DNA of 39,884 bases, taken from Alphaproteobacteria bacterium. Its GTDB lineage: Bacteria; Pseudomonadota; Alphaproteobacteria; CAAHEQ01; UBA3637. Both the position numbers and the translations under genes were made by a program. Positions 1 through 39,884 of this stretch are shown here, piece by piece. Numbering within the stretch: position 1 is the first letter of the stretch; every line of letters starts with the position of its first letter. Where the stretch lies: the NCBI GenBank assembly GCA_015062385.1, contig SUUT01000013.1, positions 1 to 39,884 on the forward strand, given 5' to 3'. A model generated the notes under the pieces. It saw nothing but the letters and a program-made list of their open reading frames with translations, was not told the origin of the DNA and did not search any database.

Positions 1-1796
1 GTACAACAGCTGAAATGAGTATGCAATTTACGTTTGACAGTATTGTCATCGGGGGAAGCGGTGTTAACGGAAGTGGGGATAGCTATGATAATCCAATCGA
101 ACGATGTCCGGATAAACAAGTATGGCGTCAAAAGGAAGACGGGACATATGGTTGTGTTTGTCGACACGCCTATGAATATGGAGAAGATTGTACCCGATGT
201 GAACCGCCTCGCAGTTGGAATCAAGGTAATCAGAGTTGTCAATGTCCGGCAGATAAACCGATATGGGAATATGGTGTCTGTAAATGTATAGCCGATACGG
301 ATTGTCAACACAGTGGCACGGGTTTTTGTTGTGATGATACGGAACAAGTGTGTCGACAATGTGATGAAACGGATTGTGATAAAACCAAAGGATTAACATT
401 GGCAGATGGACGATGTGTCTGTTCGGGACGGAAAGAATGGCGACAAGATGAGGGGGATTCTGAACCAAGTTGTAAGTGTCCGCTGAACACACCGGCAGAA
501 GCAAATCCTGAAACGTGCGAATGTCCGGACGGTTTGGATTTAATAGATGAAGACGGAGATGGGATAAACGAATGTGTCATATCTTGTCCGAGTGATACGG
601 GATTTACAGGATTACGCAATCGGACAACGGGAAATTGTTTGTGTGATACAGGGGCAGGATATAAAGCCGAATCGGAAACAGTCGGAGGGGTGCAAACGTG
701 CGTGTGTGACAGTTCCAGAGATTATTATCAAGGTCCAAGCGGGTGTTTGAAATGTCAACAAACAACTGTAGAATGGGCTAAAAAAAGATTTACTGGTGGA
801 TCAGGGGTTGATATTAATTCAATGGATCCAGAAGTATGGATTTGTGGCGGGTCAATTATTACAAAAGATGGTGCAAAAGTTTTTAATCCCAGTACCAATT
901 CCCTTTGTCCTAATGTAGCAGATGTATTAAAAAAAGATGTAAATGGTCAGTTTTATTGCTCAGATCATTGTCATAAAACAGGAGCTTGGAATGAGTGGTA
1001 TCGTCCATCTAGTTGGGGATATTGTGGTTGTACTGGTGGACGAAAATGGCAAAATAATAAATGTGTTAATATCTGTACAACAGGTTATTTTTATAATGGT
1101 GTTTGTGAGCCTTGTCATATAAATTATTGGTCTTATGACAATAAAACTTGTTATGGTTCTAGCTGTAATGGGATAACTTCATTTACAGACGGTTCTCAAG
1201 TATTTTCTTATGAGGTATGGTTTCAAAATGTTGATGAAAAATGCCGTCCGAATGCAATGGATGGTGTTTCTGGTCGTGCTGTTCAGACAGAAACGGGAGA
1301 TTGCTCTTATTTAAAAGGGTGTGTCAATTGGAACTATAAGAAAGGAAAATGTTCAGTGGGAGGAAAAATAACAGATGACTGTGATTGTTCAACCGGTGGT
1401 GGTGTTGGTCAATATTGTTGTTCGGCATCAACGTACCCAACAACAACAGGGTGTTCCTCTTGTCCTGTGGGGCAAGTTCCTAATTCATCTCGTACAGGGT
1501 GTGAATCTTGTCCTAAAAACACAATTACGCAAAACGGAAAGTGTGTAAAATGCCAAAAAGGATATTATCCGAGCAGTCAGCAAAATCGGTGTTTGGCTTG
1601 TCCGGCAGACAGAACAACGGATGAAGACGGGTTAACGTGTAGCGTTTGTGTGGATAGTTTAAAAGTGTTTAATATGATAACAAATATATGTGAATGTCCA
1701 CCGGAAATATCTTTTGAAGATCCGGTAAACGGAAATTGCATTTTGTTGGAGGCTGAAAATACAGAAAACACGGAAGAAGAAGGAGAATCCGATTAA
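1..1796 (+). CDS. Cysteine-rich surface protein, 3' part (5' end outside window)
   Basis: The reading frame is open to the first base of the window, so the methionine at 15 is probably internal and the gene is 5'-truncated. About 595 residues are visible. Many short cysteine modules (CxCP, CxxC, CPxxxPxW and similar) resemble EGF-like and TNFR/GCC-type disulfide modules. An acidic DEDGDGINE stretch near residue 180 resembles a calcium-binding loop. The last part has CxxCP...GxCxxC modules (SCPVGQVPNSS, KCQKGYYPSS). No membrane anchor is visible at the C-terminus, which is acidic (ENTEEEGESD). The short non-cysteine lead-in (FTFDSIVIGG) could be the end of a pilin-like domain such as the one in the protein at 34692-37397, but this is inference. 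Base composition shifts inside the gene near 770. It is likely an exported adhesin; its exact function is unknown. Confidence 0.75.
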   Translation, partial: TTAEMSMQFTFDSIVIGGSGVNGSGDSYDNPIERCPDKQVWRQKEDGTYGCVCRHAYEYGEDCTRCEPPRSWNQGNQSCQCPADKPIWEYGVCKCIADTDCQHSGTGFCCDDTEQVCRQCDETDCDKTKGLTLADGRCVCSGRKEWRQDEGDSEPSCKCPLNTPAEANPETCECPDGLDLIDEDGDGINECVISCPSDTGFTGLRNRTTGNCLCDTGAGYKAESETVGGVQTCVCDSSRDYYQGPSGCLKCQQTTVEWAKKRFTGGSGVDINSMDPEVWICGGSIITKDGAKVFNPSTNSLCPNVADVLKKDVNGQFYCSDHCHKTGAWNEWYRPSSWGYCGCTGGRKWQNNKCVNICTTGYFYNGVCEPCHINYWSYDNKTCYGSSCNGITSFTDGSQVFSYEVWFQNVDEKCRPNAMDGVSGRAVQTETGDCSYLKGCVNWNYKKGKCSVGGKITDDCDCSTGGGVGQYCCSASTYPTTTGCSSCPVGQVPNSSRTGCESCPKNTITQNGKCVKCQKGYYPSSQQNRCLACPADRTTDEDGLTCSVCVDSLKVFNMITNICECPPEISFEDPVNGNCILLEAENTENTEEEGESD

Positions 1797-1864
1797 ACAC
1801 CGAAACGAATCTCTTTTTTTAAATAAACTTTATATTTTAAACTGTTATTTTGTTATGATGATTG

Positions 1865-3622
1865 TTATTCTTTTAATGTTGTAAAGATATCCTGAACAAT
1901 TAAATCTGGTGTTAAATGATATTTTTCATACAATTTTTCTAGCGGAATTCTATCTGTAAATTCTTTTTTTGCACCAAAGTTTAATACTTTCATATTACTG
2001 CTTCCATAAAAACGGCTAATCTTTTCACCGAATCCTCCGTCTAATTCTCCGTCTTCCAATGTAACAATAAGTTTGTGATTTTCTTTTAAATTGTTAAGTA
2101 AATGTGTATCAATACCGCTATAAAACCGTGGATTAATTAAAGTTGCATTTATTTGTCGTTTTCTTAATTTTTCAAGAACTTGATATCCCAAAGGTAAGAA
2201 ACTGCCTAATGCACAAATTGCAATAGTATTACCTGTCTGTATTGTTTGAAATTGATTCAGATTATCATAATCAATATCGACAGGGGCAGAAGATGAAAAA
2301 ACCATGGAAGGAACTCGAATAACAACAGGATGTGATTGACAGGTAATAGCCCATTCTAACATAGCAAAATATTCTTCTTTGGAAGTTGGAGCAAGACAAA
2401 TCAGATTGGGAATATTTGACATCATTGAAATATCAAATGTACCGAGATGTGTGGCATCATTCCCCATTATGCCGTTCCAAGAAACAAGGATAACTGCCGG
2501 ATTATTATTTAATGCCAAATCATGAGAGAGTTGATCGTATGTGCGTTGTACAAAGGGACTGAGTACCCAGAAAATTGGTTTAGTTCCATTTTTTGCTAAA
2601 CCAGAACACATGGCAACAGCGTGTTCTTCCATAATTCCTACATCAATTAAGTTTTTCCCCATTTCAAGTCGTTTTTCCGGCGAAAAACCTAATGCTCCGG
2701 GAGTTCCGGCTGTTAAAACAACAATGTTTTTATTTTGTTTTACTTTTTGTGTTAAATAATTAACGGTTAAGGTGTTATAATTTTCTCCGGTACTATATTG
2801 AAATGTGCTTTCCCCTGTTTGGAGATTAAATGGCATTTGATAGTGCCAATATTCTTTATTTTTTTCGGCGAAAGAAAAACCCTTTCCTTTGGTTGTATGA
2901 ATATGTAATACAATTGGGTTGTTGATATTTTTTATTTGTTTAAATGTTTGTATTAATGTTTCAATGTTATGTCCGTCTGAAATATATTGATAATCTAGAC
3001 CCCATGCTTTAAACATATTGTTTTGTGCTGTTCCTTTTGTTTCTCGTAATAAACGCAAATTTTTATAAAGTCCTCCGTGATTTTCGGCAATAGACATTTC
3101 ATTATCGTTAATGATAATAATTAAATTGCTGTTTAGTTCAGAGGCAAAGTTTAAGCCTTCTAAGGCTTCGCCTCCGCCTAATGAGCCGTCTCCGATAAGG
3201 GCTATAACATTTTCATTGCGTTTGGCAAAATCACGTGCTTTTGCAACTCCGCAGGCAAGACTGATAGATGTAGAAGTATGTCCAACCATAAATAAGTCAT
3301 GTTCGCTTTCTTGAGGATTGGTATATCCGGAAATTTGATTAAAATATTCTTTGTTTAAAAAGCCGTATTTTCTGCCGGTTAGAATTTTATGAGCATAGGA
3401 TTGATGAGAAACGTCAAAAATAAATTTATCCGTAGGAGAGTTAAAAACATAATGTAAAGCAATAATTATTTCAACTGCTCCCAAATTTGGTCCGACATGT
3501 CCGCCAGTTTGACTGACACGGTTAAGTATAGCTGTTCGAATTTCTTTTGCAAGTGTGTTTAATTCCGGTACAGACATATTTTTAATATCTGATGGTGTAT
3601 TAATTGTTTCTAAATAATTCAT
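1865..3622 (-). CDS. dxs: 1-deoxy-D-xylulose-5-phosphate synthase-like thiamine diphosphate enzyme
   Basis: DXS condenses pyruvate and glyceraldehyde 3-phosphate in the non-mevalonate isoprenoid pathway. The 585-residue protein (DXS is usually about 620-640) has the family signatures in order: GGHVGPNLG near residue 40, DVSHQSYAHKILTGR near 70, the thiamine-diphosphate motif GDGSLGGGEALEGLN with NDNEMSI near 145-180, and GIMEEHAVA with FVQRTYDQ in the pyrimidine-binding domain. Typical DXS has GDGA(L/I)TAGM and DGPTHHG, while here these are GDGSLGGGE and NDATHLG. It is therefore a divergent DXS or a related transketolase-like enzyme, and its substrate should not be assumed. The start ATG overlaps the stop of the upstream metallophosphoesterase (ATGA), so the two are translationally coupled. 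Confidence 0.75.
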   Translation of the reverse strand: MNYLETINTPSDIKNMSVPELNTLAKEIRTAILNRVSQTGGHVGPNLGAVEIIIALHYVFNSPTDKFIFDVSHQSYAHKILTGRKYGFLNKEYFNQISGYTNPQESEHDLFMVGHTSTSISLACGVAKARDFAKRNENVIALIGDGSLGGGEALEGLNFASELNSNLIIIINDNEMSIAENHGGLYKNLRLLRETKGTAQNNMFKAWGLDYQYISDGHNIETLIQTFKQIKNINNPIVLHIHTTKGKGFSFAEKNKEYWHYQMPFNLQTGESTFQYSTGENYNTLTVNYLTQKVKQNKNIVVLTAGTPGALGFSPEKRLEMGKNLIDVGIMEEHAVAMCSGLAKNGTKPIFWVLSPFVQRTYDQLSHDLALNNNPAVILVSWNGIMGNDATHLGTFDISMMSNIPNLICLAPTSKEEYFAMLEWAITCQSHPVVIRVPSMVFSSSAPVDIDYDNLNQFQTIQTGNTIAICALGSFLPLGYQVLEKLRKRQINATLINPRFYSGIDTHLLNNLKENHKLIVTLEDGELDGGFGEKISRFYGSSNMKVLNFGAKKEFTDRIPLEKLYEKYHLTPDLIVQDIFTTLKE

Positions 3623-4755
3623 TTTATTCCCCCTTTTTTATTGATATGAATGACACTGATTTCTGCCGGAGCTAAAAAACGCATTTGCGGACCCCATTGA
3701 CCTGTTCCCCGAGAAACATAAATTTGTTTTTTGTCATCTATCCGATATAATCCGGCTAAATAGTGATGATTATATAGCCAGCTGAAAATATGAAATGGAA
3801 AAATTTGTCCACCATGCGTATGTCCGGAAACAACCAGATCAAACGGTTCGTCTTTTGCATATAAAACCGGAGTGTGAGACATCAGTAATTTGAATGCGGA
3901 ATCAGGAACGTTTTTAAAAGTTTTTTTGATATTTACCGAATGGTTAAAACGATGGGATGAAGGAATATCCGGAATACCGCCGATGTAAAAAGAATTGTTA
4001 ATGGCAACAGATTCATTTTCCAAAGCTTTCAATCCTTCTGTTTTTATCAAGTTGATACTATCTGAATATCCAACATAAAACTCATGATTTCCCGAGGTAA
4101 AGAATACACCGTCTGGTGCTGATAAATTTTTAAGAATATTAAGAAGTGGTTTTACGTGATGCACATCGTCATCAATAATGTCGCCAACCAATAAAATAGC
4201 ATCTGGTTTTTGTTCGTTTGTTTTTTTGACAATTTCTTTGATTTTCTCTGGTGAAATTGTTCTGGATAAATGAAGATCACTTAAAATAACAATTTTTTTA
4301 TTTTCGGTAATTTTATCAGAAAAAATGGTAGTTGTTTTGATTTGAGGGATTTTTTTACCTTCGTAATCAGCTGAAATTGTACAGAAAAAGGCAATAATAA
4401 TGGTTATTAAATTAATCGGATGTACAATTCGCATGTTAAGAGGGGAGGTAATTTTATCGGAAATAAGGGATAAAATCATCCAGATAAAATCTCGTAATAA
4501 TGTTAAAGTAAATAAAATAACGGCAAATACATAAATAAAATAAAAAATGTGTTGTATAATATGAAAGTATTTTCCGAAAATATCAGCATATTCGGGCATA
4601 GCGAAAACAGGGAGTGTTGCAATAGTAATACTTAATAAAAGCAATCCCCATTTGGCAAATGCCGGTATGTTTAAATCGTATCCATATCGGAAAAAAAGCG
4701 GAATGGTCACACAACACCCTAAAAGGGATATTGTTACCGCAATTGTAAAATTCAT
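3619..4755 (-). CDS. Membrane-anchored calcineurin-like metallophosphoesterase
   Basis: A 378-residue protein of the YaeI-like type. The N-terminal ~125 residues contain about four hydrophobic segments, followed by a cytoplasmic or periplasmic phosphoesterase domain. The two-metal site is complete: SDLH (D160, H162), GDIIDD near 196, GNHE near 223, SHTP near 292 and GHTHGGQ near 311. YaeI-like enzymes hydrolyse phosphodiester or pyrophosphate bonds in lipid metabolism (LpxG/LpxH analogues occur in this superfamily), but the substrate here cannot be told. It is the first gene of a two-gene operon with the DXS-like gene. It has a good Shine-Dalgarno AAGGA before the ATG. Confidence 0.85.
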   Translation of the reverse strand: MNFTIAVTISLLGCCVTIPLFFRYGYDLNIPAFAKWGLLLLSITIATLPVFAMPEYADIFGKYFHIIQHIFYFIYVFAVILFTLTLLRDFIWMILSLISDKITSPLNMRIVHPINLITIIIAFFCTISADYEGKKIPQIKTTTIFSDKITENKKIVILSDLHLSRTISPEKIKEIVKKTNEQKPDAILLVGDIIDDDVHHVKPLLNILKNLSAPDGVFFTSGNHEFYVGYSDSINLIKTEGLKALENESVAINNSFYIGGIPDIPSSHRFNHSVNIKKTFKNVPDSAFKLLMSHTPVLYAKDEPFDLVVSGHTHGGQIFPFHIFSWLYNHHYLAGLYRIDDKKQIYVSRGTGQWGPQMRFLAPAEISVIHINKKGGIK

Positions 4756-4787
4756 ACAAATCCTTTCAGTTGATTGAAATGATAATT

Positions 4788-4815
4788 ATTTTATATTACA
4801 TTTGAAACAAGTCAA
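4788..4815 (-). promoter_or_regulatory. Sigma70-like promoter for the metallophosphoesterase/DXS-like operon
   Basis: Reading the minus strand, TTGACT (4815-4810) and TAAAAT (4793-4788) are separated by 16 bp and lie about 35-60 nt upstream of the ATG at 4755. Confidence 0.45.
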
Positions 4816-4845
4816 GATTTTTTAATTAAGAAAAATATTGAGATA

Positions 4846-6246
4846 TCACAAGTCAATCGGAAGATATACCATAAAGGTTGTTCCCTTTTCGGGAGAACTT
4901 TTTACGTCAATAAATCCATCATGCTCTAATACAATTTGTTGTGCAATACCTAATCCTAATCCGGTTCCTTCAACGGATTTTGTACGCAAACTGTCAATCC
5001 GATAAAACCGTTCAAACAATCGATTGATATTTTTGGGGGAAATTGGATTGCCTGTATTGTGAACACTGATTAAAACAACCTGTCTGATATCGGAAAAATA
5101 TTTATCAGATTTTTTGGGGAAACTATTGCAAAGTTGTGCTGTAATTGTAATGGTCGATTGAGGATTCCCATATTTTACAGCATTGTCTATTAAATTTTGA
5201 AAGACTTGTATAAGTAATGTTTTATCGCCCTTTAAACGGGGAATGTCATGAATAAGGTTGAGAACAAGTTTTTGTTGTCGATTCCGGGCTTTAATGGTTA
5301 AACTATCTATAACACCATTTAATAATTCCGGCAATAAAACAACTTCGGTTTGTAAATTTTTTTGTGTCATTTTTGTTTTAGAAAGGGCCAACAAATCTTG
5401 AACAAGGTGAGTCATTCGATTTGTTTGTTCGGAAATAAGTGTTAAAAATTTATCATGTGCAACAGCATCGTCTTTTGCCGGACCTTGTAATGTTTCGATG
5501 CATCCGGATATAATGGTTAATGGTGTTTTTAATTCATGACTGGCGTTGGCAAAAAAATCGGCTTGTTGTTGTTTGAATAATTTAAGTTGAGTAATATCAT
5601 GCAAAACAATAACAATAGTGGCACCATTTTTGGTAACTGCCGGTAATTTTTCGATGCGAACTTGAAATGCATAGGGTTGTGATTCCTGATACATCCATTC
5701 AAACCATTCTCGTTGCGATTTTTCTGTGGAGATACGTGAAAGGGCTTGAGTGAGTGGTGTTTCGGGGAAAAGTTGATATAATGATTGATGTACTAAATTT
5801 TCACCGAAAAAATTACAAGCCATATTATTTGCAAAAACGATATTTGAATTTTCATTGACCATTAAAATAGGATCCGGAAGCATTTCTAAAATGCCCGCAT
5901 CAGATAATGTTTGATTAGACCAAATATTTTTAACGGATAAAAATGCATCTGCCAAACGAAAAGAGCCGAAAATTCCTTTATGAAATCGGGGTGTTTCTAT
6001 TTCTATTCCTTGAGCCAATGAACGTAAATAGGATATGAATTTTTCCAACTCATGAAAAACAGATAACATCACGCAGGCAGTTATAATAAAACATCCGATG
6101 AGAATAAGTGTGGCAGAATACCAATTTATTTTGTTCAGAAAAAACAAAATAGCCAATACAAGAATAATCGGCATATCTACAACAAATATACGGGCTAAAA
6201 AACGAAATAACCGAAAGAATGTTTTTTGTGCTTTATTTTTGAACAT
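4846..6246 (-). CDS. PhoR-like sensor histidine kinase (PAS, HisKA, HATPase)
   Basis: Start chosen at 6246 (MFKNKAQK), which follows a GGA-containing site. A longer frame to 6345 would run into mutS and adds an implausible Phe/His-rich leader. The protein has 466 residues. Two adjacent hydrophobic segments (residues ~20-65) form a short membrane hairpin without a large periplasmic sensor. A PAS domain starts near residue 120 (MLPDPILMVNENSNIV). HisKA contains phosphoacceptor H237 in NASHELKTPL. The N box QNLIDNAVKYGN and G boxes GTGLGLGIAQ and KGTTFMVYLP complete the ATPase. The layout is that of PhoR, the phosphate-responsive kinase, but no response regulator is adjacent, so the partner is unknown. 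It is divergent from mutS with only 42 bp between starts. Confidence 0.85.
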   Translation of the reverse strand: MFKNKAQKTFFRLFRFLARIFVVDMPIILVLAILFFLNKINWYSATLILIGCFIITACVMLSVFHELEKFISYLRSLAQGIEIETPRFHKGIFGSFRLADAFLSVKNIWSNQTLSDAGILEMLPDPILMVNENSNIVFANNMACNFFGENLVHQSLYQLFPETPLTQALSRISTEKSQREWFEWMYQESQPYAFQVRIEKLPAVTKNGATIVIVLHDITQLKLFKQQQADFFANASHELKTPLTIISGCIETLQGPAKDDAVAHDKFLTLISEQTNRMTHLVQDLLALSKTKMTQKNLQTEVVLLPELLNGVIDSLTIKARNRQQKLVLNLIHDIPRLKGDKTLLIQVFQNLIDNAVKYGNPQSTITITAQLCNSFPKKSDKYFSDIRQVVLISVHNTGNPISPKNINRLFERFYRIDSLRTKSVEGTGLGLGIAQQIVLEHDGFIDVKSSPEKGTTFMVYLPIDL

Positions 6247-6288
6247 AAATCCAGTATACTGCAAAAAAAATGAAAAAGGAATAAAAAA

Positions 6289-8916
6289 ATGGCACAGAAA
6301 AAAATACCGCCGATGATGGCTCATTACATTGAAACAAAAAAACAATATCCGGATTGTTTATTGTTTTATCGTTTAGGGGACTTTTATGAATTATTTTTTG
6401 AGGATGCCCAAACAGCAGCAAAAGCATTAGATTTGGTCTTGACTTATCGAGGGTATTTGGATGATAAACCGATACCGATGTGTGGTGTGCCGTTTCATGC
6501 TTATGAAAATTATTTGGTTCGGTTGGTAAAAGCCGGATATAAGGTTGCCATTTGTGAACAGATGGAATCTCCTCAAGAAGCTAAAAAAAGAGGTTCTACG
6601 GCTATTGTCAAAAGGGATGTTATCCGCATAGTGACGGCCGGAACATTGACGGAAGATTCATTGTTAGATGCACGTACAAATAATTATTTAATGTCGATAG
6701 TTCCTGTAAGTGGGGAATATGCACTTGCATGGACGGATATGTCAACCGGAGAATTTTATACACAGGTTGTCAGTAGCGAGAATTTAGGTTCTAATTTAAT
6801 TCGGTTAAATGCAGCAGAAATATTAATTTCGGAAAATTTTTTAGTACAACATCCGTATGTTTTTGGGGCGGATCAAGATCATCTGGAACAATTACCGATA
6901 CAATATTTTGATTTTTTAAATAATCAAAAGGAATTATGTGAATTTTTTAATATTTCGGATGCTCAGGTTTTTCACTATTTAACACGAGGAGAAATTATTG
7001 CCTGTGGGGTTATTGTAAATTATTTATTACAAACCCAAAAAGGAGAATGTCCGATTTTGTTTAAACCTAAAAAAATTGAAACAACGGATTTTATGGCAAT
7101 TGATGCATCAACTCGTCGTAGTTTGGAAATTACGCTTTCTGGCATGGGTGATAAAAATGGAACTTTATTGAAAAGTGTTGATTTTACGGTATCATCCATG
7201 GGGGCTCGGGTATTTGCGAAACAGTTGGGTAATCCTTTAATGAATATTGATTTAATCAATGGTCGATTAGACAAAATTGATTATTTTTTGCAGAATGTCA
7301 CGACAAGGGAAAAGATACGCAAAATTTTAAAAGATATGCCGGACATTGAACGTTCTTTGGCTCGTATTTCCGTAGGGCGAGGTGGGCCGAAAGATATTGT
7401 TGCCTTAGCTCAGGGATTGGGAGCTATTCCGGAATTGAGAAATTGTATTAATGATGGAATTATTCCGAAATCATTACAGCAAGATTTGGAAAAATTGGGT
7501 GATTATTCCGAAATTGTCACGGAAGTATTATCTGCGTTTGAAGATGATCCGTTGAAAATACCGGCATTAGCTCGGGATGGGGGATTTATTCGAGCCGGCT
7601 ATTATCCACCGTTAGATGAAATTCGTTCTGTTAAGATACAAGCACGAAAAATTATTTCAGAAATGCAGACCCGCTACATACAAGAAACGAATATTAATGC
7701 GTTGAAAATAACATATAATAATGTTTCCGGATATTCAGTTGAAATGCCGACTAAATTTGCGGAAGAATTCTTAATTCACAAAGAAAAAGGGTTTATTCAT
7801 AAACAAACATTAACAAATTGTGTTCGTTTTACGACACCGGAATTATCTGATTGGCAAATGAAAATTATGCATTCGGATGAGCAGGCGGTTGCCATGGAGT
7901 TGGAATTGTATGAACAAATCCGATTGCAGATAACCTCGTTTGCCGAAAGTATTCAAGAAACTTGTTTGGCCTTGTCACATATTGATATTGCTATTGGGCA
8001 GGCAATCGGAACAGAACAATATAATTGGGTGCGTCCGATATTGACAAAAGAGCCTGTTTTTGATGTTAAAGGCGGTAGGCATCCGGTTGTTGAGGCTGCA
8101 TTATCAAAAGAGCGACAGACATTTATTCCGAATGATTGTTTAATGGGAGAAGATGTTCATCGTTTGTGGTTGTTGACCGGACCTAATATGGCGGGAAAAA
8201 GCACTTTTTTGCGTCAAAATGCTTTAATGGCTATTTTGGCACAAACCGGTTGTTTTGTACCGGCAACATCAGCCAAAATCGGATTGGTAGATAAATTGTT
8301 TTCACGAGTTGGGGCTAGTGATGATTTGGCTCGAGGGCGTTCTACCTTTATGGTGGAAATGGTTGAGGTTGCGGCTATTTTAAATGGGGCAACTGAAAAT
8401 TCATTGGTTATATTAGATGAGGTAGGGCGTGGTACGGCAACATTTGACGGATTATCTATTGCATGGGCAGTTGTGGAACATTTACATAATATTAATAAAT
8501 GCAGAGGATTATTTGCAACGCATTATCATGAATTGACAGCATTGACAAATCGGTTAGATAAAGTTGTTTTACAAACAATGCGGGTCAAAGAATGGAAAGG
8601 GGATATTGTTTTCCTACATGAAGTTGGACCAGGGGCAATTGACCGTTCTTATGGTATCCATGTCGGCAAGTTGGCAGGTTTGCCCGAAGTTGTTTTAACC
8701 CGAGCTGAACAAATATTGGAACAGTTGGAAGAAAAAAAACAGGAACAAAAGCCTTTATTTGATGATTTACCCTTGTTTTCTCAGATTGTTGAAACTACAT
8801 CTAAACAAAAGAACAATCCTGTGACGGAAGAACTCAAAAATTTGGATGTTGATTCGCTGTCACCCCGAGAGGCTTTGGATAAATTATATCAATTAAAAAC
8901 ATTAGCGGAGGCATAA
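6289..8916 (+). CDS. mutS: DNA mismatch repair protein MutS
   Basis: Full-length MutS (875 residues), which binds mismatches and recruits MutL. The N-terminus has the mismatch-wedge motif FYELF (Phe-x-Glu) near residue 31, inside RLGDFYELFF. The clamp and lever region follows. The ABC ATPase has Walker A GPNMAGKST near residue 635, VGASDDLARGRSTFMVEM, Walker B VILDEVGRGT and the ATHYHEL switch. A C-terminal tail ends with SPREALDKLYQLK, the usual MutS terminal helix. The ATG is preceded by AAAAAGGAATAAA. The stop overlaps the start of the next small gene (TAATG). Confidence 0.98.
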   Translation: MAQKKIPPMMAHYIETKKQYPDCLLFYRLGDFYELFFEDAQTAAKALDLVLTYRGYLDDKPIPMCGVPFHAYENYLVRLVKAGYKVAICEQMESPQEAKKRGSTAIVKRDVIRIVTAGTLTEDSLLDARTNNYLMSIVPVSGEYALAWTDMSTGEFYTQVVSSENLGSNLIRLNAAEILISENFLVQHPYVFGADQDHLEQLPIQYFDFLNNQKELCEFFNISDAQVFHYLTRGEIIACGVIVNYLLQTQKGECPILFKPKKIETTDFMAIDASTRRSLEITLSGMGDKNGTLLKSVDFTVSSMGARVFAKQLGNPLMNIDLINGRLDKIDYFLQNVTTREKIRKILKDMPDIERSLARISVGRGGPKDIVALAQGLGAIPELRNCINDGIIPKSLQQDLEKLGDYSEIVTEVLSAFEDDPLKIPALARDGGFIRAGYYPPLDEIRSVKIQARKIISEMQTRYIQETNINALKITYNNVSGYSVEMPTKFAEEFLIHKEKGFIHKQTLTNCVRFTTPELSDWQMKIMHSDEQAVAMELELYEQIRLQITSFAESIQETCLALSHIDIAIGQAIGTEQYNWVRPILTKEPVFDVKGGRHPVVEAALSKERQTFIPNDCLMGEDVHRLWLLTGPNMAGKSTFLRQNALMAILAQTGCFVPATSAKIGLVDKLFSRVGASDDLARGRSTFMVEMVEVAAILNGATENSLVILDEVGRGTATFDGLSIAWAVVEHLHNINKCRGLFATHYHELTALTNRLDKVVLQTMRVKEWKGDIVFLHEVGPGAIDRSYGIHVGKLAGLPEVVLTRAEQILEQLEEKKQEQKPLFDDLPLFSQIVETTSKQKNNPVTEELKNLDVDSLSPREALDKLYQLKTLAEA

Positions 8917-9158
8917 TGCTGTTTCTTCAAACATTTTTAAGTATTGTTTTTTCATTGGGATTTTTTATGTTATTGTTTATAATTATCGGATATGTGGCAT
9001 TTCCGGTATTGGCTATACTATTTGCTTTGTGGTTTGTTCAGTTTTTAAGAGGAAAACCGATGCTCTTCCGTTTTAATTCTTCTCGTTCTGTTCAAAAAGA
9101 AAAAAAGCCGGAATCGGACGAAAAGATAATAGATGTGGATTATACGGAATTACCATAA
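8916..9158 (+). CDS. Small membrane protein of unknown function
   Basis: An 80-residue protein translationally coupled to mutS (TAATG overlap). Residues 1-45 are strongly hydrophobic and could form two transmembrane helices (FLSIVFSLGFFMLLFIIIGYV, then FPVLAILFALWFVQFL, both shortened here). The rest is polar and charged, ending in an acidic DVDYTELP tail. I do not recognise the family. The same coding-style features (host-like codons, coupled start) support a real gene. It converges with the gene ending at 9165, and no terminator is visible between them. Confidence 0.65.
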   Translation: MLFLQTFLSIVFSLGFFMLLFIIIGYVAFPVLAILFALWFVQFLRGKPMLFRFNSSRSVQKEKKPESDEKIIDVDYTELP

Positions 9159-9164
9159 GTAATG

Positions 9165-10175
9165 TTAGGAATTTCTGTCTGGAAACAATAATTGATATGC
9201 TTTTGATTTTTTATAACGTTCCAATGCAGAATTAGATGTATCTATTGTTAAGGGATATATTTTTTTGTATTCTTCTTGTATTTTATTTAAAATATTCAGA
9301 GAAATGCCTAATTTTTGTAAATCATCCTTGTACTTGTTGCAAAAATAGGGGATGTTTTGTTTTCGAATACACCATTTTAATGTACCATTTCGGGTAATTG
9401 CTTGTAGGAAAAGAGGCTCTTTTTGAATTGTTTTTTGTGGAGAGATTGATTCTATTATTTCTTGAGAAGGTTTTTCTTTGATAAAATCTAAAAATACCTT
9501 TTGAAATGCTCCTGATTTTTTAAGTAATTGTTCGCAAAATTGGTTAACATTTATCATATCTGTTGATTGTGCAGGATAAATATGAGTTAATTTAGCACAC
9601 AGATTATCACTTAAACCTATTTGTTTTCCATAGCGGGAAACAAAAATGGGAATTGCTTGTCTGTTAATACAGATGCTTATCATTCCATTGGGTAAACGAA
9701 CTGGGAAAAACATCTTTTGTTTGTGACCGGATGGTATAAGATAGGTGGCAGTATAATAATCCGGTTTAATGATTTCTGCCAATTTTTTACCGCTTGTATG
9801 ACAACAGTAGGTATCTCCCAATTCACTTAATGTTATCATTGTTTCTGCATTATAGGGGATTGCTTTATTTCCAAGTATATTATCTAATTCTTGTTGCTTC
9901 ACACCTAATCGGATAAAGTCATTATAATGTTTTGTAATAAATGTTGGTATAGCTTCTTTGTGAATGCATAAGACATGGCGATTGGTTGATGAAATATAAT
10001 AATCGAATATTGGTAGTGGACGGCATAAACCGTTTTGAGTTGAAATAAATACTTCATCTAAACATTGTTTAATGAGATTATTTTTTAATTGTTGGGCAAA
10101 ACTTTGTGTTTTATGTAGTAAAAAGCATAAATCCAAAATACTGCATAGATTTTCTGTTTTGGTAGAGTAAGGCAT
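9165..10175 (-). CDS. Hypothetical protein with three internal repeats
   Basis: A 336-residue protein of unknown family, with no signal peptide or membrane segment. By eye it contains three copies of a roughly 90-105-residue unit. Each ends in a similar block: VLCIHKEAIPTFITKHY near 68, ISICINRQAIPIFVSRYG near 170 and LKWCIRKQNIPYFCNKYK near 275. Each block is followed by an LG(V/L/I)-containing helix. The conserved core is hydrophobic-C-I-x-(K/R)-x-(A/N)-IP-x-F-x-x-(K/R)-(Y/H). It follows the P5-like gene by 11 bases on the same strand, so the two are probably one operon. No clear Shine-Dalgarno precedes the ATG, which suggests coupling to the upstream gene. It might be a DNA- or protein-binding repeat protein, but nothing in the sequence decides this. 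Confidence 0.7.
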   Translation of the reverse strand: MPYSTKTENLCSILDLCFLLHKTQSFAQQLKNNLIKQCLDEVFISTQNGLCRPLPIFDYYISSTNRHVLCIHKEAIPTFITKHYNDFIRLGVKQQELDNILGNKAIPYNAETMITLSELGDTYCCHTSGKKLAEIIKPDYYTATYLIPSGHKQKMFFPVRLPNGMISICINRQAIPIFVSRYGKQIGLSDNLCAKLTHIYPAQSTDMINVNQFCEQLLKKSGAFQKVFLDFIKEKPSQEIIESISPQKTIQKEPLFLQAITRNGTLKWCIRKQNIPYFCNKYKDDLQKLGISLNILNKIQEEYKKIYPLTIDTSNSALERYKKSKAYQLLFPDRNS

Positions 10176-10188
10176 TTTTTATTCAATA

Positions 10189-11277
10189 TTATCGGGTATT
10201 ATCTTTTGTTGTTGATTTTTTATCTTGTTCAGTTGTATCAGATGATTTTTCTGGAACTTTTTCTTGGGTTTTTGCTAAGGTTCTATTTTCTTTTATAGTT
10301 GTTTCTTTTCCTTCTTTTTCTGCTTTTTTCAACGTTTGTTTTACGGTGGATTTATTTGCAGAAGTTGATTTTTTCTTAGAGGATTTTCTTTGTTGGGCAT
10401 ATTTATGTACGTCTTGCTTGATTTGCTCTGTTTCTTCTGTGGTTAATGCTCTTTCATATGCTGTTTGAGCGGCATGAAGTGTTGCTGTTTCAGCTATTTG
10501 AATAATAGCCGCTTCAGAGTCTTGGGGATTTTTTTTCTTTTGTGATGATAAATGCTTATCGGCGAGAGCCATACTTTGTTTGCATCGTTCTTGAATGAAA
10601 TCTTGTTTTTCTTCTTCTGTTGCATTTTCAGTTATTTTATGGGTTATTATATAGTTGATAACAGCGGTTTGTGCATTTAAACAAGCTTGTTCAAATGGGG
10701 TTATTTTCTTGGGAACCAGAAGTGAAATTTTTGGTTTTTGTGTTAACTGTGTAATTGTTTTTTGTACATCGGCAGTTGTTTGTGGTATTTGCAGTCGACT
10801 GGATGGGCGTTGTTTTTTGATAAGGGATGGAGATGCGGGACGTACATAATTGAAAAACGCAGGATTTAATTCATGTAATTTTTCCAAAGCTGTTTGGTTA
10901 ATAAATTTATAAACACATTGTTTTGCAAAGTCTGGTCCTTCCGGTACTTGTCCGCATTCAATTTGTGCAATGGCAACAACCATTGCCGCTAAAATTTTGG
11001 GGTTTTGTAAATCCAACTTTGTTGTGCTGGAAATATCAATACCTTGTTCTTTAAGAGATTGAATAACTTGTCTTGCATATTTTTGTGGATTGTTTCCGTC
11101 AGATGCCGGAGCGTAAATATTAAAAATCTGTAATGCTGTTTTACCATTGTATTTACGATATAATAAGTCCGCTAATGCGATATATCCGTCTTCAAAAGTG
11201 TCATAGACAGCGAAACCTTTTGGACCTTCACCACGAATACACCCCGGATTTTTGTGTCTGATACCCAATACTGCCAT
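10189..11277 (-). CDS. Phage P5-like/muralytic N-terminal domain protein with Lys-rich tail
   Basis: 362 residues. The first ~110 residues carry the pattern GIRHKNPGCIRG...F.VYDTFEDGYIALADLL...YNGKTALQIFNIYAP...NPQKYARQV. This resembles the phage virion-protein P5-like/lysozyme-like domain known from prophage tails and secreted proteins (typically NPGNIR...F...G..AL..LL). The middle is a Pro-rich linker. The C-terminal ~150 residues are Lys/Glu/Thr/Gln-rich, probably helical or disordered. No signal peptide is visible. It has an AAAGGA Shine-Dalgarno and a promoter at 11312-11340. No other phage genes surround it, so it is not clearly prophage. A cell-wall-related role is likely, but the enzyme activity is unproven. 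Confidence 0.7.
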   Translation of the reverse strand: MAVLGIRHKNPGCIRGEGPKGFAVYDTFEDGYIALADLLYRKYNGKTALQIFNIYAPASDGNNPQKYARQVIQSLKEQGIDISSTTKLDLQNPKILAAMVVAIAQIECGQVPEGPDFAKQCVYKFINQTALEKLHELNPAFFNYVRPASPSLIKKQRPSSRLQIPQTTADVQKTITQLTQKPKISLLVPKKITPFEQACLNAQTAVINYIITHKITENATEEEKQDFIQERCKQSMALADKHLSSQKKKNPQDSEAAIIQIAETATLHAAQTAYERALTTEETEQIKQDVHKYAQQRKSSKKKSTSANKSTVKQTLKKAEKEGKETTIKENRTLAKTQEKVPEKSSDTTEQDKKSTTKDNTR

Positions 11278-11311
11278 TTGTTATCCTTTCTGAAATAAGT
11301 AAGTTTATTAC

Positions 11312-11340
11312 AGTATACTCTAAATGAAACAAATAAACAA
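11312..11340 (-). promoter_or_regulatory. Sigma70-like promoter for the P5-like operon
   Basis: On the minus strand TTGTTT (11340-11335) and TATACT (11317-11312) are 17 bp apart and about 35 nt upstream of the ATG at 11277. Confidence 0.5.
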
Positions 11341-11360
11341 GCATTTTAATAGAATAATAA

Positions 11361-11400
11361 AAAAAACCGCCTATTAAGACGGTTTTTTAAAAATGGTGAG
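11361..11400. repeat. Left copy of 40-bp direct repeat (tRNA-Lys 3' end plus terminator)
   Basis: A perfect 40-bp match to 13473-13512. It holds a complete hairpin terminator (AACCGCCT-ATTA-AGACGGTT core with flanking A and T runs) followed by TGGTGAG, the complement of the last 7 nt of tRNA-Lys (CTCACCA). No tRNA body follows here, so this copy is an orphan fragment. Together with the right copy it bounds the restriction-modification genes. Confidence 0.95.
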
Positions 11401-11472
11401 GGGAGCCTTGCAGAACGTGAGCTTTATTTTGATATTTTAAGATAAATCTGATTAAAAAATATCTTGCTTTTT

Positions 11473-11501
11473 TTGAGAAAATTGTTTTAAATTGTTATAG
11501 T
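11473..11501 (+). promoter_or_regulatory. Sigma70-like promoter of the R-M operon
   Basis: TTGAGA (11473-11478) and TATAGT (11496-11501) are separated by 17 bp, 25 nt upstream of the endonuclease ATG. No separate control-protein gene or C-box is evident. Confidence 0.6.
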
Positions 11502-11526
11502 ATTTATTTTAAAGGGACTGTAATAT

Positions 11527-12408
11527 ATGCAATTTAAAGAGCTACAATCTGTTATAAAAGAAAAATCTGTTTCTTGTGATTTTAATACAGCAACTGATGA
11601 TTTGCAAAATATTATTTTTTCTTTACCAAGGGAGAACTTTTTGCCGCTTGTTTCTCAAATTGGATCAATTCCAGAAAATATAGAACACGATTCAACAGAA
11701 GAAAAACTTTATACGAAGGTTTCAGATATTATATTAGCTAAGTGCTTTCTTGAGTTAAACATGAAAGCCATTGTTTTGCGGGAGCGAGCTAATAGTGCAG
11801 ATGTCATTGCGAAAAGTAAGTTTCACAATTACTCCTTGGTTGGCGATGCGAAATCCTTTCGTTTAAGTAGAACAGCTAAAAATCAAAAAGATTTTAAAGT
11901 GGAGTCTATGGTTCATTGGCGAGGAGAAAATAATTTTTCTGTTTTATGTTGTCCGTATTTTCAATATCCAAAACGTAATAGCCAAATTTATGGTTCTGCA
12001 TTAGATGGGAATGTTTCACTATTTTCATGGGAATACTTCAGTGTTTTATTAAAAAAGAATATACAGGAGACTTCTTCTATAAATCTTCAAAATTTATGGA
12101 ATTATAGTGCCACAATAGCAGAAACAACTTCCGTAAGTGATAAAAATGTTTGTTTTCTTGAGCAACAAAATGAAGCTATCAGAAATTTTTTATCTATATC
12201 TAAAGAAGATTTTAATGGCTTGTTTAAGGTATTTAAAGAAAATATCATTGCTCGTGGAAATGATGAAATTAATTATTGGCATCATGTTATTCAAAAAATA
12301 AATACATACACTAAAGAAGAAGCGATAAAAGAACTTATTTCAGCTTTAAAATTAAAGGAAAAAATAAAAGCTATCAATAAGTACATAACATATTTGAAAG
12401 ATTTATAA
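11527..12408 (+). CDS. Type II restriction endonuclease, HindIII family
   Basis: A 293-residue protein strikingly like R.HindIII as I remember it (about 300 residues). Shared stretches include STEEKL(Y/F), DAKSFRLSRTAKNQKDFKV and a LFSWE block. The PD-(D/E)xK-type active site is visible as D107-A-K109, with E86 upstream matching the catalytic triad reported for HindIII. The predicted action is cleavage of AAGCTT on unmodified DNA. It has an AAAGGGA Shine-Dalgarno 9 nt before the ATG. Its stop overlaps the methyltransferase start (TAATG), giving an R-then-M operon. Codon use is more A/T-ending, with many CCA/CCT prolines rather than the host's CCG, which fits horizontal acquisition. Recognition specificity is inferred from homology. 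Confidence 0.9.
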   Translation: MQFKELQSVIKEKSVSCDFNTATDDLQNIIFSLPRENFLPLVSQIGSIPENIEHDSTEEKLYTKVSDIILAKCFLELNMKAIVLRERANSADVIAKSKFHNYSLVGDAKSFRLSRTAKNQKDFKVESMVHWRGENNFSVLCCPYFQYPKRNSQIYGSALDGNVSLFSWEYFSVLLKKNIQETSSINLQNLWNYSATIAETTSVSDKNVCFLEQQNEAIRNFLSISKEDFNGLFKVFKENIIARGNDEINYWHHVIQKINTYTKEEAIKELISALKLKEKIKAINKYITYLKDL

Positions 12409-13331
12409 TGTTGGATGATATTTTTTTAGGTGATTGTAGAAATCTTATACAGCAGTTGGACAATGAATCTATAGATTTAATTCTAAGTGATATTCCCTAT
12501 GGAATATCTTTTGATTCTTGGGATGTTTTGCATGATAATAAGAATAGTGCTCTGTTGGGGACAAGTCCTGCACAAGAGAAATTTGGTAAGGTTTTTAAAA
12601 GTCGTGGAAAACCTTTAAATGGTTGGTCAGAAGATGATAAGAAAATTCCATTGGAATATTACAATTGGATTAAATCCTGGATTGATGATTGGTATCGTGT
12701 TTTGAAGCCGGGATCAAGTGTTTTTGTTTTTGCGGGAAGAAGGTTAGCTCATCGTTGTATATGTGCTTTTGAAGATGTGGGTTTTATTTATAAGGATATG
12801 ATAGGTTGGAATAAACTAAAAGCAGCACATAGAGCTCAACATGTATCTTGTGTTTTTGAACGAAGAGGCGACAAAAATTTATCAATGAAATGGCATGCTT
12901 GGAAATTAGGCAATTTGCGTCCGATTTTTGAACCCATTTTATGGTTTATGAAACCATATAAAATTGGCGGTGCATTGGTTGATAATATTGCAAACTTCAA
13001 TTTAGGGGCGTATAACGAAAAAATTTTGGAGAAGTATAAACAAGAACCCAACAATCTTTTGTCTATCCAGTCAAAGAAGGAAGATTCTGGGTTGCATCCA
13101 ACACAAAAACCATTATCTCTTATGGCTCTTTTGATTGAATTGGTAACTATAGAGAATCAAGTTGTTTTAGATCCTTTTGCTGGTAGCGGAACAACGTTGG
13201 TGGCGGCTTTAAATCTGAATAGACACTATATTGGTTTTGAGCAAGATGAAATGTATTATCAAATTGCTAAAGAGCGTCTGGATAAAAACATTGCTGCACT
13301 TCAGGAAAATTTGTTTAAACAAATTAAATAA
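12408..13331 (+). CDS. DNA adenine methyltransferase of the HindIII-like R-M system
   Basis: 307 residues. Motif IV comes first (SDIPYGI near residue 28, a DPPY variant). Motif I comes at the C-terminus (DPFAGSGTTLVAAL near 253), followed by HYIGFEQDEMYYQIA. This is the circularly permuted order of beta-class amino methyltransferases, the type used for N6-adenine or N4-cytosine methylation. HPTQKPLSLMALLIELVT just before motif I is typical. As partner of the HindIII-like enzyme it probably protects AAGCTT sites by S-adenosylmethionine-dependent methylation. It is coupled to the endonuclease by a one-base overlap. Confidence 0.92.
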   Translation: MLDDIFLGDCRNLIQQLDNESIDLILSDIPYGISFDSWDVLHDNKNSALLGTSPAQEKFGKVFKSRGKPLNGWSEDDKKIPLEYYNWIKSWIDDWYRVLKPGSSVFVFAGRRLAHRCICAFEDVGFIYKDMIGWNKLKAAHRAQHVSCVFERRGDKNLSMKWHAWKLGNLRPIFEPILWFMKPYKIGGALVDNIANFNLGAYNEKILEKYKQEPNNLLSIQSKKEDSGLHPTQKPLSLMALLIELVTIENQVVLDPFAGSGTTLVAALNLNRHYIGFEQDEMYYQIAKERLDKNIAALQENLFKQIK

Positions 13332-13472
13332 GTTATTCTCAAAAAACAGGAGAATATCAAAAATGTAAAATATAATAAAATCAGCGGCTTTTGTGATTGT
13401 AAGTTTGATTGTTGATGAAAATTAGTTTTTTTGTGTCGAATCCAATCGAGTTAGCTTGAATGCTTGTAAAAG

Positions 13473-13505
13473 AAAAAACCGCCTATTAAGACGGTTTTTT
13501 AAAAA
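13473..13505 (-). terminator. Rho-independent terminator of tRNA-Lys
   Basis: On the minus strand the hairpin AACCGTCT-TAAT-AGGCGGTT (one G:U pair) is followed by six T and begins directly after the encoded CCA. Flanking A and T runs make it potentially bidirectional, so it may also end the methyltransferase transcript. Confidence 0.85.
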
Positions 13506-13512
13506 TGGTGAG
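13473..13512. repeat. Right copy of 40-bp direct repeat (overlaps tRNA-Lys 3' end)
   Basis: Identical to 11361-11400. Its right 7 bases lie inside the intact tRNA-Lys gene (including encoded CCA) and the rest is that tRNA's terminator. The match breaks exactly after 13512, where the tRNA body begins to differ from the left flank. Confidence 0.95.
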
Positions 13513-13581
13513 CGCGGAGGGATTCGAACCCTCGGCCACCTGATTAAAAGTCAGGTGCTCTACCAGCTGAGCTACGCACTC
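13506..13581 (-). tRNA. tRNA-Lys (anticodon TTT)
   Basis: A 76-nt gene including encoded CCA. Acceptor stem GAGTGCG pairs with CGCGCTC (one G:U). The D arm is GCTCAGCTGGTAGAGC. The anticodon arm CTGAC-TTTTAAT-CAG style loop carries TTT, decoding AAA/AAG. The T arm has GGTTCGAATCC. The promoter lies at 13602-13630 and the terminator immediately downstream. This is the apparent integration target of the adjacent R-M unit. Confidence 0.97.
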
Positions 13582-13601
13582 ATTCACTCAACATAGCAGT
13601 T

Positions 13602-13630
13602 ACTATATATAATTTTTTTTAAAATGTCAA
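13602..13630 (-). promoter_or_regulatory. Promoter of tRNA-Lys
   Basis: On the minus strand TTGACA (13630-13625) and TATAGT (13607-13602) have a 17-bp spacer, about 21 nt upstream of the tRNA 5' end. This is near-consensus sigma70. Confidence 0.75.
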
Positions 13631-13771
13631 TCTATTTTTTTGAAGATTTTGATTTTTTTTCTTACATTTTGTTTTTTAATGTTTTTTTGAAAAATTTTTG
13701 AATATAAAATGAATGTTGCTATTGTGTTTTAATTAAAAAGAGTAAAAATATGGTTTGATTTATCTTTCTGT

Positions 13772-13799
13772 TTGACAAATTTTTCTTTTTATGTATGAT
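13772..13799 (+). promoter_or_regulatory. Sigma70-like promoter of lptG
   Basis: TTGACA (13772-13777) and TATGAT (13794-13799) with 16-bp spacing, 29 nt upstream of the ATG at 13829. Confidence 0.65.
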
Positions 13800-13828
13800 A
13801 CGATATGTAGATTCAATGGGTTAAATGT

Positions 13829-14929
13829 ATGAATTTAATTTTGTTTAAGTATATTTTAAAAAATTATGTATTGGTGTTTTTTGCAACGTTATTTGCATTA
13901 ACGGCAATTGTGTTGTTATTTGATGTTATTGAATTGTTGCGTTCAGCTGCTAAAAGAGAAAATGTTGCCTTTATCAATGTGCTGATTTTGGGGTTGTTGA
14001 AATCTCCGCAAATGATACATATTATTTTGCCGTTTGTTACATTGATTTCTGCTGTTATTTTCTTTTTAAAATATAGTTCGTCTTCAGAATTGATTGTTAT
14101 GCGGGCAGTTGGTATGTCTGTGTGGAATTTTATTACACCGATTGTTGCTTTTGTTTTTGTTTTAGGTGTATTTGATATTACGATATTTAATCCGTTTGCT
14201 GCTTTAACGGCTAAACAGTTTGAACGATTGGAAGAACGGGTAGGTATGACAAATTCTAATCCGTTTTCTTGGTCAGAAAAGGGATTTTGGTTACGAGAAG
14301 CTGATGAGAATCAAATTGTGGTGTTGCGAGCCGGACGAGTTCGGCAACAAGATAATGATGTTGTGTTAGACAGAGTTTCTCTGTTTGAGTTGACACCGAA
14401 TGGATTGTTGAAACGTCAGATAGAGAGTGATATTGCTTTTTTGGTTAAGGGAAATTTAACAATGCCGAAAGCGTTTGTTATTAATCCGATAACGGAAGAA
14501 GCTCAAATGCAACAAGTAGAAAGCATTAAAACAAGTTTTAGTTTAGAACGTATTTTGGAACGGTTTGATGAGCCGAGAACAATGTCTTTTTGGCGTTTTC
14601 CGAAATTTATTCAGTTTTTGAAAGAATCCGGTTTTGCAACAGCAGAACATACAATGTATTTTAATGAATTGATTGCTTATCCGATTACATTGGTTGCCAT
14701 GTTGTTGATTGCAGCTGTTTTTACTTTGCCCCCGACAACTCGTCAGGGAAAAACGCTTATTCGGATTGTTTTGGCTATTTTAAGCGGATTTATTTTATAT
14801 TTCTTGGGTCGGGTAACAAATGTTTTGGGTCTTTCGCAAAGTTTGCCATATGTGTTGGCCGCTTGGGGACCATCTTTAATTATTATTCCATTGTGTCTTT
14901 CGGCTCTTTTACATACGGAAGATGGTTAA
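13829..14929 (+). CDS. lptG: LPS export ABC transporter permease LptG
   Basis: 366 residues of the YjgP/YjgQ family. LptF and LptG form the inner-membrane permease of the LptB2FG machine that extracts lipopolysaccharide and passes it to the LptC/LptA bridge. There are three N-terminal membrane helices (residues ~10-35, 55-85, 100-125). A periplasmic beta-jellyroll domain spans ~135-260, and three C-terminal helices (~280-360) end in WGPSLIIIPLCLS. The signature region LLKSPQMIHIILPFVTLISA is typical. LptF is not adjacent here. It could be LptF rather than LptG; the single-gene context does not settle it. The Shine-Dalgarno is weak. Confidence 0.85.
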   Translation: MNLILFKYILKNYVLVFFATLFALTAIVLLFDVIELLRSAAKRENVAFINVLILGLLKSPQMIHIILPFVTLISAVIFFLKYSSSSELIVMRAVGMSVWNFITPIVAFVFVLGVFDITIFNPFAALTAKQFERLEERVGMTNSNPFSWSEKGFWLREADENQIVVLRAGRVRQQDNDVVLDRVSLFELTPNGLLKRQIESDIAFLVKGNLTMPKAFVINPITEEAQMQQVESIKTSFSLERILERFDEPRTMSFWRFPKFIQFLKESGFATAEHTMYFNELIAYPITLVAMLLIAAVFTLPPTTRQGKTLIRIVLAILSGFILYFLGRVTNVLGLSQSLPYVLAAWGPSLIIIPLCLSALLHTEDG

Positions 14930-14954
14930 TTTTTTTTTGATATACTATTTTTTG

Positions 14955-14983
14955 TTGAAAAAATGTGAATTTTAGGTTATACT
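14955..14983 (+). promoter_or_regulatory. Sigma70-like promoter for the gene at 15029
   Basis: TTGAAA (14955-14960) and TATACT (14978-14983) are 17 bp apart, 45 nt upstream of the chosen ATG. Confidence 0.65.
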
Positions 14984-15028
14984 AAAAATTAGAAAAGTTT
15001 GGTAGGGTTCTTTTTTAAGGAGATAGAT

Positions 15029-15853
15029 ATGACTGAAAATGCAGAAGATAAAAAGAAACAAGAAGAGGCGGCAAGATTGGCATCAGCACAAAATGAAGCA
15101 AAAGAAGTGACTTCTTCCGAAAAGAAGGGTGGTTGGCTTGCCAATTCAATGCTTGGACGTTGGTTCGGATTTGATGATAAGTCAACTGCGTTAAGAGAAA
15201 CAGCCAATAAATGTTTAGAACCGGAAGGGGGTAGAGGTTTTTGGGGATCAATCGGTCATTGGTTTTGCAATACGACAATCGGGAGATGGTTTGGATTGGA
15301 TGATGTTTCCAAGGCCAAAGAGCAAAAATTAATGAATCCGGATGGTTCTTTAACAACAGCGGGTGTTCAACAAGTTGCACTTTATGATGCACGTCAAAAT
15401 AAAAACGGACAAGAAGTTGGTAATAGTCAAGTGAATGCAACTGAAATGTTAACTCCTAAAAAGAATGCTCCGAGTACAAAGGGCAATTCTTCACGTAAAA
15501 AACGGGTAAGCGGACAAAAACCTACTAAACAGACAAAAAGTAAGGAAGTATCGGAAAAAAGCAGTGAATCGGAAAAACCTTTAACTTTGGGAGGCGAGCC
15601 GGTCATTTCTACGTTGGTAATGGCGACAGATGAACGGCCGATAAGTGAAACATTTGGTAGTGAATATGGTGGAGGTGCAATAACTTTGTCTAATGTGCCG
15701 GTACAATCAGTAAATGATGATGCTCCTTTAACATTGGGAGGTAAGATAAATTTGGGTAGTAGTGTGTTGGATGCGTTAGATGCATCAGGAAGAAAACTGA
15801 CCGACGTTGATATTGATTTAAGTCGTAATAATGGTTTAGGGAATGAAAGGTAA
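15029..15853 (+). CDS. Hypothetical protein with GRWFG repeats
   Basis: Start set at 15029 because AAGGAG lies 7 nt before it; an in-frame ATG at 14999 has no such site. The protein has 274 residues and no signal peptide or membrane helix. Two related units occur in the first half: MLGRWFGFDDKSTALRE near residue 40 and TIGRWFGLDDVSKAKEQ near 85. The second half is Ser/Lys/Thr-rich and disordered-looking, with two further matching blocks (PLTLGGEPVISTL and PLTLGGKINLGSSVL). I do not recognise the family. It has its own promoter and terminator, so it is probably monocistronic. It could be a scaffold or exported effector-like protein, but that is only a possibility. Confidence 0.75.
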   Translation: MTENAEDKKKQEEAARLASAQNEAKEVTSSEKKGGWLANSMLGRWFGFDDKSTALRETANKCLEPEGGRGFWGSIGHWFCNTTIGRWFGLDDVSKAKEQKLMNPDGSLTTAGVQQVALYDARQNKNGQEVGNSQVNATEMLTPKKNAPSTKGNSSRKKRVSGQKPTKQTKSKEVSEKSSESEKPLTLGGEPVISTLVMATDERPISETFGSEYGGGAITLSNVPVQSVNDDAPLTLGGKINLGSSVLDALDASGRKLTDVDIDLSRNNGLGNER

Positions 15854-15865
15854 TTTTTGAATCCC

Positions 15866-15897
15866 AAAAAATGTCGGAGAAATCTCCGGCATTTTTG
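15866..15897 (+). terminator. Rho-independent terminator
   Basis: AATGTCGGAG-AAAT-CTCCGGCATT stem (one G:U) followed by TTTTT, 12 nt after the stop at 15853. Confidence 0.85.
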
Positions 15898-16187
15898 ATG
15901 ATATTGAATGTAATATAATCTGTGTGAAACAGGGATGTAGCAATGCATTCCAATTATAAGGTTTGTGAAGTTTTTGGATTGACAAATAAAGTTAAATAGA
16001 TATCCCTTTTTTATTAGTTGGTGGAAATTTATACAAACCGCAGTCGGATACATTGCCCCCTCTTTTGTTGTAAATCAGAGGATGTTAAGTGTGCGTGTAA
16101 TTTTTTGGTTTTTAATCTTGAAGATTCGCTTCTGTTATTTGTTTTAAAACTTGTTTTTGCAGATTAATTTTATTAAAAGACTATTGC
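15898..16187. other. Intergenic region without recognised gene
   Basis: About 290 bases between the terminator at 15897 and the stop of the HAD gene. I see no convincing coding frame; a long minus-strand frame crossing it is a shadow of the gene at 15029. A TTGACA at 15979 and an imperfect CCTCT...AGAGG hairpin near 16061-16083 are the only structured signals. Confidence 0.4.
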
Positions 16188-16832
16188 TTATTTTGCAGAT
16201 AATTTTTCTAAATAACCGGAAAGTGTTTGTAAGTCCGTAAAAGAAGCATCCGGTTTGATTTCATTAAATTCCGCACTAGTCGGATCGGTCCAAACGAGTA
16301 GCCCTATTCCGTTTGTATAATTGTGTCCCATTGTGATATCGGCTTTTCCATCACCGATACTGATAATTTGTTCGGCATCGAAACCGGCGATTGCCGAATC
16401 AGTAAATGATTTTGATGGTTTGTCACACGGGGTATCTTCGGCCCCGATAATACGATCAAAATAAGAATCAATATTTAATGTGTGGGCTTCATTACGCAAA
16501 ATACTGCCGGCTTTATTACTAGCTAAAATATTAATATAACCCAATGATTTTGCTTTTTCCAATGCATCAATGGCATAAGATTTTAAGGTAATTTCAGCAG
16601 CACTTTGAGCATAAGCTTTTAAATAAACAGCCCGTGCTTCACCTGCTTTTTCATCTCCGACTAAATCTTTTATCAAATTACGACCGGACGTATTCATTGC
16701 CGCTTTTGCTTCTTCTTTTGTCCAAGAAGGGAGTCCGTAAGTATGACGCATAACATTTTGTGCCGATAAAATAGCATTAAATGTATCTACTAATGTATTA
16801 TCCCAATCCCATAAAATAATTTTTTGTGTCAT
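16188..16832 (-). CDS. HAD-family phosphatase (phosphoglycolate phosphatase-like)
   Basis: 214 residues. Motif I is DWDNTLVDTF with nucleophile D9 and acid/base D11, followed by an alpha-helical cap. Motif II is ILASNK near residue 110, motif III is K139-like in CDKPSKSF, and motif IV is SIGDGKADITM near 160. It is a C1-cap Had-like hydrolase of the Gph/YjjG type that removes phosphate from small metabolites; the substrate is unknown. An AAAGGAG Shine-Dalgarno lies before the ATG. It is monocistronic, flanked by intergenic spaces and divergent from the HPt gene. Confidence 0.85.
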   Translation of the reverse strand: MTQKIILWDWDNTLVDTFNAILSAQNVMRHTYGLPSWTKEEAKAAMNTSGRNLIKDLVGDEKAGEARAVYLKAYAQSAAEITLKSYAIDALEKAKSLGYINILASNKAGSILRNEAHTLNIDSYFDRIIGAEDTPCDKPSKSFTDSAIAGFDAEQIISIGDGKADITMGHNYTNGIGLLVWTDPTSAEFNEIKPDASFTDLQTLSGYLEKLSAK

Positions 16833-17025
16833 TATGAACTCCTTTTGTTAAATTAATTTTTATATGTATATTGTACAGGCAATATCTTAAAAATGGGTTA
16901 AAAAAAGGAAAGAAGATACATTTTTGTTAGGGGAATGGCATTTTTGATTTGTTTTGGAGATACTATATAAAAAAGACTGGTAATGTTTTTGATTTTTTGA
17001 TATATTGAAAAAAAGGATTAAGAAA

Positions 17026-17481
17026 ATGACACAAAATAAAGAAATTCCAGCGATTTTTCAGTCGGTTCAGAATCAAACGATGAATGATGTAGATGCTTTA
17101 TCGAAAGGGGCAGATGATGTTATTACTCGTTTGAGAGATGAGTATGTTCGGGCGACGGAAGATAATATTGGTAGTTTAGAACGTTTATTAAATGATATTC
17201 CGACAATGGACTCTGTAAATCAAGAGCGAGTACTAAAAGAGGAGTTTTTTCGAATGGCTCATGATATAAAAGGGCAAGGAAGTACATTTGGTTATCCGCT
17301 TTTGACGGATTTGGGATCGGATATTTGTGAACGTATCCGGAATCGATCGACATGGACGAATGATGATTTTGCTGTTTTTAAACAAGATATTGTCGATATG
17401 AAATATGTTTTATCACTTCCACCGGATTCGGAAAACGACAATTTAAAAAATATCGCAGAACGGTTGAAAGAGGGAAAATAA
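17026..17481 (+). CDS. Stand-alone histidine phosphotransfer (HPt) protein
   Basis: Start placed at 17026 after AAAAGGATTAAGAAA; an upstream in-frame TTG at 17005 is unlikely. 151 residues, predicted helical. The HPt motif is MAHDIKGQGSTFGYPLLTDLG, with H79 as phosphoacceptor and the conserved K and G following it. HPt proteins shuttle phosphate between receiver domains in phosphorelays. It lies one base before the response regulator gene and heads an HPt-regulator-kinase operon. No hybrid kinase is nearby, so its phosphodonor is either the adjacent system or another one elsewhere. Confidence 0.8.
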   Translation: MTQNKEIPAIFQSVQNQTMNDVDALSKGADDVITRLRDEYVRATEDNIGSLERLLNDIPTMDSVNQERVLKEEFFRMAHDIKGQGSTFGYPLLTDLGSDICERIRNRSTWTNDDFAVFKQDIVDMKYVLSLPPDSENDNLKNIAERLKEGK

Positions 17482-17482
17482 A

Positions 17483-18157
17483 ATGCCGAAATCACATTTG
17501 CTTGTTATTGATGATGATACCCGTTTAAGACGATTGTTAAAACGTTATTTAACGGAAAATAATTTTCAGATTTCAGAAGCGGCAAATGCACAGGAAACAA
17601 AGGAATTGTTAACATTATTTCAATTTGATTTGTTAGTCATGGATGTTATGATGCCGGGGCAAAACGGAATGGATTTAACACGGGAATTGCGTGACAATGG
17701 TGTTGATACGCCGATTTTGATGTTAACGGCTATGGGCGATATTGATAATCGTATTTCAGGCTTGGAAGCTGGGGCGGATGATTATTTGCCAAAACCTTTT
17801 GAACCGAAAGAACTATTGCTCCGGATTAATAACATTTTAAAACGACGTCAACAAATTAATGTTTCTTCAGAAATTTATTTTGGAGATTGTCGGTATAATA
17901 CTAAAACAGGACATTTATTTTTAAATGAGACACCGGTTTTATTAACAAGTGCTGAACAGGATTTGCTGAAAATATTGGTTGCTCGTGCGGGGGAAATACT
18001 GACACGAGAAGAATTAACTCAGTTAATCGGAACGGATAATGAACGAGCTGTGGATGTTCAAATTACCCGATTACGTAAAAAAATTGAAACAGATATTAAA
18101 AAGCCCCTCTGTATTCAAACTGTTCGTGGACAAGGATATATGTTGGTGTTAAAGTGA
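17483..18157 (+). CDS. OmpR-family response regulator
   Basis: 224 residues. The receiver has an acidic pocket DDD at 10-12, phosphoacceptor D54 in LLVMDVMMPG, T/S near 82 (LTAM) and K104 in YLPKPFEP. The winged-helix DNA-binding domain starts near residue 130, with TSAEQDLLKILV, REELTQLI, RAVDVQITRLRKKIE and the wing VRGQGYML. It is a transcription factor activated by the kinase encoded next. The stop overlaps the kinase ATG (TGATG). Confidence 0.95.
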   Translation: MPKSHLLVIDDDTRLRRLLKRYLTENNFQISEAANAQETKELLTLFQFDLLVMDVMMPGQNGMDLTRELRDNGVDTPILMLTAMGDIDNRISGLEAGADDYLPKPFEPKELLLRINNILKRRQQINVSSEIYFGDCRYNTKTGHLFLNETPVLLTSAEQDLLKILVARAGEILTREELTQLIGTDNERAVDVQITRLRKKIETDIKKPLCIQTVRGQGYMLVLK

Positions 18158-19542
18158 TGGTTCAGAAAACTTTTTTTACTAAAATGAAACAATGTGTTTT
18201 TCGTTTTGCAAAGTTTATTACGAAACAGATTAAATTTCGGATTATTCCGAAAAGTTTATTGTACCGTTTTGTTCTTATTATTCTGTTACCACTTATTTTA
18301 TTGCAAACAATTTTATTTGTATTTTTTTATGAGCGTCATTGGAATACGGTTAGTCGGCGATTAGCATTGGATATTTCGGGAGAAATTCAAACGATAGCAG
18401 ATTATATTGTTCATCAAAACCCAACAATGCCTGAAATAGATTTGTTCTTGAAAAAAGTACAGTCTAATTTGTGGTTAGATGTTTCTTTTATTCCTAATGC
18501 TCGATTGGAACAACAGAATGTTGTTTATGAGGGATCTGTTTTTCATTTGGCGAGTGCTTTGTTAGCTTTAACATATCCGGTCGATATGAAAGAATTGTCT
18601 AATCAAAGCCAACAAATCAGCTTGCAATTATCAAATGGGGTTTTAAAAACAATTGTACCTCGTAAACGCTTTTTTAGTTCAACCGTCCATGTTTTTGTTA
18701 TTTGGATGATTGGATCTTCGATTTTGTTGTTTTGGATTGCGTTTTTGTTTATGAAAAATCAAATTCGTTCTATTGAACGCTTGTCAAAAGCTTCAGAATT
18801 GTTTGGAACAGGTCATGATGTTTCTTTTAAACCGAGTGGGGCAACAGAAGTTCGTCAGGCCGGTTATTCTTTTATTTTGATGAAAAACCGTATTCAAAAA
18901 TATTTAAGTGAGCGAACAACAATGCTTGCCGGTGTTTCTCATGATTTACGAACGCCTCTAACACGAATGAAATTGCAATTATCCATGATGCCATCTGATG
19001 AAACAACGCAGGACTTATTGGCTGATGTTTCTGAAATGGAACAAATGTTAAACGGATATTTGGCTTTTGCACGAGGAGAAGGAAAAGAAGTTCCACAGCC
19101 GATAAATTTAGATGAGCTTGTTTTGCAGATTGTTGAAAAACAGAGAAAATTAGGGCAGAAAATTAATTTTCATTTTGAGGAAAATATTTGTATATCCGGT
19201 CGATTGGGTGAAATCAGTCGGGCTATTACTAATATTTTAACAAATGCACATCGTTACGCAAAAAGAACTTCTGTTTCATTGGGCATACGAGAGAAAATGG
19301 CACGTATTGTTATTGATGATAACGGTCCGGGGATTCCGCAAAATAAACAGCAAGAGGTTTTTAAAGCATTTTATCGGTTGGATGCTTCTCGAAACAAAGC
19401 AACAGGTGGTGTTGGATTGGGAATGACAATTACACGTGATATTGTTCTGTCACATGGTGGAGATGTTTCTTTATCAAAAAGCCCGTTGGGCGGATTAAGA
19501 GTTATTTTGGACTTTCCGATATTAGTTGCAGATGAGCTTTAA
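18157..19542 (+). CDS. EnvZ-like sensor histidine kinase with HAMP domain
   Basis: The ATG at 18157 overlaps the regulator's stop; a GTG one codon earlier is also possible. 461 residues. TM1 spans ~36-58, the periplasmic region ~60-175 and TM2 ~178-199, followed by HAMP (~200-250). HisKA contains H262 in GVSHDLRTPL. The N box is ITNILTNAHRYAK, and the G boxes are DDNGPGIP and GGVGLGMTITRD. The domain plan matches EnvZ-like kinases that phosphorylate an OmpR-type regulator, here the neighbouring protein. The signal sensed cannot be read from the sequence. Confidence 0.92.
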   Translation: MVQKTFFTKMKQCVFRFAKFITKQIKFRIIPKSLLYRFVLIILLPLILLQTILFVFFYERHWNTVSRRLALDISGEIQTIADYIVHQNPTMPEIDLFLKKVQSNLWLDVSFIPNARLEQQNVVYEGSVFHLASALLALTYPVDMKELSNQSQQISLQLSNGVLKTIVPRKRFFSSTVHVFVIWMIGSSILLFWIAFLFMKNQIRSIERLSKASELFGTGHDVSFKPSGATEVRQAGYSFILMKNRIQKYLSERTTMLAGVSHDLRTPLTRMKLQLSMMPSDETTQDLLADVSEMEQMLNGYLAFARGEGKEVPQPINLDELVLQIVEKQRKLGQKINFHFEENICISGRLGEISRAITNILTNAHRYAKRTSVSLGIREKMARIVIDDNGPGIPQNKQQEVFKAFYRLDASRNKATGGVGLGMTITRDIVLSHGGDVSLSKSPLGGLRVILDFPILVADEL

Positions 19543-19644
19543 ATATTATTTTTGATAGGGTAAATATTTGGCAGATTAAAAGAAGTTTGTTGAGATATAG
19601 CAACTGTATATTGGTATTGAAAAATATGGATGTGTTTCAGGTGT

Positions 19645-19680
19645 AAAAAAAATCCACATGATGCCATGTGGATTTTTTTG
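19645..19680. terminator. Bidirectional terminator between convergent genes
   Basis: Perfect 10-bp stem AATCCACATG/CATGTGGATT (19651-19660 and 19665-19674), with A-run before and T-run after. It can serve the kinase operon (plus) and the VirB2-like gene (minus). Confidence 0.85.
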
Positions 19681-19691
19681 AAAGTATTTTT

Positions 19692-20036
19692 TTATTGCAT
19701 ACTGTCTTGGTAAAATTCTTCTGTACCACTCCAAGTTGCATCTTCTGTAGAAGCATCTTTTGTGACGTAGTTCACAACAGCACCGGCCAAGGCGACAATA
19801 GCCAAACCGCAAGCTAATGCGGCTAACCATGGCCACTTAATTTTTCCGAAAATAGCTGCCCAACCTAAACCGATTAAGCCGAAACCACCGACAATAAAGA
19901 TGATGTTACGAACATTGGTAAACACCCCAACTAAACGACCTGTGATTTGACTAAAGACATCTGCCCACACGTCTGTCGCTGTAAATGCCACGGCAATTAC
20001 AAGCATGTAAACAAAAAATCTAATGTATTTATTCAT
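19692..20036 (-). CDS. VirB2/TrbC-like small pilin candidate
   Basis: 114 residues. An N-terminal signal peptide (residues 1-25, likely cleavage after VWA) is followed by two hydrophobic helices: NIIFIVGGFGLIGLGWAAIF (~44-63) and WLAALACGLAIVALAGAVVN (~70-90). A short basic loop (GKIKWP) lies between them, and the tail is polar. Size, signal and two-helix layout match VirB2/TrbC conjugation-type pilins, although no other type IV secretion genes lie in the window. It has its own promoter and terminator and strong AAAGGAG. It diverges from the type IVb pilus operon. It could instead be a small inner-membrane protein of unrelated function. Confidence 0.65.
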   Translation of the reverse strand: MNKYIRFFVYMLVIAVAFTATDVWADVFSQITGRLVGVFTNVRNIIFIVGGFGLIGLGWAAIFGKIKWPWLAALACGLAIVALAGAVVNYVTKDASTEDATWSGTEEFYQDSMQ

Positions 20037-20087
20037 GAGAATACTCCTTTAATATGCATATTATAAGACTTCTTACGTCTCCTCAAT

Positions 20088-20116
20088 AGTATAAAACAAA
20101 ATTTTTCATTTGTCTA
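20088..20116 (-). promoter_or_regulatory. Sigma70-like promoter of the VirB2-like gene
   Basis: On the minus strand TAGACA (20116-20111) and TATACT (20093-20088) with 17-bp spacing, about 50 nt upstream of the ATG. Confidence 0.6.
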
Positions 20117-20249
20117 GCAATTTTTTTGCTTGCAACTTCTTGCTCAAAGTTGTAATATGAAGCATATTCTGTTAGGTGTATCGCTTATTTTGAGCTTTTT
20201 GCCTGATGGTGGATGTAAAAAAGATTATAAAATTCAATAGGATGGAAGA

Positions 20250-21341
20250 ATGTTTCTGCAAAAAACACTTTTAACGACAACATTAGGCTTTCTTGTGGGC
20301 TTTTCGGTAATTTCTGATTCTGTTTCAGCAAATGCTGCTGTGGAATCGGGAAAAAATGTAAAAAAAATGACCGTTGCTGATGTTTCTGCAGAAGAAATTT
20401 TAAAAATTAACGGCGATACAAAAAAAGAAATGACTGATTTGCGGGCACAAGAGGAAAAAATGCCGACAATTACGGCAGAAGGCGATTTTGTTGTGCCGAC
20501 TTATTTGTTGCAAGCTCCGCCATCTGCTTCCGAAGTGGTTGTGCCGGATACATCTAAAAATAATTCTTTGAAAATTCAAACAGAACACATCCAAACAAAT
20601 ACAAAAACTGTACGTAATTTGCCGGTTGTTAAAATTACGCAAACAGAATTGACCCCTGTTGCCGAACAAATGGCTATTGAACGATTTTTGACGGGTAAAA
20701 CGACAAAAACAACAAAAATGTACAAAGAAGCACTGGCCCGTCAAAATAAAAATAAGTTAAAAGATAAAAATGAAATGGCGGATCTTGATGTTGACGATAT
20801 TGTTGAGCAAGATGGAGTTGTTCAGGATAAAGTACAAAAGAAGAAGTTATTGTTGCCGTTGCAACCTGCTCGTGAGGCGGTTGAATTGGAAGAAGATTTG
20901 TCAGATGTAAAACCAATATACAAAGTTATATCCTCTACAATGGCAGATAAAGTATTATCAGAGGCTCGTGAGCAAACGGAAAACGGATTGTTGATGCCAC
21001 ATGATATTAAAGTTAGTTTTTATCCTAATTCCACGGAGTTTTCAGGACAAACCATAAAATGGATTAAGGCTTTTTCTTTGCGAGCATTAAATGATCCGAG
21101 ATACATTGTTAATGTGCGTTTAAGTCGAGAAAATCCGACTATTCAGCAAAAACGTTTGTTTGTTATTCAGCGATTGTTGAAAAATAGTGGATTATCCACG
21201 CATCAAATTGCGGTTGATTATGTGGATAGACCGACGGATAGTTTGGTTTTGCGTATGGTTGAGAAGCAAGAAGATGTTGAAGTGCGTCAAGTTCAGATGA
21301 AAAATGGAAAAGTTAAAGAAAATAAAACGATTAATTGGTAA
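20250..21341 (+). CDS. Exported protein with OmpA-like C-terminal domain, first gene of the pilus operon
   Basis: 363 residues. A signal peptide spans residues 1-~28 (cleavage near SANA). A long polar, Lys/Glu-rich, probably extended region follows. From about residue 245 there is an OmpA/peptidoglycan-binding-like pattern: IKVSFYPNSTEFSGQ, then ALNDPRYIVNVRLS, then QQKRLFVIQRLLKNSGLS. This matches the beta-alpha-beta-alpha layout with a Q-x-x-R helix. It probably sits in the periplasm and ties the pilus apparatus to the cell wall. The next gene starts 39 bp later on the same strand, so it is likely co-transcribed. The OmpA assignment is by pattern only. Confidence 0.65.
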   Translation: MFLQKTLLTTTLGFLVGFSVISDSVSANAAVESGKNVKKMTVADVSAEEILKINGDTKKEMTDLRAQEEKMPTITAEGDFVVPTYLLQAPPSASEVVVPDTSKNNSLKIQTEHIQTNTKTVRNLPVVKITQTELTPVAEQMAIERFLTGKTTKTTKMYKEALARQNKNKLKDKNEMADLDVDDIVEQDGVVQDKVQKKKLLLPLQPAREAVELEEDLSDVKPIYKVISSTMADKVLSEAREQTENGLLMPHDIKVSFYPNSTEFSGQTIKWIKAFSLRALNDPRYIVNVRLSRENPTIQQKRLFVIQRLLKNSGLSTHQIAVDYVDRPTDSLVLRMVEKQEDVEVRQVQMKNGKVKENKTINW

Positions 21342-21380
21342 AATGTTTCCGTTCGGGAAGAGAACAACAAAGGAGTCAGA

Positions 21381-22397
21381 ATGAAGCAACAGTTATTAAA
21401 AAATACAATTATCGCCGGTGTAATGACGTGTGCATTTGGGATGATAAGTGCCTGTACCTCTTTGGGGGATTCGGAAGATACAGTTTTGGTATCTGAAAAA
21501 TCAACGGCAAAAGCAACACAAACAGTTTGTACGGCAGAAAATCAGGGGAATTGTATTGTGACATATGAAGAACCGGATTTGAATTTGGCTCAGGCTTACT
21601 CCGGTTATGCGGTCAGTACAAATGCTTCTTATCAGGCGGGGGCGGTTCCAATGGCTTTATCTGCACCGGCTTCCCAAAGTGGTATGTCTGTTAAAGAACG
21701 GATGCGTCAGAAAGAATTGGCACAACAACGGGCAGATTTGGCATTACAGCCGGTTCAAAGTGGAGATATTGTTTGTGCCGGAGCAGATTGTGCGAATGCT
21801 TTATTTAAAACAGAAATAGAAAAAACAATACATACAAAAATGATTGAAGAGGGGCAAAGTAATTCTGTTTATGTTGCGGCACAAACTGGTTCGGTTGCTC
21901 AAAAAGTACCGGCATCTCAAAATGATGCTTCTTCTGTAATGGCAAAAGGAGCAACAGGGGTTCCGGTTGTTGGGGTAGCTCAAACGGGAGGTGTTCAGTC
22001 AAATGTTTTATCTGGTGAAAAAGCGGTATCAGCGGTTACACAGAGTGCAGTTGAAAACAAAGCAGAAGCTGTATCGGAAAAAACAGAAACAAAGATGACA
22101 TCTTTAAAAGCAAAAATTGCATTTGGGGAAGAAGTGCATGATTGGGAAGCTCCGGCGGGAGAAACGTTGCGGACATTGCTTATGCAGTGGGGGGAAGCTT
22201 CCGGTTGGACGGTTGTTTGGAAAATGGATCGGGATTATAATTTAGAAGCAGGTGTCGTTTTCCGTGGAAAGTTTACAGAAGTTGCTGCTGCTTTTATCCG
22301 TTCATTTGCTCGGGCAACACCGGCACCGATTGGTACGTTCTATAAAGGGAACAGAGTTTTGGTAATTAACACGCAGGAGAATGATAATGCTGACTAA
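21381..22397 (+). CDS. TcpQ-domain lipoprotein (PilL-like) of a type IVb pilus
   Basis: 338 residues. A lipoprotein signal ends with the lipobox ISAC (Cys25). The central region is low-complexity Gln/Ala/Ser/Val-rich. The C-terminal ~85 residues match the TcpQ/PilL C-terminal domain: VHDWEAPAGETLRTLLMQWGEASGW, a TVVWK strand, an acidic NLEAGVVFRGKF segment, AAAFIRSFA and a final RVLVIN strand (longest motif shortened here: HDWEAPAGETLR). TcpQ helps the secretin reach or stay in the outer membrane in Vibrio TCP and R64 pili. It overlaps pilN by 11 bp, so the two are co-translated. Confidence 0.82.
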   Translation: MKQQLLKNTIIAGVMTCAFGMISACTSLGDSEDTVLVSEKSTAKATQTVCTAENQGNCIVTYEEPDLNLAQAYSGYAVSTNASYQAGAVPMALSAPASQSGMSVKERMRQKELAQQRADLALQPVQSGDIVCAGADCANALFKTEIEKTIHTKMIEEGQSNSVYVAAQTGSVAQKVPASQNDASSVMAKGATGVPVVGVAQTGGVQSNVLSGEKAVSAVTQSAVENKAEAVSEKTETKMTSLKAKIAFGEEVHDWEAPAGETLRTLLMQWGEASGWTVVWKMDRDYNLEAGVVFRGKFTEVAAAFIRSFARATPAPIGTFYKGNRVLVINTQENDNAD

Positions 22398-24036
22398 ATC
22401 AATTAAATTAAGTCTTACGGGGATTTTAATGGCGGCAACTTTTATGTTGAATGCTTGTAATGAATATGTTGCCAGAACAAATGAAAAAATCGAAACAACA
22501 TTGGAACGGGTGGAAGAGCATTTGCAACAATCTCAAATTCCTGATTTGCCGGCTCCGGTTGATACGGTGCGTACCAAAAATGATATTTGGTTGGGAACGG
22601 AAAGTGTAAAAATTTCCGAAGGAGATGCTTTGCCGGCTATGTTTGAAGATAATGACTCTATTACATTATCTATTGCTGAAGAAACAACTTTGCCGACATT
22701 GGCGCAGGAAATTACGGATATGACCGGTATTACGGTTAGATTGGATAATTTAAAAGCAGAAGATGCCATTCCGACCGAAACGGTTCCGTTTAACTATACG
22801 GGTAAATTGAGTGGTTTATTGAATTATGCTTCTAATCGGTATGGTGTATGGTGGAGATATAAATCCGGCATTATTACCTTTTACACAAAAGAAACACGTG
22901 TGTTCAATATTTATGCTTTACCGACTGAAACATCAATCAATGCTTCATTAAGCGGGGCAACAATGGGAGAAGGGGGCGGAAGTTCCAGTTCATCGTTGTC
23001 ATCTTCTGCAAATTTGGCTCTTTGGGATAATATAGAGCAAGGTTTGGAACAAGTTGTGGGAGAAAACGGCAAGTTATCATTTAGCCGAGTTGCTGGTACA
23101 GTAACAGTGACGGGTAGTCCGTTTGTTATTCGTGAAGCAGCAGATTGGATTGCAAAGTTTAATGAAAAATTGTCTCGTCAAGTTGCAATTTCTGTAAAAG
23201 TATTGTCTGTTTCTGTTTCAAATGCAGATAATTATGGTTTGGATTTAACGGGGATTTTTACAAACAAAACAATTCAGGCAAATTATACAAGTCCATTTAC
23301 AATTGGGGCAACAGGTAGTGCAGGAGCTGCTGCCGGTATGCTTTCTATGACATTATTAAAACCGAGTTCTAAATGGAAAGATTCAAATGCTGTTATTCAA
23401 GCTTTCTCCTCACAAGGAAAAACGTCTTTGGTAACATCTGCCAGTGTGACTACATTAAACAATAAAGTTGCACCAATTCAAATTACAACACAACAAAACT
23501 ATGTGAAAGAAACAAATGTATCTACATCAGGTACAGGTTCAGATAGAAGTGTTGATACTGATATGGAAACAGATACATTGAATTATGGGTTTATGTTGGA
23601 GGTTTTACCAAGAATTTTAGATCATGGTCGATTAATCGTATTGTTCTCCATGAACTTAACTGATTTACTTTCATTAGAAACTTTCTCATCTGACGGTTCA
23701 AGTTCTGAAGACGGTGCAGAAGCATCTGATTCAAGTGACAGTTCCGATACTGAAAGTGAAAGTGGAGATAAAGAAACAACAGTTGTTCAATTGCCAAAAA
23801 TGCAAACACGTGGTTTTGTTCAGGAAATTGCAATGCGTTCCGGTTCCACATTGGTTTTAACCGGATTTGAACAAGTTAAAAATAACATAACAACCGGCGG
23901 TATTGGCAAGGCAAAAATGGGTTTGCTTGGTGGACAGGCATACAGTGACAATACCCGTGATGTAATGGTGATTTTATTAACGCCGGAAGTTTTGGAATCT
24001 CCGTTGTCACCGGAATCACGTATGCGAGATTTTTAA
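22387..24036 (+). CDS. pilN: PilN-family type IVb pilus secretin (outer-membrane lipoprotein)
   Basis: Start chosen at 22387 because AGGAG at 22375-22379 is correctly spaced for it and too close to the in-frame ATG at 22381. 549 residues with lipobox LNAC. An N-terminal helical region is followed by an STN/N0-like domain (TLPTLAQEITDMTGI near 100) and a second N domain near residue 230 (SRVAGTVTVTGSPF). The C-terminal secretin domain spans ~270-540, including SASVTTLNNKVAPIQ, LEVLPRILDHGRL and LPKMQTRGFVQEI. A Ser/Asp-rich loop interrupts it near 440. PilN forms the gated outer-membrane ring through which the thin pilus passes (R64 PilN, BfpB, TcpC family). Confidence 0.93.
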   Translation: MLTKSIKLSLTGILMAATFMLNACNEYVARTNEKIETTLERVEEHLQQSQIPDLPAPVDTVRTKNDIWLGTESVKISEGDALPAMFEDNDSITLSIAEETTLPTLAQEITDMTGITVRLDNLKAEDAIPTETVPFNYTGKLSGLLNYASNRYGVWWRYKSGIITFYTKETRVFNIYALPTETSINASLSGATMGEGGGSSSSSLSSSANLALWDNIEQGLEQVVGENGKLSFSRVAGTVTVTGSPFVIREAADWIAKFNEKLSRQVAISVKVLSVSVSNADNYGLDLTGIFTNKTIQANYTSPFTIGATGSAGAAAGMLSMTLLKPSSKWKDSNAVIQAFSSQGKTSLVTSASVTTLNNKVAPIQITTQQNYVKETNVSTSGTGSDRSVDTDMETDTLNYGFMLEVLPRILDHGRLIVLFSMNLTDLLSLETFSSDGSSSEDGAEASDSSDSSDTESESGDKETTVVQLPKMQTRGFVQEIAMRSGSTLVLTGFEQVKNNITTGGIGKAKMGLLGGQAYSDNTRDVMVILLTPEVLESPLSPESRMRDF

Positions 24037-24048
24037 GGAGTTCTTCAT

Positions 24049-25374
24049 ATGGCTGAAGGGATAGAAAATCAAATGAATACGGTGGGCGGATATGATCCGA
24101 ATCAAAATGGATCTATTACCATCAATCGGCGAGAATATGCAGTTGGATTGTTATGGCAACCTTTGCAAAACTCCGATGAACCGTTTTCAGAAATTCGTGA
24201 AGCAATAGACAGTGATCCTGAGGCAGATTTATATTGCTTGCGTTCAACGTCAACGCCACAATATGGTATTGGTAAAAAAAGCATGAAGCATCGGGCAGGG
24301 GAGCCGTCTGCTGCTGCTGCTGTTGCTTCTGCATTGAGTGAATATACATCTGTTGCCGCAGTTTTTCCCGTGCCGGAAGGTTGGTGGCTTGTTGCTATTC
24401 GAAATGATTTAATCTTATCGGAAGAAGATGTTTTATATACATCTGAACAGGATGCCCAAAATAAGTATTATTCATTAATGTCTTTACCGGATTGGGATTT
24501 AAAAATTGCTCCGGAAAGTTGGGCAATTGATAAGTCACGGCAAATTTCTTTAGAGACATTATTGAAAAAAGCTGGTGCCAAAGTTGTTTTAGAAGAGTTA
24601 GGAGCAGTAAAGAAAACACAAATTTTAACATTTATTGCGTTGGGATTTGTTGGTCTTATCTTCTTTTTACTTTATCTAGTTTCTTCTTTATGGAAGTCGG
24701 CATTTACGGAAGAAAAAATTGAAGCTGTTGCCATTCCGGAGGTTATTCAGCCTGTTGAACCTGTTCCTGAAAAGCCAAAACCTTGGGAAAAAGTTCCTAA
24801 AATGGATGTGTTTTTGCACAAATGTTGGAACAATGCTTATCAATTGACAAGTTTAACCATTCCTGGTTGGCAAATTGGACAGATTAATTGTAATTTGCAG
24901 GGTTTAACGACCGGTTGGTCTAAATCATGGAATAGTGCCGGACGGATTGCTTGGTTAAAAGCTGCTTTGAATGAGTACAAAATGTCTCGAGTAAATGTTC
25001 AATTAAATCAAGATGGAACCTCAGCAACCGGACAATTATCATTTACAGATATACCGATGGTTGCTTCCGTTCCGACAATTGAAGAAAGTCAACTGTGGGA
25101 TGAATTGACGGATATTCGTCAAGCAACCAACATTCAATTGAATTTTTCAAGACAAACAGTTATGGACCCGCCGAATAATCCGGATGGAACACGTCCACCC
25201 AATCAACAGGAATATGTATTTTTTCAGTTTTCAATTTCGTCGCCGTATTCACCATTTGAATGGTTGACGTTCTTTGAAAAGTTTCCAGGTTTGGAATTAA
25301 CATCAATCAACTTTAATCCGGGGTTGGATGCTCAGGATAAATGGAAATATGAGGGGAGAATTTATGCAAAATAA
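24049..25374 (+). CDS. pilO: PilO type IVb pilus accessory protein
   Basis: 441 residues with AAGGAG before the ATG. The N-terminal domain (~1-180) matches PilO of the R64 family: INRREYAVGLLW, DLYCLRS, then VFPVPEGWWLVAIR and a PDWDLKIAPESWAI block. One transmembrane helix (ILTFIALGFVGLIFFLLYLV, ~192-211) is followed by a periplasmic domain rich in Trp. PilO is an inner-membrane bitopic component linking the cytoplasmic ATPase platform to the secretin. It lies 12 bp after pilN and overlaps pilP by 11 bp. Confidence 0.9.
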   Translation: MAEGIENQMNTVGGYDPNQNGSITINRREYAVGLLWQPLQNSDEPFSEIREAIDSDPEADLYCLRSTSTPQYGIGKKSMKHRAGEPSAAAAVASALSEYTSVAAVFPVPEGWWLVAIRNDLILSEEDVLYTSEQDAQNKYYSLMSLPDWDLKIAPESWAIDKSRQISLETLLKKAGAKVVLEELGAVKKTQILTFIALGFVGLIFFLLYLVSSLWKSAFTEEKIEAVAIPEVIQPVEPVPEKPKPWEKVPKMDVFLHKCWNNAYQLTSLTIPGWQIGQINCNLQGLTTGWSKSWNSAGRIAWLKAALNEYKMSRVNVQLNQDGTSATGQLSFTDIPMVASVPTIEESQLWDELTDIRQATNIQLNFSRQTVMDPPNNPDGTRPPNQQEYVFFQFSISSPYSPFEWLTFFEKFPGLELTSINFNPGLDAQDKWKYEGRIYAK

Positions 25375-26386
25375 TTCATTATCTTTATTAGCGACACTTT
25401 GTTTGTCAACCGCTTTTTTTGTTTCTCCGGTTTATGCACAAAATGCTCCGCAACCTCTGACTGGAGCAACTGCCGGTTCAGAATTGATTCCGGCAGATAC
25501 ATCAGCGGATACCGGATTGCCGAATACTATGGATGCCGGAAAAGCACAGGAAAAACAACTTTTGGAAGCAGAATTAAGTAATACAGCTGTTAGTTCATCG
25601 GAAATTTTGGATTTTCCGGCACGGACATCATTAGGTGAATTGGAAATGGCAACCTTACCGGGAATTAAGGAATCTTTGATTACAGGTCCGGCTCCAATGG
25701 CTCCGTCTGTATCCACCAAAGATTTACCAAGTGAACAATTGTTGGGACGTATTACATCAGAAGTTTTTCAGGAAATGGCTGATTTAGAACGAGGTAATGT
25801 CTTTTTAAAACTTCAAATGCAAAAAGAACAATTAAAAAATGATTTGGAAAAATTAAAAGCAACATATCGTCAAACACGTTTAGAAGAAATTGCCAAGAGG
25901 GAAGATGTTGTTCGTTCTCGTATTAATTGGTGGCAAGAACAAGAAAATGTTCGGCTGGAAATGGAAAAGAAAAAAGCCGAAACAGATGCAATTGAACAAC
26001 AGATTGCAGAAGCTGAGGAATTGCGGAACAAGTTAAGAGAAGAAGCAATGGCTGAAAAAGAAGCCGCACAAAAAGCAGATGCCGATTCGAAAGAAAAAGG
26101 TAGTTTAGTAGAAACAGAACAAAAAGAAGAAACGAAAGCTACTAAACGAGCGACTGAGTTGTATACATTAATTGGTGTGCGAGGTGTTAAGACAAAATTA
26201 ACGGCACGATTAAAAAATTTAGTAGATGGCAGTATTATTTCGGTTAAAGTAGATGAAGTATTACCATCGGGACATAAAGTTTCTGTCATAGAACGTGAAT
26301 CTATTACATTAATCAATGGCTCGAAAGAAGAAGTATTGCTTTTGAATAATAAGGGCGGTATTGCATCAACGAATGTCGAAGATTAG
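25364..26386 (+). CDS. pilP: PilP type IVb pilus biogenesis protein
   Basis: Start at 25364, preceded by GAGGGGAG; the longer frame overlaps pilO too far. 340 residues. The signal peptide is cleaved near VYA-QN. A Pro/Thr-rich segment is followed by a long coiled coil (~130-255, many E/K/Q heptads such as EEIAKREDVVRSRINWW). The C-terminal PilP domain is LYTLIGVRGVKTKLTARL...GSIISVKVDEVLPSGHKV...ERESITLINGS. PilP is a periplasmic partner of the secretin. The coiled coil is longer than in plasmid PilP proteins, judged from memory. Confidence 0.87.
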   Translation: MQNNSLSLLATLCLSTAFFVSPVYAQNAPQPLTGATAGSELIPADTSADTGLPNTMDAGKAQEKQLLEAELSNTAVSSSEILDFPARTSLGELEMATLPGIKESLITGPAPMAPSVSTKDLPSEQLLGRITSEVFQEMADLERGNVFLKLQMQKEQLKNDLEKLKATYRQTRLEEIAKREDVVRSRINWWQEQENVRLEMEKKKAETDAIEQQIAEAEELRNKLREEAMAEKEAAQKADADSKEKGSLVETEQKEETKATKRATELYTLIGVRGVKTKLTARLKNLVDGSIISVKVDEVLPSGHKVSVIERESITLINGSKEEVLLLNNKGGIASTNVED

Positions 26387-26417
26387 ATGAAGTAAGGAAA
26401 ATGAGGGGGACAGTCAA

Positions 26418-28532
26418 ATGAAAGCATCCTTTTTCGGGACACGACCGAATAAGCGAGGAAATGAGCCTTTGTCGGTTCAAATTAAGCCGGCAGCCGGTGC
26501 ATCCTCTGCAAACGAATTATTGGATGTTTCTCATATTGAAATTCCGGAAACCGGAGGTTTTCCGGAGGAAGAATTACCTAAAATTCCAAATCTGCCCCCA
26601 TTTCCGTCTTTTATGAATGAGAGTCAATCTTCGTCAGACACGTCTATTGATGAGAATCAGATTCAAGAAGTTCATCAGGAAGCAGAAGTTGTTGAAGCGG
26701 TAAGTACAGACTCTATTTCTCAAACAGAGGATGAAGTTGGAAACAATGCACATAGTCCGGTGTTTATGCCCCCGAAAGCTCCGACTTTTACCAATGAGAA
26801 TGAATCTGAACAAAAAGCACAAAATACCCAAGAGAAAAAAGAAGAGACAGCAGAAGGAAACAGGGAAGAACTACATGCTGCCGTTCAAGATGCTTTTTTA
26901 AAGGACACAACACAAGCCCCGTTGATACAACATAATAAAGATTATAATTCTCCCTCATTTTTAAAAGATTTATTTGATAACGGAAATGTGTGTATTACAG
27001 CATCAGGTGGTTCGTTACCGATTAAAGATGAAACACGAATGTTGTTGGCTCTTTTTTCCAACGGTCGCTTTTTTGTTTGTGAAACATATAAGTTTGATGG
27101 TAAGGTTTTAGGTTTTGAATATTTAGCCAAAAAACGGCATTTGCAAATTGGAAAACCGGAATATGTTCCGATGCCTGTTTTGCAGAGTATTTATGAATAT
27201 TCGACACGTAATGGATTTACCGAAACGGTTGAAGTTGATAAGAATGAAGAACAAGAGCAGGCACAAGCTCGTATGCAACGGGATTTTATTACAATTATTT
27301 CCCGTGCAGCTGCTTTACACGTATCTGATATTCATATCGTTGTTGCAGACCATACAACGGTTATGTTCCGTGCAAACGGGTTAATGCAAACAGAAATGGA
27401 ATATAATAAAGATTGGGGTGAAAGTTTTGTTCGTGCCGCATTTGCTTCTTCTGATATTTCCGATTCAAACTATGCGCAAAATGAATATCAGGCAGCTCAG
27501 AAGTTAGGGCGAACACCGTTAAGAGGATCTCACGGGAAATTGGTTTTACCTCGAAATATTTTAGGTATTCGTTTGCAATTTAATCCGATTGCTTTTGGTA
27601 CACGGTATGTTATTATGCGGTTGTTGTATGCCGAAGATACATCCAGTACATCTACGGGATTGGAGGCACTTGGTTTTACGGAACGAGAGTTGAATTATTT
27701 TTATCAATTACGGGCGGCTCCAACGGGAATTACGATTGTTTCGGGTCCGACAGGGTCGGGAAAATCAACGACCTTGCAACGAAATATGATTCAGATGTTG
27801 CAGGAACGCAACTTTGAAATTAACCTAATTACTGTGGAAGATCCGCCGGAATATCCAATTCCTGGAGCAAGACAGATGCCTGTGACAAATGCTACCATTG
27901 AGGAATCCAAGGACAGAGAGTTTACAAAAGCGTTGTCAGCAGCATTGCGTTCTGATCCGGATAGTTTGATGATTGGGGAGGTACGAACGTTATCTGCTGC
28001 TGATTTGGCTTTCCGAGGAGCTTTATCTGGACATAACGTGTGGACAACATTACACGCCAATAGTGCTCCGGCTATTTTAATGCGCTTAAAGGATTTAGGG
28101 GTGGAAGATTTTAAATTGCGTGATCCTGAAATTATTAAAGGATTATTGGCACAACGTTTGTTCAGACGAATTTGTCCTCATTGCCGTATTCCTGCAACGA
28201 AAAAATTAAATTCTCCATCCGTTATTCGTTTGAGAGAGGGATTTGGTGATGTTGGTGTTGAAAGTTCCTTCTTACGGGGAAAAGGTTGTAAACATTGTGA
28301 TTTCAGAGGGGTTAAAGGACGGATGTCTGTTGCTGAAATTATTTTGCCGGATGCAACATTCCTTGATTTAGTTATGAAAGGCGAAACGAAAAAAGCCATT
28401 AACTATTGGATTAATGATTTAAATGGTATGACATTACGAGAAGTTGCTATTTCCCATATGTTTAGAGGTTTAATTGATGTGGATGAAGTAGAACGGTGGA
28501 CCGGATTCTTAAATCAGGTGGTGACCGGTTAG
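26418..28532 (+). CDS. pilQ: PilQ pilus assembly ATPase (GspE/PilT superfamily)
   Basis: 704 residues. The N-terminal ~170 residues are Glu/Pro/Ser-rich and probably disordered, followed by a non-catalytic N domain. The ATPase core has Walker A GPTGSGKS near 445, the Asp box VEDPPEYP, Walker B MIGEVRT near 520 and the His box TTLHANS near 548. A four-cysteine zinc site is present, CPHC near 590 and CKHC near 631. All catalytic features are intact. It hydrolyses ATP to drive pilin polymerisation through PilR. It follows pilP by 31 bp with GAGGGGG as ribosome-binding site. The long disordered leader is unusual for the family. Confidence 0.95.
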   Translation: MKASFFGTRPNKRGNEPLSVQIKPAAGASSANELLDVSHIEIPETGGFPEEELPKIPNLPPFPSFMNESQSSSDTSIDENQIQEVHQEAEVVEAVSTDSISQTEDEVGNNAHSPVFMPPKAPTFTNENESEQKAQNTQEKKEETAEGNREELHAAVQDAFLKDTTQAPLIQHNKDYNSPSFLKDLFDNGNVCITASGGSLPIKDETRMLLALFSNGRFFVCETYKFDGKVLGFEYLAKKRHLQIGKPEYVPMPVLQSIYEYSTRNGFTETVEVDKNEEQEQAQARMQRDFITIISRAAALHVSDIHIVVADHTTVMFRANGLMQTEMEYNKDWGESFVRAAFASSDISDSNYAQNEYQAAQKLGRTPLRGSHGKLVLPRNILGIRLQFNPIAFGTRYVIMRLLYAEDTSSTSTGLEALGFTERELNYFYQLRAAPTGITIVSGPTGSGKSTTLQRNMIQMLQERNFEINLITVEDPPEYPIPGARQMPVTNATIEESKDREFTKALSAALRSDPDSLMIGEVRTLSAADLAFRGALSGHNVWTTLHANSAPAILMRLKDLGVEDFKLRDPEIIKGLLAQRLFRRICPHCRIPATKKLNSPSVIRLREGFGDVGVESSFLRGKGCKHCDFRGVKGRMSVAEIILPDATFLDLVMKGETKKAINYWINDLNGMTLREVAISHMFRGLIDVDEVERWTGFLNQVVTG

Positions 28533-28554
28533 AAAATTTAATAAGGAGTTCTGA

Positions 28555-29679
28555 ATGGCAGAAGTAAAGAAAAAGAAAGTGGTTGTGGCAAGTTCGGTCA
28601 GTTCGGCAGATATGTTTTTTGCAAAATGTATGGTTCGGTTATATACATCGGATAGATTGGCATTTTATTATAAATTAAAAGCATTGCTTCGCAACCGATT
28701 TTCTTTGATGGATGCTTTAGAACGGATGTATCAGATTTATTCGAAAGATGGAAAAAAGCCGACTGAATCAATGGCGGTTGCCATTACATGTTGGATGCAA
28801 CAAATTCGAAACGGGGATACTTTTTCTGTTGCTTTGCGTGGATGGGCTCCTTCGACGGAATTATTGATGTTATCTGTTGGTGATGTTTCTAACTTAGAAG
28901 ATGCTTTAGGGAATACCATTAAGGTTGTTGAAGGGATGAATCGGATGAAAGAGCCGGTTTTTACGGCGGTTTCATACCCGATGTTCTTGTTAATTATGGT
29001 TATTCTTTTGATTTATGGCGTTGGTGCATTCATGGTGCCCCCGATGGTTAACGCTGTTCCGAATTTGGTATGGACGGGTACGGCAAAATCATTGGTTGAT
29101 TTGTCTAATTTTGTGAGAGATAATCCTTGGCCGTTATTTTTAACGCTTCCGTGTATTATTTTTGTTGTATTACTGACTTTTCCACGCTGGAAAACAGAAT
29201 CTCGCTCAATTGCCGATAAATGTGCTCCGTGGTCAATTTATCGTATTTTTATCGGGGTTGGTTGGTTGTTGTCGTTATCAGCTTTGGTTCGTGCCGGTAC
29301 GCCGGTTTCTAAGGCAATGCGTTCTTTGCGGGCGGATGCTTCTCCATATTTGTTATATCGGATTGATAAAGCATTAAGTTATGTTAATAACGGGGATAAC
29401 TTGGGTGATGCTTTATATAAAACAAGACTTGGTTTTCCGGATGAGGAAGTTGTTGGCGATTTACGGATTTATGCCGAGTTGGATAACTTTCCGGAAGCTT
29501 TAACCCGTTTATCAGAAGATTGGTTGGAAGATTCTATTAAAGACATTGAGAAGAAAGCTGCTTCATTAAATGGGTTTGCCATTATTATGATTGCCGGCAT
29601 TGTTGCGTGGGCAGTTATGGGCACCTTTGACATGCAGGAACAAATGGTTAACGGTATGGGCTTAGGTGGTGGCGGTTAA
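28555..29679 (+). CDS. pilR: PilR inner-membrane platform protein (GspF family)
   Basis: 374 residues with two GspF-like halves. The N-terminal cytoplasmic half (~20-140) contains ALLRNRFSLMDALERM. TM helices lie at ~148-172 and ~192-212. The second cytoplasmic half is ALVRAGTPVSKAMRSL...YRIDKALSYVNNGDNLGDAL, and a final TM helix lies at ~342-362 (AIIMIAGIVAWAVMGTF). It is the rotating platform on which the ATPase acts. It is the last gene of the operon; a terminator follows 30 bp later. A Gly-rich end (GLGGGG) is present. Confidence 0.93.
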   Translation: MAEVKKKKVVVASSVSSADMFFAKCMVRLYTSDRLAFYYKLKALLRNRFSLMDALERMYQIYSKDGKKPTESMAVAITCWMQQIRNGDTFSVALRGWAPSTELLMLSVGDVSNLEDALGNTIKVVEGMNRMKEPVFTAVSYPMFLLIMVILLIYGVGAFMVPPMVNAVPNLVWTGTAKSLVDLSNFVRDNPWPLFLTLPCIIFVVLLTFPRWKTESRSIADKCAPWSIYRIFIGVGWLLSLSALVRAGTPVSKAMRSLRADASPYLLYRIDKALSYVNNGDNLGDALYKTRLGFPDEEVVGDLRIYAELDNFPEALTRLSEDWLEDSIKDIEKKAASLNGFAIIMIAGIVAWAVMGTFDMQEQMVNGMGLGGGG

Positions 29680-29707
29680 TTTACTAAGGCTTTACGTGAT
29701 TTAAAGA

Positions 29708-29738
29708 AAGAGACAGCTTTTAAAGGGCTGTCTTTTTA
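29708..29738 (+). terminator. Terminator of the type IVb pilus operon
   Basis: Stem AGACAGC (29711-29717) and GCTGTCT (29727-29733) followed by TTTTATT. It closes the operon directly after pilR, so no pilS/pilU-like gene is co-transcribed downstream. Confidence 0.8.
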
Positions 29739-29819
29739 TTATAACCTAAATATTTATGTGTATTTTTTAAGAATGGTATGGATTAATACAGAATAATTGT
29801 TTTTTTTATCAATTTATAA

Positions 29820-29848
29820 TTTACATTTTAAAGTTTTTTCTTTATACT
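29820..29848 (+). promoter_or_regulatory. Sigma70-like promoter of the YbaB-RecR operon
   Basis: TTTACA (29820-29825) and TATACT (29843-29848) with a 17-bp spacer, 40 nt upstream of the ATG at 29889. Confidence 0.7.
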
Positions 29849-29888
29849 AATCCCATTAATAATTATACCAAATCAAAAGGAGTTGAAA

Positions 29889-30212
29889 ATGAAAAATATT
29901 GGTGAATTAATGAAAAAAGCACAAATGGTTCAATCTCAAATGAATATTTTGCAAACAAAAATGGAAAAACAAGAATTTGAAGGAACAGCCGGAAATGGGG
30001 CTGTTAAAGTTGTGATGACTGGTAAGGGCTTGCCGATTAGTGTTTCTATCAATCCGGATGTTGTGGATAAAAATGATGTAGAAACATTAGAAGATTTAGT
30101 TTTGTTGGCTATTCGGGATTGCCGTGAAAGAACAGATGATATTATTGCTTCTGAAATGGAACGGATTCAAACCTCTTTGGGATTGCCCGCCGGATTTAAA
30201 TTGCCGTTTTAA
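29889..30212 (+). CDS. ybaB: YbaB/EbfC nucleoid-associated protein
   Basis: Start at 29889, seven bases after AAAAGGAG; an in-frame TTG two codons earlier is less likely. 107 residues. N-terminal helix MKNIGELMKKAQMVQSQMN, then the family core GTAGNGAVKVVMTGKG, NPDVVDKNDVETLEDLVL and an EMERI-containing helix, ending GLPAGFKLPF. EbfC/YbaB dimers bind DNA as nucleoid proteins and are usually linked to recR (often also dnaX), as here. Confidence 0.95.
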   Translation: MKNIGELMKKAQMVQSQMNILQTKMEKQEFEGTAGNGAVKVVMTGKGLPISVSINPDVVDKNDVETLEDLVLLAIRDCRERTDDIIASEMERIQTSLGLPAGFKLPF

Positions 30213-30230
30213 TTTTTGAAAAGTAGTCAT

Positions 30231-30824
30231 ATGGCGGCTCCGGAACTTGAACATTTGATTGCATTGTTTTCTAAATTACCGACAATGGGTCCTCGTTCGG
30301 CAAGGCGAGCGGTTTTGTTTTTGTTAAATCAAAAAGAAAAACAATTTTTGCCCTTATTACAGGCAATGCAAATGGTTATGGAAAAAGTTAATACGTGTTC
30401 TGTTTGTGGTAATTTAGATACGGTTATTCCGTGTTCTATATGTTCGGATGTACATCGATTGCCGCATCAAATTTGTGTTGTGAGGGATGTTGCTGATTTA
30501 TGGGCAATTGAACGCTCCAAAGTCTATAAGGGGCAGTATCACGTTTTAGGTGGTGTCTTGTCAGCCTTAGATGGTATTGGACCGGAAGAATTAAATATTC
30601 AATCTTTATTGGATAAAGTTGCTGTTAATCAGGGATGTGAGATTATTTTAGCTTTGCCGGCAACCGTGGAAGGGCAGACAACGGCACATTATTTATATGA
30701 TCAATTAGAGGCTTATCCTTGTACGGTTTCGGCACTTTCAAGAGGCGTTCCGGTTGGAGGAGAGTTGGATTATTTGGATGATGGAACATTGCAAATGGCA
30801 TTTAAGGCACGGCGTACCGTATAG
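30231..30824 (+). CDS. recR: Recombination mediator RecR
   Basis: Start at 30231 (MAAPELEHLI); an upstream TTG at 30216 is in frame but poorly supported. 197 residues. A helix-hairpin-helix region (LPTMGPRSARRAVLFLL), a C4 zinc finger (CSVCGNL...CSIC) and a Toprim domain (VVRDVADLWAIERSKVYKGQYHVLGG) are present, with SRGVPVGGELDYLD at the end. RecR with RecO/RecF loads RecA on SSB-coated gaps. Only a few bases follow ybaB, so they share a transcript. Confidence 0.96.
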   Translation: MAAPELEHLIALFSKLPTMGPRSARRAVLFLLNQKEKQFLPLLQAMQMVMEKVNTCSVCGNLDTVIPCSICSDVHRLPHQICVVRDVADLWAIERSKVYKGQYHVLGGVLSALDGIGPEELNIQSLLDKVAVNQGCEIILALPATVEGQTTAHYLYDQLEAYPCTVSALSRGVPVGGELDYLDDGTLQMAFKARRTV

Positions 30825-30836
30825 GCAGGAGTAAAA

Positions 30837-31025
30837 ATGGAAGAAATTAAAAATGCGATAACAAATTTGGAAGAATCCATATTGAGATTAGAAACAGCTG
30901 TATATCGGGTAAAAAAAGCATACGTTCAGTCGACAGAGCATACAGCGGAGTTGAAAGAGGTTGTTAAAACAGCTTATATGCAAATTGATAAAATGTTAAC
31001 TGAGTTTAAGCAAGGAGAAGAATAA
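30837..31025 (+). CDS. Small coiled-coil protein (DUF4164-like) upstream of zapA
   Basis: 62 residues, almost entirely a predicted coiled coil (NLEESILRLETAVYRVKK). It has GGAG as ribosome-binding site and a TAATG overlap with zapA. In alphaproteobacteria a small protein of this kind commonly precedes zapA, which suggests a divisome-linked role, but the function is not known. Confidence 0.75.
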   Translation: MEEIKNAITNLEESILRLETAVYRVKKAYVQSTEHTAELKEVVKTAYMQIDKMLTEFKQGEE

Positions 31026-31357
31026 TGGCAATTGTATCGCTTAAAATCGGTGAGCGATTTTATAAGTTTTCTTGTGCGGATGGACAGGAAAATTATATGC
31101 GCGAATTGGCTGAAAATTTGGATGTACGGGCAGCACAATTAATTAAAACACTTGGTTTTATGCAAGAAGGTCAGTTATTGGCAATGCTTTGCTTATTATT
31201 GGCAGAAGAAAAAAGCAAATTAGAAAAAAGTACGAATGCCATCGCTTTGGATGAAACAACGAAACAAATTGCTGAAAAAATAAATAATTTGGCAACAAAA
31301 ATAAACGGGGTTGTTTCAGATTTAGAGTTATTAACACAAGAAAAAGATGAAAAATGA
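31025..31357 (+). CDS. zapA: Cell division protein ZapA
   Basis: 110 residues. The N-terminal ZapA globular head is VSLKIGERFYKFSCADGQ, with YMRELAENLDVRAAQ. A hydrophobic helix (GQLLAMLCLLLAEE) and a C-terminal coiled coil follow. ZapA tetramers crosslink FtsZ filaments at the Z ring. The gene overlaps both neighbours (TAATG at the start, ATGA at the stop). Confidence 0.9.
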   Translation: MAIVSLKIGERFYKFSCADGQENYMRELAENLDVRAAQLIKTLGFMQEGQLLAMLCLLLAEEKSKLEKSTNAIALDETTKQIAEKINNLATKINGVVSDLELLTQEKDEK

Positions 31358-32166
31358 GAGTATTGTTTTGCGGAGATATTGTTGGTAAATCCGGTAGAAA
31401 ATTAGTGGCTAGCTGTTTACCAAAGTTAAAAAAACAGTTGTGTTTGGATATGGTTATTGTAAATGGTGAAAATGCAGCACATGGATTTGGTATTACGCCA
31501 CGTATTTATGATGAATTGATTCGAAATGGTGTTCATGTTATTACATTAGGTAATCATTCTTTTGATAAGTCTGATATTTTTCCGGTTTTAGATTCGGCAC
31601 AAAATATTATTCGTCCGTTGAATTATCCGGAAAATACTATCGGAAAAGGGTGGTGTTTTCATACAACAGAAAAAGGCATTCGGGTTGCTGTTGTTCAATT
31701 ATTAGGGCATACCTTTATGCGTGCAGTTGCGGATCCATTTGAATGTGTTGAGAAATGGATTAAAACATATAACAGAACAGAACATTATGATATTTTGATT
31801 GTTGATTTTCATGCAGAAGCAACGGCAGAAAAAGTTGCTTTGGGACATTTTTTGGATGGATATGCTGGATTAGTTGCTGGAACTCATACACATATTCCGA
31901 CAGCTGATGCACACATTTTAAATGGCGGAACTGCATATATTTCAGACATTGGTATGTGTGGAGATTATGATTCTGTCATTGGTATGAAAAAAGAAGGGGC
32001 TTTAATTCGTTTTTTAACCCCAGATAAAAAAGGACGGCTTCAACCAGCGGAGGCAGAAGGAACGTTTTGTGCTGTTTGTGCTGATATTGATGAAAAAACG
32101 GGTTTGGCAACTCAAATTTTTCCGGTTCGTATCGGAGCGGTACTTGAAAATACACATCAAATATGA
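31354..32166 (+). CDS. YmdB-like metallophosphoesterase (TIGR00282 family)
   Basis: 270 residues. Begins MRVLFCGDIVGKSGR (metal-binding D8), then VNGENAAHGFGI, TLGNHSFDKSDI, VDFHAEATAEK, GTHTHIPTAD and YISDIGMCGDYDSVIGM. These motifs are those of YmdB, a binuclear metal phosphodiesterase reported to act on cyclic nucleotides in Bacillus. Its role in this organism is not evident. It overlaps zapA by 4 bp. Confidence 0.92.
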   Translation: MRVLFCGDIVGKSGRKLVASCLPKLKKQLCLDMVIVNGENAAHGFGITPRIYDELIRNGVHVITLGNHSFDKSDIFPVLDSAQNIIRPLNYPENTIGKGWCFHTTEKGIRVAVVQLLGHTFMRAVADPFECVEKWIKTYNRTEHYDILIVDFHAEATAEKVALGHFLDGYAGLVAGTHTHIPTADAHILNGGTAYISDIGMCGDYDSVIGMKKEGALIRFLTPDKKGRLQPAEAEGTFCAVCADIDEKTGLATQIFPVRIGAVLENTHQI

Positions 32167-32214
32167 TATAACCGAAGAATATTAATTTAACAGAAACAAG
32201 AAAAGGAAAAAATA

Positions 32215-32973
32215 ATGGCAGGACATTCACAATTTAAAAACATTATGTATCGCAAAGGGGCACAAGATAAATTACGAGCAAAAGTTTTTTCAAAACTGGC
32301 ACGGGAAATTACGGTTGCCGTTAAAACCGGAGGTGCGGATATTTCTTCAAATCCACGGTTGCGTTTAGCAATTCAAAATGCACGGTCTGAAAATATGCCG
32401 AAGGACAATATTGAACGGGCAATTGCAAAAGGGTCTCAAAGTGCAGATACAACAAATTATGAAGAAGTCCGTTATGAAGGTTTTGGTCCAGGAAAAGTTT
32501 CCGTTATTGTTGAGGGGTTAACGGATAATCGAGCACGGACAGCTCCGGCACTGCGAGCTGCATTTTCTAAAAATGGGGGAGCACTCGGAGAAACAGGTTC
32601 TGTTACATTTAATTTTGAACGAATTGGATACATTGAATATCCGGCTTCTGTCGGAACGGCTGATGCTATTTTTGAGGCAGGATTGGAAGCCGGTGCTTCT
32701 GATGTTATTTCTACGGATGAAACACATGAAATTACATGTGCACCGGAAGATTTGTCCTCGGTTCGTGAATCGTTGGAAAGTGTATTGGGAACGCCTAATG
32801 TGGCACGGTTAGATTGGAAACCGCTTGTTCAAAAAGAAATTGCAGATTTGGAAACTGCTCAAAAATTATTTAAATTTATTGATATTTTAAATGAAGATGA
32901 TGATGTTCAGCGGGTTATTACAAATGCGGACATTATACCGGAAATTATGGCTCAGTTGGAAAGTGCAGAATAA
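32215..32973 (+). CDS. yebC: YebC/PmpR-family protein (TACO1-like)
   Basis: 252 residues, full length. Begins MAGHSQFKNIMYRKG, then LAREITVAVKTGG and the typical ENMPKDNIERAIAKG. YEEVRYEGFGPGKVSVIVE and GSVTFNFERIGYI complete the family. YebC proteins were described as transcription regulators and more recently as ribosome-associated factors that help translate difficult motifs. AAAGGA precedes the ATG, and the stop overlaps the ruvC start. Confidence 0.95.
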   Translation: MAGHSQFKNIMYRKGAQDKLRAKVFSKLAREITVAVKTGGADISSNPRLRLAIQNARSENMPKDNIERAIAKGSQSADTTNYEEVRYEGFGPGKVSVIVEGLTDNRARTAPALRAAFSKNGGALGETGSVTFNFERIGYIEYPASVGTADAIFEAGLEAGASDVISTDETHEITCAPEDLSSVRESLESVLGTPNVARLDWKPLVQKEIADLETAQKLFKFIDILNEDDDVQRVITNADIIPEIMAQLESAE

Positions 32974-33476
32974 TGATTCGTATTTTAGGACTTGATCCGG
33001 GATTACGTCATACAGGTTGGGGTGTCATTGAAAAAGATGGCACCCGTTTGCGTTTTCTTGCCGGTGGTGTTATAAATCCAAGTAGCACGGGAGATTTGGC
33101 AGACAGACTGGCAGAATTGCACGAAGAATTGAAAAAAATAATTGAAGCGTATGCACCGGATGAAGCAGCCGTTGAACAAACGTTTGTTAATAATAATCCG
33201 ACTTCTACGTTAAAATTAGGACAGGCGAGGGGAGTGGTTTTATTAACACCGGCATTATTTCATATTCGGGTATCGGAATATACGCCCAATCAAATAAAAA
33301 AAATGATTGTTGGCGTTGGACATGCGGATAAAAAACAGGTAGATATGATGGTTAGAACTTTGTTGAAATCCGTGCCTGAAAATATCCCGCCTGATGCCTC
33401 TGATGCTTTGGCTATTGCTTTGTGTCATGGTTTTATGCGTCCGACAAATATACAGCAATATATGAAAAGAGTTTAA
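32973..33476 (+). CDS. ruvC: Holliday junction resolvase RuvC
   Basis: 167 residues. The catalytic acids are present: D8 in GLDPGLRHTGWG, E in AAVEQTF near 67, and the two D in PPDASDALAIALCH near 138-141. NPTSTLKLGQARGV is the usual substrate helix. It resolves recombination junctions with RuvAB. ruvA and ruvB are not next to it here; the downstream gene is an amidase. It is coupled to yebC by TAATG. Confidence 0.96.
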   Translation: MIRILGLDPGLRHTGWGVIEKDGTRLRFLAGGVINPSSTGDLADRLAELHEELKKIIEAYAPDEAAVEQTFVNNNPTSTLKLGQARGVVLLTPALFHIRVSEYTPNQIKKMIVGVGHADKKQVDMMVRTLLKSVPENIPPDASDALAIALCHGFMRPTNIQQYMKRV

Positions 33477-33486
33477 AGGATTGTTG

Positions 33487-34005
33487 ATGAAAATTATTCA
33501 AAAGCCTTCTACACATTATAATGAACGAGCTTGTTCCATTGATATGATTGTGCTACACGCAACAGCAACCCCGACTATACAAGAAACCTTTTATTATTTA
33601 ATTGAAAAAGAAGAACAACCACGTGTAAGTTCTCATTATGTTATTGATACAGATGGAACAATATACCAATTGGTGGCAGATGATAAACGGGCATGGCATG
33701 CAGGACTTGGTTGTTGGGGGAATATTCTGGAAGATATTAACAGTCATTCTATCGGTATAGAATTTCAATGTGCGGCAAGTGGTACTCAGTCTTTTGCACA
33801 ATTTTCAGATAAACAAATACAATCGGGGATTGATTTGTGTCGGGAACTGATGAAGAAGTATAATATTAAACCGTTTAATGTGGTTGCTCATTCAGATATT
33901 GCTCCGGATAGAAAATATGACCCTGGCAGAACGTTTCCATGGGAACTGTTTTGGTTAAATGGTATTGTGGATAATCCTATCCGAAGACCATTAATGGGTG
34001 GGTAA
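33487..34005 (+). CDS. N-acetylmuramoyl-L-alanine amidase (AmpD-like, amidase_2)
   Basis: Start at 33487 after AAAGGATTGTTG; earlier in-frame TTG codons are possible. 172 residues without signal peptide, so probably cytoplasmic. Zinc ligands are H24 in IVLHATA, H in VVAHSDIAP and D in YDPGRTFPW. VSSHYVIDTDGTIYQLV and WHAGLG...NSHSIGIEF are typical of the fold. AmpD-type enzymes cleave the lactyl-peptide bond of anhydromuropeptides during wall recycling. It follows ruvC by 10 bp. Confidence 0.9.
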   Translation: MKIIQKPSTHYNERACSIDMIVLHATATPTIQETFYYLIEKEEQPRVSSHYVIDTDGTIYQLVADDKRAWHAGLGCWGNILEDINSHSIGIEFQCAASGTQSFAQFSDKQIQSGIDLCRELMKKYNIKPFNVVAHSDIAPDRKYDPGRTFPWELFWLNGIVDNPIRRPLMGG

Positions 34006-34036
34006 ATATTAAAGAAAACACATGATAACTTTCGTC

Positions 34037-34064
34037 TTGCTTTTTTTTGAAAAAAAGATATCAT
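34037..34064 (+). promoter_or_regulatory. Candidate promoter of the uracil-DNA glycosylase gene
   Basis: TTGCTT (34037-34042) and TATCAT (34059-34064), 16 bp apart, 35 nt upstream of the ATG. Weak match. Confidence 0.35.
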
Positions 34065-34099
34065 AAACAGTGTTTATTACAAGAATAAGGAGTATCAGT

Positions 34100-34678
34100 A
34101 TGTATGAACAATTAGAAGAAGTTAAAAAATCTTGTTTAAATTGTCAAAAATGTGCATTGGGAGCATTACGAAATAATGTTGTGTTTTCAGATGGTATTCC
34201 AAATTCAAAATTAATGTTAATCGGAGAAGCTCCCGGATTTAATGAAGATATGCAGGGAAAACCATTTGTCGGACGTGCAGGTCAATTATTGGATAAAATT
34301 TTTGAATCTGTCGGATTTTCCAGAGAGAAAGATGTGTATATTTGTAATACCATCAAATGTCGTCCACCGGAAAATCGTGATCCTTTACCGGAGGAAAAAG
34401 AAGCTTGTCGTGCTTATTTGGATAAGCAGATTGAAATATTAAAACCTCGTATTATTTTGCTTTGCGGAAAAGTAGCTTTAACTTCCTTTTTACCACACTT
34501 GAATGTGGGTATTACAAAGGTGAGAGGGCAGTGGTTTGAGGGACCTTACGGTGCAAAAATGATGCCAATTTTTCATCCGTCATATTTGTTAAGAAATCCG
34601 ATTGCCCGACCGGGTTCGCCGAAGGCACTCATGTGGGAAGATATTAAAAATATTCGCAAAGCATATGATGCTTTGTAA
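34100..34678 (+). CDS. Family 4 uracil-DNA glycosylase (Fe-S)
   Basis: Start at 34100 after AAGGAG; an upstream in-frame start at 34070 lacks a site. 192 residues. Iron-sulfur cysteines C12, C15, one in YICNTIKCRPPENRDP and one in EEKEACRAYL. The family signature GEAPGFNEDMQGKPFVGRAGQLL holds the catalytic motif (GEAPGxxED), and the second motif is HPSYLLRNP. It removes uracil from DNA at the start of base excision repair. It converges with the cysteine-rich prepilin gene, with 13 bp between the stops. Confidence 0.94.
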   Translation: MYEQLEEVKKSCLNCQKCALGALRNNVVFSDGIPNSKLMLIGEAPGFNEDMQGKPFVGRAGQLLDKIFESVGFSREKDVYICNTIKCRPPENRDPLPEEKEACRAYLDKQIEILKPRIILLCGKVALTSFLPHLNVGITKVRGQWFEGPYGAKMMPIFHPSYLLRNPIARPGSPKALMWEDIKNIRKAYDAL

Positions 34679-34691
34679 TGAATTTTTTCTT

Positions 34692-37397
34692 TTATTTTGG
34701 AATACAATATAATTTTTCTCCATCTTGGGAAATATCCCCATTTGCATTTTTACAAAGTTGTTGTGATGTGATATCTATACCGATTTCATTATCTATAGTT
34801 GAAATACCTGTTCGGCATTCACCGGAGATATCTTGCCAATCACCGTCTTCACAGATTAGTACACACGCATAAGTATTTGTACCTGTTTGCATCACTCTGC
34901 GATTGGAACAAGATGTACATAATTGTTTTGAATCAGTTGAATCTGCAATTGCAACAGCTGTTTCCGTGTTGCAAGAAATACATCTATTATTTATTGATAA
35001 GAATGTAATTGTTTGTTCACAACCTGCTTTAATACAATAGGAATCGTCCGTAAATCGTCGTAAATCACCACAAGATTCACATTGTTTTTGTGTTGTTTTA
35101 TAAGCGGCATCAGAGGTACACGAACGACATTTCCAATCGTTATCTCGATAAAGTGTTCCGATTCCTGCCGGATAGTTGGGAAAATTATCCGGATCCGGAC
35201 TGTCACTATTACAAACACCATATGTGCCGGGTTTATACAATATACATTTATTATCAATGTACATACGTTTATTTATTATGCAATTATTTTCGCAAAGCTC
35301 TTTTGAATCAACTTTGTAATGTGGATATGTCATACTGCTACATGGCTCACAAGAGTTGATGGCAAAACGGAATGTTTCACTTGGACACGTTGTTAATGAA
35401 CAGTAACGGGCTTTGGAACCACCGGTTAATGAATATGTTTTTGTTGCGGTACTGCAATTTGCACACATATCTGTAAAAATTTGGGAGGGCGGGTATCCAC
35501 TTGACCATTGAGTTCCTAAATCAGTGCATTTTTTACATTCGCCGTTATCTCCTCGTTGTACATAACCTTCTCCACAATCATTATAACAATATAACTTGTT
35601 TTCTCTTTCATCAATCCATCTTTTTTTTACATCTGTATATCCCTGTCCCTCATTGGCGATATTACATTTTGTGCAACCGGAGGCTTCATCACTTTCAATT
35701 TCAATAGGGCCTTGTGTATCACAGGAGCGACAAATTTTATTTTTATCCATAACATATCCGGCTGGGCAGACTTCTAAATCTAATACACAATTTCCATTAA
35801 CGTATTTTCTATTTGGATTTCCTTTTTCATCTTTACACGCATTACATAAGTTAATTCCATCAACGGAGCAATCACCTGTTTCGTTAATACATAAAGATAC
35901 AACTTTCGGAGATGAACAAGGATAACAGACTCCTGTACTGCTGACAAATTCATTTGTATTACATTTTGTTGTGCAAAAAGGATTTAGATTTGATATCCGA
36001 TGTATTGTTTTTCCGGGGCAAGCCGAACATTCATTTTGCCAAGCCTGTTTTAATTCATCGGGAATCGTTTGTTTGTACATTTGAGCCCCGTAATTATCAA
36101 AACACATAGGCCATTTATCGCTATAACAATCAGAATTATCTTGTTTGTTAATTTCACATGAACGACAAATACCATCAGCTTTAAAATAACCAGTTGGACA
36201 GTTTTTTAAAACACATTTATTGTTTCCGTATAGTATGCGATTGCTACATGATTGACACAAAGAGCGAGATTGTTCATCATCTGGTATTGTTAAAATAGCC
36301 CAGTTTCCGTATGTTTCTAAATCTGTTTGTACGTGAATTCGTCCGGAATTAGATACTTTTTCAGAAGTTCCCGAACAAGGTAAACAATCGTATTGTGTTG
36401 TTAAAAACTCCTTACCTCTGATACAAGTTGAAGCACAATATGTTGTTCGGTTGTCATTTTTACCGGTTTCGGCAATGCGTTTACCATTATTACAGGCTTG
36501 ACACATTTCAATTCCACTATGAGAATCTTTGATTTCAATATTTCCGACTTTTTTTTCAAAAATTCCGTCATTATCATCTGCATTTTGAAGTATTATATTT
36601 GCGTTAAAAGTGCATTGTACACAGGAACCATTGGCAGCACGATATTCTTTGCCAAACTTATCACCCTCTCCGCATGTTTGTGGGAGATCAACGCATTTAT
36701 GTGTTGTTGGTTCACATACTTGATTTTGATTTAGACAATCTGTATTTACCAAACATTCAACGCAAATACCGTCATTATTGTTTTCTAAGCAAAAGGGTGT
36801 ATTGGTATCACTACATTTATTATGACACATCATATCATCTTCACAGGTAGCTGTTCCACATGCTTGGGAGCAATCTGTGTCTTCAATACAATATTGAGAA
36901 TTTTCCAAATTCTCTGAATTAATGAATGATGTAAAAACTATTTGATTATCAGATTTGGCTTCTGTACAAAGATTTGAATTATTATTATATTTAATATTAT
37001 TGACTTGAATAAATTGCAAACCCTGAATAATTTGATTTAATTTCATATTCAAAACTTGTTTACAAACATTTTGAGGTATGTTTTCTACAATAATTTTAAA
37101 TGCAACATCAGGGTGTGTTGTTATTCGGATGGGATATCCTGTTTGTGTTTTATTATTCCATTCGGGAAAAGCGGTTTTGTCCGTATTATTCTCTGTTTCC
37201 GGCAGCGGAATATTTTGAAATCTATGATAAATATCAGATGCACGTGCATTAACTTCTCCGACAATATCATTTGCCTGATATTTATCCATGGCAAATTTAT
37301 ATCCCATTATCCCGCCAACACTTAATACACCGACAACAGCTAAAACACCCAATATTTCTACCATTGAACGACCAAATTCGTTAACTTTGTTTTGCAT
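34692..37397 (-). CDS. Type IV prepilin-like protein with giant cysteine-rich ectodomain
   Basis: 901 residues; AAAGGAG precedes the ATG. The N-terminus is a class III prepilin signal: short leader ending in G9, then RSMVE with the essential Glu at mature position 5, followed by the hydrophobic helix ILGVLAVVGVLSVGGIMGY. A PilS-like globular region (~35-165) includes two cysteines (NVCKQVLN and SNLCTE) that could form the pilin disulfide. From ~168 on there are dozens of cysteines in short modules (CxxDTDCSQAC, CxSC, CPTGYF, CxPC and similar) that look like EGF/TNFR/GCC-type repeats. The likely role is a minor pilin or tip adhesin processed by a prepilin peptidase and assembled by the type IVb machinery at 20250-29679. 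Pili normally use pilins of 150-200 residues; the closest functional analogue is R64 PilV, a pilin with a C-terminal adhesin. Confidence 0.88.
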   Translation of the reverse strand: MQNKVNEFGRSMVEILGVLAVVGVLSVGGIMGYKFAMDKYQANDIVGEVNARASDIYHRFQNIPLPETENNTDKTAFPEWNNKTQTGYPIRITTHPDVAFKIIVENIPQNVCKQVLNMKLNQIIQGLQFIQVNNIKYNNNSNLCTEAKSDNQIVFTSFINSENLENSQYCIEDTDCSQACGTATCEDDMMCHNKCSDTNTPFCLENNNDGICVECLVNTDCLNQNQVCEPTTHKCVDLPQTCGEGDKFGKEYRAANGSCVQCTFNANIILQNADDNDGIFEKKVGNIEIKDSHSGIEMCQACNNGKRIAETGKNDNRTTYCASTCIRGKEFLTTQYDCLPCSGTSEKVSNSGRIHVQTDLETYGNWAILTIPDDEQSRSLCQSCSNRILYGNNKCVLKNCPTGYFKADGICRSCEINKQDNSDCYSDKWPMCFDNYGAQMYKQTIPDELKQAWQNECSACPGKTIHRISNLNPFCTTKCNTNEFVSSTGVCYPCSSPKVVSLCINETGDCSVDGINLCNACKDEKGNPNRKYVNGNCVLDLEVCPAGYVMDKNKICRSCDTQGPIEIESDEASGCTKCNIANEGQGYTDVKKRWIDERENKLYCYNDCGEGYVQRGDNGECKKCTDLGTQWSSGYPPSQIFTDMCANCSTATKTYSLTGGSKARYCSLTTCPSETFRFAINSCEPCSSMTYPHYKVDSKELCENNCIINKRMYIDNKCILYKPGTYGVCNSDSPDPDNFPNYPAGIGTLYRDNDWKCRSCTSDAAYKTTQKQCESCGDLRRFTDDSYCIKAGCEQTITFLSINNRCISCNTETAVAIADSTDSKQLCTSCSNRRVMQTGTNTYACVLICEDGDWQDISGECRTGISTIDNEIGIDITSQQLCKNANGDISQDGEKLYCIPK

Positions 37398-37418
37398 AAT
37401 CTTCTCCTTTATAACCTC

Positions 37419-37437
37419 ATACTCATAAAATGAGTAT
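37419..37437. promoter_or_regulatory. Perfect inverted repeat in the leader of the cysteine-rich prepilin gene
   Basis: ATACTCAT (37419-37426) and ATGAGTAT (37430-37437) with a 3-nt spacer, 22 nt upstream of the minus-strand ATG. The right arm contains TATACT on the minus strand, which could act as a -10 box, but no good -35 is visible. It may be an operator or a leader hairpin. Confidence 0.45.
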
Positions 37438-37606
37438 AAAAAAAGGAACCTTTTTTTCCCTATTCGAATCGAAAGAATCGGATTTTAAAAAAATAAAAGA
37501 TTATTATTTTAATTGAGTAATTTATTTAAAATTAAAAAAAATGCTAAAAAGTGAAAAAAAGTGTTGCATTTATACGTTCCTTTTTTTACAGATAAAATAA
37601 GAAACC

Positions 37607-37634
37607 TTTACATTTTGTTAAAAGATGATACAAT
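37607..37634 (+). promoter_or_regulatory. Sigma70-like promoter of the XRE regulator
   Basis: TTTACA (37607-37612) and TACAAT (37629-37634) with a 16-bp spacer, 60 nt upstream of the ATG at 37694. Confidence 0.6.
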
Positions 37635-37644
37635 AATTTTAATA

Positions 37645-37667
37645 GTCAAATGTTTGATACATTTGAC
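37645..37667 (+). promoter_or_regulatory. Leader hairpin followed by T-run (attenuator or operator)
   Basis: Perfect 9-bp arms GTCAAATGT (37645-37653) and ACATTTGAC (37659-37667), loop TTGAT, followed by GTTTTTTATT. It lies just downstream of the predicted transcription start and upstream of the XRE gene. It has the form of an intrinsic terminator inside the leader, or a dyad operator for autoregulation. Confidence 0.6.
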
Positions 37668-37693
37668 GTTTTTTATTGAATGAAAGGAAAAAA

Positions 37694-37989
37694 ATGAAAA
37701 CAATTTCATCACTTATCCGTAATTTACGGAAAAAAAAGAGTTAACACAAGAAGAACTAGCTGAATTGATGGATGTTTCAACGCTCTCAATTAGCAATATG
37801 AAACGAGGCAAACACTTTCCATCTGCTAAAAATTTAAATAAGTTAATAACAATATTTGAACTGCAAAATCAATTAGAATTACTCTCGCTATTTTTAACCT
37901 CTGATTCGGAAAAACAAAAATATTTACTGCAATTAGCAACCTATTCAGAGAAAAAATTAGAAGAAATCATTTTATTATTTCAACAGTGA
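37694..37989 (+). CDS. XRE-family helix-turn-helix regulator requiring a -1 frameshift
   Basis: The frame starting at ATG 37694 (AAAGGA 6 nt upstream) encodes MKTISSLIRNLRKKKS and stops at 37742-37744. The rest of the protein is in the -1 frame from 37738: ELTQEELAELMDVSTLSISN, then MKRGKHFPSAKNLNKL and a leucine/glutamate-rich tail to TGA at 37987-37989. Joined, they give a 98-residue protein with a normal XRE/Cro-like HTH (helix 2 LTQEELAELM, recognition helix STLSISNMKRG). The junction is an A8 run containing A_AAA_AAG. Options are programmed frameshifting, phase variation by homopolymer length, a true pseudogene, or a sequencing error. Position between two cysteine-rich protein genes suggests control of one of them, which is inference. 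Confidence 0.75.
37732..37738 (+). other. Candidate -1 ribosomal frameshift heptamer A_AAA_AAG
   Basis: The heptamer is in the correct phase relative to the zero frame (codons AAA AAA AAG) and is followed by AGT TAA, one codon before the zero-frame stop. Slipping back one base reads GAG next and restores the HTH protein. This is the same heptamer used by E. coli dnaX. No clear Shine-Dalgarno stimulator lies upstream. A 9-bp hairpin with a bulge (37759-37768 with 37786-37794) lies 20 nt downstream, farther than usual. Confidence 0.55.
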
Positions 37990-38017
37990 AACAAGTAAAA
38001 TATTAAAGGCTTCCTAG

Positions 38018-38042
38018 GTCCGTTGATTAAATTTCAACGGAC
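38018..38042. other. Perfect hairpin between convergent genes
   Basis: GTCCGTTGA (38018-38026) and TCAACGGAC (38034-38042), 9-bp arms with a 7-nt loop, between the XRE stop (37989) and the cysteine-rich gene stop (38053). It lacks a T-run on either strand, so it is not a standard intrinsic terminator; it may still help end both transcripts. Confidence 0.5.
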
Positions 38043-38052
38043 AGAGAAGAGA

Positions 38053-39884
38053 TTATTCACAGATACCATATTCCGCATTCCAATTTGGACGAATAGACGG
38101 ACACCCCTCACATGATTCCCCATTCCAGATAGGCGTACTACCCGAACAGGTCGGAATACATTTTTTCTGATAAGTGCCGGTAACTTTGCCTTTTCCGGTA
38201 CAAGTTCCAGTTCCTCCTGCTGGTGGATTTTGACAATAATTTATACTTCCTGTCACAATTGTTGTTCCGGGTCCTGCCCAATGATTCTCACAATAGCGAA
38301 GCCCTGGACCCCAAAAATCTTGTTCAAAATATAAAGCATAAATTGTTTTAGCTCTAACGGTTACACCATAATTAGTATACCCACTTGTTGCAACTAATCT
38401 ACCAACCGAAACACTACCAGAACCATTAGATAAAATGCCTCCGCCCGAATAACTAGAAGCATATAAATCCTGAAAAGAAGATGTGCCTGCGACATGACTG
38501 AACGTTTGAACTCTTGCTTTTCCTGTTACAGTTAATGAGCCTTTAGTATTATATAAAGCACCTTTTAAATCAATTGTCCCAATTTTCATAATATTAGAAT
38601 TAATAAAAGATGCTATCCCAATTAAGTGATTAGCGGTTAATGTTCCATTATTTTGAAATGATGCCCCCCATGTTGTACCTTGCGAACTAATAACAGTATC
38701 AATATTCATTACTCCATCATTTATAATAATTATTTCACTTAAATAGTTTCCTGAAGAATCTTGAATCGGTGCCGACTGCATTCCTTCTAGTATACCGGCA
38801 GTTAGTTTACCTGTACTTTGATTATGAACACCATGAGCATATCCATTTCCATAAACTTTGTTTGTAACTGTTATCGTTCCTGCATTATTAATTCCGTTGG
38901 ACGTTGAACTGGTTGCAGAAACATTTTTTGCTTTTAATGTAATTCCAGAATTAACCGTTAATGTCCCTTTTACAACCAAATTACAGTCAGATATATCTAA
39001 ATTTTTGGATACTGTCATATTTGTATTATATGTAACTGTGTCACCCGAAGCACTGTAATTTGTTAAACCAATATTCTTTATCTGATTTCCACACCACGTT
39101 GATAAAATAGTGCACTGTGTTCCGTCCCAATAAGGATTGGCTGTCGGACAGGCTTCACAAGCACTTGTTGATGTATTCCACTTCGGTTTTGCATTGTTAA
39201 CTTCGTAACACGTTTTACACGTTTGTGTAGCTGTGTCCCAATATGGTTTTGCTGTTGTACAAGCAACACATTGTTTGTTTGTGCTGTCCCATGTCGGTTC
39301 GTCACTCGGACATGTTGTACAGGTCAATCCGTTCCAATATGGTTTGCTTTCATCTGCTTGATAGCATTTAACGCATTTGTTCGTACCACTTTGATAATAA
39401 GGCGTATCACTTGGACAAGCACAACTTCCCCCACTCCACACTTTCGGAGCATAACATGTATCCTGTGTTGAGCCTGTTGTCACACACTTTTTCGATGAAG
39501 CACTCCATGAACCACTGGAACAAACACATTTTTTATTTGTACTGTCCCATGAGGCATTCGTTCCCGCACAATAGGTACAATTATCGCCATAATACCCTGT
39601 TTTACAAACACAGGCTTTTTTGCTGGCATTCCATTCTCGGCTCGTCTGCGTACACGTACACTTATTGTTTGTACTATCCCATTTTGTGTAATTGCCGGCA
39701 CAATACGTACAACTCGGTCCGTAATAATTCGTATTACAGATACATTTATTTTGCGTTGTGTTCCATGTGCTATTCGCTAATGTACACGTACATTTATTAT
39801 TCGTGCTATCCCATTTTGAATTGGCTCCCGCACAATAGACACAACTCGGTCCATAATAGTCTGTATCACAAACGCAGGCTGTTC
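38053..39884 (-). CDS. Cysteine-rich protein with EGF-like tandem repeats and beta-helix region, 3' part
   Basis: The frame is open to the window end with no stop between 39483 and 39884, so a GTG at 39483 is only an internal codon and the gene is 5'-truncated. About 610 residues are visible. The N-terminal visible part has about three 44-residue units with CxC...YYGPSCxYCAG...WDSTNxKC, resembling EGF/laminin-EGF modules. Next come shorter CPSDxPYW-type cysteine motifs. A cysteine-poor region of about 250 residues, rich in N, G, S, T and V, has short strand repeats (GTLTVNSG, GTITVTN, GSLTVTG) typical of right-handed parallel beta-helix surface proteins. It ends with two more cysteine modules (CEGCPSIRPNW). 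It is probably an exported adhesin related to the protein at 34692-37397; its N-terminus, which would decide between pilin and autotransporter-like export, is outside. Confidence 0.8.
   Translation of the reverse strand, partial: TACVCDTDYYGPSCVYCAGANSKWDSTNNKCTCTLANSTWNTTQNKCICNTNYYGPSCTYCAGNYTKWDSTNNKCTCTQTSREWNASKKACVCKTGYYGDNCTYCAGTNASWDSTNKKCVCSSGSWSASSKKCVTTGSTQDTCYAPKVWSGGSCACPSDTPYYQSGTNKCVKCYQADESKPYWNGLTCTTCPSDEPTWDSTNKQCVACTTAKPYWDTATQTCKTCYEVNNAKPKWNTSTSACEACPTANPYWDGTQCTILSTWCGNQIKNIGLTNYSASGDTVTYNTNMTVSKNLDISDCNLVVKGTLTVNSGITLKAKNVSATSSTSNGINNAGTITVTNKVYGNGYAHGVHNQSTGKLTAGILEGMQSAPIQDSSGNYLSEIIIINDGVMNIDTVISSQGTTWGASFQNNGTLTANHLIGIASFINSNIMKIGTIDLKGALYNTKGSLTVTGKARVQTFSHVAGTSSFQDLYASSYSGGGILSNGSGSVSVGRLVATSGYTNYGVTVRAKTIYALYFEQDFWGPGLRYCENHWAGPGTTIVTGSINYCQNPPAGGTGTCTGKGKVTGTYQKKCIPTCSGSTPIWNGESCEGCPSIRPNWNAEYGICE
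39487..39884. repeat. 132-bp tandem repeats encoding EGF-like units
   Basis: The core GT(A/G)CT(A/G)TCCCAT recurs at 39539, 39671 and 39803, exactly 132 bp apart (44 codons), with flanking sequence similar at both DNA and protein level. The array continues beyond the window, so the copy number is unknown. Confidence 0.85.

Follow-up and report, generated by a model that had tools for sequence, protein, structure and literature searches.

The window analyzed here, a stretch of 39,884 nucleotides on contig SUUT01000013.1, belongs to an alphaproteobacterial genome of 1.81 Mb assembled in 45 contigs (99% complete). On its minus strand, an open reading frame at 34692-37397 runs from an ATG start to a stop at the expected end and encodes a 901-residue prepilin with a cysteine-rich tail; a ribosome binding site, AAGGAG (37404-37409, minus strand), lies upstream of the ATG. 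The protein begins with the leader MQNKVNEFG (37371-37397, minus strand), for which cleavage is expected after G9, and continues as RSMVEILGVLAVVGVLSVGGIMGYKFAMDKY, which places E14 at +5 and constitutes a class III prepilin signal. An earlier note on this DNA had claimed such a signal, dozens of cysteines and an ectodomain of approximately 730 residues. All three are borne out, by G9 followed by RSMVE and a hydrophobic N-terminal helix that spans residues 5-60 in a structure model, by 76 cysteines (two in residues 1-165 and 74 in residues 166-901, with 18 CxxC motifs in the tail), and by a tail of about 735 residues.

A type IVb pilus assembly operon lies 5 kb from the window gene, as the same note had stated, and occupies 21381-29679 on the plus strand. 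Its six genes encode a TcpQ-like protein (21381-22397), the PilN secretin (22381-24036), PilO (24049-25374), PilP (25328-26386), a PilQ-type ATPase (26418-28532) and PilR/GspF (28555-29679). Upstream of the window gene is a DNA switch at 37437-37588 (arms included), absent from the earlier note and described below. Beyond it we observed the remnant of a divergent XRE-type HTH regulator gene (37690-37990, plus strand), with a frameshift at an A-run near its start and the HTH part ELTQEELAELMDVSTLSISNMKRGKHFPS in another frame; a homologous flank is found upstream of the paralogue L058. The contig ends within a second cysteine-rich repeat protein (38053-39884, minus strand) with W(N/D)..C..CP repeats and a beta-rich-looking section, for which a Pfam search returned no match.

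The pilin head and the cysteine-rich tail

The head comprises residues 10-165 (36903-37370, minus strand) and the tail residues 166-901 (34695-36902, minus strand). By both profile comparison and structural modelling, residues 10 to about 160 are a type IVb pilin head. A PDB search with a profile of the family heads matched TcpA (E 8.7e-4) and the CFA/III pilin (E 0.013), and the Pfam PilS model matched the best single family head at E 4.4e-12 and the window head at E 0.025. A model of residues 1-275, built from four sequences and of low confidence (mean pLDDT 48), nevertheless has type IVb major pilins in the first seven places of a structural comparison, namely PilS, TcpA in its classical and El Tor forms, the filaments of TCP and CFA/III, and CofA, with Z scores of 8.2-9.5 and an rmsd of 2.6-4.1 A across 109-140 residues. 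The Z scores for PilS (9.5), TcpA (9.4) and CFA/III (9.0) stand above those for the minor pilins CofB (6.2) and TcpB (5.4). In an alignment of 51 family heads, G9, R10, S11, E14, G23 and C112 are invariant and C144 is conserved in at least 90%; a disulfide between C112 and C144 is predicted. The earlier note had named two observations that would count against its reading, namely the loss of a pilin fold after the N-terminal helix and the absence of a prepilin peptidase gene. The type IVb head is found after the helix in model and profiles alike, and one prepilin peptidase is encoded at C3:29636, within about 1 kb of a pair of short pilin genes (C3:28025, 28555), so that assembly genes and prepilin peptidase are both present in the genome.

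Regarding the tail, the full window protein has no match in Pfam, NCBIfam, PHROG or the PDB, and EGF, TNFR and ephrin-receptor-like models are not found in it at E<=1 (Pfam). The EGF/TNFR-like modules that had been proposed for it are thus unsupported by Pfam, NCBIfam or the PDB. A separate model of the tail, covering residues 165-430, shows repeated small beta hairpins (mean pLDDT 50). Among 70 scanned members of the family introduced below, 13 match teneurin-type EGF models, down to E 1.3e-45, and six match ephrin-receptor-like modules. Strong teneurin-type EGF repeats in these bacterial tails are seen in L034 (C7:28243; Pfam E 4.5e-32) and related members. A kinship of the large members with Netrin-1, suggested by one weak PDB profile match (E 0.83), was put down to cysteine composition and rejected. 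The number of cysteines is even in 57 of the 71 large members, which fits disulfide pairing (binomial p 1.3e-7, overstated since related genes were treated as independent), and the genome encodes two DsbA-type proteins.

Pilin-like signals can have non-filament roles, and filament incorporation would have to be presumed here for proteins of up to 3845 residues; the prepilin signal might accordingly serve as a cleavable anchor or export signal for periplasmic or surface cysteine-rich proteins that are not pilus subunits. We regard this as unlikely, if the most serious of the alternatives considered, as each of the 70 aligned large members retains the type IVb head with its cysteine pair, rather than the signal helix alone, the genome holds a type IVb assembly operon together with short major-pilin-like genes, and pilins onto which large modules are grafted have been described (PMC8179133).

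The family of pilin-headed genes

The head of the window gene has 107 matches in its own genome by sequence and 103 by profile, and 100 family open reading frames were recovered from the stretches fetched around head matches. The window gene is not a singleton but one of approximately 100 paralogues. Complete large members number 71 and range from 337 to 3845 aa, with medians of 692 aa and 62 cysteines, while 12 complete short members (121-181 aa, mostly with two cysteines) look like major or ordinary pilins; the remaining 17 are partial, mostly cut by contig ends. Together the 100 reading frames span 162 kb, or 8.9% of the genome, and an in-frame stop was seen in just one weak head match. The member of 3845 residues (L051:504-12038, plus strand) contains 197 cysteines and has a head without the usual second cysteine. 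In contigs C2, C12, C13, C18, C19, C25, C28, C45 and others, the break falls within the switch or the opening codons of a family gene, and the assembly consequently conceals further members and their order.

These numbers bear directly on the earlier reading of the protein as a giant minor-pilin adhesin. The pilin identity, the retained head, a tail rich in disulfides and the connection with type IVb machinery all stand, while the single minor pilin does not. A singleton adhesin of this kind would suit the window gene itself, but it can hardly be maintained next to about 100 paralogues with the same head type, most of which have the same switch. Homologues with a shared N-terminus and differing cysteine tails, which the note had proposed to look for, are what this family supplies within one genome, and pilin-headed genes occur in related genomes as well.

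Tails diverge far more than heads among the paralogues. Close paralogues have heads that are 93-99% identical and tails that are 34-91% identical, and for the pair L032/L106 the dS is 0.05 in the head and 1.03 in the tail, from which we read the heads as homogenised and the tails as replaced or diversified. Orthologues of the source genome in the sister species G008 show dN/dS values of 0.11-0.30 and are, as judged from these codon comparisons, under purifying selection. The G008 orthologue of the window gene (L022:4001-6705, plus strand) is split by a frameshift into 288 and 604 aa, with clustered differences at codons 27-38 and a second fragment that is 98.7% identical, which suggests local gene conversion or an assembly error.

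The promoter switch and its orientations

Alignment of the DNA upstream of the start codons revealed a box shared by nearly all large genes, which is one end of a segment of 127 bp. Inverted repeats flank this segment, with AAAAAAAGGNAC as the far arm and GTNCCTTTT as the arm next to the gene, and the switch so formed precedes 89 of the 100 family members. The segment measures 127 bp in all 79 OFF loci cut at fixed geometry, with a mean identity of 84%. At the window gene, an arm search placed the right arm, GTTCCTTTTTTTA in gene orientation, at 37437-37449 and the left arm, TAAAAAAAGGAAC in gene orientation, at 37576-37588; they enclose an invertible segment of 126 bp (37450-37575) that is now OFF and has the opposite orientation at the paralogues L058, L070 and L041. 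The inner-left junction AARGGNACGTATWAWTGCAAC occurs in 118 copies in the genome (<=3 mismatches), compared with none for a reversed-pattern control, and most copies precede pilin-headed genes or sit at contig ends. Of the copies retrieved separately, a few precede non-pilin genes, whose products are thymidylate-kinase-like (L160), lectin-like and secreted (L164), or an ankyrin protein (L165). Clusters of short pilin genes (L028, L047 and L048) have a related, longer switch upstream, with an interior of 150-151 bp, and that of L048 is ON.

The arms flank a promoter element just upstream of the gene, in the manner of an inverton. In the ON orientation, TTGCAA/T adjoins the gene-side arm to give TTGCAA-17 nt-TACACT/TATAAT, with an imperfect -35 box (TTGCAA) and the -10 box at or just past the outer edge of that arm, whereas in the OFF orientation the same place reads GGGAAAAAAAG, without a -35 box. 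At the window gene, the final two bases of the right arm also belong to the -10 box TATACT (37433-37438, minus strand), whose remainder lies outside the segment on the gene side, and the -35 box TTGCAT (37564-37569, plus strand) currently faces away from the gene. When the segment is inverted in silico, TTGCATTTATACGTTCCTTTTTTTATACT (TTGCAT-17 nt-TATACT) arises ahead of the ribosome binding site; the present orientation has no such promoter. By the junction rule, the assembled states of the 100 members are 83 OFF, 6 ON and 11 undecided. Degenerate left arms are found at several ON loci (L030, L031_009, L041 and L058), and part of the ON loci may therefore be locked.

Pairs of related loci in opposite orientations record the inversion itself. 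The ON locus L070 and the OFF locus L079 encode proteins that are 81% identical and have gene-side flanks that are 100% identical, while their interiors are 99% identical when inverted and 49% when compared directly. Similarly, the interior at L058 (ON) is 88% identical to that of the window gene (OFF) when inverted versus 46% directly, with a far flank 92.6% identical over 269 bp, and it is 84% identical when inverted versus 48% directly to the interior at its OFF orthologue in G008 (90% identical over the tail). L041 (ON) and its G008 orthologue (96% over 593 residues) have an identical gene-side flank and the orthologue has an OFF junction, although its contig ends at the junction and the last bases alone are informative. 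Seen in orthologues of the two species as well as in close paralogues, these opposite orientations show, from comparison of the assembled DNA, that inversions occurred at the same loci in the past. Both orientations at one locus are thus seen across species and paralogues rather than within one population, and they suggest that the segments may flip actively in living cells.

With 83 of 89 loci in one orientation and several ON loci carrying one degenerate arm, the inverted repeats could also be viewed as fixed regulatory or terminator hairpins, the ON loci being old, dead rearrangements outside any active phase variation. We consider this very unlikely. In addition to the inverted interiors of orthologues and of near-identical paralogues (the 99% inverted identity above), the core base N of the arms covaries: it differs among loci (G 59, T 19 and A 2 in the left arm), yet it is equal in both arms in 80 of 80 pairs from the arm search, where chance would give approximately 0.60 per locus if the arms were independent, and in 77 of 77 loci where the left core was found at fixed geometry, a procedure with no preference for matching arms. 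Moreover, 77 of 79 OFF loci have a -10-like hexamer (at least 4/6) next to the gene, compared with 12 of 79 that have one at the far end; the promoter of the window gene exists only after inversion; and other species have different switches with the same core. The repeats are thus better understood as parts of an invertible promoter.

Candidate invertases, known systems and possible biological role

Pilin-headed genes occur in all 34 searched genomes of the taxonomic family, at 6-103 copies each, and among 24 genomes of other families a pilin-head match was found in just two. The sister species G008 has 38 copies of the same switch, at both ON and OFF loci, and is the only relative that shares the switch pattern. 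Within the genus, seven of eight G003 genes examined are preceded by an inverted repeat that is longer (23-34 bp) and of different sequence, built around the core ACGTCCCTTTT; in another genus, one of two G026 genes follows a repeat of 28 bp that surrounds ACGTTCC. Promoter-like elements around ACGTAC in G004, G006 and G009 (same genus) have repeats no longer than in shuffled sequence, and switches there are suggestive only; none was seen at the four G012 genes searched.

The favoured candidate for flipping all of the switches is a serine recombinase assigned to the 'master DNA invertase Mpi' family, encoded at C26:78020 next to dnaA and an Hsp20 gene, which scores 271.5 bits against NF009949 (curated cutoff 272); a truncated second copy and one fragment are also present. 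Mpi relatives were found in 27 of 34 genomes of the taxonomic family (own included) and in none of 24 genomes from other alphaproteobacterial families, and seven genomes of the family have pilin-headed genes but no Mpi match. Three short genes for FimB-like tyrosine recombinases (L111, L112 and L113; 126-202 aa) could instead encode the flipping enzymes, since L111 and L112 weakly match 'tyrosine-type DNA invertase' models and lie within about 3 kb of family genes. FimB-like genes are placed at C12:71129 and C12:131571. Their role as flipping enzymes seems improbable given that Mpi-family genes, the ones surveyed in this way, track the taxonomic family, and that each site has a short palindromic core whose central base varies, with ACGTNCC retained in relatives. 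That core, with its variable base, resembles Mpi sites, in keeping with the preference for the serine recombinase.

Collectively, the available data make it likely that the window gene belongs to a family of about 100 modular type IVb pilins under promoter-inversion control, with inversion choosing which members are expressed. The prepilin peptidase would process the large members and the PilN/O/P/Q/R machine encoded 5 kb away would handle them, while their cysteine-rich tails would undergo oxidation in the periplasm and, most likely, be exposed on the outside at the pilus tip or else as a cell-bound, pilus-assembled protein. The longest members may be anchored rather than pilus-assembled, and those the size of L051, at 3845 aa, may not pass the secretin as pilus subunits. 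Site-specific inversion of the roughly 127-bp segment, which carries the -35 box, would pick expression by joining this box to the fixed -10 box (ON) or pointing it away (OFF), with one Mpi-family serine invertase as the candidate flipper of all switches. Most genes would be OFF and, we infer, few ON per cell at any time, yielding a population that differs in surface ectodomains. The benefit would presumably lie in adhesion, antigenic variation, or evasion of immunity or phages. A bolder version, to which we give somewhat less than even weight, is that a single type IVb pilus is re-tipped by some 90 promoter flips under one master invertase, effectively showing one or a few of about 85 cysteine-rich tip ectodomains at a time, with heads homogenised and tails diversified by recombination, and hence antigenic variation on the scale known from eukaryotic parasites.

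Several known systems share parts of this design. In Bacteroides fragilis, Mpi inverts 13 regions (PMC4747536); its capsule loci are likewise served by a single master serine invertase family and by numerous short invertible promoters at distant positions, with surface structures as the targets. The present case differs in being alphaproteobacterial, in its approximately 90-118 switches, in targets that are single genes of one pilin-headed family, and in that only the -35 box moves while the -10 box is fixed. The PilV shufflon of IncI plasmids (R64, TP114), with eight PilV variants (PMC9045228), also varies the C-terminal tip domain of a type IVb minor pilin by site-specific DNA inversion, but there a tyrosine recombinase swaps 3' ends within one gene, whereas here complete genes each have a promoter switch. 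A PilV-type shufflon was accordingly rejected, as each variant is a separate complete reading frame with its own head and the inversion lies in the promoter. The analogy to R64 PilV drawn in the earlier note remains a fair picture of display; variation, however, would arise by gene choice through promoter inversion, given about 100 complete paralogues nearly all behind an invertible promoter, and not by exchange of 3' ends.

In CofB and TcpB of the CFA/III and TCP pili, too, a large additional part follows the type IVb pilin head (PMC9565799), and the head model matches both; each is encoded by a single gene, and their domains are of beta-rich trimerising and lectin-like kinds, in contrast to the disulfide-rich tails spread here over about 70 complete genes. 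Modular pilins such as S. sanguinis PilB, described for more than 1,200 proteins in 264 architectures with an extreme of 860 residues (PMC8179133), likewise graft a functional module onto a pilin, without the cysteine-rich tails of up to 3845 aa or the genome-wide switchable repertoire seen here. As 181 invertons were detected in one genome of Mitsuokella multacida (PMC11892184), the number of switches alone is not unprecedented; what differs is that one shared site type mostly serves one surface protein family. We found no description of one site type serving one pilin-headed family at such a scale in the open-access literature searched.

To our knowledge, gut alphaproteobacteria of this kind have been little studied. 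Taken together, the results describe a gut-type alphaproteobacterium in which about a hundred surface genes, amounting to 9% of a 1.8-Mb genome, form a switchable repertoire, and a combination of two known devices, modular type IVb pilins and Mpi-type promoter inversion. Questions that become testable are how one invertase sets the states of approximately 100 switches, whether re-tipping of a pilus is feasible, and which selective force in the gut favours this diversity, be it host immunity, phages or partner cells. The cell can probably choose which pilin-headed proteins reach its surface.
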